This document shows, piece after piece, positions 1 to 64,000 of a DNA stretch of 64,000 nt (position 1 is its first letter; every line of letters starts with the position of its first letter). The notes beneath the pieces were generated by a model. The model was given only the letters and a program-made list of their open reading frames with translations. It did not search any database and was not told the DNA's origin. The position numbers were made by a program, and so were the translations under genes. Origin of the DNA: Candidatus Poribacteria bacterium (lineage in GTDB: Bacteria; Poribacteria; WGA-4E; WGA-3G); the NCBI GenBank assembly GCA_022823085.1, contig JAJDXV010000141.1, forward strand, positions 1 to 64,000, written 5' to 3'.

Positions 1-949
1 GCTCATCAGCTGAACCGAACGTGGCCATGGTTGTGTCAGCATCAGTCATTTTCTCGACCGTTGCCGCACCATCAGCCGCCATGTACGATTTCGTCACCTT
101 GTATCCAGTGAGATTAGGATTACCCATATCCGTGGGGGCAGCCCAAGACACCGTGATGCTACTTTTATCATCACTAACAGTTGTCATTACACCAGTCGGT
201 GCACCTGGAACCTTCAATGCTGCTGGTAACTCACTGACCAATTTGAACTCTGAAACAGTACTGGGATAATTTGCACCACCTGGAATATCCGGATCAATTC
301 CAGCAGGCTGCGCCAAACCGAAGACTGCTCCTGCATTCACTCGTACGTAGAACGTTAGGTACTCTAAGGGATCGTCCTTTGTTCCATTTGGAATGGAAGT
401 AGTATCAAAAGTAACTGGCACCTCAAACGTAGTCCCACCATCACCTTGTCGGGTAACGTCTCCTGCAGCACCTGTTACAGTGGCAGGACTGGCTACTATC
501 GCATTGTTAGCGTTCCGAACTTGGATAGCGAGGTCACCTGACTCAATTAAATCGGTGGGAGTAACAACAAGTGATGAACCGTCCGTTGTATTTACTTTTT
601 CACTAAAAGTAACAACTAGGGTAAGTCCATGTTCGTTAACATCCGTAGTCGCAGTATCATCCGCGGTAATCACGGCCATGTTCCCGCGCGTCTTGCCTGG
701 AACCATCTTCAGCATAACTGAACTAATAGTTGGGTGGCCATAATGCGGGGTAACTGCCGTCCCTGGAGTCGTTCCGTCTGCATCGGTCTGCGCATTAAGG
801 TCTGACGCCAACGGATGGGGATGCTCACGCGGCGTATCAGTAGCAGGAGTGGCATCATCATGCGCCCTCACAGGAATTGGCACAAAAACCAACCCAAAGG
901 CAATTAAGAAAATTAAACTTGCTAAGGAAAATGTCAATCGATTTGACAT
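1..949 (-). CDS. Secreted FN3-domain protein, 3' end beyond window (not in supplied ORF track)
   Basis: Reverse strand reads MSNRLTFSLASLIFLIAFGLVFVPIPVRAHDD... (signal peptide), preceded by GGAGG, open to the window edge; contains APTGVMTTVSDDKSSITVSWAAPTDMGNPNLTGYKVTKS, an FN3 signature. Confidence 0.85.
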   Translation of the reverse strand, partial: MSNRLTFSLASLIFLIAFGLVFVPIPVRAHDDATPATDTPREHPHPLASDLNAQTDADGTTPGTAVTPHYGHPTISSVMLKMVPGKTRGNMAVITADDTATTDVNEHGLTLVVTFSEKVNTTDGSSLVVTPTDLIESGDLAIQVRNANNAIVASPATVTGAAGDVTRQGDGGTTFEVPVTFDTTSIPNGTKDDPLEYLTFYVRVNAGAVFGLAQPAGIDPDIPGGANYPSTVSEFKLVSELPAALKVPGAPTGVMTTVSDDKSSITVSWAAPTDMGNPNLTGYKVTKSYMAADGAATVEKMTDADTTMATFGSADE

Positions 950-1390
950 AGGTTATTTTCCTCCAAAATGTAAATAGAAAAAAAATAGTGTTAAGTCTTC
1001 TTCAAGTTGCCAGTGTCCAGTTAAGAGGTTTTCGGTGAATCAAGGGTCCCTTTTGCTGGTAACTCGTAACTGGTGCCTGGTAACTCCTTAAGACTTCCAT
1101 TCAACAATCGAATGGATTCAGGGAAGTAAACCCATTCTGAAAACAATAAACTAACCTTTTTTTGTAGTTGATAGTTGTCAGTTGTCAGTTAAAGAGGTTT
1201 ATTGTGGCAGTCGCTAAAATGTTCCTGACACAAGGTCTGAACTGCGGACTGAAAACTATTAATGACCGTTCATCGGAGATGCTATTCGATAAACATCCCG
1301 AATTATCTTACATATACATTAAGACGTTTGATTTTTTTGTAAGTTACAAAAAATTTGCCTTAATATGCTAATATTATACATAATAAACAT

Positions 1391-1660
1391 AATTAAGTCA
1401 AGTTTTTTTTGTGTTTTTTTTATTTAAACCTTATTATTTCGCAATTTTTTCCGATAGAACCGTTTTTCTGGGTGCTAACACCGAAAAATATTGCGCCATC
1501 GTTGCTGTCGAATCCGGTGTAGAAACCGTTATATATTAAGGAGAGTTATTCAGCCGATTGTAAATTAACCCTGTTTTTCCCCTAATATGGTTAATATTAT
1601 ACCAAATAGATATAATTAAGTCAAATTTTTTTGTGTTTTTTTGAAATAAATTGATTTTAT
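1391..1660. repeat. AT-rich direct repeat, two copies (about 1391-1442 and 1611-1650); third copy at 2944-2975
   Basis: Shared core AATTAAGTCAA(A/G)TTTTTTTGTGTTTTTTT, each downstream of an AT-rich tract. Confidence 0.6.
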
Positions 1661-1774
1661 TCGGTATGAACGCAATTTTGTTAGAGATATTCAGCGCACT
1701 TTACACCCTCTTGAAACAAAAAATCGAAACAAAAAATCTTGACTTTTCCGATAAAGGCGCGTATAATACTTTGC

Positions 1775-2752
1775 ATGCCTTATTATGATGAAATCTTCAA
1801 GCACATTGTCGGGACATACCCGCAACCCTTAGCAGCATTAGCACTTAAGACAGCAGACGTGCGCGTCGGTGCACGACTTCGCACAGAGCATACCACGGTC
1901 CGCGTGCATCACAGCGATATGACTTTTCATATTGAGTTGTCCGATGAGCAGGCGATCCTGCATATAGAGGCGCAAACCGATGACAACACGCATAAACCGA
2001 TGCCCCTTCGCATGCTCGCATATTCCAGTTTTCTCGCACTTGAGCATGAGAAGAACGTCTATTCAACCGTATTATATTTTCGTCCATCTTCAGGACAGAA
2101 GGATCCGGGGCTCTATCAGTATGGCGACGCGGCGCGCGGCGGTATTTCGTTCCACTATAATGTCATCCGTATCTATGAATTAGCAGGTGAAGCGTTTTTA
2201 GATGCCGAGGCGATCGGGATACTCCCGTTCACAGCATTGATGAAACCGCCCGCAGACATGCCACCGCACGCTTGGGTCGAGAAGTGTATAGAGACGACTG
2301 AAACAGCAGAGGTCGATAGACAGACGCGGGCGACGCTTTTATTCGCACTCTCGCTTTTCGGGAGTTTAGCCCATCCGCCTGAACTTTTTCAGGAACCTAC
2401 ATTGGAGGCAATCATGCAAGAATCACCGTTTTACGAACTCGTTATGCAGCGCGGCAGAGAAGAAGGCAAGGAAGAAGGCAGAGAAGAAGGCAGAGAAGAA
2501 GGCAGGGAAGAAGGCAGGGAAGAAGGCAGGGAAGAAGGCATACAGCAAGGCATAGAACAAGGCATACAGCAAGGTGCCCGCCAGATGAGTATTGACAATA
2601 CACTCACAATCCTTGAATCACATTTCCCTGAAGTAGATATAAACCCTATCAAAGACAAACTGCAAACTATCACAGACATAGAAAAACTCAAGCAGATAAA
2701 TCGGAACGCTTTATACGCAAAATCTTTACAAGAATTCAAAGAGACCCTATAA
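1775..2752 (+). CDS. Rpn/PDDEXK-family putative transposase-nuclease with (E-E-G-R)n tail
   Basis: MPYYDEIFKHIVGTYPQPLAALAL...LSDEQAILHIEAQTDDN; the E-x-Q core and REEGREEG repeats are typical of Rpn/DUF4351-type proteins. Start moved from 1739 to the internal ATG. Confidence 0.75.
   Translation: MPYYDEIFKHIVGTYPQPLAALALKTADVRVGARLRTEHTTVRVHHSDMTFHIELSDEQAILHIEAQTDDNTHKPMPLRMLAYSSFLALEHEKNVYSTVLYFRPSSGQKDPGLYQYGDAARGGISFHYNVIRIYELAGEAFLDAEAIGILPFTALMKPPADMPPHAWVEKCIETTETAEVDRQTRATLLFALSLFGSLAHPPELFQEPTLEAIMQESPFYELVMQRGREEGKEEGREEGREEGREEGREEGREEGIQQGIEQGIQQGARQMSIDNTLTILESHFPEVDINPIKDKLQTITDIEKLKQINRNALYAKSLQEFKETL
2456..2575 (+). repeat. 12-bp tandem repeat GAAGAAGGCAGR inside the Rpn-like CDS
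   Basis: Successive gaagaaggcaga/gaagaaggcagg units encode EEGR. Confidence 0.85.
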
Positions 2753-3156
2753 GCAAAAAACTTTCAATTAGGATGGATAGAATAGAGGCAGGGCTTTAAC
2801 CCGAAACACGCGCCGGTCGCATCCCGTTTTCGAGGTTCCCTACGTCTCGAAAACGTCATGCAGGCACGTGCTCGCGGGTGTTTTTGTTTTCTATGGAGGA
2901 GAATAACATCTTCCTCACCTCTTAATTATACGACACATTTCAAAATTAAGTCAAATTTTTTTGTGTTTTTTTGAATTTATTTGAATATTTCGTAATTTTC
3001 TTTTGGTTAGGACACCCTATGCCGGTCGTGTTAGATACAAACCCAACTCGAAGAAAAATAAATGCCGAGGCACGGATACGCAGCCCCGTCGGTGCATCCA
3101 CGATTATTAATCTTCATACAGGTTGTGGTACATAAAGAGCGGAACCGGAAATAAAT

Positions 3157-4263
3157 ATGAAAATTGAATGTATAAAAGCGTATCAAGTTGATCTGCCGCT
3201 TTATGAAGGCAGCTATAACTGGTCTGGCGGGAAGTCTGTTTCTGTCTTCGACAGTACGATTGTCTGCGTTGAAACGGATGAAGGCATTACCGGCTACGGT
3301 GAGGTCTGTCCTTTGGGGCCGTTCTATCTTCCGGCTTACGCGACAGGTGCGCGGACAGGTATTGCTGAACTCGGACAGCACCTTATCGGTGAAGATCCGA
3401 CACAACTGCTTCCGCTGAATCGACGGATGGACATCGCGCTCAAGGGACATCCGTACGTGAAATCTGCGATCGACATCGCGTGTTGGGATATCCTCGGTAA
3501 AGCCGCAAACCGATCGGTTTGCACACTGCTCGGTGGGCGGTATGGCGAGGATTTCATGCTCTACCGTGCGATCTCGCAACAATCGCCTGACGAGATGGCG
3601 GCGAAGGTTGCGGCCTACCGTGCGGAAGGGTATCGCAAGTTCCAGTTGAAAGTCGGCGGCGATCCGAATACCGACATTGAACGTATCCACGCCGTTGCGG
3701 AATTGATGGAACCGGGGGATGTGCTGATCGCAGATGCGAATACGGGGTGGTTGATGCACCAAGCCGCCCGGGTCGTCCGGGGTGTGCGCGGTGTGGATGT
3801 CTATATTGAACAGCCGTGTCTCTCCTACGAAGAGTGTCTCGCCATCCGTCAGCGGACGGATCATCCGTTTGTTCTCGATGAGACGATTGACAGTATCCAT
3901 ACGTTATTACGCGGGCACGCCGATGGCGCGATGGATGTTGTGAATATAAAGATCAGTAAATTCGGTGGGTTGACGAAAGCGAAACTCGCCAGAGACCTCT
4001 GCGTTGAACTCGGCGTTGCGATGACGATTGAAGACAGCTGGGGCGGCGATATTACGACCGCTGCAATTGCGCATCTTGCGCATAGCACGCCGACAGAATT
4101 CCTTTTCACAGCGACGGATTTCAACAGTTATGTTACCGTCAGCACGGCGGACGGTGCGCCGCAACGGGTTCGTGGTAGGATGGCAGCGTCAACGCAACCG
4201 GGGTTGGGGATTGTACCGAAGATGGATGTGTTGGGCGAAGGGGTTGTTCACGTTAGTGTTTGA
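3157..4263 (+). CDS. Mandelate racemase/muconate lactonizing (enolase superfamily) enzyme; possibly hydroxyproline dehydratase/epimerase-like
   Basis: Barrel motifs [35 protein letters not shown] and EDSWGGDI. Confidence 0.85.
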
Positions 4264-4384
4264 AACAAATTCTACACGTACCACAATCTAAATGAAGATT
4301 AATTTATTTACGACTAAGGTGCGACAGGATCCTCGGTATCCTTTCAAGTATAGTCGCACAAAAAGCGTAAAGCGCGGGGTTCAA

Positions 4385-4990
4385 ATGGCATACAGCAACT
4401 TTACACTACAAACAGTGGAAAAGGAATTTGAACTTGAATTCCTTGAACACGCCGGCATCTTTGCCGAAGTAGAACCCATCGAACTTAGTGCGGAACTCAC
4501 AAAGGCATTGGCGAGAAATGTGCCTTTAGCGACTACTATAAACACTGAAAAAGCCCGATCGGAGATGATTGTCTCTCCTGTTCTCGTTGAGCTGCGTGAG
4601 CAGTTCGATCGTAAAATTAGTCTGTTTTCTGGGATTGACTTCAACGTTGATGCTGAAAGCGGATTAACGGGTGTGTGTGATTTTCTGGTGAGCCTGTCAC
4701 CTCGGCAATCCTACGTAGAAGCTCCTATTATTACACTTGTTGAGGCAAAGAATCTTGACTTGAAACTTGGGCTCGGGCAGTGTGTCGCAGAAATGCTTGC
4801 CGCCCAACGTTTTAATGCGGAAGAAGGGAATGACATTCTTTACATTTATGGTGCCTCCACAACAGGCGTAGAGTGGCAGTTCCTCAAGTTAGCGGAAAAA
4901 TGTTTGCATGTTGATATAGCAACCTACCAGATCGCGCAATGTGACAAAATCCTCGGTATCCTTTCAAGTATGGTCGCACAAAAGGCGTGA
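4385..4990 (+). CDS. Standalone PD-(D/E)XK-like protein
   Basis: GVCDFLVS...ITLVEAKNLDLKLGLGQCVAEMLAAQRFN matches a D-x(n)-E-x-K layout; start ATG at 4385. Confidence 0.5.
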   Translation: MAYSNFTLQTVEKEFELEFLEHAGIFAEVEPIELSAELTKALARNVPLATTINTEKARSEMIVSPVLVELREQFDRKISLFSGIDFNVDAESGLTGVCDFLVSLSPRQSYVEAPIITLVEAKNLDLKLGLGQCVAEMLAAQRFNAEEGNDILYIYGASTTGVEWQFLKLAEKCLHVDIATYQIAQCDKILGILSSMVAQKA

Positions 4991-5014
4991 GCAACGAAGG
5001 AACACTGCCCAAAC

Positions 5015-5989
5015 ATGATTGTTAAGAAAATTAGGATTCTCTCGGCTGCCGATGTTCGTGCAGCGTTACCGATGCCGAAGGCGATTGATGCGATGCGTCA
5101 CGCCTACGGTCAACTGTCGGCAGGTAAGGCGGTCGCGCCACCGCGGCAACATATCGCCACCGACAGAGGTGTTACGCTTATCATGCCTGCCTATCTCCCA
5201 GAACGCAGCGATTTCGGCATCAAAGTCGTCTCCGTTTACGACGATAACCCGAACCTCAATTTACCGCGCATCACCGCGACGGTCTTAGTGCTTGACCCAG
5301 CGACAGGCGCGCCGAAAGCGTTCATGGACGGTGCAAGTCTGACGGCTATCCGGACAGGTGCTGGCGGTGGCGTGGCGGCGGACCTGCTGGCTCGGCAGGA
5401 CGCGAAAACGGTTGGACTCTTCGGCGCGGGTGTACAAGCGCGAGCGCAGCTGCAGGCGGTGATGGCGGTCAGAGACATCGCGCGTGTGAACTTGATGCGT
5501 CGGACGGCAGCCTCTGCGGAACAGCTGTCCGCTGAGATTTCGGAGTGGACGGATGCACCGGCGGTCAATCTCGTCCGTAATTCTGAACAGGTCGTTGCGG
5601 ACGCTGACATCGTTATCTGCGCGACGACATCGGCAACGCCGCTTTTTGATGGAAACGCTTTAAAACAGGGGACGCATATCACAGCGGTCGGCACGTTTGT
5701 GCCTGAGAAACGGGAAGTCGATACGACGACAATAAGACGAGCAGATCGGATTGTTGTTGACTCGCGGGAAGCCTGTTTAGAAGAAGCGGGAGACCTGATT
5801 ATTCCGAACGCTGAGGTTGATGCAGAAATCGGTGAGATCGTTAACGGCGACACACCGGGTCGGCAGTCAGATGACGAGATTACGTTTTTCAAATCGGTGG
5901 GTGTGGCGGTGCAGGATGCGGTTGCTGGCGCAGCGGTGCTCGCGGTGGCGGAAGCCAAGGGGTTAGGTGCCGAGTGCGTTTTTGATTGA
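5015..5989 (+). CDS. Ornithine cyclodeaminase/mu-crystallin family protein
   Basis: GASLTAIRTGAGGGVAADLLAR and VGLFGAGVQARAQL (NAD-binding) are characteristic. Confidence 0.9.
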   Translation: MIVKKIRILSAADVRAALPMPKAIDAMRHAYGQLSAGKAVAPPRQHIATDRGVTLIMPAYLPERSDFGIKVVSVYDDNPNLNLPRITATVLVLDPATGAPKAFMDGASLTAIRTGAGGGVAADLLARQDAKTVGLFGAGVQARAQLQAVMAVRDIARVNLMRRTAASAEQLSAEISEWTDAPAVNLVRNSEQVVADADIVICATTSATPLFDGNALKQGTHITAVGTFVPEKREVDTTTIRRADRIVVDSREACLEEAGDLIIPNAEVDAEIGEIVNGDTPGRQSDDEITFFKSVGVAVQDAVAGAAVLAVAEAKGLGAECVFD

Positions 5990-6012
5990 CAATCATTTTA
6001 TTTTATTTTGCA

Positions 6013-6426
6013 TCAGAAAAGAAGCCGGGCAAAGCCAGCTTGCTCAAAGTGGTGATCCGTCGTTAGTGCATCCGTTAAGCCCCACTGTTCCATGACAACA
6101 AAACTCGCACAGTCAACCAGACTCCACGTCTTATCCAATCTGTTTTCCAGTAACTCCCACGCTCGGACATCAAGTTGCTCGTCTATATGTACGATTTCGA
6201 TCCACGTCTCGGCGCGAATGCTGTGGATATAAGAAACACCCCGTGAGCGTGGCACACGCAAACGCTCACAAAGGGCAATGAGCTCACCCAGCACATAATT
6301 TGTCGTGACAACGTGCCGATTTTCTTCCTGCCACTGTGTCATTAAGGCGACAGCCCTCGCGTGATGGCGTTCCTGCTCTCGAAAGAAAGAAGCCCATCCA
6401 GAGGTGTCCGCAAAGACCTCATTCAT
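6013..6426 (-). CDS. PIN-domain (VapC-like) toxin
   Basis: MNEVFADTSGWASFF...DCASFVVMEQWGLTDALTTDHHFEQAGF; PIN acidic residues; overlaps the upstream gene's stop. Confidence 0.85.
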   Translation of the reverse strand: MNEVFADTSGWASFFREQERHHARAVALMTQWQEENRHVVTTNYVLGELIALCERLRVPRSRGVSYIHSIRAETWIEIVHIDEQLDVRAWELLENRLDKTWSLVDCASFVVMEQWGLTDALTTDHHFEQAGFARLLF

Positions 6427-6697
6427 CCGCACGTCCCTGTAGCTCTGCCAATAACCCATCACCGATCAACTCATCGTGTCGATCACTGATGTTTTCCTCA
6501 TCGCATTCCAACGTCCCTGCCAATGCCAGGAGTGGAGCTGCCTTATCCCAACTTTTTTGTTTTTTCGACTCCCCCTCGGCTGCCCAAAGATCAGAATTCC
6601 GAAGAGCAGCTAGGTAGTTAAGGGCGGTCTCGAGCTTTTCAGTCGAAAGTTGCTCAATATAAGCAATCGCTTGTTGTTTAAGTTCAACGTTTTTCAT
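6419..6697 (-). CDS. Putative antitoxin of the VapC-like toxin
   Basis: Small ORF immediately upstream, GATGAATGAG stop/start overlap with the PIN gene. Confidence 0.75.
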   Translation of the reverse strand: MKNVELKQQAIAYIEQLSTEKLETALNYLAALRNSDLWAAEGESKKQKSWDKAAPLLALAGTLECDEENISDRHDELIGDGLLAELQGRADE

Positions 6698-6823
6698 GAT
6701 GCCTCCTTAAATTAATGCTTAACAAGATTTCCCTTAGCAACTGGCATGCAACCTATATCACGGAGTTGGATAGGACTCGACGCTGAGAGGCACCGAGTTG
6801 ATACTCCTATCCGCCAAGTTATA

Positions 6824-6958
6824 GTAGATTTTGAAAATATATTTACACTTTGACAGACAACACCGCTTACTGCAGGGTTTTTGCTGGCGTGTTTCTTCAG
6901 GGTTTGTAACCCCGCCGTTGTCCAAGTAATTACGGGACTACTATAAAGTGTATCACAA
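6824..6958. repeat. MITE-like element with TATAGTAG/CTACTATA ends
   Basis: Internal GCTGGCGTGTTTCTTCAGGGTTTGTAACCCCGCC recurs at about 52449-52484 and partly, inverted, at about 7758-7780. Confidence 0.45.
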
Positions 6959-7162
6959 AAACAAACGAATTACAAATTTCGGGTGTGTAAAGTTTTTGGC
7001 AGCATATTGATTTTTTTGAAAACCGACAGGTTTGTCTTAGAGTGCTTCGATAGGGTAACGCTGTTAGCATATTTACACACCCACAAATTTCGCCCTAAAA
7101 GAAAAGATTACATTATCACCCCATAAGGGAAACATTTCAACTTTTTTCGCAATCAAAGCCTC

Positions 7163-7295
7163 CTATTTTGCTGATTTGAGTTTACCCCAAGTGGTGGTGG
7201 CTTTGCCTGCGGCATCAACAGCAAAAACGCCTTCAATTCCATTGCCGAGTGATTTAATTTCGTCCTTGGAGAGGGGCACATTAAAGATGACAACA
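7163..7295 (-). pseudogene. LamG-protein C-terminal remnant
   Basis: IFNVPLSKDEIKSLGNGIEGVFAVDAAGKATTTWGKLKSAK resembles the tail of the 42660-43460 protein; the upstream part is replaced by a MITE. Confidence 0.7.
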
Positions 7296-7413
7296 GGACT
7301 TACGCAATTTTGACGACAGCCAGTTTTTTTTGCAGATATTTCTCGGAAAACACAGCGTTCTTGGGGCACAGACTAACAGTCTATGCTACAAAAGAGAAGC
7401 ATGCGTAAGTCCT
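7295..7413. mobile_element. MITE copy 1
   Basis: TIR AGGACTTACGCA...TGCGTAAGTCCT; internal GGAAAACACAGCGTT shared with copies 2-4. Confidence 0.85.
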
Positions 7414-7448
7414 ATTGGTAAAAAAAAGGGGAAATTTTAGTGATTTAA

Positions 7449-7485
7449 CCCCCTAAATCCCCCTTATCAGGGGGACTTTAAGAGA
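7449..7485. repeat. Palindrome-containing repeat CCCCTAAATCCCCCTTATCAGGGGGACTTTAAGAG
   Basis: Also present, partly duplicated, at about 59967-60030. Confidence 0.7.
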
Positions 7486-7559
7486 AAATGTGCCCATCTC
7501 AAGTATTATCAAACTCACGTTAGCTTTACATTTGCGACCTGCATTCTAACCGAACCGGA

Positions 7560-7862
7560 TTTTACACAGAAACCCTGAAAACTTCAAAGCCTCTTCAGTC
7601 GCGTAGCGACGATATGTTTATAGCAGCATAGACCACCCCTATCTCTTGAGTCCCGTAGGGACGGCATGTACACACCAAGCGGAGCTGCACATCGGGGCAT
7701 CCATAGGCATTAATTTAGGGATTTCCGTAGCATTTTGTAGGCGTTATTATAGACATGCTGAAGAAACACCCCAGCAAAAACCCCCTACGGGGTTCCAGAG
7801 GTGGTGGAGACATTTTTCTATAAATATAGCGTTCCTACGGAACTCAAAAGGTTTTTGATGTC
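7560..7862. repeat. Cluster of variable-arm palindromic repeat units
   Basis: GTCGC-GTA-GCGAC (7598), GTCCC-GTA-GGGAC (7650), CCCC-TAC-GGGG (7782), GTTCC-TAC-GGAAC (7831) with shared ATAGACAT/TATAAATAT context. Confidence 0.8.
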
Positions 7863-7927
7863 TGAAAAGCACTGCAGGCGGGGTTTAAAACCGCGCCTGC
7901 AGTAAGGGACGCGTAAGTCCTGATAAT

Positions 7928-10333
7928 TTAATGCTCTTTTGGTGAAGAAACTCGCTTGTGTTTTTCCTCCAGCTGCTTGAGGCGTTCTTTGAATTGTGCG
8001 ATGTCTTCCTTCAACCCTTTGATGGTTTCTTCCAGCGAGAGATCCCGCAAACGCTCGCGCGCACCCTCACCCTCCTTCAGCTGCTCAAGGAGTTGTTGGA
8101 TCAACTCCGTATCTTCCATCATCGCTTTGAGGGTCTTTTCCAGCGGCAAGAGATCTTGCAAACGCTGGCGCGCACCCTCACCCTCCTTCAACTCTTCCTT
8201 CATCAGCTGCTCGAGGAGTTGTTGGATCAACTCTGCGTCCTTCGTCACTTCTTTGAGGGTCTCTTCCAGCGAGAGATCTTGGTCCCGATTGTGAGCGTCG
8301 CCCTTCTCTACTGTCGGACTGTGTTCCCCTTTTCTTTTCAGGAGTACCACATATCCGTCCCCAGTAACGTCTAATTTTTTCACCGATTCCGCGTCAAGGA
8401 ACAGATAACCGTTAGTCGGGATTTTAACATCTTCATTGAATTCATCTTCATTGAATTGGATAGTCCACTCCGCGTCACCCAATGGAGAGACAACACTCAG
8501 TCTCCAGTCTTTCAAGTTCAGTTCGCTATCGCTTAGGTTGCGGAGTTCCACCCACTCAGGAAAATCAGAAGCGTTATCGATCTCGATCTCGATGATAGGC
8601 TTCGGCACAAACACTACGCCGATCGTATCGGCGATAGTACCAACGAAGTGTGAACCGAGAGAGCGTATCGGTTCTGTGAACGCGAAGTTGTGCAGCACTT
8701 TTCCATCCTTAGCGATAAGAACGGTCTGTGCAACGTTCCGGTTCAACCGATAGCTGCTTGGCCCTTCACGTCCATCGGGAGAGATCCCTACGATGATCTC
8801 GTCTGGAAGGTCTTTTTCAAAAACATCGCGAGCCGATTCAGGCAACGCATCCGCATCATCCGTAAGGAACACAACGCCTATCTGAAATTCGAGATCAGAC
8901 GCGTTGTTCTGTTTTTTCTTAAAATCACCAATTCTTTTCAGCCACTCGGACACCTGAACAAGCCCCTTTATGCCAGCTTCATCGGTGTCTTGCAAGAATA
9001 AGATGATCGGTTTTCCATCTGCTTTAGCGGTGATATCAAACGTTTTACCGTCGATGTCGCCACGAATGCCAGTTACTTTCAACGGCGGCAGTTTTTGCCC
9101 GGGCTGCGGTCCAGAGACGATTCCGTTTTCCTCGGACCCGTCAAATAGCGTCGGGTCTTCCACTTTAATGTCCGAATCTTCCGTGTCCGTTTTCTCACCT
9201 ATTTTCTCAACTTTCGCTTCCTGTCCGTGCTGTTTTTCAACCGTTTCTTCTGATTTCTCAGGGGTCTGAGCGAACAGTGAGACTTGGAACGTTTTCAGCG
9301 GCACCAGTTGTGCCATCGCCAATATGGGCAGACAGGTAAGGAGTAAGGTCGCTGCTATCAGCCGCAAACGCGGCTTCAATTGTACGTCTAACTGTCGATT
9401 GGCTTTCAAAATAGCGTCAATCCGAGATTCCAACTGCAACGGCTGATTGAAGGACAAAGCGAGTGGAATTGCTCTATCTCTGTGGCGAACCAGATCCAAT
9501 AGACACTGCGCGTAGTTTTTCCGAGCCCCCGTCAATCGGATAACCCAATCGTCACAGATGCGTTCCTGTAGGCGGACGAGTTCGCGGTTAAGGAGATGGT
9601 AAATCGGATGAAAAAAGAAGATAACCCCAACCGTGTGCGAAAAGAGGTTCGTTAACCAATCAAGTCGTTGTACATGTGCTAATTCGTGAGCGGCGACCAA
9701 CTCAAACTGCTCCAAATTCAGTTTTCGTGGAATCAGGATGTAGGGGGATAGCCAACCGAATGAGATCGGCGATGCGACTCGATCCGAGAAGCAGACGGTG
9801 ACTGACCGCTTTATGTTCAGTTGTTGTGCCAATCGTCGGCAAATCGCCTGATATGAATCATCAGCTGCTACAGCACTGCGGCGGCGTTGGTGGATTCGGT
9901 ACAGGCCAAACATAAAGCGTGCCAACATAACGAGTGCCCCGATTGTCCAGACGCACAGTAGCAGATCTGTTTTTGCCCAATTGACGATAGATTTACCACC
10001 AGCAAGGAATTGGTTCTTGGAGTGTGTATCGTTTTCAGTGGACGAAATTTCTGGTAAATCTGTGGTCAGCACAGCGAAACCCGATCCGTTTACTGGCTTC
10101 GCCTGCACTAATTCTGACACCGGGTTTCCGCCGATGGAGAGGGCTGGCATAAACTGGTTCAAAGCGAATAGGATCGGTAAACTGAGCAAAGATAACAGCC
10201 AGAACAGGTGAACGGCGGTGTTGGAGCGACGACTTTTGCGAAATGGGGGAGTCGCGACGAACCATATCAAGCCGCTCAGAAGCATCCACTGCCATGAGCA
10301 ATTGAGCAGGGAAAGGAGGATTTGCTTAGTCAT
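7928..10333 (-). CDS. BlaR1/MecR1-like M56 metallopeptidase with thioredoxin-like region, lamin-tail domain and coiled-coil repeats
   Basis: HELAHVQRLDWLTNLFSH zinc motif; GKPIILFLQDTD...; WVELRNLSDSELNLKDWRLSVVSP (LTD). Confidence 0.85.
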   Translation of the reverse strand: MTKQILLSLLNCSWQWMLLSGLIWFVATPPFRKSRRSNTAVHLFWLLSLLSLPILFALNQFMPALSIGGNPVSELVQAKPVNGSGFAVLTTDLPEISSTENDTHSKNQFLAGGKSIVNWAKTDLLLCVWTIGALVMLARFMFGLYRIHQRRRSAVAADDSYQAICRRLAQQLNIKRSVTVCFSDRVASPISFGWLSPYILIPRKLNLEQFELVAAHELAHVQRLDWLTNLFSHTVGVIFFFHPIYHLLNRELVRLQERICDDWVIRLTGARKNYAQCLLDLVRHRDRAIPLALSFNQPLQLESRIDAILKANRQLDVQLKPRLRLIAATLLLTCLPILAMAQLVPLKTFQVSLFAQTPEKSEETVEKQHGQEAKVEKIGEKTDTEDSDIKVEDPTLFDGSEENGIVSGPQPGQKLPPLKVTGIRGDIDGKTFDITAKADGKPIILFLQDTDEAGIKGLVQVSEWLKRIGDFKKKQNNASDLEFQIGVVFLTDDADALPESARDVFEKDLPDEIIVGISPDGREGPSSYRLNRNVAQTVLIAKDGKVLHNFAFTEPIRSLGSHFVGTIADTIGVVFVPKPIIEIEIDNASDFPEWVELRNLSDSELNLKDWRLSVVSPLGDAEWTIQFNEDEFNEDVKIPTNGYLFLDAESVKKLDVTGDGYVVLLKRKGEHSPTVEKGDAHNRDQDLSLEETLKEVTKDAELIQQLLEQLMKEELKEGEGARQRLQDLLPLEKTLKAMMEDTELIQQLLEQLKEGEGARERLRDLSLEETIKGLKEDIAQFKERLKQLEEKHKRVSSPKEH

Positions 10334-10712
10334 CGGTTTCTTCTCCTTCAGGTTGGTAGTTGTTAATTAACGCCTGTAAGCGGTTGTGTTCATCTGCACC
10401 GGTTTGTCGCACTTCAAGGAGTGTGTTCACCAATTTCTCGGCTGAGTTGTCAAAAAGGCGTTCGAGTAAATCGCTGAGCATTGTATGCGTAATCTCTGTC
10501 TCCTTGACGAGAGACTGGTAAACGAACGTCCTACCGTCAACTTGATGCGACAAAAACCCTTTCTTTTCGAGACTTTTCATGGTTGTAGCGACAGTGGTAT
10601 AGGCAAGCTTGCGATCAATGTTATCGAGGACATCGTTGACCGTGGCACGCGTCAGTTTCCACACCACTTTCATCACTTCAAGTTCTAATGGGTGTAATCT
10701 TTTGGTTTTCAT
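10326..10712 (-). CDS. BlaI/MecI/CopY-family repressor
   Basis: LHPLELEVMKVVWKLTRATVNDVLDNI...AYTTVATTMKSLEKKGFLSHQVDGRTFVY. Confidence 0.92.
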   Translation of the reverse strand: MKTKRLHPLELEVMKVVWKLTRATVNDVLDNIDRKLAYTTVATTMKSLEKKGFLSHQVDGRTFVYQSLVKETEITHTMLSDLLERLFDNSAEKLVNTLLEVRQTGADEHNRLQALINNYQPEGEETDD

Positions 10713-10791
10713 CGGATATGCTCCTTAATATATAAGGTGAATTTGACTCATGAACCAGAAGGTTAATGTTCATGTTGCGAATTACGATCTG

Positions 10792-10836
10792 TAAATACTA
10801 ATTCTAAATACGTAGTAATAGTATTATACACCCTAT
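10792..10836 (-). promoter_or_regulatory. Probable BlaI-like autoregulatory operator/promoter
   Basis: Reverse strand GTATAATACTATTACTACGTATTTAGAATTAGTATT; inverted AATACTA/TAGTATT next to a TATAAT box. Confidence 0.45.
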
Positions 10837-10975
10837 AAAGCTGTTTGTCAAATTAATTTACAAAAAAAATTATAGTAAAACTTAGTGGCCTCTAAAAATA
10901 ACAGGACACATTTTGAAAGACGGACGAGGAAACCTCGCCCCTACGAACTGTTTGTTGGTAAACGAAAAGGGACTG

Positions 10976-11205
10976 AACATAGCACTCCGCTGGAGTGCAG
11001 CCGCTCCTCAATGAATAGACTATAGACATGTTGCTCCGCTGGAGCAAGGAGACCCATTTTTCATTCCCGATAGGTGTCAATTTAGGGATTTTTGACGGTA
11101 TTTTGTAGGAATGTCTCTACCGATGCCGTCCCTACGGGACTCAAGAGATGCGGGTGGTTCGGGCTGCTATAAACATATCGTCGCTACGCGACTGAAGAGG
11201 TTTCT
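10976..11205. repeat. Second cluster of variable-arm palindromic repeats
   Basis: GCACTCC-GCT-GGAGTGC (10982), TTGCTCC-GCT-GGAGCAA (11031), GTCCC-TAC-GGGAC (11129), GTCGC-TAC-GCGAC (11180). Confidence 0.8.
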
Positions 11206-11440
11206 GTTTAGAATCCGGTTCGGTTGGGAAACCGAACCTACCGGGCCTGGGTCAGAATTTTCCAAAGACACGTACAAAAATTTCCATGTAGTTTTGGTCG
11301 TTAACTTCCCCGCTACGCGACTGAAGAGGTTTCTGTTTAGAATCCGGTTCGGTTGGGAAACCGAACCTACCGGGCCTGGGTCAGAATTTTCCAAAGACCC
11401 GTACAAAAATTTCCATGTAGTTTTGGTCGTTAACTTCCCC
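11182..11440. repeat. 129-bp direct tandem duplication
   Basis: CGCTACGCGACTGAAGAGGTTTCTGTTTAGAATCCGG...GTCGTTAACTTCCC occurs from 11182 and again from 11311. Confidence 0.9.
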
Positions 11441-11558
11441 GATTGCGCGTTGGTCAATGTAGCGTGCCCCGATATGTAGAAACATCTGCTTCCGATATGC
11501 GGTAAAACTTTTCTCCATCTCAGCCAACAACGCCTGACGGACAAAATCGTTGTCGTCT

Positions 11559-12635
11559 TCAAGCATAAGTTTGTCTGCGCTGCATTTCGGTGTTGACGGC
11601 GCGAATACCTGCCACTGTCTCGTTAATCTGATTGTTTGCGGGGTCTCGAAATCCGTACTTCCGTGCGTTGTTCTTAATGTAGGCACCACAGAGGTGGTAT
11701 CCGACGCATTGCGGGATATCCCAGAGTGCGTCCATCACCTGACGATAGTGGTCTGCATCGTGCAAGCGTTCTGCTGTCGGGGGCCAACCGGTATCGCCGT
11801 GTGCGCGTATATGTCCGGCAGCGTCCGCCAGCAGCACTGGCTTGTCTGCGAAGCCTGCCCAGCGCTGCATCTTCGTGGCAATATTCCCTACCGTCCCAAA
11901 ACATTGAAAACTGAGTACATCGATATAGGGCAGTGCAGCCTGGACGACCTCCTCGGGCAACAGTGCGTTTGCCTCCCATCGGTCACCGAGGATCAGGTGG
12001 TTCGTGTCGTAGCGACGGATCGCGTCATGGGTGACCCTATAGTAGCGTTCGGCAATCGCGGCGAGTTCGCGTCTCCCCGCCGCCGATTCGAGCAACTCTG
12101 GATCAACTAACGCCCCGCGCCACTCTGTGGCAGGCGAGGTGTGTACCCACTGCGGACAATCACAGTAGAAGTAGCCGACCAGCTTCGGATCGTCGCGCAA
12201 GCGCGCGCATTCATCGCGGGCGACGTAGTCGCACCACGCCTCGAAGTCGGCGCTCATCAGGTCGGGCATACGGACTTCAACCTGCCACTGATGCGCCTCA
12301 GTGAAAGGTAGCAGGTGGCAGTAAGGCATGTCCGCCCATTGGTATTCCTCATAAGTGAACGGACGCGAATGACGACGGTAGCCGTCGGTAATAATTACGA
12401 CTTCCTGCGTCCAGCCAATCGTGTTAAAACCCCAGTCCCGTAGATCATCGGCGACAGCGCGTAGCCATTCTTCATGGCTGTTGCCGAACTCTCGTTCCCA
12501 CACGCCATCCGATTCTGTATACCGCAACGCGGCCGAGTCGATATGGTTCATACCGATAGACCAGAACGGCGCACCGTCGGGTGTAATGAACCACCAACGT
12601 CCATCCTGTTTCTCAATTGTGTAAAAGCCTGCCAT
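11559..12635 (-). CDS. Putative glycoside hydrolase (agarase/GH TIM-barrel-like)
   Basis: DGRWWFITPDGAPFWSIGMNHID start and barrel-like segments (LILGDRWE, DVLSFQCFG). Confidence 0.6.
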   Translation of the reverse strand: MAGFYTIEKQDGRWWFITPDGAPFWSIGMNHIDSAALRYTESDGVWEREFGNSHEEWLRAVADDLRDWGFNTIGWTQEVVIITDGYRRHSRPFTYEEYQWADMPYCHLLPFTEAHQWQVEVRMPDLMSADFEAWCDYVARDECARLRDDPKLVGYFYCDCPQWVHTSPATEWRGALVDPELLESAAGRRELAAIAERYYRVTHDAIRRYDTNHLILGDRWEANALLPEEVVQAALPYIDVLSFQCFGTVGNIATKMQRWAGFADKPVLLADAAGHIRAHGDTGWPPTAERLHDADHYRQVMDALWDIPQCVGYHLCGAYIKNNARKYGFRDPANNQINETVAGIRAVNTEMQRRQTYA

Positions 12636-12724
12636 GTTTCAGTACCCTTCCCCTATTAAGTTGCGTAGCGACATTATTCTTTTCGGCGTTAAGTATATTC
12701 CAAAAATTACCGAATGTCAAGAAC

Positions 12725-12843
12725 AGGACTTACGCACTTTTGGCTATAGGTGGCTCTGTTAGATGAAATTCTTCTGAAAACACAGCGTTTTTGCGTCACA
12801 ATCTAACAGATTGTGGTACAAAAGAGCGCTATGCGTAAGTCCT
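12725..12843. mobile_element. MITE copy 2
   Basis: AGGACTTACGCA...ATGCGTAAGTCCT; nearly identical to copy 4. Confidence 0.9.
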
Positions 12844-12965
12844 AAAGAAGTCTGTGCCACCGGATTTTTGAACAAAACTGTCCAAAAACTGAACAATAAG
12901 CACGCTTCATCGCTTCATATCAACCGAAAACCCATTTTTAAAGGTACTTTGCGCTTGAATTTTCT

Positions 12966-12982
12966 TTGGCATGAAAATTGCT
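12966..12982 (+). promoter_or_regulatory. Sigma-54-like promoter
   Basis: TTGGCATGAAAATTGCT, GG/GC spacing as in the -24/-12 consensus. Confidence 0.6.
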
Positions 12983-12997
12983 TATACATTTAACACT

Positions 12998-13066
12998 GCG
13001 AACCGACTGGGAGAGCCTACCTCCTTGGAAAAATACGGAGCGATGCATCGGGCTTTCCTATCTCGA
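12998..13066 (+). ncRNA. Candidate structured leader RNA 1
   Basis: GGGAGAGCC (13009-13017) pairs with GGCTTTCCT (13051-13059); inner CTCC/GGAG; covaries with the leader at 15560-15628. Confidence 0.45.
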
Positions 13067-13098
13067 TTGTTGTATCGCTCCATCTATCCATCTGTGCT

Positions 13099-15387
13099 GT
13101 GTGCAAAGGAGAAAGGACCATGAAATTCAGAAAAAAAACTCTACCGATAGCTCTACTTAGGGCGTTAATGGGCGGTTTGTTCAGTATTATCTATATCTCC
13201 GGCTTTGCGTTTGCGATTGAACCGATCGGCACGATTGGGCAGCCGCTTCCAGAACAGCACGCGTTCCTGTCCAACGATACGATTTTACGTGTTGTTCCGA
13301 CGCACATTCAGGTTGTTGATTTGCACACTGGAACTGTAATTGATGAATTCGGTGAGCGAACGGACTACAGCAATGTGGTATTTAGTCCGACTGCGTCGCA
13401 TTTAGCGATTCTGAATCACTCTGGCGATCCGAGAGCGACAACAGTAAACATTTGGGATGTCAACGCTCGCGAGCAGATCATGACTTGGAAGTTCGGAAGC
13501 CGCGTCAGCCTTGCAGCATTTAGTCCAATGGACCCAGTGTTTGCGACATCCTTTAAAGATGGAATCCATCTATGGAACTGGCAAACTGGAGAGTCCATTG
13601 GAACGATGGTACGCATAAACTCTCCACCAAAACGTACCATAGTCTTCAGTCCCGACGGCCGTCATCTTATGATAGTCTCCAGGCAGCCGGATGTTGAGTT
13701 GTGGAATGTCGAAACGCTCCGCTTAGAGGGACGTTTTGAGGGACACACTGGGGACTGGGTTGAGGGCGTTGTTATCAGTTCAGATGGATCAACTATTGCA
13801 ACATTTGAAAGAAATTCAAACTCAGTTTATGTCTGGGATGTAGCAACACTACATCTGTTATGGCAAAAAACGAATAGTAATGGAAGGATTTCAAGCCTGG
13901 CCTTCAGTCCAGACAGCCAACGTCTGTATGTTACGACTGAGACTTCTCGTCTGAGTAGATCGGGCTATGGTCCGTGGTTAGGTTGGGATGACCGAGTGCG
14001 GGTCTGCGATGTTAAGTCTGGACGACAGATAGATGTATTCGGCACTGAGTTCACTCGATTAGAATCGGTGACACTCTCACCAGATGAAAAAATCGCGCTT
14101 TTACACTATCACGATGCTGTTGTGCTATGGGATATTGAAGAAAAACAGCCTGTGAAGAGATGGACCGATTTTATTGATCCTGTCTGGGGATTTGACGTAG
14201 GACTGAGTCCTGATGGTCAAACATTTGTCAGTGCCTCCCGGGATTTTATTAAAATTTGGGATGTTCCTTCAGGGCAGCTGCGGCGACTCGTTTCTGCAGA
14301 AAAAGAGTTCTTTGAAGGATTCGTTATCTCTCCCGATAGTAAAAAATTCGCTATTGTTCAAGATCCTTGGGTGCAGGTGCGCGACCTGCAGACTGGCAAA
14401 GTTGAAACCCAATTTCCACACCGCGTTGGATACTCTCATGAGATTACCTTCAGTCCGTCAGGAAAGTGGATTGCAGCAGAGGAAGACTGGGGGAATCTTT
14501 TCGTCTTTGACAGCAAAAACCCAAAGAAATTTCAGGAAATTAGGCAGGAACAAATTCATATTTATTATCAACTTGCTTTTAGTAAAAATGATGAATACTT
14601 GGCAGCTGCCGGTGAGGCGAAAGATGATAATTACTGGATTTGGTTGTGGAAACGCGAAGGAGATACTTTCGTCTTTCAATACAAGTGGCAAATGCCAAAA
14701 CTTCATTACGGCTCACATTCAACGCTTGTCTTTGCATCTAATACGGTATTAGCCGTACCTATTCGAGGTACTATCCAAATCTGGAAACTCTTGCCAAATC
14801 GCCCAAAACTTTTGAAAACACTCAATGGAGAGGCACCAGTGCATTTTAGTTCAAACACCCGCTACCTCTTCGCCGATCGAAACGGTAAACTCCAAATCTG
14901 GGACTGGCGGGAAGAGACACCTATGGACTATCCATCTATCTCATCGTATTTTGCCCTCAGTCGAGATGGGTCCGTGCTACTTTCGCAAACGAATACAGGA
15001 CAAATCCAAATATGGGATGGAAACACACTGCTACCCCCGCAGTATTATCCTATTATACCTCACGGGAAGCAGCTTATCATATTAGGCGATGTAAAGCGGA
15101 ATCAACTCTTACAGAACTTTCCGAATCCGTTCAATCCAGAAACGTGGATTCCATTCCGACTCGCAAATGAGAGCCGTGTTACAATCCACATTCATAATTC
15201 TACGGGTCAATTGGTCCGTCACTTATCCTTGGGCACCATGCCCGCAGGCGACTATTTCTCACAATCCAAAGCAATTCACTGGGATGGACGCAGTCAGACC
15301 GGCGAACCTGTCAGTAGTGGTGTTTACCTCTATACTATTAATGCCGGTGATTTCTCGGCAACACGCAAAATGCTCATCAGGAAATGA
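13099..15387 (+). CDS. Secreted WD40-repeat protein with FlgD-like C-terminal domain
   Basis: Repeated FSPDGRHL...WNVETL segments; LLQNFPNPFNPETWIPFRL...GVYLYTINAGDFSATRKMLIRK tail. Confidence 0.88.
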   Translation: MCKGERTMKFRKKTLPIALLRALMGGLFSIIYISGFAFAIEPIGTIGQPLPEQHAFLSNDTILRVVPTHIQVVDLHTGTVIDEFGERTDYSNVVFSPTASHLAILNHSGDPRATTVNIWDVNAREQIMTWKFGSRVSLAAFSPMDPVFATSFKDGIHLWNWQTGESIGTMVRINSPPKRTIVFSPDGRHLMIVSRQPDVELWNVETLRLEGRFEGHTGDWVEGVVISSDGSTIATFERNSNSVYVWDVATLHLLWQKTNSNGRISSLAFSPDSQRLYVTTETSRLSRSGYGPWLGWDDRVRVCDVKSGRQIDVFGTEFTRLESVTLSPDEKIALLHYHDAVVLWDIEEKQPVKRWTDFIDPVWGFDVGLSPDGQTFVSASRDFIKIWDVPSGQLRRLVSAEKEFFEGFVISPDSKKFAIVQDPWVQVRDLQTGKVETQFPHRVGYSHEITFSPSGKWIAAEEDWGNLFVFDSKNPKKFQEIRQEQIHIYYQLAFSKNDEYLAAAGEAKDDNYWIWLWKREGDTFVFQYKWQMPKLHYGSHSTLVFASNTVLAVPIRGTIQIWKLLPNRPKLLKTLNGEAPVHFSSNTRYLFADRNGKLQIWDWREETPMDYPSISSYFALSRDGSVLLSQTNTGQIQIWDGNTLLPPQYYPIIPHGKQLIILGDVKRNQLLQNFPNPFNPETWIPFRLANESRVTIHIHNSTGQLVRHLSLGTMPAGDYFSQSKAIHWDGRSQTGEPVSSGVYLYTINAGDFSATRKMLIRK

Positions 15388-15525
15388 GAGGGTTCTGATT
15401 GATTTGAACCGTGATAGCTGCACCTCTTCGGGCATTTTTTCCTCTGTTTCGCACCTTTTTGTGCAACTCAACAGCCGTCATATCAAGATTATGGACATAT
15501 TCAGCGTATTTGATATTGGCATGAA

Positions 15526-15542
15526 AATTGCTCAGTATATTA
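15526..15542 (+). promoter_or_regulatory. Sigma-54-like promoter
   Basis: TTGGCATGAAAATTGCT, identical to 12966-12982. Confidence 0.6.
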
Positions 15543-15559
15543 GAACGCTGAGTAAACCT

Positions 15560-15628
15560 ATGGGAAAGTCTTCCGCCTTGTAGAAATGTGAAGCGATGTA
15601 ACGGCTTTCCCATATCTCGCTTGCTTGA
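15560..15628 (+). ncRNA. Candidate structured leader RNA 2
   Basis: GGGAAAGTC (15572-15580) pairs with GGCTTTCCC (15613-15621); CTTC/GAAG inner pairing. Confidence 0.45.
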
Positions 15629-15676
15629 ATTGCCCCATCCATTCATCCAATGCGCTATGCTTAAGGAGATAAAACC

Positions 15677-15988
15677 GTGAAGAGATGGCAATGTCTACGA
15701 CAAACGTTTATATCTATTCTTTTATTCACATTGATTCCACTGAATGCGAAGGCGTTTCCTCCGCCTTCGCCGGCAGGGGGCAACTATTTAGTGCTTGATG
15801 GCGTGGACGCCTACGCTGTTTTAGACTTTGAAGCCTTCGGTATACTTCTTCCTGAAGGCACAGATGAATTCACCGTTGAAGCGTGGGTGTATCCGACGGC
15901 GGAAAAGGGTGGCGCGAAGACAGGCATTCCACTCGCGGTTAAGCCTGCCGGAAAACTCACAACGACATGGGGACAACTGAAGCGATGA
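15677..15988 (+). pseudogene. LamG secreted protein with internal deletion (N- and C-termini fused)
   Basis: Signal peptide and LamG start (YLVLDGVDAYAVLD...FTVEAWVYPTAEKGG) joined directly to a C-terminal tail (LAVKPAGKLTTTWGQLKR). Confidence 0.65.
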
Positions 15989-16062
15989 ACCGTTCACTAT
16001 CGACCTAATCTGTCATCGTGTACGCCCTCGTCTCCACTTCACTCTTCAAGGGTTTGGAGGTT

Positions 16063-18351
16063 CTCATGAAAATGCTCACTAATCTTTTAGGACGAAGCTC
16101 GCAGGTTTCGTATATCACACTCATCGGCATTCTCTGTCTTCCGTGTCTCGCGTTTGCGATTGAACCGATCGGTACGATTGGGCAGCCGCTTCCGGAACAG
16201 CACGCGTTCCTGTCCAACGATACGATTTTACGTGTTGTTCCGACGCACATTCAGGTTGTTGATTTGCACACCGGAACCGTAATTGATGAATTCGGTGAGC
16301 GGACGTACGCCAGCAATGTGGTGTTTAGTCCGACTGGATCGCATTTAGCGATTCTCAACTACACTGCCAGCTCAAAGGTAACGACCCTCCACATCTGGGA
16401 TGTCGATGCCCGCGAGCAAGTATCGGCGTGGTCGGTTGCCGCTCGCCTGAATGATGTCGCTGCATTTAGCGCGAAAGCACCGCTGTTCGCCGCTGCCTTT
16501 GCGGATAAAATTTATCTGTGGAACTGGCAGACCCGCAAGTTCGTTGGACAGATGATGACAGAAGCGCACTCGCGCACCTACGCTATGATTTTTAGCGCGG
16601 ACGATCGCCACCTCATCACAACTTCAAGAGATATAACCTCAAGAGAAACGCTTGCGTTGTGGAACGTTGAAACCGGTCGCCTGGAAGCATATTTCGATGG
16701 ACATAAGGTTGACGAAGTTGAGAAGATCGTTATGAGTCCAGACGGTACGCGTATTGCAACATTTGAAAGGGATTGGAATGGCATATTCGTTTGGGATATA
16801 GAGACACGACAACTCTTATGGCGGGACCGAAGCGGCACTGGAAGGGTTTCAGATGTGGTATTTAGCCCAGACAGTCAACGTCTCTACGTTGCAACTCGGA
16901 CAGGGACACTCCACTCGTCGGGGTCTGCGCCGTGGGAAGGCTGGGACGACCAGATTCGCGTCTGGGATGTCGAATCTGGGCAACAAATGAATGCATTTGG
17001 TAGCGAATTCCGTTTCTTGGAGAAGATAACCGTCTCCCCAGATGATAAAACCGCGCTCCTTCATTACCGAGATGCTGTTGTACACTGGGATATGAAAGCG
17101 AAACGATCCGTGCGGGTGTGGGCGGATTTCATCTACGGTTGGAATGACGCGCTGAGTGCTAACGGCAAAACTTTCGTTTCCGCCTCCCGATATTTTATTA
17201 AGACATGGGACATTCCATCACGGCAGATGCGGCACCTCATCCCTGCTGAGGATAGGCTATTTCGGGAACTCGCCATCTCTTCCGATGGACAAAAACTCGC
17301 TATTGGTCGTGACCCCTGGATTGAGGTCTACAACCTCCAGACGGGCAAAATCGAGGTCCAATTTCCCTACTATTACGGATATTCCGACATCGCCCTTAGC
17401 CCATCTGGACGGTGGGTCGCAGCACGCGCCGGCGGATCCTTTCATCTTTTTGATGTCGAAAACCCAGAAACGATCCAGCAGCTTTCTTCAAAAGACGGTC
17501 CAGATGTTGATATTGGTTCATTGTTTACGTTTAGTCAAAACGACGAATATTTGGCAACCACCACTCACACTGACGATAATCAGCAATATTGGATTCTGTT
17601 GTGGAAACGTAAAGGAGATGCCTTCAACTTTCAATATTCATGGCATGTGCCAGAACTCTATAACCATTCAAGGCTGGCTTTTATGTCTGACGCGGACGGT
17701 TCGGTTGTACTATCCGTGCCCAACCGCGCCCAAGACACACAAATCTGGCGACTCCTGCCAGACAGTCCGCAGCTCGTCACAACGCTGCCTGTCGGACCGC
17801 CTGCGCGCTTTAGCGCAGACAGTCGCTATCTTTTTGCCGATCGAGATGACACCCTCCAAGTCTGGGATTGGCAGGCAGAAGCCCCGATCGCGTGTACCTC
17901 GATTTCAGGCTATTTTGATATGAGTCGAGATGGGTCTATTCTCGTTTCGTACGCCGAGACAGGACAAATTCAGATATGGGATGGAAACGCACTCCTCTCT
18001 CCGCAGCCTGCTACGGTTGAACCTTGCGGTAAGCAGCTCGTGATATTCGGAGACGTAAAGCGGAACCAACTCCTACAAAACTTCCCGAACCCTTTCAATC
18101 CAGAAACATGGATTCCGTTCCGCCTCACAGATGCGCGTCATGTCACGGTTCACATTTATAGTCCTACGGGTCAGTTGGTGCGTCGTCTATCGCCGGGTAT
18201 AATGCCCGCAGGCGACTATTCCTCACAATCCGAAGCGATTCACTGGGATGGACGCAATCAGATTGGCGAACCTGTGAGTAGTGGTATCTATCTCTACACA
18301 ATTAACGCAGGCGATTTCTCGGCAACCCGTAAAATGCTCATCAGGAAATGA
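16063..18351 (+). CDS. Secreted WD40-repeat protein with FlgD-like C-terminal domain (tandem paralogue)
   Basis: Near-identical EPIGTIGQPLPEQHAFLSNDTILRVVPTHIQVVDLHTGTVIDEFGERT and C-terminus to 13099-15387; ORF listed from 16018. Confidence 0.88.
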   Translation, partial: LMKMLTNLLGRSSQVSYITLIGILCLPCLAFAIEPIGTIGQPLPEQHAFLSNDTILRVVPTHIQVVDLHTGTVIDEFGERTYASNVVFSPTGSHLAILNYTASSKVTTLHIWDVDAREQVSAWSVAARLNDVAAFSAKAPLFAAAFADKIYLWNWQTRKFVGQMMTEAHSRTYAMIFSADDRHLITTSRDITSRETLALWNVETGRLEAYFDGHKVDEVEKIVMSPDGTRIATFERDWNGIFVWDIETRQLLWRDRSGTGRVSDVVFSPDSQRLYVATRTGTLHSSGSAPWEGWDDQIRVWDVESGQQMNAFGSEFRFLEKITVSPDDKTALLHYRDAVVHWDMKAKRSVRVWADFIYGWNDALSANGKTFVSASRYFIKTWDIPSRQMRHLIPAEDRLFRELAISSDGQKLAIGRDPWIEVYNLQTGKIEVQFPYYYGYSDIALSPSGRWVAARAGGSFHLFDVENPETIQQLSSKDGPDVDIGSLFTFSQNDEYLATTTHTDDNQQYWILLWKRKGDAFNFQYSWHVPELYNHSRLAFMSDADGSVVLSVPNRAQDTQIWRLLPDSPQLVTTLPVGPPARFSADSRYLFADRDDTLQVWDWQAEAPIACTSISGYFDMSRDGSILVSYAETGQIQIWDGNALLSPQPATVEPCGKQLVIFGDVKRNQLLQNFPNPFNPETWIPFRLTDARHVTVHIYSPTGQLVRRLSPGIMPAGDYSSQSEAIHWDGRNQIGEPVSSGIYLYTINAGDFSATRKMLIRK

Positions 18352-18488
18352 GACGGTTTGATGGCGGCACAAACTTGAACATGTTCAGTTAATTCGTCCT
18401 TACGGAGGCGCGCAACCGAGCCAGTCTTTGTAAGTATCACTCGCGTTCAGTCCCTTCAATTTTTTGTTGCAATCAGATAGATTGTTTG

Positions 18489-18530
18489 TTATAATGTTTT
18501 ATAATGATTAATCATTATAAAACATTATAA
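18489..18530. promoter_or_regulatory. 42-bp perfect palindrome with four TATAATG half-sites
   Basis: TTATAATGTTTTATAATGATTAATCATTATAAAACATTATAA equals its own reverse complement; ends 12 bp before the ATG at 18543. Confidence 0.9.
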
Positions 18531-18542
18531 GGAGCTTCCACT

Positions 18543-20864
18543 ATGAACACCAAACCCGAGTATCTTACAATTAAGGATGCCGCTGAATTATTAGGTGTAA
18601 CCCCAACAACTCTTCGCAATTGGGACAAATCGAAAAAACTTGTTGCTCATCGTAACCCTGTAAACGGCTACCGATTATATGCTGTTGAAGATGTCACGAA
18701 AATCTTGCGCGATAAAGGCGGAAATGATCAGGCATATAGATCGAATGTTCTTTCTAATCAAACGGACGCCCAAATCTTTTTGTTTCCAGATTTATTTTCT
18801 CAATCAGAGTCAAAACAGGACGCTCGGACACTCAGGTTGTTAGTGCGACAAATGAGCAAAGCTTTTCGTGATTCAATGGGGGGAGGGTTGCTTGAACGTT
18901 TTGAAGAAATATCAAAGATACTATACTGCAAACTCTATGACGAACGGCAATGCAGAACCAACGATAACTACACGAAGCAGTTCTATTTTTCATTTGATAC
19001 CCCTGTAAATGAAACCTACCAAAGAATAGCGACACTTTATGAAAAGGCTATAAGTCTTTTACCCAATATTTTCACAAATTCTCAGCGTCAACTCAGTAAT
19101 GACCAAAAAGCAATCGTCCGAATTGTTGAACTTCTGCATCCGGTCAGTTTGAGCAATATCCGTGCTGATATAAAAGGCACAGTATACGAAGAGCTAGTTC
19201 GGAATACATTCGAGAAGTCAGATAACCAACAGTTTTTTACACCACGTCAAGTCGCGGAGTTTATGGTGCGTTTCACGAATCCTCAATTGGATCAAACTTT
19301 ATGTGATCCTGCTTGTGGTAGTGGTGGCTTTCTAATAGAAGCTTCAAAGCACATTGGACGTGTTTTATTCTCACAAGGAGCGGAAGAATTTTCGGCAAAC
19401 CGCCTTGCTCAGTATCTATCAAATCATATTATCGGTTTAGAGATTGACAGACGAATGGCGTGGGTTGCACAAATGAATCTCATTATGCACGGTGCCGGAG
19501 ATGGTAACATTCATCACTTAGATGGCAACGGTTCACTCGGTTTTTCAGACAATCTGAATCGTCTTGTTAAGCCAAATGCGTTAGATATTATTTTAACGAA
19601 TCCACCATTCGGCAGCGATCTCTCAGATAAAGCGGATCTCTCCAGATATCAATTGGGTGAAGGGAAGACCTCTCGACGTAGAGGAATCCTCTTTATTGAA
19701 CAGTGCATACGTTGGTTGAAACCGGGTGGGCGTTTAGGAATTATTATTGAAGACAGTGTATTAAACGGAGCATCCAATGAAGATGTACGCCGATTTGTTT
19801 TACAACATTGTGTTGTAGAAGCAGTGATTAGCTTGCCCAATGTTACATTCATGCCGTATTCAAGTTCCAAAACATCAATACTTTTTTTGCGGAAGAAAAA
19901 CGACAATCGAGAAGCCCAACCGCACATTTTTATGGCAACCGTGGAACAAATAGGACGAAAACAAAACGGCGATCCGCTCTATATTGAACAACGAGGCAAG
20001 GACGGTTCCCGTGAACTCCTGAGTGAATTACCAGATGTTGTCAACGCTTGGCAAACTTACACGATAAGTGGTGTTCAATCAATAACCCACTTATCCCCGA
20101 AAATATTTGTATGTCCCGCTGAAAGATTTGGAGAGGGTGTTGGGGAACGACTTGACGTTCAATTTCACCATCCTTCTCGGGCAACCGCCGAAAGCACGTT
20201 AAACCGTTCAATCTATCCAACCCCTAAACTCGCGGAACTGATTGTTGTACGTAATAGAATGGTCATACCGTCAACACAGGACCCTGATGAGATTTGGCAA
20301 TATATAGGATTAGCAAACATCGCTGCGGCAACGGGCGAATATAGTGTATCCAATATTCTTGGCCGCCAACTTAAGAGTGGTGTTCGCCATTTTCAGCCCC
20401 GAGACCTTCTTTTTTCAAAACTACGCCCCGAACTCCGTAAATGCGTTTTAGTTCGGGATGATGAAGATGATGGCTATGCCTCATCGGAGTGTCTTGTTTT
20501 TCGCACATTAGAAGACGCTTTCGATGACCCTCTACTAAAAGATATAGCCTCAAAGAAAAAATCACTACAGCAATATCAGGTCGATAGAGAGTATCTATCA
20601 TTCATACTTCGTAGTGATATTGTATTCGGGCAACTGGTCTATCAAATTACAGGTAGCGGACGCCCAAGAGTTAACCAATCTGCGATACTTGGATTAAGAA
20701 TTCCATTGCCTCCGTTACCCGTACAACTCGAAATTGTTGCCGCGTACAAAATGGCTTGGAAACATCATCTTGAGTGTCGAACCCGGAGCGAAACTGCACT
20801 ACGAGAAGGACAAGAAGCCTTAGAAGCAGCGTATCACAAAGCAAACGATAGACTTTGCCCCTGA
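18543..20864 (+). CDS. MerR-like HTH + N6-adenine methylase (HsdM-type) + HsdS-like recognition domain fusion
   Basis: LTIKDAAELLGVTPTTLRNWDKSKKL; FTPRQVAEFMV...CDPACGSGGFLIEA; ILTNPPFGSDL; IPLPPLPVQLEIV. Confidence 0.88.
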   Translation: MNTKPEYLTIKDAAELLGVTPTTLRNWDKSKKLVAHRNPVNGYRLYAVEDVTKILRDKGGNDQAYRSNVLSNQTDAQIFLFPDLFSQSESKQDARTLRLLVRQMSKAFRDSMGGGLLERFEEISKILYCKLYDERQCRTNDNYTKQFYFSFDTPVNETYQRIATLYEKAISLLPNIFTNSQRQLSNDQKAIVRIVELLHPVSLSNIRADIKGTVYEELVRNTFEKSDNQQFFTPRQVAEFMVRFTNPQLDQTLCDPACGSGGFLIEASKHIGRVLFSQGAEEFSANRLAQYLSNHIIGLEIDRRMAWVAQMNLIMHGAGDGNIHHLDGNGSLGFSDNLNRLVKPNALDIILTNPPFGSDLSDKADLSRYQLGEGKTSRRRGILFIEQCIRWLKPGGRLGIIIEDSVLNGASNEDVRRFVLQHCVVEAVISLPNVTFMPYSSSKTSILFLRKKNDNREAQPHIFMATVEQIGRKQNGDPLYIEQRGKDGSRELLSELPDVVNAWQTYTISGVQSITHLSPKIFVCPAERFGEGVGERLDVQFHHPSRATAESTLNRSIYPTPKLAELIVVRNRMVIPSTQDPDEIWQYIGLANIAAATGEYSVSNILGRQLKSGVRHFQPRDLLFSKLRPELRKCVLVRDDEDDGYASSECLVFRTLEDAFDDPLLKDIASKKKSLQQYQVDREYLSFILRSDIVFGQLVYQITGSGRPRVNQSAILGLRIPLPPLPVQLEIVAAYKMAWKHHLECRTRSETALREGQEALEAAYHKANDRLCP

Positions 20865-20901
20865 TGTAGGAAATTATGTAGAATCCTTGAAGATTTCGTA
20901 A

Positions 20902-21345
20902 CTAATTTTCATCGTCTTTATTATCTAAACGATTCCTCGGCGAATGTTCATCAATTTTTTCAAGGAAATCCTCGAAAAGGCGTACTGTATTACTTAGGTT
21001 TTCAGCCTTTCGTCTTGTGCTATGAACAATACGCCAAAGTTTTCCATAGTTACCTGGATCAGGCACAAATTCCTTTTTTCTCTCGCTGTAGACGAGTACT
21101 TTCTCTCCTTCAATCTTTCCGTTTGTTATTTCTAATCGTACATCTCGTTCTCTGGCTATTTCAGCCGCTGGTAGAATTACACCAGCAAAAATGTAAGGAA
21201 ATTCGCCAATAATTCTTCCATCTTTTCCTAAGTCTGTCCATCTCCAACCAATTAACAGAAGCATATCTTTGTCAGGATCAATTGATATTGTTGGTGTGCT
21301 GAAACGTGCAGCTTGCTCATCTGATTCAGCATCAACAGCTTTCAT
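20902..21345 (-). CDS. Hypothetical protein beside the methylase; possibly 5'-truncated restriction endonuclease
   Basis: Convergent to the methylase; in-frame open sequence upstream of the annotated ATG (...NCFQKINQIRIE-MKAVDAE). Confidence 0.35.
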   Translation of the reverse strand: MKAVDAESDEQAARFSTPTISIDPDKDMLLLIGWRWTDLGKDGRIIGEFPYIFAGVILPAAEIARERDVRLEITNGKIEGEKVLVYSERKKEFVPDPGNYGKLWRIVHSTRRKAENLSNTVRLFEDFLEKIDEHSPRNRLDNKDDEN

Positions 21346-21633
21346 CTCAATTCTAATCTGATTTATTTTCTGAAAGCAGTTCTGGTAATGTTAGCATAAA
21401 CAGCGTTATTTACTTTTTGCAGAAGTCAGTATCTCGGCACTTTTTTGAATCGCTTTGATTTCTGGTATAGAATATACGTATCATTATAATACCATCTGTG
21501 GTATTTGAAAGCAAATAAATCGTTTAGGTGCGGTTTCAAACTTACCTACTTTTTTCTTGCGTTCCGACTTTAATATTGTTATGATAGGTGCAAACGCAAG
21601 CACATATCTTTTTGGCAAACTTTGGAGACACGC

Positions 21634-21684
21634 ATGGACAACTACCGTATTGCGATTATCGGCTTAGGCACCGATCCCCCATGA
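21634..21684 (+). pseudogene. Rossmann-fold oxidoreductase N-terminal remnant
   Basis: MDNYRIAIIGLGTDPP*; beginning of a Gfo/Idh-type NAD-binding motif followed by a stop. Confidence 0.45.
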
Positions 21685-21702
21685 AATAAAACAGGAGTGA
21701 TT

Positions 21703-22383
21703 ATGCAACGTTTGGATATTCTTCACCCGTCAATTGACGACTACTTACTTGACATTATTCCTGAACGCGACGAAGTGCTTACGGAGATGGAAGCACACGC
21801 CCGAGAAAACCGGTTCCCGATTGTCGGACCGCTCGTCGGACGCGTCTTACATCAACTGGTGCTACTAACAAATCCGACACGGATTTTCGAGATGGGATCA
21901 GGCTTCGGTTACTCAGCGTATTGGATGGCGAAGGCACTCCAAAAACCGGAAGCCTCTATCATTTGTACCGACGGTTCGCAGGAGAACGCCGATCGCGCAG
22001 CGGGTTACCTTGCACGCGGCGGTATTGCAGATCGCATCGATTATCGTGTCGGTAATGCGCTTGAAATCATCGACGAAACCGAAGGCGAGTTCGACATCAT
22101 CTACAACGACATCGACAAAGATGGGTATCCCGAAGCGTTTCAGAAGGCGATTCCGAGAATTAGGAGTGGTGGGTTGTTTATCACGGATAACATGATCTGG
22201 GGTGGGCGCGTCGTAACACAGGAACCCGGCAGTCCGCCAGAAGGACTCGATGAGCGGGAGCAGTGGTTCCACGCTGCCACACTCGGTGTCAGAGAGTTGA
22301 CACGACTCCTCTACAGTTCGCCGGATGTTTTCACAACGATTATTCCGCTCCGCGATGGGGTCTCGGTTGCAGTCAAACGTTGA
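21703..22383 (+). CDS. O-methyltransferase (SAM-dependent)
   Basis: IFEMGSGFGYSAYWMAKAL...YNDIDKDGYPEAF...GGLFITDNMIWGGRV. Confidence 0.9.
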   Translation: MQRLDILHPSIDDYLLDIIPERDEVLTEMEAHARENRFPIVGPLVGRVLHQLVLLTNPTRIFEMGSGFGYSAYWMAKALQKPEASIICTDGSQENADRAAGYLARGGIADRIDYRVGNALEIIDETEGEFDIIYNDIDKDGYPEAFQKAIPRIRSGGLFITDNMIWGGRVVTQEPGSPPEGLDEREQWFHAATLGVRELTRLLYSSPDVFTTIIPLRDGVSVAVKR

Positions 22384-22395
22384 AGTCGTCTGGTA

Positions 22396-22740
22396 CTATT
22401 GTGCGTTATCGGTGCTCTGATCAGCGGTTTCAGACGGTTTTGTGTCCTCGGCAATCATCTCACCCAGCTCAGATCTCAAGTCTTGGATTTGAGAAATTTT
22501 TTCGGCTATCTTATCGAACATTTCCTGCTTAGATTTGACTCCTTCTCCGATGAGGAACGCCGTTGCTTCGGAACGACTGTTAAATTGCCCCGATGCCACG
22601 AGTTCGTCAATCCGACTGAGATTCTCCTCATCAACCCTGACCATAACGACATTATTCCTTCTTCTCTGACCTCTTGCGTGTCGGGGTCCGCGTCTCTCAC
22701 GCGGTCTTCTGCCTTGTTGTTTTGGACCAAATTTTGGCAT
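22396..22740 (-). CDS. Ribbon-helix-helix-like DNA-binding protein with basic N-terminus
   Basis: VVMVRVDEENLSRIDELVASGQFNSRSEATAFLIGEGV. Confidence 0.65.
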   Translation of the reverse strand: MPKFGPKQQGRRPRERRGPRHARGQRRRNNVVMVRVDEENLSRIDELVASGQFNSRSEATAFLIGEGVKSKQEMFDKIAEKISQIQDLRSELGEMIAEDTKPSETADQSTDNAQ

Positions 22741-22846
22741 TTTTAAATCTCCTTTTCGCTAAAATACATTTAATTTAATTACATGTAATTATTATACACT
22801 ATTACACAGTGGGTTGTCAAATTAAATTTTCGATCTTTAGAAGATT

Positions 22847-22875
22847 GACATCTGCCGAAATTTAGCGTATAATGA
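22847..22875 (+). promoter_or_regulatory. Near-consensus sigma-70-type promoter
   Basis: TTGACA-17 nt-TATAAT; no obvious ORF follows immediately. Confidence 0.6.
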
Positions 22876-23034
22876 CGCAAGTTGCACTCTCGTAGCATAA
22901 CCTATGAAGGTTAGGGGAAGTCCGGTGCCCCTTCCCAGTAACGGGTAGGATTTCTTTTTAACCCCACCATTTACACAGACCCCCAACCACGCCTTTCGAT
23001 AATATTTTACATAAAAATTCTATTCTTTTGAAGA

Positions 23035-23070
23035 ATTATGTACGCTTTTAACTCCAAGTCGCGTCACTAT
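23035..23070 (+). promoter_or_regulatory. ECF-type promoter P1
   Basis: ATTATGTACGCTTTT...CGCGTCACTATAT; matches P2-P5. Confidence 0.65.
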
Positions 23071-23106
23071 ATACCAAATAAAGCACTTTCCACTTAGAGG
23101 TGTTTG

Positions 23107-24669
23107 ATGAGAAACGACAATACCGAACTGATTCGACGTATTCTTGAAGGTGATGAGGCTGCCTTTGCGTGTTTGGTTAAAAAGTACCAAAAGCGAGTGC
23201 ACGCGCTGGCATGGCGGAAAATAGGGGACTTCCACATCGCTGAAGACCTTACACAAGAGACATTCCTACAGGTCTATCGGAAACTGGCAACGCTGAAAGA
23301 TCCAAATCAGTTTCCCGGATGGCTTTATGTCATTACCAACCGTTGCTGCCTTGCATGGCTTCGTAAGAAACGGATTCAAACGCAATCTTTGGAGGACACA
23401 GACATAGCAATGGTAGAGAAACCATCCTATTCGAGACACGTCGCTACAGAGCAGGCGGAAAGTGCAGCGGAGACAAAACGCGAATTGGTTAAAAATTTAC
23501 TGGCGAAGTTAAAAGAGAGCGATCGGACTGTCATCACCCTCTACTACTTCGGTGAAATGACTTATGCAGAGATAGGTGAGTTTTTAGGTGTGTCGGCGGA
23601 TACAGTTCGGATACGCGTCCGTCGTGCGTTGCAACGCTTAAAGAAGCACGAACCCTTGATTCAAGAGGCGCTCGGCAGTTTCCAACTGTCTCCGACTTTA
23701 ACAGAGAACATCATGCGTGAAATTCCGCGTATCAAACCCTTACCACCTACTGGCGGAAAGCCGCCGGTTGTACCGTGGGCAATAGCGACTTCAACTGCTA
23801 TTCTCGTTATGATAATACTCGGAGCCAGCAACCAATACCTAACACGTTTCCAGCAGCCTTACAATTTTGATGCCACATCCGAAATGACAGTCGAGATTAT
23901 TGACACCCCGATTGTTCTTGATATGGCATCAAAGTTAGATGCGCGCAATCAGTTTGGAAACTCTGAGATACTCGGCAAACGTGATAGTAATGGTAAGGAA
24001 CTTGAGGATATTCTTGAATCACATTTTAATGCCATAGGCGGTCTGGCACGGCTCTCGAAGATTCGGAGCTTAAAACGTTCCGGTCCGGCACAACTCACAC
24101 AACTCGGTGGACAATCCGTGAATTTTTTACCGGGTACAGTCGAGACAGCAACAGTAATAGGAAAAAAATCTTACCTCAAACTCGACTTCGGGAAATACTT
24201 CAACGAGACAACTGCGTGGAACGGTGAAACAGCTTGGAAATCGAGGCTATCAGAAAATACAACAATTTTTTCAGAATTAGAGTCCCAACGCGCCAAAGGT
24301 GAAGCCTACACGGATCTGCTGCAGCCAATATATCAGCAACACGGCAGTGCTGCCTTCCAACAAGGTGAAGATGAGATATTCGAAAATAAGGAATGTTTCG
24401 TGATCCAAATTCGTGGTTCAGAGGACATATCCTACTACATCGACAAAACTTCCAATCTACTTGCTGGATTCAAAGCCCCCTACACCGACGCTAACTTCGG
24501 CAGTGGCACTGTAGTTCTTTACTACGCCGATTACACGGAATATGAAGGTATAATGTTATCCAATTCCCGCGAGGTTCGGATCGGGAACGGTGTATTAACG
24601 GTTAATTACACCTTTACAGAAACAGAGATTGATGTTGCATTGGACGAAGCGATTTTTGAGAAACCGTAA
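23107..24669 (+). CDS. ECF sigma factor with TM segment and LolA-like C-terminal domain
   Basis: IAEDLTQETFLQVYRKL, Sigma70 region 4 (MTYAEIGEFLGVSADTVRIRVRRALQRLKK), TM VVPWAIATSTAILVMIILG, then a domain homologous to 24747-25490. Confidence 0.88.
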   Translation: MRNDNTELIRRILEGDEAAFACLVKKYQKRVHALAWRKIGDFHIAEDLTQETFLQVYRKLATLKDPNQFPGWLYVITNRCCLAWLRKKRIQTQSLEDTDIAMVEKPSYSRHVATEQAESAAETKRELVKNLLAKLKESDRTVITLYYFGEMTYAEIGEFLGVSADTVRIRVRRALQRLKKHEPLIQEALGSFQLSPTLTENIMREIPRIKPLPPTGGKPPVVPWAIATSTAILVMIILGASNQYLTRFQQPYNFDATSEMTVEIIDTPIVLDMASKLDARNQFGNSEILGKRDSNGKELEDILESHFNAIGGLARLSKIRSLKRSGPAQLTQLGGQSVNFLPGTVETATVIGKKSYLKLDFGKYFNETTAWNGETAWKSRLSENTTIFSELESQRAKGEAYTDLLQPIYQQHGSAAFQQGEDEIFENKECFVIQIRGSEDISYYIDKTSNLLAGFKAPYTDANFGSGTVVLYYADYTEYEGIMLSNSREVRIGNGVLTVNYTFTETEIDVALDEAIFEKP

Positions 24670-24746
24670 CAACCGCAATATCAATTCCAAATTATCCGAT
24701 AGACATTTAATCAACTATTACAAAACCAAAACTGAGAGGTAAAATC

Positions 24747-25490
24747 ATGAAAATACTGCGTAAACTCACCATTGTTGCTTTCTTTGCAATAGGTATGTCT
24801 TACAATATCTCGGCTGATGTTGAAGATATTCTTAAGGGACACTTTGAGGCTATTGGTGGACTGGAGCGACTGTCACAGATTCGGACTGTGAAACGCTCTG
24901 GAGACACACACGTGACACATTTTGGTGGACAAGCGATGAACATGCCAGGGACGGTCGAAGCAGCAATAGTTATAGGAAAAAAATCGTATACCAAGATACA
25001 CTATGAATGGTACAGCGAAACTGCTGTCTGGAACGGCACAGAAGGTTGGAAATCCACTTTATACGATGGCACAGCAGAATTTTCAGCAATGGAACTCGAA
25101 ATTGCCAAACAGAGAGTCTATATCACACCGTTTCAGCTAAGCTACGAACAACACGGCAGCAAGGCATTTAAACAGCGCGAAGATGAGACGTTCCAAGACA
25201 AGGAATGCTTCGTGATTCAGATCATCGGTGTAGAAGGTGTAGAGGACACGTTCTATTACATCGACAAAACTTCCAATCTACTCGTTGGGATTAAGGCACC
25301 GAACACCGATCCTACTTTCAATAGTAATACTGTGATGATTCAGTTGGGTGATTATACCGAATACAACGGTGTGGTGCTCCCGAATTCTCGGCAAGTGTCC
25401 ATTGGTGAAAATGAATTAAATGCCAATTATACTTATACAAAAACCGAGATTGATGTTACACTGGACGAAGCGATTTTTGAAAAACCCTAA
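24747..25490 (+). CDS. Secreted LolA-like lipoprotein-sorting-type protein
   Basis: Signal peptide; GHFEAIGGLERLSQIRTVKRSG...FYYIDKTSNLLVGIKAP paralogous to the ECF1 C-terminus. Confidence 0.7.
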   Translation: MKILRKLTIVAFFAIGMSYNISADVEDILKGHFEAIGGLERLSQIRTVKRSGDTHVTHFGGQAMNMPGTVEAAIVIGKKSYTKIHYEWYSETAVWNGTEGWKSTLYDGTAEFSAMELEIAKQRVYITPFQLSYEQHGSKAFKQREDETFQDKECFVIQIIGVEGVEDTFYYIDKTSNLLVGIKAPNTDPTFNSNTVMIQLGDYTEYNGVVLPNSRQVSIGENELNANYTYTKTEIDVTLDEAIFEKP

Positions 25491-25601
25491 CAGATGTATC
25501 AGTAAAAAAAAGAAATTATTGGAAGGCGGATACCTTCTCGTTTCCACTTCTTTGCTGGCGAGGTTTCTAACCTCGCCATATTTTTCTTAAAAGATATAAT
25601 T

Positions 25602-26712
25602 GAGGGTGTTTCATAAATCGTTATTTTTTATCGAAAGACGGTTTTGATGTGTGTGACATTTCGCGTCGGTAACTCACATCGGACATTCATTAACATTGCG
25701 AGTTGTAACAACACGGTGCCAATGCCCAAAAAGGTGGAAACATACGCCAGACCTCGTATCCGTAAAGGTTTATGCGCCCCCGTGATTGACAAGAGTTTGC
25801 TCAGCAAATCAAAGACGGGTTCAATGGCAACTTTTCGTGCTGCCTGCCATGTTCTGACTTGTGTTGCGGTATACAACGGGTCTGCTCCTAAAAGTGCGTT
25901 TGCCTCTACGAGCGTCGTCTTCGGGGTTAGCAAAAGCACGTCGTCTTTGGCAAAAGCGACTTGGCGTTTTTTATCAATATACCCGTTATCAGTGATGATA
26001 CACCGCACGCCTTTTTCAAGCAGTCGGTCTTTTTTGGCATCCAAGACCTTCCGTTCGTTGACGTTGGCGGGGAGGACGTGAAACATCACAGGGAAACCGT
26101 TGCGGATGCCGGTGAGATGAAGTCCGTATCCATACACCCATCCGTGATACCCGCTTTTCGACCAAGTCGCCGTTTTATCAACGCCTCGTAAGTTTTTCGG
26201 CAGATGCCCGTTACGACGATCCTTCTGATGCCAGACGGGGCCCGCAGCTTTGAACAAACTTTTATCTTCATAAACGACTTCTTGAAGAAACCCGGCTGCC
26301 TCGGCGAAACGTGAGGTTGCGACATATTCGGTGAACGTCTGAAGTTTAGGGGTCAACGCTTTATATCTGCGTCCGAGCGTCACATGAGACGGACACGCCG
26401 GGAGTCGACATCTTTCAAGCATCAGTGGATGGTGAAATAAGTAATCCTGCTGTGCGCGCATAGCGGTAATCCCTTTCAGGGTCATAACGGCGTAAAAAAC
26501 GATGAGCGAAGCATCGGTATAGGTCTGGGGTCTCCCCTTTTTAGAGACTTTTTCTTCGGTTGTTGAGAACTCGTCTAACATTGAAAACAAAAATGTGATA
26601 TACTCTCTCATGTCAGGATACTGCATGGGTATCTCCTTCACTTTATGTGCTATAAAATGAAAGGATACCCAGTATCCTGACTTTTGACAACTATTATTTA
26701 TGAAACACCCTC
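25602..26712 (-). mobile_element. Complete insertion sequence (1111 bp)
   Basis: TIRs GAGGGTGTTTCATAAAT/ATTTATGAAACACCCTC; 8-bp TSD ATATAATT at 25594-25601 and 26713-26720. Confidence 0.93.
25628..26641 (-). CDS. DDE transposase (IS4/IS5 superfamily-like)
   Basis: YEDKSLFKAAG, IITDNGYIDKKRQV and the RIRGLAYVSTFLGIGTVLLQ tail, inside defined IS ends. Confidence 0.88.
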   Translation of the reverse strand: MKEIPMQYPDMREYITFLFSMLDEFSTTEEKVSKKGRPQTYTDASLIVFYAVMTLKGITAMRAQQDYLFHHPLMLERCRLPACPSHVTLGRRYKALTPKLQTFTEYVATSRFAEAAGFLQEVVYEDKSLFKAAGPVWHQKDRRNGHLPKNLRGVDKTATWSKSGYHGWVYGYGLHLTGIRNGFPVMFHVLPANVNERKVLDAKKDRLLEKGVRCIITDNGYIDKKRQVAFAKDDVLLLTPKTTLVEANALLGADPLYTATQVRTWQAARKVAIEPVFDLLSKLLSITGAHKPLRIRGLAYVSTFLGIGTVLLQLAMLMNVRCELPTRNVTHIKTVFR

Positions 26713-26804
26713 ATATAATTATTTTTATTGAAAGTAAAAAGTATTTTTTTCTTTACAAAAAAATGCTTTTTTGCTATTATTTTGCTTGAAAAGGAAAAAT
26801 CGCT

Positions 26805-27020
26805 ATGCGCACCATCAATTCAGACGCATTTTATGATGCCTGCTTGCTTGCGTTTCAAGGGGTTCGGTATGAAGATATCGGTGAACGTCTCGGTGTCTCT
26901 CGCGTGACCGTTTCCAACTGGGCACAACGCCCCGAATGGAAAGAACTCCAAAAAGAACTTCATAAAAAAAAACGCCAGCAGGTGATTGATGCTGTCCTCG
27001 GAAACGAAACATCAACGTAA
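26805..27020 (+). CDS. Small HTH protein (terminase-small-subunit/homeodomain-like)
   Basis: YEDIGERLGVSRVTVSNWAQRPEWKELQKEL. Confidence 0.6.
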   Translation: MRTINSDAFYDACLLAFQGVRYEDIGERLGVSRVTVSNWAQRPEWKELQKELHKKKRQQVIDAVLGNETST

Positions 27021-27186
27021 AAAGAAAGGGGGAATCCTCCCCCTTAGATGTTTCGGATGTGTTACGATGCGGATATTTTCTTTTTCTTGACGATTTTTCC
27101 CGTGTTTGGTAAAATCGTTTTTGGACGTGGCTGCCTCTCATCTTTTGAGGTGCGTAGAAGGGGATAGGTCCCCCATCTACGCGGCA

Positions 27187-27264
27187 CAGTCACAGAATTG
27201 GTATGACTGCGCTAACCTAAATTATAGCATAAAATCATTGATTTTGTGTATTTTTTAGGTTAGC
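27187..27264. repeat. Consecutive inverted repeats
   Basis: CAGTCA/TGACTG (27187-27209) then GCTAACCTAAA...TTTAGGTTAGC (27211-27264) containing AAAATCA/TGATTTT. Confidence 0.7.
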
Positions 27265-27368
27265 ACCTTATATTAGAATAAGAGGATTGCTGCGTTACGC
27301 AAAAATGCTTACCATTTTTGTTTGCCATCCGCTTGCAATTCTCAAAAAAACAGGAGAATATACAAGTG

Positions 27369-27806
27369 ATGACACATCAACCTAAAAGAGTGGTTGCTTT
27401 ACTACTCTTATTGACACTTCCGACCCTTCTTTTAATTTCACCTCTTGCGATTTCTCATACTTATTGCAGTGGATGCCCTGGTACAGGGGAGTCCGGTGTC
27501 TGTGAATATTGTCAGTCTGATCACCCCTTCGGTAGTCATGGATCAGAGGCCCCGCCACCCCCGCCACCCCCGCCACCCCCCACACAGGAAGACTGCGATC
27601 AAGCAAAAGAGGATTGTGAAGATGCAGAGAAAGAAGCAAAAGCGGCTTGGAAAGCTGCGGGTATCGCTTGTTCGGTGGCTGCCGTAGAACCAAGCCCAGC
27701 GGGTGAACTTGTTTGTGCTGCCGCGACTGCAAACGCCTGGGCAATGACAATTCGTGCCGGATATATCTGTTCAAACGCAGCAGATTTATGCAGTCGGGTT
27801 GAGTAA
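27369..27806 (+). CDS. Secreted Cys-rich protein with polyproline tract
   Basis: MTHQPKRVVALLLLLTLPTLLLISPLAISHTYCSGCPG...PPPPPPPPPPTQEDC. Confidence 0.55.
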   Translation: MTHQPKRVVALLLLLTLPTLLLISPLAISHTYCSGCPGTGESGVCEYCQSDHPFGSHGSEAPPPPPPPPPPTQEDCDQAKEDCEDAEKEAKAAWKAAGIACSVAAVEPSPAGELVCAAATANAWAMTIRAGYICSNAADLCSRVE

Positions 27807-27874
27807 TCCTTGATCTAATTTTCTGGGGCGTGCGTGGTCATCGCTACGTCCCATTTTCTAAAAAGGAGTTTCTT

Positions 27875-29053
27875 ATGACTCAACGTCAGAAGAATGCTGT
27901 CCTTATCGGTGTTGTCGGTACTCTCTTAGCCTTGTTTACTTTTCGCCAAAATCTGAGTCACGCGATCTTCAGCGTTAGCAGTGTCTGTTTCGTCGCTGTT
28001 TCCACTTTTTTTTATAAAGGAAAATGGTTTCCAAGTTGGACATGGCGAGTCCCTCGTTTGCCTCGCTGGACATACATTGTGTTTGCATTTTTTTTCGTCT
28101 GTGGTGCCCTTTGGTTCTATTTCGAAGGCTCGCCTTTAATCCTGAAAGAAGTAGAGATACCTGTTTCTGAGGAAACAGAACAAATCGCTCCCATAGAGGA
28201 AACACGCCGTAGAAAAAAGAACCCCGTGCAGAAAAAGATTGTCGCACTCTTGACAGATGACAACTTTACAGAATCAATGTCAACAATTACCACGGATGGC
28301 AAGGTACCGGAACACCTTACCTCTATGTCAAAATTCCAAGACTACCTTGTAGAAGGTGGAATCACAGAGGTTAAAAACGTTGACCTGACGAATCACTTTC
28401 TAAAAATATTCCAAAAATACTTTCCTGGGAAAGTCCCTTCTGATTTAGATGTTGAGATGAAACGGCAATTAATCGAGATAATTGAAAAAATGGGGTACGA
28501 ATCTGGACACACTGCATTTCAGGAAGTCCGAGAAAACGCTATTTGGCTTGCGGCTCGGTTCGACCCGACTTTGGATATGGGTGCTAAACTCGGAAGATGG
28601 CCAGAATTTGTTCTATCAGACGATTTCGGAGACACGGGGAGAAGGGAAGACATAACCGTGTCATTTCCATCTCAGAGACCCGACACCGCTGCCCCTCCTC
28701 GTGCCATACCCTTACAGGATACTCCTGCTATTGAGGTCTCCGAGAACAAACTTCCCCCGAAGGATGTCTCGCTACAAATACCAAACGAGAACATCAGAGA
28801 AAACACGGCAGAAGTACAAGGCACGCCAGAAAATCCTCTGACCTTTGAAGACTTTGAAGACTTTGAAGACTTTGAGAATAGGTTTCTAAGACAATTGGAT
28901 CGAGAAATTATTTCACCACAGCGAGTCAACGCTGCAATGCAAACCTTGAATCAGTACGGTTATAAAGATGGGCTCGAGAGACTCAAGGCATCTGACCCAG
29001 AGTTTGCTAGTGCAATCCAACGCTTCATCGAAAAAAAACAAGAGGTTGATTAA
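27875..29053 (+). CDS. Membrane protein of unknown function
   Basis: Predicted N-terminal TM helices; tight junction with the 29054 ORF. Confidence 0.6.
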   Translation: MTQRQKNAVLIGVVGTLLALFTFRQNLSHAIFSVSSVCFVAVSTFFYKGKWFPSWTWRVPRLPRWTYIVFAFFFVCGALWFYFEGSPLILKEVEIPVSEETEQIAPIEETRRRKKNPVQKKIVALLTDDNFTESMSTITTDGKVPEHLTSMSKFQDYLVEGGITEVKNVDLTNHFLKIFQKYFPGKVPSDLDVEMKRQLIEIIEKMGYESGHTAFQEVRENAIWLAARFDPTLDMGAKLGRWPEFVLSDDFGDTGRREDITVSFPSQRPDTAAPPRAIPLQDTPAIEVSENKLPPKDVSLQIPNENIRENTAEVQGTPENPLTFEDFEDFEDFENRFLRQLDREIISPQRVNAAMQTLNQYGYKDGLERLKASDPEFASAIQRFIEKKQEVD

Positions 29054-29317
29054 ATGAAAGATACGCATTTCTTATACAGTGTCGCTGTATTCGCGGTTCT
29101 TGTCATCACATCAGTATTTATTGCTTACGCGACAGACACCCTACCGAGACATACGCCAAGAGAGTTGTCAACATTTATAACTCAACGGATACCAGAAAAG
29201 AAAGATTGTGACTGCTGTTCGGAGAAATTACAAGAGCCTCTGGAAAAAATAAAAGCGCAGATATTGGAGAACGAAGATATCAATAATGTATGGGTGGAAC
29301 TTCTTGAGCAGCAATAA
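29054..29317 (+). CDS. Small membrane-anchored protein
   Basis: N-terminal hydrophobic helix; overlaps the next ORF. Confidence 0.5.
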   Translation: MKDTHFLYSVAVFAVLVITSVFIAYATDTLPRHTPRELSTFITQRIPEKKDCDCCSEKLQEPLEKIKAQILENEDINNVWVELLEQQ

Positions 29318-30173
29318 GATACATAAAATACTCAATAAGATCATAAACCTTGATAGACGCATCATCTTCGTTTTTGTCGCGCTTGCTGTTATTATCCCAA
29401 CACTTTTAAAACCTCGCTTACCTGTTTCGGTCTCCGAACCGACACGGGCAGTTTATGATTATATTGAAGCCCTGCCGCCCGGTGCGATCGTGATGATGTC
29501 CTTCGATTTCGGTCCCTCGTCAATGCCGGAGCCGACTTCGATTGCCAAAGCAGTTTTACGCCACTGTTTTGATAAAGGGGTCCGAGTTATCGGTATCACG
29601 CTTTCCGCTGAAGCCGTTCCATTAGCAGATTCAATACTCAAGGAGATCGCTGGAGAAAAAGGGGCGGTGTTGGGTGAAGATTATAGTTATTTAGGGTTCC
29701 GCCCCGGTAGTGTTGGTGTCATACTCGCTCTCGTAACTCAAATCGCCAGTGTCTATAAAACAGATTATAGCGGAACGCCTATCGTTGAAATACCTTTAAT
29801 GCAACACGTGACGAACTATAATCAGATAGATCTATTGTTAGTTCTCGCGAGTGGAGACAGCACCGAAAGTTGGATAACTTATGCAGGCACAAACAATAAT
29901 ATGAAGATTGCCGCGGGGACAACTGCAGTCATCAGCACACAACTGTATCCGTACTTACAGTCTGGGCAACTTGTTGGGTTACTCAACGGATATTTAGGCG
30001 CAGCGGAGTATGAACAACTGACGGGAGAAATAGGAGAAGGTACGGTCGGAATCAATAGTGTAACTTGGGTGTATCTTTTTATTGTCGGACTCATAATTAT
30101 AGGCAATATTATCCACTTTATTGAGTATCAACGACAGAAACTGCAACTCTCCGATAGCAATATCGTATCGTAA
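29286..30173 (+). CDS. Membrane protein of unknown function, N- and C-terminal TM helices
   Basis: IIFVFVALAVIIPTLL and WVYLFIVGLIIIGNIIHFI. Confidence 0.6.
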   Translation: MYGWNFLSSNKIHKILNKIINLDRRIIFVFVALAVIIPTLLKPRLPVSVSEPTRAVYDYIEALPPGAIVMMSFDFGPSSMPEPTSIAKAVLRHCFDKGVRVIGITLSAEAVPLADSILKEIAGEKGAVLGEDYSYLGFRPGSVGVILALVTQIASVYKTDYSGTPIVEIPLMQHVTNYNQIDLLLVLASGDSTESWITYAGTNNNMKIAAGTTAVISTQLYPYLQSGQLVGLLNGYLGAAEYEQLTGEIGEGTVGINSVTWVYLFIVGLIIIGNIIHFIEYQRQKLQLSDSNIVS

Positions 30174-30402
30174 CCGAGAAGGCGCGTCGGATTGCTATAC
30201 AGATACTGTGCCATCCCGTGATACGTACTCGCAGTGCTAATCGCTGAGTCTACCGCAGACGCAAGACTCGAACTCCCATACGAAGAGAGAAACGCACGGA
30301 GCGTCAACCCCGCCGTATTGGCAAGTGTTGTCTGTGTCGCTGACGACAACGAAGAAATCAGGATCGTTTGCAGAGAACCTAATGAACCGCTACCACGACC
30401 TT

Positions 30403-30600
30403 TCAGGTCATTCGCAAGCGAACATACCGATCCCTTTCTCGCAGATACTCGTCTATTAGCTTCTCAAGTCGATCTTGTTCGGACTGCGCGTTCGCTATAT
30501 CATCAAGTGCACTCTGATCGGTCCCATGGGCGGAGACATCAGAGACAACAAAGCAGCACACCAGCGAAAGTAAAAGCCCTATCGTGAAAATATATTTCAT
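30403..30600 (-). CDS. Small secreted protein
   Basis: MKYIFTIGLLLSLVCCFVVSDVSAHG; 4-nt overlap with the upstream ORF. Confidence 0.5.
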   Translation of the reverse strand: MKYIFTIGLLLSLVCCFVVSDVSAHGTDQSALDDIANAQSEQDRLEKLIDEYLRERDRYVRLRMT

Positions 30601-31358
30601 CGGTTCTCCTCCTCTTGAAGCTGCTCCCTGTACGGATTTCGTGGCTTCGGTCCGACAGTGATCTGACTCGCGATTGCGTCAAATTCATCGGCGGCTTTAC
30701 AGAGCTGCGACAACTGTTCACTGTTTAACTTCGGTATCGGAGACCGGGACCTTACAAAATCCAGATACGGATGATTTAACGCTATGATCTGGTAACATTT
30801 GTCCAGATACGTTTCGTCTCCGGTTTCGTAATAAAGCCTACGGAAATGCTGTGCATCACCTCTGGCTTCTGTTACCAGATTCCGAGCGTTAACAAACGTC
30901 GCTTCGATGCTGTCGTCCTCATGAACCTTGTCAAACAGGTCAATGGAAGTCTGAACAGCCTTTTTGACCATTGCGATGTATTCTGGGCTGAGAATATCTT
31001 CAGAGAGCATTCGCTGCGCGGAACCCTGTTGCACTTGGGATGCGTTTTGCGTCTGGACAGCGGCAGACGGTTCACGGAATTGTGCTGTGGGTGGCTGCTC
31101 CACCGGTGGCTCGTGCGGCTCACCGTGCCACGTCCCATCGGCGTGGAAGTGTCCACCTTGCGAGGTATCACCCGCTTTGCCTTCGGTTGTTGGCTTCTGT
31201 TTCTCGTTCCATTGCGCGATGCGATCTTGCGTCTCGGCAAGTTCTTCTGCGCCTTGCTGCGCGACGTGCTGCATGTAAAGCAAAGAACCGCCAACACACA
31301 ACACAAAGAACGCTAACGCACCTATAAAGAGGCGGTTTTCAAAAAGGTCTTTTAACAT
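30597..31358 (-). CDS. Single-TM protein of unknown function
   Basis: LFIGALAFFVLCVGGSLLYM; HFHADGTWHGEPHEPP motif. Confidence 0.55.
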   Translation of the reverse strand: MLKDLFENRLFIGALAFFVLCVGGSLLYMQHVAQQGAEELAETQDRIAQWNEKQKPTTEGKAGDTSQGGHFHADGTWHGEPHEPPVEQPPTAQFREPSAAVQTQNASQVQQGSAQRMLSEDILSPEYIAMVKKAVQTSIDLFDKVHEDDSIEATFVNARNLVTEARGDAQHFRRLYYETGDETYLDKCYQIIALNHPYLDFVRSRSPIPKLNSEQLSQLCKAADEFDAIASQITVGPKPRNPYREQLQEEENR

Positions 31359-31403
31359 GTTAAAGACTCCTATTTTTCACCGATACACGTCTGCATCGGG
31401 GTA

Positions 31404-31536
31404 TTATTTGACGACTTCAGCACCAAAACCCGCACGATCTAATGCAGAAATTAGCACCGAACTTTTGACTTGACTTTTCACAACGACGGTTTGATCCGGG
31501 ATCGAGACAGAGACGATTTCTAAATCACCCTCATAA
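31404..31536 (-). pseudogene. Possible heavy-metal-associated (HMA)-like C-terminal remnant
   Basis: YEGDLEIVSVSIPDQTVVVKSQVKSSVLISALDRAGFGAEVVK* without a start codon in frame. Confidence 0.3.
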
Positions 31537-31601
31537 TATAATTAAAGCTACTAATATCAGGTTCTTTAGGGCAATTTTCACGTCTCGTTTCTGAATGCAG
31601 A

Positions 31602-31636
31602 ATTATGCACCTTTTTTAATCGAATTCGCGTCACTA
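31602..31636 (+). promoter_or_regulatory. ECF-type promoter P2
   Basis: ATTATGCACCTTTTTT...CGCGTCACTATA. Confidence 0.7.
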
Positions 31637-31739
31637 TAGGGAACGGAATTGATAGGGCACCTCTTTGAGGTTCGCAGACCTATCTATTCACGAACACGAA
31701 AACGCTACCAGTTCCAAATAGTTTTTCTGGAGATAATAG

Positions 31740-33467
31740 ATGAGAAATGATGATGTCGCCTTGATTCAACGTACCCTTGCCGGTGATGAGAACGCTTTCG
31801 CGAGTTTGGTTAGAAAGTACCAACAGCAGGTCCACGCATTCGCACGGCGGAAAATCGGGGATTTTCAGATCGCTGAAGATATTACACAGGAGACTTTTCT
31901 GCAGGTCTATCAGAAGCTGGAAACCTTAGACGATCCAACGTTGTTCTCACAATGGCTTTATACGATTGCGAATCATCTGTGTATCGCATGGTTCCGACAA
32001 AATCGGTTACAGACAGAACCGCTCGAAGAGGTCTGTATATTAGGTATAGAGAGAGAACCGTATTCCCGATATGTCGCCTCAGAACACGCGAAAATAGCTG
32101 CTGAAGCGCAGCGCGATCTCGTCGAAAAACTGCTTGCGAAGTTGAAAGAGAGCGATCGCAAGGTAATCACGCTCCACTACTTTGAAGAGATGACATCTTC
32201 AGAAATAGGCGAATTCTTAGGCGTATCCGAAAACACCATTAAAAGTAGGATCCGCCGCGCGAGGCAGCAACTCAAGAAATACGAATCTATAGTCGGAGAG
32301 GTATTAGGCATCACAATTGGAACGGAAGATCGCTATACCAAACATTTGAACGGAGGTATTCGGATGAAGCTAACTTTTGAAAAAGACAACCTTTTGTCGT
32401 CCTTACAAGCACTGCAGCGTGTCGCGAGTAAGCAGGATGCGCCGCTTCTCTCAAATGTTCTTATCCAAGCCGAGGATAGCACGATTGAGTGCATGGCAAC
32501 AGATGCGGAAATCGGTATCAGAATGAAGGTTGACGGGACTGTCAAAGAAGCGGGATCAATCCTTGTCTCTGCTGAAAAATTGGTGGACATCGTTAAAACG
32601 TGGCCCGCCGAGCAACCGATAGACTTGGCAACAACGAAAGACGATCACGTCGAAATTACCTGCGGGGATAGTGTACGCAAAATCGTTGGGTTTCCCGACA
32701 AAGCGTTTCCGCAACTTCCTGTTGTCGATACAGCAGCATTCGCTATTGATGGGGAAGTTCTACGGTCCGTTCTCCACAAAACGACATTTGCTGCAGCGAC
32801 AGACGATGTCCGCTACTTCCTAAACGGACTCTATTTTAAGCTTCTTGAAGATAGAACGGAAGTGGTTGCAAGCGATGCCATCCAGCTTGCGCTCACACAC
32901 TGTGAACCGTTCAGGTTATCCGAGGATAAAGATGGCTTCATCGTCCCGCTGAAAGCCGTCAAAGAGATTGAGCGAACCTTTGCCAACGCTCCAGAGATAA
33001 GAATCTCACGCATTGAGAACCAAATTCTCTTTGCAGATGAACACACCACGTTGACGACACAACTGATGGACGCTGAATATCCAGAGTATGATAGCATTAT
33101 TCCAAAATCTTTTGAGGGTCATGTTGTGGTGCCGAAAGCATCTATTATGGACATAACGCGTGATATTTTTGCACGCGCAAATCCGGAAAACGCTCTGGTC
33201 TGTTTAGAAATCAATCCGCAACAGATTCAAATCTCGGCGAAGACCTCCGAAACAGACGATGAAATACAGGAGACATTAGCAGCCGAGTCTGGCACGGGGA
33301 GCATCCGTATCGGTCTGAATGCACAGATGCTGATAGAGACCCTCTCGCATATTGAAACGGAGTCTGTATCGCTGGCGTTCACGAGTGCGATAGAACCTCT
33401 CGTTGTTAAACCGATTGGCGAAGAAGGACATATCTGCGTCCTCTGTGCAATGAAAATGGATTCCTAA
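31740..33467 (+). CDS. ECF sigma factor fused in frame to DNA polymerase III beta sliding clamp (DnaN)
   Basis: N-terminus MRNDDVALIQRTLAGDENAFASLVRKYQQQVHAFARRKIGDFQIAEDITQETFLQVYQKL; C-terminus MKLTFEKDNLLSSLQALQRVASKQDAPLLSNVLIQA...AEYPEYDSIIP...FTSAIEPLVVKP, about 368 aa. Confidence 0.9.
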   Translation: MRNDDVALIQRTLAGDENAFASLVRKYQQQVHAFARRKIGDFQIAEDITQETFLQVYQKLETLDDPTLFSQWLYTIANHLCIAWFRQNRLQTEPLEEVCILGIEREPYSRYVASEHAKIAAEAQRDLVEKLLAKLKESDRKVITLHYFEEMTSSEIGEFLGVSENTIKSRIRRARQQLKKYESIVGEVLGITIGTEDRYTKHLNGGIRMKLTFEKDNLLSSLQALQRVASKQDAPLLSNVLIQAEDSTIECMATDAEIGIRMKVDGTVKEAGSILVSAEKLVDIVKTWPAEQPIDLATTKDDHVEITCGDSVRKIVGFPDKAFPQLPVVDTAAFAIDGEVLRSVLHKTTFAAATDDVRYFLNGLYFKLLEDRTEVVASDAIQLALTHCEPFRLSEDKDGFIVPLKAVKEIERTFANAPEIRISRIENQILFADEHTTLTTQLMDAEYPEYDSIIPKSFEGHVVVPKASIMDITRDIFARANPENALVCLEINPQQIQISAKTSETDDEIQETLAAESGTGSIRIGLNAQMLIETLSHIETESVSLAFTSAIEPLVVKPIGEEGHICVLCAMKMDS

Positions 33468-33475
33468 CGAAAGAA

Positions 33476-34747
33476 ATGATTTTCATCGCATCCATCGCCG
33501 TGGCAATCAGAGCACTGCTTATAAACAAACTTCGTTCCTTACTGACGATGCTCGGCATTACAATCGGTATCGCAGCGGTGCTCGCAATGGTTGCTATCGG
33601 CGATGGGGCTAAAGAGATTATCCTTAAGGACCTCGAAAAAATAAGCGGGATTAACGTCTTCACAGTTCTACAGACCTCTTTCAAATGGGTCGCAGGTCGC
33701 CGGGTCCCAACTCGGAGCGGAGAATATCTTAACTATGGCGACGTGCTGGCAATCGAGCGGGAATGCCCATCTGTGCAGATTGTTGCCCCACGGATCCCAG
33801 AGTGGTCGCGGGTGCTGATACAAGCCCCAGATGGCACAAACATCCGTGCTGGCTATAACGGTGTAGATGAAGATTACGCCATAGCATTGGCATGGGACTT
33901 AGCAAGGGGACGGTTTATCTCTGAGGAAGACGTTAAAAATTCGACCAGCGTCGCTGTGCTCGGCGCGAATGTCGCGACGGCGTTATTCGGTGAAGTGTCT
34001 CCACTCGGAAAAGAGATCAAGATTGTCCGGCGTTCAACGAGTGGAATAAAAGAACGCCTCACTGTTATCGGCACCTTGGTGCCGCGTGGACGGAGTCTCG
34101 AATTCGGGTTCAGTTTCGACGATCTCGTTTTTATGCCGCTTACCACTGTGCAGCAACGTTTCACAGGCAACGACCGAATCCCGCAAATTGCTGTTCATGT
34201 ACACACCGTAGAAGATATGCCTCAAGCGATTGCGGAGGTTACAGCCGTTATTAGGAAACGGCACCGAAATCGAGACGACTTCTTTGGAACTTTCGACGTA
34301 CGCTTAGGCCTGGCACGCCTCATGAAGATCAGCACACTCATAAAGACAGCATTAGGCGGTATCGCCGGTTTTTCACTCCTTGTCGGTGGGATCGGCATTA
34401 TGAACATGATGCTGGTTGCTGTCGGAGAGCGGACCCGAGAAATCGGACTCCGAAACGCCTGTGGTGCGAAGCGGGCAGATATCCTATTACAGTTCTTAAG
34501 CGAATCTATTCTCTTGTGTAGCATCGGTGGTATACTCGGTATCGGTCTCGGTGTTTTCGCAAGCAAAGGGATGGCACATATCGCAGTGCGTATCGTGAAA
34601 ATTGTCCCTGAATGGCCCGCAGTTCTCTCCGTCCAATGGGCATTGATATCCGTCTTTTTTTCTATGCTACTTGGTGTCGGTTTCGGGTTGTATCCCGCCA
34701 TAAAAGCCATGCGGTTGTCACCAATTGAGGCTTTGCGGACTGAATGA
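33476..34747 (+). CDS. MacB/FtsX-type ABC transporter permease
   Basis: LRSLLTMLGITIGIAAVLAMVAIGDGAK...GGIGIMNMMLVAVGERTREIGLRNACGAKR. Confidence 0.92.
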   Translation: MIFIASIAVAIRALLINKLRSLLTMLGITIGIAAVLAMVAIGDGAKEIILKDLEKISGINVFTVLQTSFKWVAGRRVPTRSGEYLNYGDVLAIERECPSVQIVAPRIPEWSRVLIQAPDGTNIRAGYNGVDEDYAIALAWDLARGRFISEEDVKNSTSVAVLGANVATALFGEVSPLGKEIKIVRRSTSGIKERLTVIGTLVPRGRSLEFGFSFDDLVFMPLTTVQQRFTGNDRIPQIAVHVHTVEDMPQAIAEVTAVIRKRHRNRDDFFGTFDVRLGLARLMKISTLIKTALGGIAGFSLLVGGIGIMNMMLVAVGERTREIGLRNACGAKRADILLQFLSESILLCSIGGILGIGLGVFASKGMAHIAVRIVKIVPEWPAVLSVQWALISVFFSMLLGVGFGLYPAIKAMRLSPIEALRTE

Positions 34748-34783
34748 GAACATATTTTTACCCCCACCTAATTTCCTTCCGAA

Positions 34784-34820
34784 ATTATGCACCTCTTTTT
34801 AAATAACTCGCGTCTTTAAT
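34784..34820 (+). promoter_or_regulatory. ECF-type promoter P3
   Basis: ATTATGCACCTCTTTTT...CGCGTC. Confidence 0.7.
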
Positions 34821-34855
34821 TATAAGTGAACAAAAATGCATGCTGGAGTTTTTTG

Positions 34856-36157
34856 GTGAAAAACGAAGATGTTGCATTGATACAACGTATCCTTGTAGGC
34901 GATGAAACTGCTTTTGAAAGTTTGATCAGAAAGTATAAGCAGCAGGTTCACGCGCAGGCGTTGCGGCAAATTGATGATTTTCAGATCGCTGAAGATATTG
35001 TGCAGGAAACTTTTCTGCAAGTCTATCAGAAACTGGACACGTTGGAAGACCCGAAACTCTTTCTAAAGTGGCTTTACGTGATTGTGAACCGGCGCTGTAT
35101 CGCATGGCTCCGCAAAAATCGACTACAGACCCAACCGTTGGAAGAAACCGACATATCAGAAATAGAGACAGAGGCGTACTCCCGATATATCGCTGAAGAA
35201 CATGCGAGAACAACTGCTGAGGCGCAACGCGACCTCGTCCAAAAATTGCTGGCGAAGTTGAAGGAGAGCGATCGTGAAGTTATCACGCTCCACTATTTTG
35301 AAGAGATGACATCTTCAGAGATAGGGACGTTCTTAGGTGTCTCTGAAAATACGGTTAAGAGCCGCCTTCAACGGGCAAGGCAGCGATTAAAGAAGTACGA
35401 ATCTATGATTCAAGAGGCGTTAGATATTACAATCGAGGAGGGACACCGTTCCCAACACCAGTTGAAAGGAGAAGTCAACATGACAAAAGAAGTGAGAGAT
35501 GAAGCCAAAGGTGAAGTGAGGTTGGAAGAAGAGCAGCAACACTTGATCGCAGCACTGGCTTCAGATGCTGTGCAAGAAATGATCGCGTCCGCTGTGCAAG
35601 AAATGGTTTCAGATGCTGTGCAAAAAACGCTTTCGTCAATGCAAGCGGCACTTCAGGTTCCCGCAGGGAAATCGGACACTTTGCACCCGGATGACATACG
35701 ACTTCATGAACCCCAAAAAGGTGAAGCACTTCAAACGTTATATCAACTCCCAGAGGGTGCTGAAAGGCCGATCTCGTGGGGGTATGTGGGTGGGTATCGG
35801 ACATCACCGGGGAAGACATCAGGCCGCATCGCATTTTGGTCGGATAGCATTGATAACTTTCTATCGAAAGCACCGGATGCCGACATCGTGAATCTTGCAA
35901 GTCTCTTCACAAACCCTACCGTTGTGGCTGTTTTAAGACAGTTAGTAGAAGGAAAAAAGTCGGTAGAGGATTTGGTAGAAGGGTGTGATTTTTCAGAAAA
36001 TGAGGTAGAAAAAGCTGTAGCGTCGTTAATGGAAGCGACGTTAGTCGCTCGCACGGAAGATAATCGCATTGAACCGAAAAACGATGCCGTTTCCTTTTTC
36101 CTAAACTTCGTGAGTATGACGACTGTTCACCTTGGACATATCAGACCTGAGAATTAA
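34856..36157 (+). CDS. ECF sigma factor fused to winged-helix-like domain
   Basis: Sigma N-terminus; C-terminal NPTVVAVLRQLVEGKKSVEDLVEGCDFSENEVEKAVASLMEATLV (ArsR-like wHTH). Confidence 0.85.
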   Translation: MKNEDVALIQRILVGDETAFESLIRKYKQQVHAQALRQIDDFQIAEDIVQETFLQVYQKLDTLEDPKLFLKWLYVIVNRRCIAWLRKNRLQTQPLEETDISEIETEAYSRYIAEEHARTTAEAQRDLVQKLLAKLKESDREVITLHYFEEMTSSEIGTFLGVSENTVKSRLQRARQRLKKYESMIQEALDITIEEGHRSQHQLKGEVNMTKEVRDEAKGEVRLEEEQQHLIAALASDAVQEMIASAVQEMVSDAVQKTLSSMQAALQVPAGKSDTLHPDDIRLHEPQKGEALQTLYQLPEGAERPISWGYVGGYRTSPGKTSGRIAFWSDSIDNFLSKAPDADIVNLASLFTNPTVVAVLRQLVEGKKSVEDLVEGCDFSENEVEKAVASLMEATLVARTEDNRIEPKNDAVSFFLNFVSMTTVHLGHIRPEN

Positions 36158-36283
36158 ACTCGGTTTTCATTGGCGAGGGTTTAGAGGAACCGGAGCTCGG
36201 TTTTTCTAACCCTCGCTATTGCAATACCATGCTTGAGGCAACCCTCCCGACAAATATTTTCCTTTTAAATCCATTTTTTGAAA

Positions 36284-36320
36284 ATTATGCACCCTTTTCT
36301 CTCTGTTCGCGTCATTATAT
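36284..36320 (+). promoter_or_regulatory. ECF-type promoter P4
   Basis: ATTATGCACCCTTTT...CGCGTCATTATAT. Confidence 0.7.
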
Positions 36321-36430
36321 AGTAACATGAACGGATAGCATGTCGTTTCGCGCTTTGTAAGTGCATTTATCCGAAAAATATGTAATCGTATCGGTCCAGC
36401 GAATGTAAATAGCCTTTCTGGAGATGGTAG

Positions 36431-37618
36431 ATGAGAAATGACGATGTTGCGTTGATCCAGCGTATCCTCATAGGTGATGAGACCGCTTTTGAAAGTTTGG
36501 TCAGAAAGTACCAGAAGCAGGTTCACGCGCTCGCCTTTCGGAAAGTAGGAGATTTTCAGACTGCTGAAGATATTACACAGGAGGCTTTCCTACAAGTCCA
36601 TCAGAAACTCACAACGCTAAACGATCCAGCAAAGTTTTTGGGGTGGCTCTATGCGATTGTGAACCATCTGTGTATCGCATGGTACAGAAAGAACCGGTTA
36701 CAAGCCGAGTCGCTACAAGATATCCATATCTCAGAGGTAGAAACAGATGCGTATTCTCGGTATATCGCGACGGAGCACGCGAAAACAACTGCTGCAGCGC
36801 AACAGGATTTGGTCAAAAAACTCCTTACGAAGCTGAAAGCGAGCGACCGAGAGGTTATCACGCTCCACTATTTTGAAGAGATGACCTCTTCAGAAATAGG
36901 CGAGCTTTTAGGCGTATCCGAAAACACGATTAAGAGCCGTCTCCACCGTGCGCGACAGCGACTAAAAAATTACGAATCCATGATTCAAGAAGCATTGGAC
37001 ATCACGGCTGAACGGAAACACCGTTCCCAACACCAATTGAAAGGAGAAACTAACATGGCAGACGAAGTGAGAAATCAATCCGAGGTAGACGGAAAACTTG
37101 AAGAGATGCAACGTCAGATCACGGATCTGCAAGAGCAAATCAAGGATCTCGCCACCCAATCGGATGCTTCTATTGATTCAGGTAAAAGAGAAGCACTTAA
37201 TGCATTATTCCGACTCCCTCATGATGCGAAAGATGCGATCACGTGGTGTTATGCGGGTGCCTATCGTGCCGCCTCTGGACATAGGTCAAGGCGCGGCTCA
37301 ATCTGGTCGGATAGTATTGAGAATTTCATATCAAGGGCACCGGATGCTGAGATCGTGAAACTTGCGAAATTTTTCACAAACCCTATTATAGTTGCTGTCT
37401 TAAGACAGTTAGTGGAAGGCAAGAAGTCAGTTGCAGATTTGGCAGACGGCTGTGGTATCTCTGAAAGTGAAATGGAGAGAACCGTGGCGTTGTTAATAGA
37501 CGGATCGTTAGTGGATCGGACAAAAGAGGGTCTCATTGAACCTAAAAACGATGCCGTTTTTTATTTTTTGAACTTCGTGGGTATGACAAGGGTCTATCTG
37601 AACCCGAAAGACCACTAA
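36431..37618 (+). CDS. ECF sigma factor fused to winged-helix-like domain (paralogue)
   Basis: Same architecture as 34856-36157. Confidence 0.85.
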   Translation: MRNDDVALIQRILIGDETAFESLVRKYQKQVHALAFRKVGDFQTAEDITQEAFLQVHQKLTTLNDPAKFLGWLYAIVNHLCIAWYRKNRLQAESLQDIHISEVETDAYSRYIATEHAKTTAAAQQDLVKKLLTKLKASDREVITLHYFEEMTSSEIGELLGVSENTIKSRLHRARQRLKNYESMIQEALDITAERKHRSQHQLKGETNMADEVRNQSEVDGKLEEMQRQITDLQEQIKDLATQSDASIDSGKREALNALFRLPHDAKDAITWCYAGAYRAASGHRSRRGSIWSDSIENFISRAPDAEIVKLAKFFTNPIIVAVLRQLVEGKKSVADLADGCGISESEMERTVALLIDGSLVDRTKEGLIEPKNDAVFYFLNFVGMTRVYLNPKDH

Positions 37619-37932
37619 TTTTGGTACTGTCCCTCGTAAGCGTGCCTTGCAAGCGCGCCTCCTAAATCTCGCGTGCGTGTTTATTTGGCCAATCTTTAAG
37701 TCTTGGACAAAAATGCGCAATGGTTTATAATTATCCCGAACGAATGACACTTATCTAAACCGACACAAAGGTTTTTTAACTATTAAGTTTTTGTGCATCG
37801 TTCCACTACGTTCCGCGATGATTTCTGATTCGGTATTGCCAAATAGCGAGCAGTCGCAACGAAGGCGCGACGGACAACAGAAAACGACGTATTGACCGCG
37901 AGAAACCTGATTGAACCGCAAGGAATATTTAA

Positions 37933-39441
37933 ATGTTTTGGGTGCTACTGCGGCGCGAGATTCTCGGCCATTTGATAACATTTCGTTTCGCTATTACAGT
38001 GATTACCTGCTTGCTACTCGTTGCTACAACCCTGTTCATCAGAATTAACGATTATGAACAGCGGTTAGCGGGTTACAACGCCGCCAGAGATGTGCACCGT
38101 GATGAACTTTTAGCCACCCGAACCTATTCCTTTTTAATGCCAAAGATCGATCGACCGCCGAATCCATTAAGCATCTTTAATGCCGGTATGGACAGCCGGA
38201 TCGGCAATACGCTGCGAACCTATTATACACATGTCCCTGTCCTCTGGGATGCACATTCCCACAGTTCCGGCAATCTTTTTATCGATCATTTCTACCGCAT
38301 TGACCTCGTTTTCGTTTTTCAGTTCGTGCTTTCATTACTGGCACTGCTGTTTGCCTACGATGCGATTGCAGGTGAACGTGAAAGCGGGACAATGCGCCTG
38401 ACCCTGAGCCATCCGGTTCGACGGGGAAGCATCTTGGGTGCGAAGTACGTCGCCGCGATGACCTGTTTAATCTTGCCCCTCATCATCAGTTTTATCATCG
38501 CTTTGATTTGGATCATCTCAACGGGTTCAATCGTTTTGAGTGGAAATGATTTTCTGCGAATTGCAGGCATCCTACTAACCTCTATTATCTATCTCTCCGC
38601 TATCTACTTGATAGGATTGCTTATCTCTGCTTGGGCGCATCGCACCGCCACGGCACTTATGCTTTCTCTATTTATTTGGGTGGTCCTGGTGCTGGTTTAT
38701 CCTTCTTTTAGCGTGTCCATGGTTGATCAATTGACGAACCCAGTAGGCAGCAGGATATATTCCAGTGAGAAGGCAATCCAGCAAATCCTACAGACAGTCG
38801 AGGACGAGGGGCAGAAATATCTTATGAACGATGGGTTTGAGGGAGAGAGTGAGCACTTTAACGTGCGAGGGAATCGGAACGGTTTACATGTCGGTCTAAG
38901 TCATGGAAGTACAGCGGCACACATAAAATTCAGAGCTTATGATTGGCGCGCCATTCACCCAGAATCTGAGAAACGCATTCCTCTTGTTATCCGATACCAT
39001 CAATTCTTGACCCCGTTAAAGTTTCAGGCAGCGGAAAAAATCGGGCTGGAGCGTTTGCCAGCATTAGAGCAAACTCGGTTTAGGAGAGCCAAAATCGCTC
39101 GAAACCTGCTTAGACTCTCACCGGCAGCGATGTATAATATTGCAACACAAGCATGGACGGGGACCGACCTCTATGGGGTCGAGGATTTTTTTGAGGCAGC
39201 ACGCCAATATCGACGGACACTGGTTAATTATTTTTACGACGAAGATGCCTTTTCAAGTAGGCAGTGGTTTGCCAGTGATAAGGGCGTAATTGATGTAGAC
39301 GATCTGCCAAGATTTGTGTACCAACGTGCTGACCTTCGGACAAACACTTCACGGGCACTCCCGGATCTGCAGATACTACTGTTGCTCAACGTTGCGTTAT
39401 TTTTGGTGACCTTCGCAATCTTCGTCAGACAAGAAATCTAA
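37933..39441 (+). CDS. ABC-2 type transporter permease (DUF3526-like)
   Basis: LLRREILGHLITFRFAITVITCLLL...AFDAIAGERESGTMRLTLSHPVRR-like segment. Confidence 0.85.
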   Translation: MFWVLLRREILGHLITFRFAITVITCLLLVATTLFIRINDYEQRLAGYNAARDVHRDELLATRTYSFLMPKIDRPPNPLSIFNAGMDSRIGNTLRTYYTHVPVLWDAHSHSSGNLFIDHFYRIDLVFVFQFVLSLLALLFAYDAIAGERESGTMRLTLSHPVRRGSILGAKYVAAMTCLILPLIISFIIALIWIISTGSIVLSGNDFLRIAGILLTSIIYLSAIYLIGLLISAWAHRTATALMLSLFIWVVLVLVYPSFSVSMVDQLTNPVGSRIYSSEKAIQQILQTVEDEGQKYLMNDGFEGESEHFNVRGNRNGLHVGLSHGSTAAHIKFRAYDWRAIHPESEKRIPLVIRYHQFLTPLKFQAAEKIGLERLPALEQTRFRRAKIARNLLRLSPAAMYNIATQAWTGTDLYGVEDFFEAARQYRRTLVNYFYDEDAFSSRQWFASDKGVIDVDDLPRFVYQRADLRTNTSRALPDLQILLLLNVALFLVTFAIFVRQEI

Positions 39442-39542
39442 CTGTAGGTTGGGTTGAACGGAACCGAAAAGAGGCACCAAATCTCGAAAAGGTACAAGTG
39501 AAACCCAACACTTCAAACACCGCCTTCTACTGAGGACACAGG

Positions 39543-41015
39543 ATGATTTTGCATATTGTCAAACGCGAACTTTATGACCACCTGAGCAGTCTCCGTTTCG
39601 CGCTGACAGCACTATTAATTTTGATATTGATGATTGTCAATGCTGTTACGTCTATCGGAGCGTACAAGCAGCGAATGAGCCAATACGGAAAACGGGTTCG
39701 TGGTTCATATAATCGGTTGAATACCCGATGTGATAATCTGTACGTTCTGGTCCAAAAGGGTCCGGGGGACCTTCATAAAAAACCGAGTTCTTTGGCTTTC
39801 TGCGCTGACGGAGGGGAAGACCTCCTATTTGGGCGTGTGAACGGCGGCAGTGCCAGTCGGACTCGGGACTGGAGGGATGAAGATGCCTCCTACGAGTTCA
39901 GAGAAATCTGGCGGTTAGCCTATCCACCTCATCTCGATATAATGTTCATTGCAGAGCAGATACCGAAAGAGAGAAGCATCATGCCAAAGTATATCAAAAT
40001 TGATTGGGGATTTGTGACAGCTGTCTTATTGAGTTTCATGGGTATCCTGTTTACGTTTGACGCAATCTCCGGTGAACAAGAGCGAGGCACACTACGACTG
40101 ATGCTGTCAAACAGTATTTCACGGAACACCGTGATTTGCGGCAAATTTCTCGGTGCATTTTTTAGTATCGCTATTCCGTTTTTGATTGGCGTGATCGTCA
40201 GTCTCTCGATTATCTACCTCTCTGAAGCCGTCCAATTTAACAGTAGCCATTGGATGAGATTGGGTGCCATCGTCTGTGTCGCGTTGATTTATACCTCAAT
40301 TTTTCTTTTCTTGGGTCTCCTCATTTCAAGCCGCTTTAAAGAGTCCTCAGTGAGTCTGGCAATTCTGTTATTGATCTGGACAGTTTGGGTGGTGCTGATG
40401 CCGAATGCGCTCGGTTCGCTTGGTAACCGTTTGCAGTCCCGTCCTACAGCCAAAGAATTCATGACTCAGGCTCGGGATTCGCGCGAAGATTTACAAACAC
40501 GCTATTTTGCTCGGATCAAAGAACCGCCGCGTCGAGAAATTCCAGCAACGATCGCGACAGCGTTAGGCGCAGAATACATCAATAAAGACGCAGAATTACG
40601 CGATCGCTTGCACGCAGGTTACCTTTCAGCGGAAATCCGTCAGATCCAAGCTGCCCGGTCGCTGACCCGTATTTCGCCAGCAGCTATTGTCCAATACGCT
40701 TTTGAAGGGCTTGCTGGCACCGGCTTGCCTCGCCATTTAGACTTCATCTCTCAAACCCGCCAATACGCAAAACAGTTTCGGCAGTTTCTCATTGACACGG
40801 ATCGCGCAGACCCGGCAAGCCCACACGCGGTCGGTATTCCCGAAGGCACATCCCAAAAACCGGTGAACTTTGACGCTGTCCCCAAATTTGAAGATCAACA
40901 TCGTTTTCGCGCGGATTTTAATGCCGCAATTATGGATATACTGCTGTTGGTTTTGTTTTTACTCGTGTTATTCGTCGGCACGCTCCTCTCCTTTCTGCGG
41001 ACGGAAATTGGGTAA
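39543..41015 (+). CDS. ABC-2 type transporter permease (DUF3526-like), paralogue
   Basis: TFDAISGEQERGTLRLMLSNSISRNTVICGKFLGA. Confidence 0.85.
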   Translation: MILHIVKRELYDHLSSLRFALTALLILILMIVNAVTSIGAYKQRMSQYGKRVRGSYNRLNTRCDNLYVLVQKGPGDLHKKPSSLAFCADGGEDLLFGRVNGGSASRTRDWRDEDASYEFREIWRLAYPPHLDIMFIAEQIPKERSIMPKYIKIDWGFVTAVLLSFMGILFTFDAISGEQERGTLRLMLSNSISRNTVICGKFLGAFFSIAIPFLIGVIVSLSIIYLSEAVQFNSSHWMRLGAIVCVALIYTSIFLFLGLLISSRFKESSVSLAILLLIWTVWVVLMPNALGSLGNRLQSRPTAKEFMTQARDSREDLQTRYFARIKEPPRREIPATIATALGAEYINKDAELRDRLHAGYLSAEIRQIQAARSLTRISPAAIVQYAFEGLAGTGLPRHLDFISQTRQYAKQFRQFLIDTDRADPASPHAVGIPEGTSQKPVNFDAVPKFEDQHRFRADFNAAIMDILLLVLFLLVLFVGTLLSFLRTEIG

Positions 41016-41030
41016 TCTGTGGAATTTAAA

Positions 41031-41068
41031 ATTATGCACCCTTTTTCATCTAATTCGCGACTATATAT
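41031..41068 (+). promoter_or_regulatory. ECF-type promoter P5 (orphan)
   Basis: ATTATGCACCCTTTTT...CGCGACTATATAT. Confidence 0.65.
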
Positions 41069-41306
41069 CGAAAAGCGAAAGAATCCATCAGATATTCTTC
41101 GCGTCTTTAAGTACGCCTCCCCTGAAACGCTCTATCCAGTCATTAAAACTCAAATTATCTGAAAACAATTGACAGCGCGCCTACAATACGGCAAAGTAAC
41201 GTCGATGTGCGTCAAGTATTCGGTCAGTGCATACAAGGTAATGTGTATGTACTTTCCACAAATTTTGCTATAATTCTACGTAACAAAACCTTTCTGGAGA
41301 TGTCAG

Positions 41307-41387
41307 ATGAGAACGGACGATGTTGTATTGATTGGTGAAGTCCGTCTCATCGAATCAGAAACGGAGCAAGGTGAACGTTCAAGTTAG
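41307..41387 (+). pseudogene. Truncated fifth ECF sigma paralogue
   Basis: Upstream ACCTTTCTGGAGATG...; MRTDDVVLI matches MRNDDVALI, then GEVRLIESETEQGERSS*. Confidence 0.7.
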
Positions 41388-41603
41388 TTTGATGCAGGAG
41401 GCTACCTGGGCGTGAATCTATGGTGGATTTTAGGAGGCGTGCGCAGTCATAAACTTTCTTTGGTTATGATTTGACTTTGCCTGCTAAATTTGTTATCATT
41501 TTAATCCGATGACGACTCGGGTGATAAACAACTGGACTGCCAGTTTCATAGCCATCCGATCCTTATTATTCATTTAGCAAACAGAGAAAGGAATGACGCT
41601 ATT

Positions 41604-41813
41604 ATGGAAGGCTTAGCTTTAGGTTTAAGTTTAGGCACCAGTATAGGCATCAGTATAGGTCTATTAGGAAGCGCAAGCGAGCGTAAGAAAATTCAGAAGC
41701 AACTACGCAAGGCAATAGCGGACAATGAGGTTTCTATTCGCGATAAGAATGGAGAACCGTTGACGATTGAGGCACTTTTCGCAAGCCTTAATAAAAACTA
41801 TAAGAAGGTCTGA
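41604..41813 (+). CDS. Small protein with Gly-rich hydrophobic N-terminus
   Basis: GAAAGGA before ATG; MEGLALGLSLGTSIGISIGLLGS. Confidence 0.5.
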   Translation: MEGLALGLSLGTSIGISIGLLGSASERKKIQKQLRKAIADNEVSIRDKNGEPLTIEALFASLNKNYKKV

Positions 41814-41829
41814 CATCAAAGGAAAAGCA

Positions 41830-42663
41830 ATGGCAATATTAACACAAGCACATCATGACCATTTCGATGAATACGGCTACATGGTCATTGAGGATGCCGT
41901 TCCGATCGAACTTTGTGAGGCGGTTGTTGACGCGATTTTTGATTACTTGGAGATGGATCCTTCAAATCCGAATGACTGGTATCGCGCGCCGCATAAACCC
42001 GGCGCAGGCATGGTAGAGATGTATTTCCATCAAGCGATGTGGAACGTCTATCAACATCCCCCCATCCATCAGATTTATAGTGAAGTCTACGGTACCGAAC
42101 GAATTTGGGTTCATATTGATAGGGTCAACATGAAACCGCCGAAACATCCCGACCATCCTGAGTGGGATCACAAGGGGATGTATCATTGGGATGCAGACAC
42201 CTCAAAACTGCCGGTTCGGTTTAGCACACAAGGCGTTCTGTTTCTCAGAGACACCGCCGACAACCAGGGGTCTTTCGTTTGTTGGCCCGGGGCGCATAAA
42301 TCCCTGATTGATGAAGAAAACCCGTGGGTCCCAGAACTTACACCCGAAATATACAGGGAAAAATTCATACAGGTACCGGCGAAAGCGGGTTCCCTGCTGA
42401 TTTGGCATGTGGCACTTCCGCATGGCAATGGTCGCAACACGTCCGATAAGCCGCGGTTGGCACAATACATGAACTATTATCGTATGCCGACCCCGATGAA
42501 CGAAGAGCGGCGGCAAGAACGGATCACATTGTGGCAGGAGCGCAGAGCATTAGGACGTGGCCCCTATCCGGGGGATCCGAGGGGATGGGAAGCGAAAAAC
42601 TATGGATCGCCGGAACTCACGCCTCTGGGACGCAAACTGTTGGGCCTTGATTTGTGGGATTAA
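41830..42663 (+). CDS. Phytanoyl-CoA dioxygenase (PhyH) family protein
   Basis: DEYGYMVIEDAVP...HWDADTS...GSFVCWPGAHKS...LLIWHVALPHGNGRN. Confidence 0.88.
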   Translation: MAILTQAHHDHFDEYGYMVIEDAVPIELCEAVVDAIFDYLEMDPSNPNDWYRAPHKPGAGMVEMYFHQAMWNVYQHPPIHQIYSEVYGTERIWVHIDRVNMKPPKHPDHPEWDHKGMYHWDADTSKLPVRFSTQGVLFLRDTADNQGSFVCWPGAHKSLIDEENPWVPELTPEIYREKFIQVPAKAGSLLIWHVALPHGNGRNTSDKPRLAQYMNYYRMPTPMNEERRQERITLWQERRALGRGPYPGDPRGWEAKNYGSPELTPLGRKLLGLDLWD

Positions 42664-43460
42664 TAGGTCTTAATCATCGCCCAACTTGTCGCTAATTTTC
42701 CTTGTGGGTCTACACCGAGTGCTGCCTGTAGTCCATTCTCTCGGATTGCATCGATCTGATCCAAACTCAAGTCCACGTTGAAAATAGCGACTTCATCGAA
42801 TGAGCCGATCATAAAGGTGTGGTTCGCCAAAGGTGCACCGATATTGACCTCTTGCGTATCAACGCTGGTGTCCATGGCAAATTCGGTTCCCTCTTTTACC
42901 TGAAGTTCACCATCTACATATAGATCGTGGTCTTTTACGGCATCTGATCCCTCCGGAAAAACCACTGCACAATGATGCCATTCACCATCGCAGACGTTGT
43001 CTGTGCCGAAATTGTTGCCGCTGTTGACTTCCACCCGTAAGTTGCATTCATCGCCTCGGACGTGTGCGCGGATGTAGTATTTTTGGCTCGGCGAATTCAC
43101 ACCCCACTTGACCCAGGAATGGTCGCGGACTGTTGTCGTTTTAAACCAGAAGACAGTCGTTCTCGGATCTGTCCCTCCAATACCGTTATAGCCTGTGACA
43201 ATGAGGTTGTCATTAGAACCGTCGTATTCTAACCCGTCTCCAATGACACCTTTGACGTACTTTGCCCCCATAATGTCGCCATCTCGCCCGTTCCCAGAAA
43301 TATCCTTGGCAACATTACCGTTCCCCTTGTTGAAGAGATAAGCGACCTCAACAGTCTCCAAATCAAGCGGCGCAGCACGACTGATATTTATGCACACCAA
43401 TCCAAAAACGATAACGATCAACCAAACCCACACAAATTTACTTTGATTTTCAACTCTCAT
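42660..43460 (-). CDS. LamG/concanavalin-like secreted protein
   Basis: Signal peptide; AYLFNKGNGNVAKDISGNGRDGDI...FDEVAIFNVDLSLDQIDAIRENGL. Confidence 0.85.
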   Translation of the reverse strand: MRVENQSKFVWVWLIVIVFGLVCINISRAAPLDLETVEVAYLFNKGNGNVAKDISGNGRDGDIMGAKYVKGVIGDGLEYDGSNDNLIVTGYNGIGGTDPRTTVFWFKTTTVRDHSWVKWGVNSPSQKYYIRAHVRGDECNLRVEVNSGNNFGTDNVCDGEWHHCAVVFPEGSDAVKDHDLYVDGELQVKEGTEFAMDTSVDTQEVNIGAPLANHTFMIGSFDEVAIFNVDLSLDQIDAIRENGLQAALGVDPQGKLATSWAMIKTY

Positions 43461-43661
43461 CTCTATTTTCCTCCTCAGTCAAAAACTGCAAAATATCCAA
43501 CCCAAACCCTATATTTCCACTGGAAGAGGCTGGAGCATAAGTATGTCGGTCTAAGGTTTCTAATGATATGCATTGTAGCAAAATCACTCAAAATAGGCAA
43601 GTAGAAAAATGGGACCAGAAACACGCGCCCTCTATTGATTTTACGGGCTCCAATCAGATAT

Positions 43662-43783
43662 AGGACTTACGCAATTTTGACTAAAGTCGGTTCTATTCGC
43701 TGAGATTTTTCGGAAAACACAGCGTTTTTGCAGCACAGGCTAACGGTCTCCTATGGTACAAAAGAGCAGCATGCGTAAGGCCT
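43662..43783. mobile_element. MITE copy 3
   Basis: AGGACTTACGCA...ATGCGTAAGGCCT; GGAAAACACAGCGTTTTTGCA. Confidence 0.85.
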
Positions 43784-43801
43784 AAGATATAAAGGTGCGT
43801 T

Positions 43802-44290
43802 TTAATACGGATTTTTCTCGAAAGTGTGGATCCCGTGCTTATAGACGAGTAGGAGTTCACGGTGTCTCTCAAGCACCATGTTATATTTAGAGAACGCTTG
43901 ACAGATGCCGCGTACCGCGATGCCGTTGCGAAGCGTAATTGCGACTGCATCGCCGACAGCGACACGCATATCCACAAATTGACGTTCCGCTATCTTCTTC
44001 ACGGCTCTCAACCCTAAATCTTTGACCTCTTCGCAGATTTGCAAATACGGTGAAAAGTGTCTGGCGTTTTCCACCGAGAACGCCAGTAGGACCTCCAATT
44101 TCGGCAGTGGCGACGCGCCAGCGAGCAAAAGATTGTACTGGGTGACTTTTCGGACCCGCTCATCGCGGATGCCGTCATAGGTTATCAATCTTACAAGTGA
44201 TCGATCGGGTTGGAAGGTTCGTGTCAAAAGGTATCGTTCTGAATACCGGTTATGGATGTTCTGCTTTTCTGTCATGGGTCCGTTTTCCAT
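43802..44290 (-). CDS. Protein with C-terminal Hfq/Sm-like domain
   Basis: VGDAVAITLRNGIAVRGICQAFSKYNMVLERHRELLLVYKHGIHTF resembles Sm1 and the Hfq Sm2 (YKHA) motif. Confidence 0.6.
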   Translation of the reverse strand: MENGPMTEKQNIHNRYSERYLLTRTFQPDRSLVRLITYDGIRDERVRKVTQYNLLLAGASPLPKLEVLLAFSVENARHFSPYLQICEEVKDLGLRAVKKIAERQFVDMRVAVGDAVAITLRNGIAVRGICQAFSKYNMVLERHRELLLVYKHGIHTFEKNPY

Positions 44291-44407
44291 CGGTTGTTCC
44301 TGCTTCAGTTGTGGATTTGCGCGTCTGCGATTTTAGGGATCATTATAGCAAGGTAGAGAAAATAATTGAAGCGAAAAAAATTTGACAAAAAGAAAAATAT
44401 GCGTTAT

Positions 44408-44424
44408 ACTTAACAGTGTTAAGT
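44408..44424. promoter_or_regulatory. TetR operator, upstream
   Basis: ACTTAACA-G-TGTTAAGT perfect palindrome. Confidence 0.7.
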
Positions 44425-44454
44425 TAAATAACTTTGTAAATAAAGGATGAAGCA

Positions 44455-45060
44455 ATGGGTATTAAAGAACGGAAAGCACGGGAAAAAGAGCAGTTGCGGC
44501 AGCAAATTCTCTCTGCGGCGCGGGAGCTGTTTGTCAATGAAGGTTATGAGAACGTCTCCATGCGAAAGATTGCCAGTAAAATCGAATATTCACCAACAAC
44601 GATCTATCTCTATTTTAAGGACAAAGCAGATCTTTTAGATTCCGTTTGCCAAGAAACACTCCTGAACCTGTTGAACACACTTGAACAGCTAAAAAGTGAT
44701 ATAAGCGATCCGGTTGAGAGACTAAAAAAAAGTGGACGCGCATACATTGCGTTCGGTCTAAAATATCCGCAAGATTATAAACTCACGTTCGTTGTCCGTC
44801 CTCAGTTCCAAGAGGGTTTACGCCTGCAAGAAGGGTCGATTGGCAAAAAGGTGTTTGATTACTTGCATGAAATAGTCTCCGAATGTATTCGACAACAGAT
44901 ATTCCGGCAAGTGGATATAGACACCACTGGTCAGGTGATGTGGTCAGCCGTCCACGGCGTAACCTTGCTTTTGATTGATTTCCCGGATTTTCCTTGGACT
45001 GAGAGAGATAAATTAATTGACGCGGTAATTCATACAACGATTGCGGGTTTAAAGGCGTAA
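44455..45060 (+). CDS. TetR-family transcriptional regulator
   Basis: QILSAARELFVNEGYENVSMRKIASKIEYSPTTIYLYFKDKADLL. Confidence 0.93.
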   Translation: MGIKERKAREKEQLRQQILSAARELFVNEGYENVSMRKIASKIEYSPTTIYLYFKDKADLLDSVCQETLLNLLNTLEQLKSDISDPVERLKKSGRAYIAFGLKYPQDYKLTFVVRPQFQEGLRLQEGSIGKKVFDYLHEIVSECIRQQIFRQVDIDTTGQVMWSAVHGVTLLLIDFPDFPWTERDKLIDAVIHTTIAGLKA

Positions 45061-45070
45061 ATTCAAACCT

Positions 45071-45099
45071 ATTTGGCGAAAGCCAAATATATTTTTTCG
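45071..45099 (+). terminator. Intrinsic terminator after TetR gene
   Basis: ATTTGGC-GAAA-GCCAAAT followed by ATATTTTTTC. Confidence 0.75.
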
Positions 45100-45105
45100 C
45101 TTATA

Positions 45106-45122
45106 ACTTAACACTGTTAACT
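45106..45122. promoter_or_regulatory. TetR operator, downstream
   Basis: ACTTAACA-C-TGTTAACT, same half-sites as upstream. Confidence 0.65.
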
Positions 45123-45140
45123 TATTTATCTATGTTAATC

Positions 45141-45260
45141 AGGACTTACGCACTTTTGGCTATAGGTGGCTCTGTTAGATGAAATTCTTCTGAAAACACA
45201 GCGTTTTTGCGTCACAATCTAACAGATTGTGGTACATAAAGAGCAATATGCGTAAGTCCT
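45141..45260. mobile_element. MITE copy 4
   Basis: AGGACTTACGCACTTTTGGCTATAGG...TGCGTAAGTCCT; almost identical to copy 2. Confidence 0.9.
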
Positions 45261-45294
45261 ATTAATATTATCAAAATTTGGAGGAAGAATAAAA

Positions 45295-46947
45295 ATGGGA
45301 GCGCGATACCAATTTCACAAAGGCTTTCTGTCCGCAGTTAGACGAAGCCTGTTCTCTATACTGGTTTTTGGTGTATGTCTATCCAGCTGCTCCGGCCGAT
45401 CTAAGGAAGGGGGACCTCCGACAATGATACCTGCGTCTACGGAATTTACTTTCGAGCGGTACGACGTCGAAACCGGTACTGCGAAACAGCAAACTGTTTT
45501 GACAGGATTCTTGCTCGGTGGTGATTTTGCTGAACTGGCGGTGGTAAATATCAAAAAAAATAAGAGCCGACACTTGAACATTTACGCGTTTAGTGAAGGC
45601 ACTTGGGCATCCAAATTTGAGGTGCCACTACGTCCGGAAGTGCTGTTCGTGGATGTTGCAAACATCGGGGGACGTGATCGTTTAATCACTTATGAACAGG
45701 GTCGTTTAAACTGGTTCGATCCAGACGCAGCGATGGAACGTGTCCTGGTCGAACTCACGACGCGCTACAAAGCGGCAGGCGATACTGGAGTCCCATATCT
45801 TGACATCAGTCGAGACGTGAACGGCGACGCGCTTGATGACTTGGTAGTGCCGGACATCGACGGTTTTTGGATCGCCACACAATTGCAGGATGGATCGTTC
45901 ACGAAACCGATAAAACTCGGACCGCCCGACCCGTTTCTCGATAAGATCGCCTTAGACCATCCGCACAGTTACCGCGATGTCGGGATAACCTCTTTAACTG
46001 TCCACTGGTATCTGAGCCGTCTTCACCAGATGGATTACGACCAAGATGGCCGCAGCGATCTCGTGTTCTGGAACGTGGACCATTTCGACGTTTATCGCCA
46101 AGATACGCGCGGGATGTTTTCCACGGTGACAGACACTTTCACTGTTGACATTCCATTCGACACTGATGGTGCTTACGCAATCGCTTTTGATTTCAAGGGC
46201 GAAAATATGTTCTCGCTCATTTTCGGCTTCAGAGAGAACACGAAGCGAAGGGTGCTGCACACGTTCCAAGATTTGAACGGTGATGGCATCGCTGACCTTG
46301 TGATCCATTCGTTAGAGGGGCGGAGCCTTGGCAAACAGCGCAGTTTATATGAGGTACATTTCGGTACGCCGACACCTAATGGGATAGTGTTCGCGCGGGA
46401 CGTCAGCATGACAATCCGACCGCGCGGGACTGCTGGCGGTTTGCAGCCGTGGGGCTATTCGTCACAGGGGTTCCAAGATATTGATGGCGATGGTAAGACC
46501 GATATTCTGTTCAAGGACGTAAAGACTGGACTTACTGGGATGAGCCGTGCGATGGTCGGTAAATCGATTGCGATAGACCTCGAGTGCTACCGCATGGAAA
46601 ATAGGACGTATCCAGCTAAACCGACGACAAGGCGTAAAATTAGACCGAACTTAGATATCTTTGAGACAGATAGGGTCTTCTTTCCAGTCGTTCTGCTTGG
46701 CGATGTGAACGGAGATGGACGCTCGGACCTTCTGATTGGAAAGCATTGGGAAGAGCTGCACGTCTTTCCCGGCATACCGGGCCCAGCACTGTTCGCGCGG
46801 AAACCGCAAAAGGTGTCGGTCGCTATGCCTAACGACGAGCGGAATGCTCGATTGGTGGACCTCAACAAGGACACCAAACAGGACCTTCTGATACATTATC
46901 CGTCTACTACTAATCCGCATCGGGTGGCACTATTGATCGCCCGATAA
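45295..46947 (+). CDS. FG-GAP/VCBS-repeat lipoprotein
   Basis: Lipobox-like VCLSSC; repeated D(x)NGDGxxDL segments. Confidence 0.82.
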   Translation: MGARYQFHKGFLSAVRRSLFSILVFGVCLSSCSGRSKEGGPPTMIPASTEFTFERYDVETGTAKQQTVLTGFLLGGDFAELAVVNIKKNKSRHLNIYAFSEGTWASKFEVPLRPEVLFVDVANIGGRDRLITYEQGRLNWFDPDAAMERVLVELTTRYKAAGDTGVPYLDISRDVNGDALDDLVVPDIDGFWIATQLQDGSFTKPIKLGPPDPFLDKIALDHPHSYRDVGITSLTVHWYLSRLHQMDYDQDGRSDLVFWNVDHFDVYRQDTRGMFSTVTDTFTVDIPFDTDGAYAIAFDFKGENMFSLIFGFRENTKRRVLHTFQDLNGDGIADLVIHSLEGRSLGKQRSLYEVHFGTPTPNGIVFARDVSMTIRPRGTAGGLQPWGYSSQGFQDIDGDGKTDILFKDVKTGLTGMSRAMVGKSIAIDLECYRMENRTYPAKPTTRRKIRPNLDIFETDRVFFPVVLLGDVNGDGRSDLLIGKHWEELHVFPGIPGPALFARKPQKVSVAMPNDERNARLVDLNKDTKQDLLIHYPSTTNPHRVALLIAR

Positions 46948-47028
46948 ACAAATATTTATTAGGGCTGGGCAACCCAGCCCCTACAAATGTATAAATAATT
47001 CCAAAATCCACTCTATAAGGAGAAAACA

Positions 47029-47592
47029 ATGAAACGCTTGACTTTTTATCTATGCTGCCTCTTTTTCGGCATAACCTTAAGTTTCTCGGTTCAGGCACAA
47101 GAGACGAATCTCACCAAAAATTTTGGTATCGGACTTCAAGGCGCGACACCTGAATTTGGTGGGGTCAGTTTTCGCTATACTGGGTTTTCCCCTGTGTATC
47201 TTCAAACCGTTGGACGTTTTATTCTCAGCGATGAGAATAGCGATCACATGTTAGGTGCGGGCATTTCGTATGCCATATTTGAACACCAAAGCAGATGGAA
47301 CCTATCTCGGCTCTATTTTACCTTAGAAGGTGCTTGGCGGTACGAAAGAGGGCTGGACTACATTAGCCCGAAGCCCGAAATTACCACGCAGCAGGAAAAA
47401 ACGAGAGAGTACACTACCACAACGTTAGGCGGCGGAATCGCCTTTGGTGGCGAACTTGTGTTCTCACTTGGCGGGATTCCACTCGGTTTGAATGTGGAAG
47501 TCGGTCAAGGCTTTGGCAGGGAAAAAATTGACTCCGAATCTAAAGGTCTCGCTGGTGTGTACGTCGGAATGGGCATACATGCCTATTTCTAA
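47029..47592 (+). CDS. Predicted outer-membrane beta-barrel-like protein
   Basis: Signal peptide; alternating pattern; C-terminal GVYVGMGIHAYF. Confidence 0.6.
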   Translation: MKRLTFYLCCLFFGITLSFSVQAQETNLTKNFGIGLQGATPEFGGVSFRYTGFSPVYLQTVGRFILSDENSDHMLGAGISYAIFEHQSRWNLSRLYFTLEGAWRYERGLDYISPKPEITTQQEKTREYTTTTLGGGIAFGGELVFSLGGIPLGLNVEVGQGFGREKIDSESKGLAGVYVGMGIHAYF

Positions 47593-47604
47593 CGCCAACT
47601 CGAT

Positions 47605-47760
47605 ATGAGGACGTAGGTTGGGTTGAGCGGTAAGCCACACGCACATTTTCTATACATACAACGTGCTATTCTTTAAGGAACCGTTGAGGTAGATAAGTTT
47701 AGCGAAACCCAACATATCAAACCGTGTTCGTATGGTGATACGTTGGGTTTCACTCGGTTA
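47605..47760. repeat. GTAGGTTGGGTT...GAAACCCAAC repeat (related segment at about 39444-39510)
   Basis: Inverted GGTTGGGTT/AACCCAACA. Confidence 0.6.
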
Positions 47761-47814
47761 TAGTGAATATCTCCCTTTAATCGATCTCTTGCACCGAAAA
47801 TGAAGGAGACAAAC

Positions 47815-47949
47815 ATGAAAATTACCGATGTGAAAGCGATGACGCTAAAGGGATACAAACAGTGGAATTACGTCCAGATTGAGACCGACGCGGGGTTGAC
47901 GCGGGGATGGAGATACTGTACAAATTACCCCGGTAATGCGCCTTGGTAA
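47815..47949 (+). pseudogene. Mandelate racemase/MLE N-terminal remnant
   Basis: MKITDVKAMTLKGYKQWNYVQIETDAGLT then unrelated sequence to a stop; overlaps the end of the convergent gene. Confidence 0.6.
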
Positions 47950-49838
47950 TTGACACCGGTGAACATCCCAAGGACCATCCACATCCCGACGATGCCGAAT
48001 TCACCGATTACCAGTCCCATAAACAGCGGTCGGAATCTCCGATAGTATCCGATGCCGCCAGATTTTAGTGCCAAATACTTCAGAAACCAACCGACAAACA
48101 TACAAGACCAGAGGAAATAAGACGAATAGACCGCACCCATCACATACCCGATCGGATGAAGTTGCCACCACATAAATTGACGTTGCATAATCAGTAGGAA
48201 ACCGGTGATGCCGGTACCTAAGAGCATGCTGTAGGCTTCACCCAACTTCGGGTCTTTCGGATACTGAATCAGTGAAACGATATGATTGAAATATCTCGGG
48301 GCACCGATGAAGGGCCCCCTTTGGAGATTTAAGCCGCCTTTATCATAAATCAGGGGTAGCGATGCAGCGTAGGAGACACCGATGGCGACGACAATAGCAA
48401 GTACCATCGCGGTCAGGACGCTTCTCCGTTTCAGTTGAAACGGGTCTGCGGCTTTGAATCCGTGTAGCACGCTCGGCATCAAAATACCGCCCCAGTCGCG
48501 CATCATCACCCGCTGAAACCCTAACAGCGACAAACTGCTTGCGTTTATGATCCTTGAACCGGCGATGATTTCAAAGTATTCTACAGGATACATTGGTGCC
48601 TGGATCAGTAACATGCCACCGTTGACGACCATCCACGACAACGCAGTAGAGGCAATCAAAAAGAGCGCGATAATACTACAGGCGACCCATAGCGACATCC
48701 CCGCATAGACGCACAGTCCTGCCAGTAGAACGAAACTGAAAATCGTTCCGAGCACTGCCCACCTATAAGGTAACACCTCATCTGAATCGTCTATCGTTGT
48801 GGATTTTGCGGATTCCAGAAAGGTTCGCCGTAGGAGGTCTCCGATATGTCTGCGACTGTTAATGAGAAAAGCGAGCACCATGACCACATAAGCAGCCATT
48901 GTCTGACCTCTCACCGAGATCCACGGACTGATAGGAATCGCAAAAGCGTTGATGATGATGTATTGCAGCTTGAAGAATAGGAAGAAAAACCAGCAGCTAA
49001 ACGATACCTCCATCGCCAGAAAATAGGTGATACCGATGACAGAGAAATAGAGGAAGAACCGAAATTGGGGCCACCACCCCATCACAATCCACGGACGCTC
49101 CGTGAACGGCTTATAGAGATCGTAACGATTTGGGATAGACGGCAATGCCGGAACATACTCGTGTAGTCCGTTAAGCAGATGAAATACGGCGGCGATACCA
49201 ATCCCCATCCATACGAGGCGACTCGTGAAAAGACCGACCGTCTGACCGTTCACTGAAGATTGCTGTACCATCTCTACAGGCACCGTGACAAGCGGAAAGA
49301 TGAACCGTTCGCGTTCGACCCACTGTTTTCGGACGACAATTGAGACGCAGATTGTCAAGGCATAGAGCAGCAGGATAAAAACCGTCCAGACGATGAGCGG
49401 CTTTACCCAGAGTACCCACGGGACAAGCGATTCCCCTTCGTAGAAATCGGTAACGGCGTGTGTATCCCACACAATTAGCCATTCTGGGAAGTGTGGGTGA
49501 AGTGTTTCCGCCCACTCGTTTTCAGGTGTCGCAAAATAGACCGGTGCCGCAAGATACGGGAGCAGGTACCCGATCATCCCTTTCGATGGGATGGCTGAAC
49601 TGACACCCATCATCACCCATATTACCATTAACTCCGCCGGACTCAGCACCGCCCGAGGCAACATCTTTTTTATAAGCGGATTGACGATCAAAGTCAGAAC
49701 AATCAGTGTAAAGACTGCCCCTAAAGGGAAATGATTCCCAGAAATATCCGTCCCTTGGAGGTAGTAGTCGTTATAAGGGGTGATCGCTGTTTGGACGATG
49801 ACGAGTGCCAAACCGATCAGGATTGTTCTGACGCGCAT
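47925..49838 (-). CDS. Polytopic membrane protein (DUF6785/DUF6784-like)
   Basis: Multiple TM helices; start MRVRTILIGLALVIVQTAITPYNDYYLQGTDISGNHFPLGA. Confidence 0.75.
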   Translation of the reverse strand: MRVRTILIGLALVIVQTAITPYNDYYLQGTDISGNHFPLGAVFTLIVLTLIVNPLIKKMLPRAVLSPAELMVIWVMMGVSSAIPSKGMIGYLLPYLAAPVYFATPENEWAETLHPHFPEWLIVWDTHAVTDFYEGESLVPWVLWVKPLIVWTVFILLLYALTICVSIVVRKQWVERERFIFPLVTVPVEMVQQSSVNGQTVGLFTSRLVWMGIGIAAVFHLLNGLHEYVPALPSIPNRYDLYKPFTERPWIVMGWWPQFRFFLYFSVIGITYFLAMEVSFSCWFFFLFFKLQYIIINAFAIPISPWISVRGQTMAAYVVMVLAFLINSRRHIGDLLRRTFLESAKSTTIDDSDEVLPYRWAVLGTIFSFVLLAGLCVYAGMSLWVACSIIALFLIASTALSWMVVNGGMLLIQAPMYPVEYFEIIAGSRIINASSLSLLGFQRVMMRDWGGILMPSVLHGFKAADPFQLKRRSVLTAMVLAIVVAIGVSYAASLPLIYDKGGLNLQRGPFIGAPRYFNHIVSLIQYPKDPKLGEAYSMLLGTGITGFLLIMQRQFMWWQLHPIGYVMGAVYSSYFLWSCMFVGWFLKYLALKSGGIGYYRRFRPLFMGLVIGEFGIVGMWMVLGMFTGVNYQGALPG

Positions 49839-49848
49839 CTATTTTCCC

Positions 49849-51318
49849 CTAATGTGAAGCGGTTCGCGGTATCATCTGAGGGTGTGCATAGACGGTGGCA
49901 TCGAAACTCTTTTGCATCAGTTCCCACTTGACGGCTTGGTAATCGGTGTGTTCGGAAAGGTCGTTGTGTTCCCACGGGTCGTTTTCGAGATCGTAGAGTT
50001 CGCAAATCTCTTTTTGATGGTAGACGACAAGTTTCCAACGTCGGTCCCGATACATCGTTGCGTGCGTCTGGTCAGGAAACGCGATTGCGCCGAAAAATTC
50101 AGAACGTACCGCCTCCCGATGGTCAGCGGCAGAGACCTCACCGCGTAAGAGGGGCGCGAGGGATTTACCCTGCACATAGTACGGAATATCCATACCCACC
50201 GCATCGTACAAGGTGGGAACAATGTCAAGGAGTTCAACAAGGGCATCACTTTGAACGTCTTGTTTGAAGTGTCCGGGCCACGAAATCATGAGCGGTACGC
50301 GCACTGAACCTTCGTAGAAACGACACCCTTTGTATACGAGTCCGTGGTCTCCGAGTGTCTCTCCGTGGTCAGATGTGAAGACAATAATCGTGTCCTCACG
50401 AAGTCCCTCAGCCTCCAGATAGTCGAGGATACGTCCAAACTCGTGATCGAGTTGCTCAATCATCGCGTAATAAGAGGCTTGCATCTTTTTGTCGTCCCAT
50501 TCGGCGGGTGTTTTCGCCTGCGATTGGAAGTCGATGCCGGCATCTGCTAATTTCGACTGGAAGGCGATGTCGCTCTCCTGAAAGTGCGGACCGGGGAGTG
50601 TTTCTGGGTCATACCGACGGTAATATTCCCAAGGCGCATCAAACGGCGGGTGTGGGTCAAACGGGTTGATACTCAGTAGCCACGGCTGATTTTCGCGGCG
50701 GTTTTTCTGAATAAACTCGACAGTTTTTTCGGTACACCAATAGGTCTGATGAAGGTGCGGCGGTACGTTATCGCAATCCGGTGTCGGTGCATTCACGCGT
50801 CCAGATCGGTTCGGAGATTTTTGCGAATCTGCCTTGCCTGCTATCAATGCTGCAGGATCGACACCTTGCGAGCGTTGCCAATCTGCGTATTCGTGTCCGA
50901 TCGCGTTCGGTTTCGCGTGATCGTGGCTATATTGGAAGTAGCGGTAGCCGTCATCCACGCGTTGTTCCTGTGCATCGAAGGCACTCGCGAGGTGGAGTTT
51001 CCCAATTAATCCGCAATCGTAGCCGTCTTGTGCAAGCGCGTGCGTAATCAACCGGTCTTCGTAATATTCGGGAAAAACCGGGTTACCGTTGCCAGTGACA
51101 CTCACGGCTGACGGATACATACCGGTCATAAAACTTGCACGGGAAGGCGTACAGATGGGAGACTGACAATAGGCGTGCGTGAATGTGACCGATTGCCCCA
51201 TAAATTCGTTGAGCCTCGGTGTGTGAATATATGGATTTCCCAACGCACCGATGGTATCGAAACGTTGCTGGTCTGTACAGTACCATAAGATATTTGGACG
51301 TTTTTCCATTTCGCTCAC
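49849..51318 (-). CDS. Sulfatase (type I, formylglycine)
   Basis: PNILWYCTDQQRFDTIGALGNP; C-T-P-S-R motif; TIIVFTSDHGETLGDHGL. Confidence 0.95.
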   Translation of the reverse strand: MSEMEKRPNILWYCTDQQRFDTIGALGNPYIHTPRLNEFMGQSVTFTHAYCQSPICTPSRASFMTGMYPSAVSVTGNGNPVFPEYYEDRLITHALAQDGYDCGLIGKLHLASAFDAQEQRVDDGYRYFQYSHDHAKPNAIGHEYADWQRSQGVDPAALIAGKADSQKSPNRSGRVNAPTPDCDNVPPHLHQTYWCTEKTVEFIQKNRRENQPWLLSINPFDPHPPFDAPWEYYRRYDPETLPGPHFQESDIAFQSKLADAGIDFQSQAKTPAEWDDKKMQASYYAMIEQLDHEFGRILDYLEAEGLREDTIIVFTSDHGETLGDHGLVYKGCRFYEGSVRVPLMISWPGHFKQDVQSDALVELLDIVPTLYDAVGMDIPYYVQGKSLAPLLRGEVSAADHREAVRSEFFGAIAFPDQTHATMYRDRRWKLVVYHQKEICELYDLENDPWEHNDLSEHTDYQAVKWELMQKSFDATVYAHPQMIPRTASH

Positions 51319-51575
51319 GATTCCTTTCCCGGTTGCTACCGGTTGACGGCTAAGGTGTTATTAAGTTTGGCGATAGGTAAGAAGAATGTCGTTATCTATT
51401 CTATCAAATGTTCAGTTTTAAATTAACAAAAATCGCGGGATGGAAGGTTGGAAGAACTTGGTTGGAAGCGTGGAAGATAGGAGGGTCGGTAAGGTTTTCT
51501 GCTTGCCATACCGACAAAGATATGGTATATTTGTGTTACAATCCAAAGCGTACCCACGCGTGAAAGGAAGTAGCC

Positions 51576-52049
51576 ATGCGAATTGCAGTCGGTTGTATCG
51601 GACACGAAACCAATACATTTTCACCTGTTACAACAACTCTTGAGAACTTCAAAAAGGGTACTTACTACCGTGGGGACGAAATCGTCAGTGCGTTCCGAGG
51701 CACCCGAACGATTACGGGTGGTTTCCTCGATATCGCAGAACAACTCAATATGGAGCCTGTCCCGTTACTGTGGACATTCGCGACACCGTCAGGTATGGTA
51801 GCGGACACCGCTTATCAGAGGCTTAAAGCAGAATTTCTCACGCTTTTACCGCGCGCACGCAAACTTATTGCGCTTAAATCTGCTGTCCATTTCCGCGCAG
51901 ATTACACACCCATCGCACACCAGATTCTGGAAGTGGATACCCCAGGTGTCCACAGTCCGAACCTTTTCAATTACAACTATCAGAAACTAAGACGTCCGAT
52001 CTACCCGCTCGACCCGACCACCACTTACGAAAAAACCGGTTCTCGTTAA
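51576..52049 (+). pseudogene. MlrC/M81-family gene with internal deletion
   Basis: N-terminus MRIAVGCIGHETNTFSPVTT...TPSGMVADTAYQRL joined to C-terminus RKLIALKSAVHFRADYTPIAHQILEVDTPGVHSPNL...RRPIYPLD. Confidence 0.8.
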
Positions 52050-52074
52050 GTATCACTAAAGTTTGGACAATTTT

Positions 52075-52306
52075 CAGACATAGCACTCCGCTGGAGTGCA
52101 AGAATATCTACAAACCGTTTCTATAGACATATCACGCCTCTGGCGTGAGGAACCGAAACCTCTAAACCGAGGTCAAACCTATAGACGCAAAGCGTTGAAA
52201 GGGAGTCTCTGAAAAAATCGGTCTCCTTGCTCCAGCGGAGCAACATGTCTATAGTCTATTCATTGAGAAGCGGCCGCACTCCAGCGGAGTGCTATGTCAA
52301 GATACC
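52075..52306. repeat. Third cluster of variable-arm palindromic repeats
   Basis: Palindromes at 52083, 52132 (TCACGCC-TCT-GGCGTGA), 52185 (ACGC-AAA-GCGT), 52227 and 52276; end segments are inverse of 10976-11050. Confidence 0.85.
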
Positions 52307-52419
52307 TGTGGCGGGAAACCTAAATATGCTTTCTCGGATCTTACATCCAGATTCAAAACTCGTGAAAAAATAAAAAACGTTGAAAAACGTAACGTCCAAC
52401 CGATATAAATTGTCCAAGC

Positions 52420-52518
52420 TATAGTAGAGAATAACAAACCTCACCATTGCTGGGGTGTTTCTTCAGGGTTTGTAACCCCGCCTTCTATAAGTGTCTCGTT
52501 CATTGTAAGTTTTACTAT
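52420..52518. repeat. MITE-like element, CTATAGTA...TACTATAG ends
   Basis: Shares GTGTTTCTTCAGGGTTTGTAACCCCGCC with 6824-6958. Confidence 0.45.
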
Positions 52519-52558
52519 AGTTTCTCTGTCCGGGTAGGAAATATCGTATAATGAAGAT

Positions 52559-52744
52559 ATGAAAAACAAAAGCCAAGACCCAATGCCGCCTCCCGATGCA
52601 ACACCAGAGGAGATCGGCGAATTTTGGGATACACATGACCTCACCGATTATTGGGACGAAACCGAAGAAGTGGAATTTCAGGTCAACCTAAAATCAGAAC
52701 AGAATCAGACATTATCTAATGACCCCAAGGATGATAATGAATAA
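52559..52744 (+). CDS. CopG-antitoxin-like small protein
   Basis: TPEEIGEFWDTHDLTDYWDETEEVEFQVNL. Confidence 0.65.
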   Translation: MKNKSQDPMPPPDATPEEIGEFWDTHDLTDYWDETEEVEFQVNLKSEQNQTLSNDPKDDNE

Positions 52745-53948
52745 TTCTATACGAAACAGCGAAGTTCTAATTGGTGACTACATTAAAACTCTCAGAAAAA
52801 AGCATAAAATAAGAAAATCTGAGTATTTACCCAATGGTGCTATCCCTGTTGTTGATCAGAGTCAAGCGTTTATTGCTGGTTACATAAATGACACAAAACG
52901 TGCTTATGATGGACAGCTGCCTGTTATTGTCTTCGGCGACCACACCTGTACGCTAAAATATGTGAATTTTCCTTTTGCAGTCGGGGCAGACGGAACACAG
53001 TTAATACGCCCCACAAAAGATTTCGACATCCGTTACTTCTATTATGCGTTGTGAGATTTGTCCTTGGAACACTTCGGCTATCAAAGACATTTCAAGTATC
53101 TAAAAACGTCCAAAGTTTTTTGTCCACCGAGGCCTATCCAACGCAAAATCGCCGCCATCCTCAGCACCTACGACGACCTCATCGAAAATAACACTCGCCG
53201 CATCAAAATCCTTGAAGACATGGCACAAACCCTCTATCAAGAATGGTTCGTCCACTTCCGATTTCCCGGACCTGAGAACGTCCGGATGGTAGAATCACCG
53301 TTGGGGCTGATACCACAAGGTTGGAAAATTAAAAGACTTGATGAAGTTGCACAATTACATAGAGGGAGATCTTATAGAAGTGTCAACCTTGTTGAAAATG
53401 GAGAAGGATTGCCGTTTCTTAACTTAAAAAATATCAAACGAGATGGTGGTTTTAGACCTGATGGTTTGAAATGGTATGATGGTCAGTTTAAGGAAACACA
53501 AGTTGCCTTTTCAAATGATATTATCATGGCACTTACGGACGTGACACAGGATCGGAGAGTTGTTGCACGTTCTGCTCGCGTTCCGGATCTTGGTTATGAG
53601 AAATATGTATTTTCTATGGATTTGCTCAAGATTAAATCAAGTGAACTAATACAGATAGATTTTTTATACGCATTACTCAAATATTCAAGTTTTCCCGAAA
53701 AGCTCAAAGAGTATGCTAATGGAACAACCGTCCTACATCTAAGTCCTAATCACGTTCAATCTTCTGAATTGGTGCTGCCTCCTAATATACTCAGACAGAG
53801 ATATGCTGAGGTTGCGATGTCAATTCGTCAACAAAGCGATCTACTTAAAAAGAAAAACGTTAGTCTTCGCCAAACCCGGGACCTCCTCCTCCCCAAACTC
53901 ATCTCTGGCGAGATTGATGTATCTAAACTTGATATTGATACTGACTGA
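52737..53948 (+). pseudogene. Type I restriction specificity subunit (HsdS) with in-frame TGA at 53052
   Basis: Continuous frame ...RYFYYAL-*-DLSLEHFGYQRHFKYLK...CPPRPIQRKIAAILSTYDDLIENNTRRIKILEDMAQTLYQEWF; second TRD downstream. Confidence 0.82.
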
Positions 53949-54052
53949 ATGTTACCAAGCACTGTTGTTCATTAATTATAGATTTTCTTTTGCATAAAAG
54001 CCGCTATTGTGCTACAATATTTACCAACAATAGTGAACAGAGGTAAATAATA

Positions 54053-55234
54053 ATGTCCGAACAACAAGCATTCTTAGAAAAAGTCCACATTAAAAACTAC
54101 CTGAGTTTGCGGAATGTTGAGCTTCCGCTGAAGCCGTTGACAGTTCTTGTCGGTCCTAATGCAAGTGGGAAATCAAATGTTTTAAAATCCTTGCTTCTTC
54201 TAAATAGGATGATGGCTCGTGACACGCTACCTCCAACTGAATTTATTCAAAATCACGTTTGGGCAGGGGCAGCAGATCATGTTGCATTTCAATTACATAC
54301 TAAGGTTGAAAAGACTCAAACTTTATATGAACTAGTACTTAAAGCAGCTGGAGATAACCTATCTGTGATAGAGGAATTAATAGTTGATGATGTAAAAGTT
54401 ATTTCACTTCAGAATGGAGAACGCGTGATTCGCGATGAAGATGGCAAAAACGAAACAACATATAGACCTAATAAACTTGCTTTGAGGTCGGCAGGTGATT
54501 ATGGGAATAAGCCTGTTACCAGTGCCTTAACAGAGTTTATCAATGGGTGGCGGTTTTATGATTTTGAACCTGATGCTATACGCGGATATCACATGGGATT
54601 TGAAGATTTTCTTTTAAATAACTCTAAAGAATTACGCGAATCTGTACAACTTGATCCTGATGGTTCAACGTTATCGGGTCTACTTTCGTACTGGTATGAA
54701 AATGATCAGGAACGTTTTGAGAGTGTGAGTAAATCCCTTGAGGAGTGTACAAATATTAGCATAAGGCACTGTCTAATTGATGGAAATAATCAACCATGTC
54801 TCTTTGAAGGATACAAAAACCCAATACCATTAGAGAGAGCGTCCGACGGGACGTTGCGTCTTGTCGCATATTATATCTTACTCAATCAACCCGAATTGCC
54901 CTCGCTCATCGCTATTGAAGAACCGGAGCGAAGCCTACACCCTGGTGCTCTGAGGGATATCGCATATATTCTCGAACGTATTGCCGAACGAAAACGAGTG
55001 ATAATCACAACTCATAGTTCTCAGCTTCTTGATGCTTTTAATTCTCAAAACTTATCGGAGACCCTCGGTGTTTTACTTTTACGCAACCGCTCAGGACTTG
55101 GGACGGAAGTCATCAATCTTGAGGATGTTCGCGGTAAGCGGGAAGCACTGGATGGTTGGATTACAGATTTTGGAATTGGCAGTGCTATTTTTGATAGTGA
55201 ACTCCTACAGGACCTCATGGAGGAACCAGTATGA
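54053..55234 (+). CDS. AAA (ABC-type/AAA_15/21-like) ATPase
   Basis: Walker A GPNASGKS; signature-like ERASDGTLRLVAYY; Walker B LIAIEEPERSLHP; TTHSSQLLD. Confidence 0.9.
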   Translation: MSEQQAFLEKVHIKNYLSLRNVELPLKPLTVLVGPNASGKSNVLKSLLLLNRMMARDTLPPTEFIQNHVWAGAADHVAFQLHTKVEKTQTLYELVLKAAGDNLSVIEELIVDDVKVISLQNGERVIRDEDGKNETTYRPNKLALRSAGDYGNKPVTSALTEFINGWRFYDFEPDAIRGYHMGFEDFLLNNSKELRESVQLDPDGSTLSGLLSYWYENDQERFESVSKSLEECTNISIRHCLIDGNNQPCLFEGYKNPIPLERASDGTLRLVAYYILLNQPELPSLIAIEEPERSLHPGALRDIAYILERIAERKRVIITTHSSQLLDAFNSQNLSETLGVLLLRNRSGLGTEVINLEDVRGKREALDGWITDFGIGSAIFDSELLQDLMEEPV

Positions 55235-55959
55235 TAAGTGTAAGAATCTGGAATTTGGAATCCAACAGCGATGCCAAAGCAGTCGAGTTTTTAGAAAATG
55301 AGTTTGTAAGATTTAGGAAATTTGGAGATCTAGCTATCCGCAAAACAGGAAGAAGTGCGCTCCGTCAGTGTCATATAAAAAGTGAGATTTCAACTGCTAA
55401 GCTGAGCAAGGCGATTCAGCATTACCTCAATCAAGATGATTATATTATTTTCGTTGTCAACAGTGATAATCCAAGTTCAGACTATGAAAAACATCTAGAA
55501 CTAAAGCCCCTTGTCAGTCAGATTAGACGTGTCGTCAAAGTTTGGAATTTTTCTGGCAAAGTAACTTTTACACCGGAGATTCAAGAGCCTCAATCTCTCG
55601 TGAATACACAATGGAAAGGTATCGTTTCAGAGTTTCTTGCTGAAGTTGAGAATGATCGGAAGAAATTTCAAGAAAGATGGGATAAGACTATGGAACGTTT
55701 CGACGATGTTTTTGCGAACACATCAGTTGACAGATTCACCAATGATCTTGATGCTGCAATTAAACGCTATCAAGAAGGTGAAGTGACGCTCGGCAGAGCT
55801 GCCGAGTTGGCTGGCATCCACCGTTTTGAATTCGAGGAAGCTTTGGCAGCAAGAGGTATCTGGAAAATCGTTGAAGTTGATTCAGCAGAAGAGTCGAAAG
55901 CACGGATTTCGCACATCAAACGTCTTCATAAATCAAAAGATAAAACAGAAGGGCAGTAA
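55231..55959 (+). CDS. Unknown N-terminal domain (possibly TOPRIM-like) fused to UPF0175-like antitoxin/HTH domain
   Basis: 4-nt overlap with ATPase; LESNSDAKAVEFL and IIFVVNSDNPSSD; C-terminal KRYQEGEVTLGRAAELAGIHRFEFEEALAARGI. Confidence 0.7.
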   Translation: MISVRIWNLESNSDAKAVEFLENEFVRFRKFGDLAIRKTGRSALRQCHIKSEISTAKLSKAIQHYLNQDDYIIFVVNSDNPSSDYEKHLELKPLVSQIRRVVKVWNFSGKVTFTPEIQEPQSLVNTQWKGIVSEFLAEVENDRKKFQERWDKTMERFDDVFANTSVDRFTNDLDAAIKRYQEGEVTLGRAAELAGIHRFEFEEALAARGIWKIVEVDSAEESKARISHIKRLHKSKDKTEGQ

Positions 55960-55961
55960 CC

Positions 55962-56453
55962 TTGATCTTTGTGGATACCGATGTACTTTCAACTTTCGCC
56001 AAAATTGAGAGCTTGCCATTGCTGTTTGCGGTTTTCGACCAAGAAACACTTAATATTGCCGAGGCTGTAGAAAATGAAGTCAAAACAGGGATCTCAAAAG
56101 GATTCTCCTTTTCTAACGACATCATGGTATTTCAAATGCAAGGACGCATTCGTACATATTATACAACACCCGCAGATCAGGAATTTATGAATTCCCTCCC
56201 ACAAACGCTTGATGCAGGAGAGAGCGAATCTATGGCACTCTGTAAGCGATTTACAGCGACTTTTGCAAGTAATGAAAGCCGGGTGAGGCACCACTGCCAA
56301 ACAAACGGAATACATTGCATCAACTTAGTTGATATTTTGCGACTACTCTGGGAGTTGCAAATTTTAACCCAAACCGAGGTGCGGAAAGTTATAACAGAGA
56401 TTGAGATAAAAGACCGACTCAAATTCCGATCCACTGACCCTATTTTCAAATGA
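55962..56453 (+). CDS. PIN-domain (DUF3368-like) nuclease
   Basis: MIFVDTDVLSTFAKIESLPLLFAVF...LDAGESESMALC; 2-nt gap from the UPF0175 fusion, ATGA overlap with hsdR remnant. Confidence 0.75.
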   Translation: MIFVDTDVLSTFAKIESLPLLFAVFDQETLNIAEAVENEVKTGISKGFSFSNDIMVFQMQGRIRTYYTTPADQEFMNSLPQTLDAGESESMALCKRFTATFASNESRVRHHCQTNGIHCINLVDILRLLWELQILTQTEVRKVITEIEIKDRLKFRSTDPIFK

Positions 56454-57589
56454 ACCCTTATAGCGAAGACCAACTCATAGAACAACCCGCCATCAACCTA
56501 CTTAAAGAAATCGGATGGGAGACGCTAAATTGCTACGGCGAATTTGAACAGACAGAAAAAAGTCCGCTCGGTCGGCAAACCAAATCCGAAGTCGTCCTAA
56601 CTGCCCGACTGGCACCCGCGCTAAAACGCTTCAACCCTACCGCAACCGATGCTGCTATTGCCAAAGCAATCGAAGAACTCACCCACTCCCGCGCAGTCAT
56701 GAGTCCTATTGAAGCCAATCGCGAGATTTATACCCTCCTGAAAGACGGCGTAAGGGTTACCCTCACGGATCCAGACAGCGAAGACGAGACCGTTGAAGTG
56801 CTACGAGTCATCGACTGGGAACACCCAGAGCACAACAATTTCTTCGCCGCATCCCAATTCTGGATTACCGGTGAGATGTACACAAAACGTCCAGATATAG
56901 TCTGTTTCGTTAATGGAATCCCTTATATCTTCACGCTTATTCACAAGTTCCAGACGCAAGGTAGCGAGCGGCACCCTGTGCTCTCGGAGCGGTCAGACAT
57001 CGTCGTCATCACAGATGAAGCACATCGGAGTCAATACGATACACTCGCTTTGAACATGCGTATCGCGCTCCCGAATGCCGCGTTCATCGCATTTACGGGT
57101 ACACCCCTCATGGCTGGCGAAGAAAAGACAAAAGGGGTCTTCGGGGATTATGTCAGTATTTATGACTTCAACCAATCCATTGTGGATCGCGCGACGGTGC
57201 CACTCTACTATGAGAACCGCGTACCGACGCTACAACTGATAAACGAAGACTTCAATGCAGACATCAAACAGATCCTTTCCGAAGAAGAATTGGCGGTGTT
57301 TGACCTTCTCACACAACGTGAGCCGCATTTAACGGCTCCAGAACGAGATGAAGTTAAAAATGCTGTGAGGAAAATGCTTGAAACACTCAAACGAGAAAAA
57401 TTGGGCTTGGATTGGCGGAAACATACACAAACACGTGCACAAGTCAAACTTGCTGTTGAAAATATACTTGACGATGAACTGCCCTCACCTTACACACCAG
57501 AACTGTTTAATCAGAAATCCGAGGCGGTCTATCAGCACATCTACGATTCTTACTACGGTGAAGGAAAAAGTGTTTATACCGAAAATTAA
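56450..57589 (+). pseudogene. Type I restriction HsdR, internally deleted and C-terminally truncated
   Basis: N-terminal MNPYSEDQLIEQPAINLLKEIGWE...NGIPYIF joined to TLIHKFQTQGSERHPVLSERSDIVVITDEAHRSQYDTLA; lacks E-x-K and Walker A; ends GEGKSVYTEN*. Confidence 0.85.
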
Positions 57590-57590
57590 A

Positions 57591-57611
57591 GGCGCGGTTT
57601 CAAACCGCGCC
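57591..57611. repeat. Hairpin repeat GGCGCGGTTTCAAACCGCGCC
   Basis: Related variable-arm hairpins at 7872, 10923, 25557 and 46962. Confidence 0.8.
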
Positions 57612-57636
57612 TACCTATACTGAAACACTCCGATTA

Positions 57637-58839
57637 TTATCCAATCTCCCCAATTTCAATCAAACGATCGTCCAAAGACCGATCTGGACGCGGTAAGTCA
57701 CCGAACAACGGACGGAAATACCCCGCACCCGCTGGCGACATCTGATACCGTTCGGCATCGTAGAACCGCAGATCCAGACTTCTTCGGATAACGTGGCCGG
57801 AGGCATCCCGCTTTAATACCTGTTCTAATGGCAGCAGCGTCGGTTCAATACCGGCATCCGTCCGCGTGATAGTCGCAACACCGTTGAACATACCTTCCGA
57901 GAGTGCTTGCACCGCCATAGCACCCGCCTTCATAGCGATGTCTCTATCCAAGGATATCGGGCTACCGCATCTCTGGAGATAACCGAGTATCAATGCTCGG
58001 AACGCCGAACTCGAAATCTCAGGCAGCCGTTTCTTCATCGCTTCAACGATAATCTCTGAGCATCCACCGGGTTTCGTATGTCCGAAAGCGTCGAGTTCTG
58101 CCTCGGAACTAATCATCAGTTCTCCAGCGTCATTCCGAATGCCTTCCGAAACAACAACAATAACGTTACCTTGTTCAGCATGTTTCTCGCGAATCGCTTC
58201 GGCGAGTTTATCCGGTTGATACGGCACCTCTGGCACAACGATAAGATCCGCTTGTCCATAAGCGGCGGATAAGGTCAACCAACCCGCATCCCTTCCCATC
58301 GCTTCCACAATGATAACCCGATCGTGCGAATACGTTGTCGTCCGTAAGTCTCGAACGTAGTTGATAACGCTACTTGCCGATGAAGGAAACCCGGGACAGA
58401 AGTAGTTCACCATCTTGGAATAGTCAACGGCATCCCCTTCTGGTGGGTTGCCCCCGACATCGTTATCAATTGTCTTTGTAACAAAAGTGGTTGTAAATTG
58501 CTCCGATAGCGCGGTCCCGACCGTCAAAGTATCATCACCACCAATCGGAATCAGACCGCTAATGTCGAGTTTTTTAAGATTATCTACCGCTTCATCTAAC
58601 TTATTATCTTTAATCAGGTTCGTGCGTGAACTCTTTAGAAGCGTTCCTCCTCTATTTTCATCAATTAAGTCGGGCGTTAGCGTAAAGTAACGTCCACCCT
58701 TCAAAACACCGCGCCAGCCTTCCATAAATCCTACCAACTCGAAACCGAGCTCTTCGGCTTTCAACGCGATGCCTTTAAGGGTAGCGTTAAGCGCGCTTGT
58801 ATCGCCACCCCCTGTTAAAACACCAATCTTTTTTTTCAT
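57637..58839 (-). CDS. Phosphofructokinase family (group A, possibly PPi-dependent)
   Basis: KIGVLTGGGDTSALNATLKG; GGDDTL motif; KTIDNDV; MGRDAGWLTL. Confidence 0.9.
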   Translation of the reverse strand: MKKKIGVLTGGGDTSALNATLKGIALKAEELGFELVGFMEGWRGVLKGGRYFTLTPDLIDENRGGTLLKSSRTNLIKDNKLDEAVDNLKKLDISGLIPIGGDDTLTVGTALSEQFTTTFVTKTIDNDVGGNPPEGDAVDYSKMVNYFCPGFPSSASSVINYVRDLRTTTYSHDRVIIVEAMGRDAGWLTLSAAYGQADLIVVPEVPYQPDKLAEAIREKHAEQGNVIVVVSEGIRNDAGELMISSEAELDAFGHTKPGGCSEIIVEAMKKRLPEISSSAFRALILGYLQRCGSPISLDRDIAMKAGAMAVQALSEGMFNGVATITRTDAGIEPTLLPLEQVLKRDASGHVIRRSLDLRFYDAERYQMSPAGAGYFRPLFGDLPRPDRSLDDRLIEIGEIG

Positions 58840-58901
58840 CTAATCTTCGGGCAGGATCCCCAATGCTTTAGCGTTGGGAGGAATGCCCGCTCCTTTTTTT
58901 T

Positions 58902-58930
58902 TTGACCAATAAAGTCAAAAATGTTATACT
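58902..58930 (+). promoter_or_regulatory. Sigma-70-like promoter for candidate ncRNA
   Basis: TTGACC-17 nt-TATACT. Confidence 0.6.
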
Positions 58931-58937
58931 GCTCTTT

Positions 58938-59106
58938 GTAGTGTAAGGTTGCGAGTTAGGCTGCTGTTCGCTACCCTCGTGTGCAACTCGTGTAAAGCTA
59001 CAGCACAAGACGGAAAAGAAACAGACAGACAAGAGAGTGCAGGAAAACCTGCACATGATGTAATGAACTGCCACAGGTAAAAGCGTGGGTTCGTAAACGC
59101 ACTCTA
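58938..59106 (+). ncRNA. Candidate structured ncRNA, about 170 nt
   Basis: Ends pair: AGTGT/GCACT and GTTGCGAG/TTCGTAAAC; internal GCTGT/ACAGC and GTGCAGG-AAAA-CCTGCAC hairpin; downstream of a 17-nt-spaced promoter. Confidence 0.5.
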
Positions 59107-59139
59107 AAAAAACAAATAGTCAACTTTGTCCAGTTGGTG

Positions 59140-59883
59140 TTAGCGACACGAGATTGTGCCGTCATATCCGAAAAGAGGGTCCCCAATGTCCAATTCACCG
59201 TACGGTTCATAGAACTTTTTGGGTATCTCTATAGGGAAAGAAACCGGGTACTTTTTCCCGTCCATGACTTCTGCACCCGTATCTAATTGGATTGGCTGAT
59301 CTATTGGTATATCAACACCGTCAAAGTCAAAATCTGTGCGCGAATCTTCTTCTATCCCGAAAACGAAGTACTCAAAGGCATTGAAGGTATTATGTTTTGC
59401 TACCTCGCAGGTCAGCATTCCAAAGATAAAGATAGGCATACCGTTGGTTTGTGCGTAGAAAGTACAATCCAGAATTGCTTGCAGTTTTCCAGTCTCCAAC
59501 GTCACATCGACCTGATATGGGTATTCCTTGAAAAATGCCCGACCGAGCCAAGACAGTTGCCATCGATGGTAACCCATTCTGAACAGCCCCCCTCTTTCCC
59601 GACAATTCTCAAAGATATGCGGATAGCGTTCTTGATATTCCAAGAGCCGTTTGATGTCAGAAGGCTCCGAAAACCATAAAGGCAAATTCGTGTCGTAATG
59701 CTCAGGCTCTTCTTGGCTATCAAGGAGCAGATTGGATATGCCTCTAAAATCTTCTGAAGGGATTCCTGCGGCGGCATGTAGCACGGGCGAGCTGAGTAAA
59801 CGCAGGCGCGTGAGTTGGTAATCTATCCTCATCTGTTCAAACATAACCTCTTCACTGTCGTACTGTCGTTTCTTTCGCTTCAT
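59140..59883 (-). CDS. Conserved hypothetical protein
   Basis: Long ORF without a recognised family; convergent with candidate ncRNA. Confidence 0.55.
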   Translation of the reverse strand: MKRKKRQYDSEEVMFEQMRIDYQLTRLRLLSSPVLHAAAGIPSEDFRGISNLLLDSQEEPEHYDTNLPLWFSEPSDIKRLLEYQERYPHIFENCRERGGLFRMGYHRWQLSWLGRAFFKEYPYQVDVTLETGKLQAILDCTFYAQTNGMPIFIFGMLTCEVAKHNTFNAFEYFVFGIEEDSRTDFDFDGVDIPIDQPIQLDTGAEVMDGKKYPVSFPIEIPKKFYEPYGELDIGDPLFGYDGTISCR

Positions 59884-59959
59884 CTGAAAACTCCCTGTCT
59901 GTTGTATAGGTGAAATAGAATTATTTGAGAGTGGCAGTCCTTAGCAGTATTTCCGATAC

Positions 59960-60035
59960 TTTTAATCCTCTAAATCCCCCTTATCAGGTAATCCCCTAAA
60001 TCCCCCTTATCAGGGGGACTTTAAGAGGAGATGCG
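59960..60035. repeat. Duplicated CCCCTAAATCCCCCTTATCAGG(GGGACTTTAAGAG) repeat
   Basis: CCTCTAAATCCCCCTTATCAGGTAATCCCCTAAATCCCCCTTATCAGGGGGACTTTAAGAG; second locus at 7449-7485. Confidence 0.75.
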
Positions 60036-60046
60036 TCCGTCCTAAA

Positions 60047-61606
60047 CTACTTAACGACTTCAAGAAGAACAGGCTTATCCAAAGCGAGTGCCTTTTCAAA
60101 CATCGGCTTAAAATCGTTAGGATCTTCAACACGTAAGCCGACTGCACCAAACGACTCAGCGAATTTCACAAAGTCTGGGTTCACCAACTCGACACCGATA
60201 CGTTTACCGAACCGTCGCAGCTGCCCGCGTTCAATTGAGGTGTACTGATTATCGTTCATCACAAGCGTTACGACAGGTAGATTGTACATGACTGCTGTCG
60301 CGAAATCCGGACACGTCATTAAGAACCCGCCATCACCGCTCAGCGCGACGACTTTCCGATCAGGATAAGCCACCTGCGCGCCGATAGCACCTGTCAATCC
60401 GATTCCCATTGCCACAGAGACACCGGAGAAGATGTAAGTCCCTGGATGATAACAGGGGAAATGTGCCAGGGCACCATAGCCGGTGATATTAACGTCAACA
60501 GACAAGATGGCATCGCGGGGCATTACGTCGCGCATCTCTGTGAGGATCCGAGGATGTTCAATCGACATAAATTTCCGACGTAATTCTTGTAAACTTTCAC
60601 CCCAACCACCTGTCTGTTTCTCGTCGCGGAGTGCGGCATTCAACTGGCGCAACACCAATTTCGGATTCGCACCGATACCGACAGTCGCTGGATATTCCTT
60701 GTGAATTTCGTCCGGATCGGCTTCAATATGTAAAAGCGGTTGTGGTATCTTGAGGCTCCAATTGCCGGTATCGCGGTAGTTGAATCGGGTACCAACAGCA
60801 ACAATCAGATCAGATGCCTGCATCGCTGCTTGCGCGACGCTGTCTCGGAAGATACCGATGGAATACGGTGAATCTTCTGGAACTGAACCTTTTCCGAAAC
60901 CTGTCATCACGATTGGCGCGTCAAGCAGCTCCGCAAACGCAAGTATTTCCGCAGTTGCGCGCGTATGGTTGATACCACCACCTGCAATAATCAGTGGACG
61001 CTCCGCTTTACTGAGGAGTGCGATCGCAGCATCAACATCTTGGGGAGCTGCGGTTGTCTGCATACCGTTATTGTGTGACGGGATAGGTAAGTCGGCTTCT
61101 GCATCCAACGCATCTTTCGCAAGTTCAATCAGCACCGGTCCAGGTCTACCTGAACGCAGCGCGCTAAAACTTCTATTGACTGCACCCGGAATTTGATCAA
61201 CGCGATGCACGATCTCCAGATGTTTCGTCATCGGCGTGAAGGCAGCCCGCTGATCCAACCCGTGGAAACTTTTCTTCGGATCCCGTGATGCCAAATAAGA
61301 CGGGTTCTGTCCGGTAATCCAAAGCACCGGTGACGAAGCAGTATTCGCTTCACCGATACCGACAGAAGCATTGTTTGACCCCGGCCCCGGCACAGTCATA
61401 CAAACACCGACATCGCCTGTCGCACGGGCGTAGCCATCCGCCATAAACGCCGTTCCGCCTTCATGCCGTGTGACATAGTGCTGGATATTGTCTTGGTTGT
61501 TATATAACGCTTCGTAGACAGTGTCTAAGTGGTTTCCCGGTAAGCCAAAAATATCTTTAACGCCTTGCGCTTTTAAGCATTCAACAAAAATATCGCCACC
61601 TGTCAT
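60047..61606 (-). CDS. Thiamine-pyrophosphate enzyme (acetolactate synthase/benzoylformate decarboxylase-like)
   Basis: KDIFGLPGNHLDTVYEAL; RHEGGTAFMADGYARATG; ALSGDGGFLMTCPDFATAV...NDNQYTSIERGQ. Start moved to MTGGDIF. Confidence 0.93.
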   Translation of the reverse strand: MTGGDIFVECLKAQGVKDIFGLPGNHLDTVYEALYNNQDNIQHYVTRHEGGTAFMADGYARATGDVGVCMTVPGPGSNNASVGIGEANTASSPVLWITGQNPSYLASRDPKKSFHGLDQRAAFTPMTKHLEIVHRVDQIPGAVNRSFSALRSGRPGPVLIELAKDALDAEADLPIPSHNNGMQTTAAPQDVDAAIALLSKAERPLIIAGGGINHTRATAEILAFAELLDAPIVMTGFGKGSVPEDSPYSIGIFRDSVAQAAMQASDLIVAVGTRFNYRDTGNWSLKIPQPLLHIEADPDEIHKEYPATVGIGANPKLVLRQLNAALRDEKQTGGWGESLQELRRKFMSIEHPRILTEMRDVMPRDAILSVDVNITGYGALAHFPCYHPGTYIFSGVSVAMGIGLTGAIGAQVAYPDRKVVALSGDGGFLMTCPDFATAVMYNLPVVTLVMNDNQYTSIERGQLRRFGKRIGVELVNPDFVKFAESFGAVGLRVEDPNDFKPMFEKALALDKPVLLEVVK

Positions 61607-61634
61607 AGTTAACTCCTCTTCTATAGTCTTGTAC

Positions 61635-63623
61635 TTACGCAGTCTGTGCAGCTGAGTCGAGTGCCTTCGCTTTCTCAAAGTCAGCCTCTGCTGCTTCCTG
61701 TTGACCTAATTTCTCCTTCACATACCCGCGGTTCCGATGCGCCTTGACGTGCTTCGGATTTAACTGGATAGCTTTATCCAGATCTGCAATTGCCGCTTGA
61801 TAGTGATGCTCTGATTCCTGTGAATTTCCGCAATCAGCCTCCGCCTGACCTAAGCGGTACTTCGCAAGCCCGCGATTGTTGTAAGGGGCAGTATACTTTG
61901 GGTTCAGGCGGATCGCTTCGTTACAATCCGCGATTGCCCCGTGGAAGTAATATTTCGCTTCTTCTGGATTCTCCCGACGCAATGCGCGCCGCCCCAGGAC
62001 ATTCTGCGAAAGTGCCCGATTGCTGTAGACGGAAGTGTATTCTGGGTTCAACCGGAGAGCCTTATCAAAACTCGCCATTGCGGATTCGTACGCGCGTCCA
62101 TCATTTTTTCCGCACCCCTCTTTGTGGTAATGCTTCGCCAAATCTCCGTCTTTCCGGGCTGCCTCTTCAAAGTCGGTTTTTGCAGCACTCCTTTCACCGA
62201 ATGCTTCCTTTGCAAGCCCGCGATCCAGGTAGTTTATGGCTGTCTCCGGATTGCGTCGGATGGCAGCGTCGAAATCTACAATTGCCTGCTCATAATCACC
62301 AAGGGCAGCCCTTGCAGCTCCGCGCGTATGATAGGCAGCACTGCTATCCTTATCCGCTGTGGCTAACTCGATGGCCACATCACTGTCAGCGACTGCGCTT
62401 TGATAGTACCATTCAGCTTCTTCTCTGTTCTCTCGTCCAGTTACAATTTGCCCGATGAGATATTTCGTCCAGCCTCGAAGATTATAGGCTGAGGCAAACT
62501 TTGGTTCCCACTCGATGAGGTGCGTAAGGACGGCGATCGCCGCGTGATAGTGATTTCGAGCTGCTGCTATATCCCCGTTTTCTACTTTGGAATCGCCACT
62601 TCGCATCTTCGCATCTGCACGGGCGTAAATTGCCTTTGGGTTGCTTAGCCATCGAAAAGGGATCGGAAATAGCTGCGCTAACATTCGCTTCCTGAAAGCA
62701 CGAAAAGTTGACAGAGAATAATTCGTTGACATGAGTCGGTAAGCCTTAACCTGGTCCATACGGACTGTTATAAGGTCAAGCGAGTCAATCTGCTTATAGT
62801 TCCCGTTAGCATTCGGTATTATCAATTTAAATTGCGTGTTACTACGGGCTCTATAGGCATCAGGTATATCTGGATTAAGGTTGATAGCCTTATTATAGGC
62901 GGCAAGGGCACCTTCAAAGTCTTCTCCAGCTTGATGCGCCATGCCCTTTTTATATTCGAGATAGGCACGTATGCGCGGGCGGTTTTGCCATTCCGCTAAA
63001 GGCTGAACATCTGTCGATGCCGCCGATGTGAGCAATGCTTTAAGTGTGTTTGAAGGCACAGCGTACCCCTTACCGGGTTTGGGGGTGCCCCGCGAAAGTA
63101 CGGCTATGACTTCGCCTTCGTTGTTCAGCACTGGGCACCCGCTCCATCCGGGTCCTGCAGCAGGTATGTGCAACCGAAGCCATTTATCTTTTTTCTCAAT
63201 ACATCGTACCGTAGCTGCTGCGCTATTTTCCTTGTCCCCGTCATAGCCTATAGCGCAAATGCGCGCCTTTTTTTTTACAGTCTCGCTGTTACCGAGGTGG
63301 AAAGGAATCTCTTCTTCCGAAACTTTTAAAACAGCGAGATCGTTCTTTTCATCAAACGCTGTGATGCCTTCAATTGTGTATGCGGCATCTGTGTCAACAT
63401 GCTTTGCGGTAACGCTCATCGCCCCTTCTAAAACGTGAAAACTTGTTGCAATTTGATCACGTTCTATAAAGAAACCGCTACAAGTACTAACGTTAACTTC
63501 GTATTTGTTGCTGCCAATATACTTTCCAAAAGCCGTTACCTCCAAAATTGCCATGGTACCTCGGATCTTTTGGGGAATTTTTTCGGCATGCTGCTGACGT
63601 GAATTCTTTTTTTCCGCTGTCAT
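61635..63623 (-). CDS. Trypsin-like (S1C) protease fused to TPR array
   Basis: IATSFHVLEG, NDLAVLKV, GPGWSGCPVLNNEGEV; repeated DYEQAIVDFDAAIRRNPETAINYLDRG units. Confidence 0.85.
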   Translation of the reverse strand: MTAEKKNSRQQHAEKIPQKIRGTMAILEVTAFGKYIGSNKYEVNVSTCSGFFIERDQIATSFHVLEGAMSVTAKHVDTDAAYTIEGITAFDEKNDLAVLKVSEEEIPFHLGNSETVKKKARICAIGYDGDKENSAAATVRCIEKKDKWLRLHIPAAGPGWSGCPVLNNEGEVIAVLSRGTPKPGKGYAVPSNTLKALLTSAASTDVQPLAEWQNRPRIRAYLEYKKGMAHQAGEDFEGALAAYNKAINLNPDIPDAYRARSNTQFKLIIPNANGNYKQIDSLDLITVRMDQVKAYRLMSTNYSLSTFRAFRKRMLAQLFPIPFRWLSNPKAIYARADAKMRSGDSKVENGDIAAARNHYHAAIAVLTHLIEWEPKFASAYNLRGWTKYLIGQIVTGRENREEAEWYYQSAVADSDVAIELATADKDSSAAYHTRGAARAALGDYEQAIVDFDAAIRRNPETAINYLDRGLAKEAFGERSAAKTDFEEAARKDGDLAKHYHKEGCGKNDGRAYESAMASFDKALRLNPEYTSVYSNRALSQNVLGRRALRRENPEEAKYYFHGAIADCNEAIRLNPKYTAPYNNRGLAKYRLGQAEADCGNSQESEHHYQAAIADLDKAIQLNPKHVKAHRNRGYVKEKLGQQEAAEADFEKAKALDSAAQTA

Positions 63624-63675
63624 AAAAAACCTGTCTTTTCTAACGTATATGGTTTTAGCCGAGTGTTTCCTTAAC

Positions 63676-64000
63676 TTAGGAAACGACAAAAAGTCTTGCC
63701 TGCCTCGGTGCAAATGTACAGTTCAGATACGTCTTCTGATCGGCATGCCAAAATTCAACGGTCTCCCGCGTCCCTTTTAACAAATCCCACTCCGACACAC
63801 GCGACGCATCCCGACGCACCTCAATCAAAGTATCAATCGGTTCACTGCTTGTGTTAAATAGATAGAAGGTTTCGGATGCTTCCGCTTCCCTGTGAAGCAC
63901 TTGAACGGTGTCTGTCTCTGTATTGTCAGGTTTCACATATACGGATACGCTACGCGTTACCCATTTTCGGAGACATTTTGCAAGTTTCACGATTTTCTCG
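63676..64000 (-). CDS. C-terminal part of a larger protein (possibly glycoside hydrolase-associated), continues beyond window
   Basis: Frame open to the window edge (E K I V K L A K...); annotated GTG start is probably internal; ...FWHADQKTYLNCTFAPRQARLFVVS. Confidence 0.5.
   Translation of the reverse strand, partial: EKIVKLAKCLRKWVTRSVSVYVKPDNTETDTVQVLHREAEASETFYLFNTSSEPIDTLIEVRRDASRVSEWDLLKGTRETVEFWHADQKTYLNCTFAPRQARLFVVS

Follow-up and report, generated by a model that had tools for sequence, protein, structure and literature searches.

The window analysed here is a stretch of 64,000 nucleotides from a contig (JAJDXV010000141.1) of a Candidatus Poribacteria bacterium. It contains a gene that encodes an ECF sigma factor and a DnaN-like sliding clamp in one polypeptide. 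This gene, the elements in front of it and within it, and its neighbours are listed in Table 1.

Table 1. Features of the sigma-clamp locus (positions in the window)
Feature	Position	Strand	Basis or remark
Sister ECF gene with hydrophobic (probably membrane) segment after sigma region 4	23104..24669	+	Promoter 23037-23071
ECF-type promoter element TATGCACC-N17-CGTCACTATA, putative autoregulatory	31604..31638	+	Conserved before fusion orthologues and sister ECF genes
Whole ECF sigma-DnaN fusion gene	31740..33467	+	Single uninterrupted frame, 575 aa
ECF sigma head, aa 1-182, sigma regions 2 and 4	31740..32285	+	Pfam, structure model
Linker, aa 183-208, mostly predicted disordered	32286..32363	+	pLDDT <50 at aa 183-207; stop test
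Shine-Dalgarno (SD) GGAGG for internal start, in frame	32352..32356	+	Kept in 45/45 distinct fusions
DnaN-like clamp, aa 209-575, internal ATG to stop	32364..33467	+	Pfam, NCBIfam, Foldseek
MacB/FtsX-type ABC permease, probably co-transcribed	33476..34747	+	Pfam MacB_PCD, FtsX; 8 nt after fusion stop
Sister gene, same ECF head, internal SD/ATG at 35480, weak winged-helix C-terminal part	34826..36157	+	HTH_20 below its cut-off
Sister gene, same ECF head, internal SD/ATG at 37055, winged-helix-like C-terminal part	36431..37618	+	Promoter 36286-36319

ECF sigma factors have sigma-70 regions 2 and 4 but lack regions 1.1 and 3. Pfam places Sigma70_r2 at aa 23-89 and Sigma70_r4_2 at aa 126-178 of the fusion, and three DNA_pol3_beta domains at aa 209-327, 336-449 and 452-563 (E values 3e-13 to 5e-24). 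In NCBIfam the head scores 103 bits with TIGR02937 (cut-off 42.9) and the clamp 223 bits with TIGR00663 dnaN, above the equivalog cut-off of 138; in both collections the sigma matches are confined to regions 2 and 4. A monomeric structure model of moderate confidence, built with 29 orthologues (mean pLDDT 75, pTM 0.54), consists of folded parts and a disordered stretch at aa 183-207. Foldseek aligns its clamp part with beta clamps of known structure; among the best 50 matches, most have target-normalised TM-scores of 0.81-0.90. Domain matches, model and structural search thus agree on a three-domain clamp fold, which follows sigma region 4 behind a disordered linker.

The initial annotation had described an ECF factor joined in frame to a full-length DnaN, and this is confirmed by the open frame, by the domain matches and by relatives with the same fusion. 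Its sigma part of about 205 aa has to be shortened to some 182 aa plus a disordered linker of about 25 aa; the clamp does follow, as proposed.

Distribution, origins and related fusions

All data used here are genomic, and many of the genomes are metagenome-assembled. In a scan of GTDB genomes, full-length relatives of the fusion (58-92% identity) were all found in Poribacteria, one of them in a 6.7-Mb one-contig chromosome. The Poribacteria that bear the fusion are sponge-associated. The search for the same fusion in related genomes, proposed at the outset, gave sigma-clamp genes in 33 of the 38 genomes of the window's genus (four of them single-contig) and in a sister genus (g4). Within the genus, 26 genomes carry a full-length fusion of the window's type (clade I), seven others a more distant one (clade II, 39-42% identity) and five neither. 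No genome of the genus has full-length fusions of both clades; G071 combines a clade II fusion with a truncated clade I copy. The genome of the window itself (G000) has two fused copies only, the second being located on contig 152 (L002). In the sister genus the fusion is present in three genomes (G041, G042 and G048), split or partial copies being found in others; the copy of G039 is split. There are also shortened ECF-clamp fusions of about 455-466 aa with clamp domains I and II only (L180, L181, L182, L141).

Maximum-likelihood trees place the fused clamps in two clades, both fully or almost fully supported, the second of which (clade II) is nested together with a single stand-alone dnaN lineage. 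Forcing all fused clamps into a single clade is rejected at an AU p of 0.038, modest when taken alone. The tree of heads gives stronger agreement: those of clade II form a separate ECF group (support 100/100, on a long branch), and clade I heads are interleaved among the heads of other ECF fusions, which suggests that heads have been exchanged between paralogues. A single origin is disfavoured by the AU test and by the clear separation of the heads; the fusion has at least two origins, which differ both in the ECF head and in the dnaN lineage that were joined. Values of dN/dS are 0.26 for fused clamps, 0.13 for heads and 0.09 for stand-alone clamps. By this measure fused clamps are under purifying selection and evolve faster than stand-alone ones.

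An assembly artefact, a chance joining or a decaying pseudogene might be considered, as the source assembly is metagenome-derived and consists of 181 contigs, and truncated (463-466 aa) or split (G039) copies exist elsewhere. Such an explanation has very little probability in view of 33 carrier genomes out of 38, single-contig ones included, of two origins and of purifying selection. Misassembly or a frameshift between the modules is refuted by full-length relatives of 58-92% identity in many independent poribacterial assemblies.

Origin from a phage or plasmid was rejected as well. No phage record covers 80% of the query, and the one plasmid record that does so has sigma factor and dnaN as separate genes. 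On the Streptomyces dengpaensis plasmid NZ_CP026654.1 a sigma-70 family gene lies near a separate dnaN (L272:2441-5523, + strand), which may be coincidence.

Permeases of the MacB-type family were found near the fusion in 15 of 23 loci and ABC-2 permeases in 13 of 23. The sigma-clamp gene belongs to a wider family of ECF fusions, which lay beyond the reach of the initial annotation. Where the joint reads AAAGGAG-ATG, similar heads are followed by winged-helix-like parts (two of these genes lie beside the window gene), an S9 peptidase or WD40 repeats. Heads of clade II type carry FtsZ, FtsZ with a shortened Pol III alpha, or the FtsZ GTPase domain alone; an SD-like run with ATG is also found at the joint of these fusions. 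The FtsZ-Pol III alpha form occurs in about 20 genomes of the genus, alongside separate ftsZ and dnaE genes, and most of these fusions keep the GTPase and polymerase active-site motifs.

Several single cases deserve mention. A 1365-aa ECF sigma-FtsZ-shortened Pol III alpha protein (with PHP, palm and fingers) is encoded on contig 56 of the window's own genome (L218:3414-7508, +). The FtsZ GTPase domain alone follows an ECF sigma factor at L266:916-2133 (+), L274:2974-4200 (-) and L275:4465-5685 (-). In G083 and G084 a gene of this ECF-FtsZ type is clustered with an ECF-DnaN gene and ABC permease genes. Genus g2 has a DnaN-FtsZ fusion of about 693 aa (G029 contig 2, L273:1926-4007, -; also G028 contig 163) that directly precedes a sigma-54 activator gene. 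The expansion of ECF fusions in the window's own genome is large: 57 sigma region 4 matches are spread over many contigs (L201-L220), many in frames of 400-1365 aa, and some combine an ECF head with a membrane segment and large propeller-like parts.

Promoter element and internal start

ECF sigma factors recognise bipartite promoters with a -35 and a -10 element, and such a promoter often lies 5' of the sigma gene itself. An element of this type, TTATGCACC-N17-CGCGTCAYTATA, lies upstream of the fusion gene and of sister ECF genes; in the form TATGCACC-N17-CGTC it is conserved before them and is a candidate target of their own sigma factor. Of 85 distinct sites in the loci compared, 78 precede ECF frames. 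When three whole genomes were searched with the pattern, 22 sites were retrieved, compared with one for the reversed control; at least 19 of the 22 lie directly before ECF frames and two more before partial ones. In the window, all four ECF genes at 23104-37618 are preceded by such a site. Since an ECF-type promoter stands before the fusion and its sister genes, the fusion gene is likely autoregulated, promoter function and autoregulation being deduced from the position of the element. The ECF-linked control that had been proposed for this gene thus gains a candidate promoter, with a pattern conserved in relatives.

At the fusion joint the sequence reads AACGGAGGTATTCGG-ATG, with the ATG at 32364-32366. 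An SD-like run with an in-frame ATG is present at the joint of all 45 distinct fusions, in two codon registers: clade I has AACGGAGGT or similar, and clade II has AAGGAGG in the other register, encoding different residues. Predicted anti-SD pairing averages -9.3 kcal/mol at the joint, as against -1.3 at other internal Met codons; the mean for stand-alone dnaN starts is -7.5 kcal/mol. We rejected the possibility that the SD is a by-product of amino-acid constraint, because it stays constant while codon register and residues vary. It is stronger than in 500 of 500 synonymous reshuffles, and no stop codon occurs in the linkers of 105 ECF fusions, where about 19 would be expected without selection on the basis of at least 263 amino-acid changes; since the sequences are related and the set was collected as open frames, these figures are guides, not exact probabilities. 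The good SD and ATG noted at the joint are as first described, and they are kept at the nucleotide level.

The SD tests and the absence of linker stops say that, as far as sequences can tell, read-through and internal start are both kept in ECF fusions. Because the joint is retained in 45 fusions and the linkers are free of stops, a fusion of about 63 kDa and a free clamp of about 40 kDa are probably both made. This suggests that the internal start may be held by selection alongside the fusion.

Fused clamp and replicative clamp

Most genomes of the phylum have stand-alone dnaN genes of about 370 codons, which frequently lie in tandem in sets of two or three (e.g. L189:7381-9795, +). The fused clamp is 53-59% identical to stand-alone clamps of the genus. 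It shares with the DnaN beta clamp the three-domain fold and the dnaN equivalog score, and differs in being joined to a sigma factor, in being additional to stand-alone dnaN and in its altered dimer interface and pore.

The search of the window's own genome for stand-alone dnaN gave the two fused copies and no separate gene. When the 17-kb dnaN region of a close relative (G066) was searched against this assembly, the flanking genes were missing too. As the whole syntenic block of about 17 kb is lacking, the absence is most likely an assembly gap. For the same reason, and because relatives have stand-alone dnaN, the fused clamp was rejected as sole clamp of the cell. The initial annotation had proposed to look for a second dnaN near dnaA; in the single-contig genomes of the genus dnaN does not adjoin dnaA.

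To compare functional sites, residues were mapped onto E. coli DnaN (from MG1655) and set against 59 stand-alone poribacterial clamps; we take I272/L273 and F106 to be dimer residues and R24 and R73 to face DNA. The list of cleft residues was taken from PMC11139829. At the I272/L273 sites all 59 stand-alone clamps have LL, whereas the window protein has A478/R479. At the F106 site, 58 of the 59 have Y and the window protein has R (R313). The R24 site, R in nearly all stand-alone clamps, is Q, and the R73 site, K or R in nearly all, is E. In E. coli, the I272A/L273A exchange renders beta monomeric (PMC3022782). Clade I matches stand-alone clamps in conservation when all columns are taken together. 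Its dimer columns are much less conserved (P 5e-5), its pore columns less conserved (P 0.04), and the conservation of cleft columns is unchanged. The window cleft keeps the L155, L177 and P242 sites and is changed at G174 (to A), M362 (to C) and P363 (to A). Clade II lacks five residues in domain I.

Judged from residues alone, the window clamp does not possess the dimer interface that closes the ring. With dimer and pore residues lost while the sequence stays constrained, the fused protein is best regarded as a constrained, repurposed clamp in which normal ring closure is unlikely. Because relatives have a separate dnaN and dimer and DNA-facing residues are altered, comparison with these genomes leads us to conclude that it is not the replicative clamp of the cell. 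The proposal of the initial annotation that clamp expression for replication is placed under ECF control is consequently not upheld, given the separate dnaN of relatives, the missing 17-kb block and the altered residues. Stand-alone dnaN genes in relatives had also been named in advance as evidence against the fusion; they exist to the letter, but they coexist with it.

Possible roles of the clamp extension

C-terminal extensions that control ECF factors have precedents (PMC8103513). Like the fusion, ECF41, ECF42 and ECF56 (SnoaL-type domains) consist of minimal sigma2-sigma4 followed at the C-terminus by a folded domain with a possible role in controlling activity (PMC8103513, PMC7730460). 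The poribacterial extension differs by comprising an entire DnaN paralogue and by having an internal start in frame; in sister genes FtsZ or FtsZ-Pol III alpha takes its place. Extra copies of replisome proteins targeted by inhibitors are also known: antibiotic producers have second DnaN copies (griR, mypR) and a DnaE homologue (narR/ngnU), the latter a proposed decoy (PMC10817943, PMC8922275). Fused copies likewise exist besides stand-alone dnaN in relatives; those of antibiotic producers stand alone, in or near biosynthetic clusters, whereas the poribacterial ones are joined to sigma factors. In the open-licence literature we found no paper on Poribacteria and ECF sigma factors, and none joining ECF sigma factor, sliding clamp, fusion protein and FtsZ.

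We tentatively favour, at somewhat less than even chance, a lineage-specific, probably autoregulated ECF sigma factor that uses a repurposed clamp paralogue as regulatory or sensing C-terminal extension. The locus would give rise to two proteins, the sigma-clamp of about 63 kDa and, from the internal start, a free clamp-like protein of about 40 kDa. The clamp part would act as a docking or sensing domain and not as a processivity ring, its putative ligand site being the cleft that binds clamp-binding peptides and clamp inhibitors. Occupancy of this domain would switch the sigma factor on or off; the latter would then transcribe its own gene and probably the adjacent ABC gene, and the free copy could compete for the same ligand and so buffer the response. 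Conservation across independent assemblies, the two origins, the SD and stop tests, the promoter, purifying selection, loss of conservation in the dimer and pore columns with an unchanged cleft, MacB-type and ABC-2 neighbours, other cell-cycle cargo on ECF heads and the DnaN-FtsZ fusion next to a sigma-54 activator gene speak for a regulatory domain. The changes at the G174, M362 and P363 sites of the window cleft may be held against it.

DnaN, Pol III alpha and FtsZ are proteins attacked by inhibitors. In a target-mimic form of the mechanism, a spare copy carried on the sigma factor would report inhibitor attack and induce export. Extended to the family, ECF factors joined to spare DnaN, FtsZ or FtsZ-Pol III alpha would constitute a class of sensors that detect inhibitors or failure of replication or division, each with an internal start able to yield a free copy, and that switch on self-amplifying transcription and export. 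Target mimicry would explain why just these cargoes recur near ABC genes. The winged-helix, S9 peptidase and WD40 cargoes on similar heads do not fit, and FtsZ-Pol III alpha fusions may be enzymes rather than mimics, as most keep active-site motifs; we regard a sensor class as possible but doubtful. Antagonists may target the cargo proteins, and the clamp part (or FtsZ or Pol III alpha in sister genes) could be bait for host-clamp-binding proteins of phages or competitors, attack freeing or activating the sigma factor. Evolution that is faster than in stand-alone clamps yet constrained would suit bait. The fusion has no match in the defence library, however, and its neighbours are transport and not defence genes, which leaves bait the least probable of the biological roles considered here.

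The strong SD and ATG in every fusion, the same joint before unrelated cargo and the interleaving of heads among cargo types, as if exchanged, would also be expected if head, promoter and in-frame SD formed a mobile expression cassette. The product that does the work would be an alternative clamp, free of the head, translated from the internal ATG and controlled by the ECF factor; it might assemble into a ring of its own through an altered interface, and the fusion would serve autoregulation only. Linkers, however, are free of stops, against an expectation of about 19 without selection, so that reading through into the cargo is maintained as well; dimer and pore residues are changed, including K to E at the R73 site, and fused clamps evolve faster than replicative ones. 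A cassette of this kind seems unlikely to us, and still more unlikely is a sigma factor that tracks DNA.

Phage T4 is the clear precedent known to us for a sigma-family factor tied to a sliding clamp. In its late transcription gp55 is physically linked to gp45 (PMC7892883) as two separate proteins and through a clamp-binding motif; the poribacterial link is covalent, so that the clamp is in the same polypeptide, sigma region 4 is present and ring-closing residues are lost. A covalent counterpart would have the fused clamp loaded on DNA, tethering RNA polymerase and linking the search for promoters to replication. Clamps are able to activate transcription in this way, as a tether of the polymerase (PMC7892883), the fusion has a complete three-domain clamp fold on a flexible linker, and the free clamp could pair with the fusion into a ring with one sigma arm. 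The ring-closing hydrophobics, the F106 equivalent and the DNA-facing residues are lost, though, the corresponding double exchange makes E. coli beta monomeric, and clade II lacks five residues in domain I; because of these losses, T4-like tracking is less likely than the regulatory or sensing domain that we favour.

Further natural examples of clamp tethering are anticipated by those who determined the T4 structure (PMC7892883). According to the comparisons presented here, covalent sigma-clamp proteins have arisen at least twice in one bacterial lineage, which has placed ECF heads on FtsZ and Pol III alpha as well; this points to a hitherto undescribed connection between transcription and core proteins of the cell cycle. 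The system is open to testing, with its promoter defined, its two products predicted and ligands known for the cleft of clamps. If the clamp part controls the sigma factor, transcription in these bacteria would be wired directly to core cell-cycle proteins or to their inhibitors.
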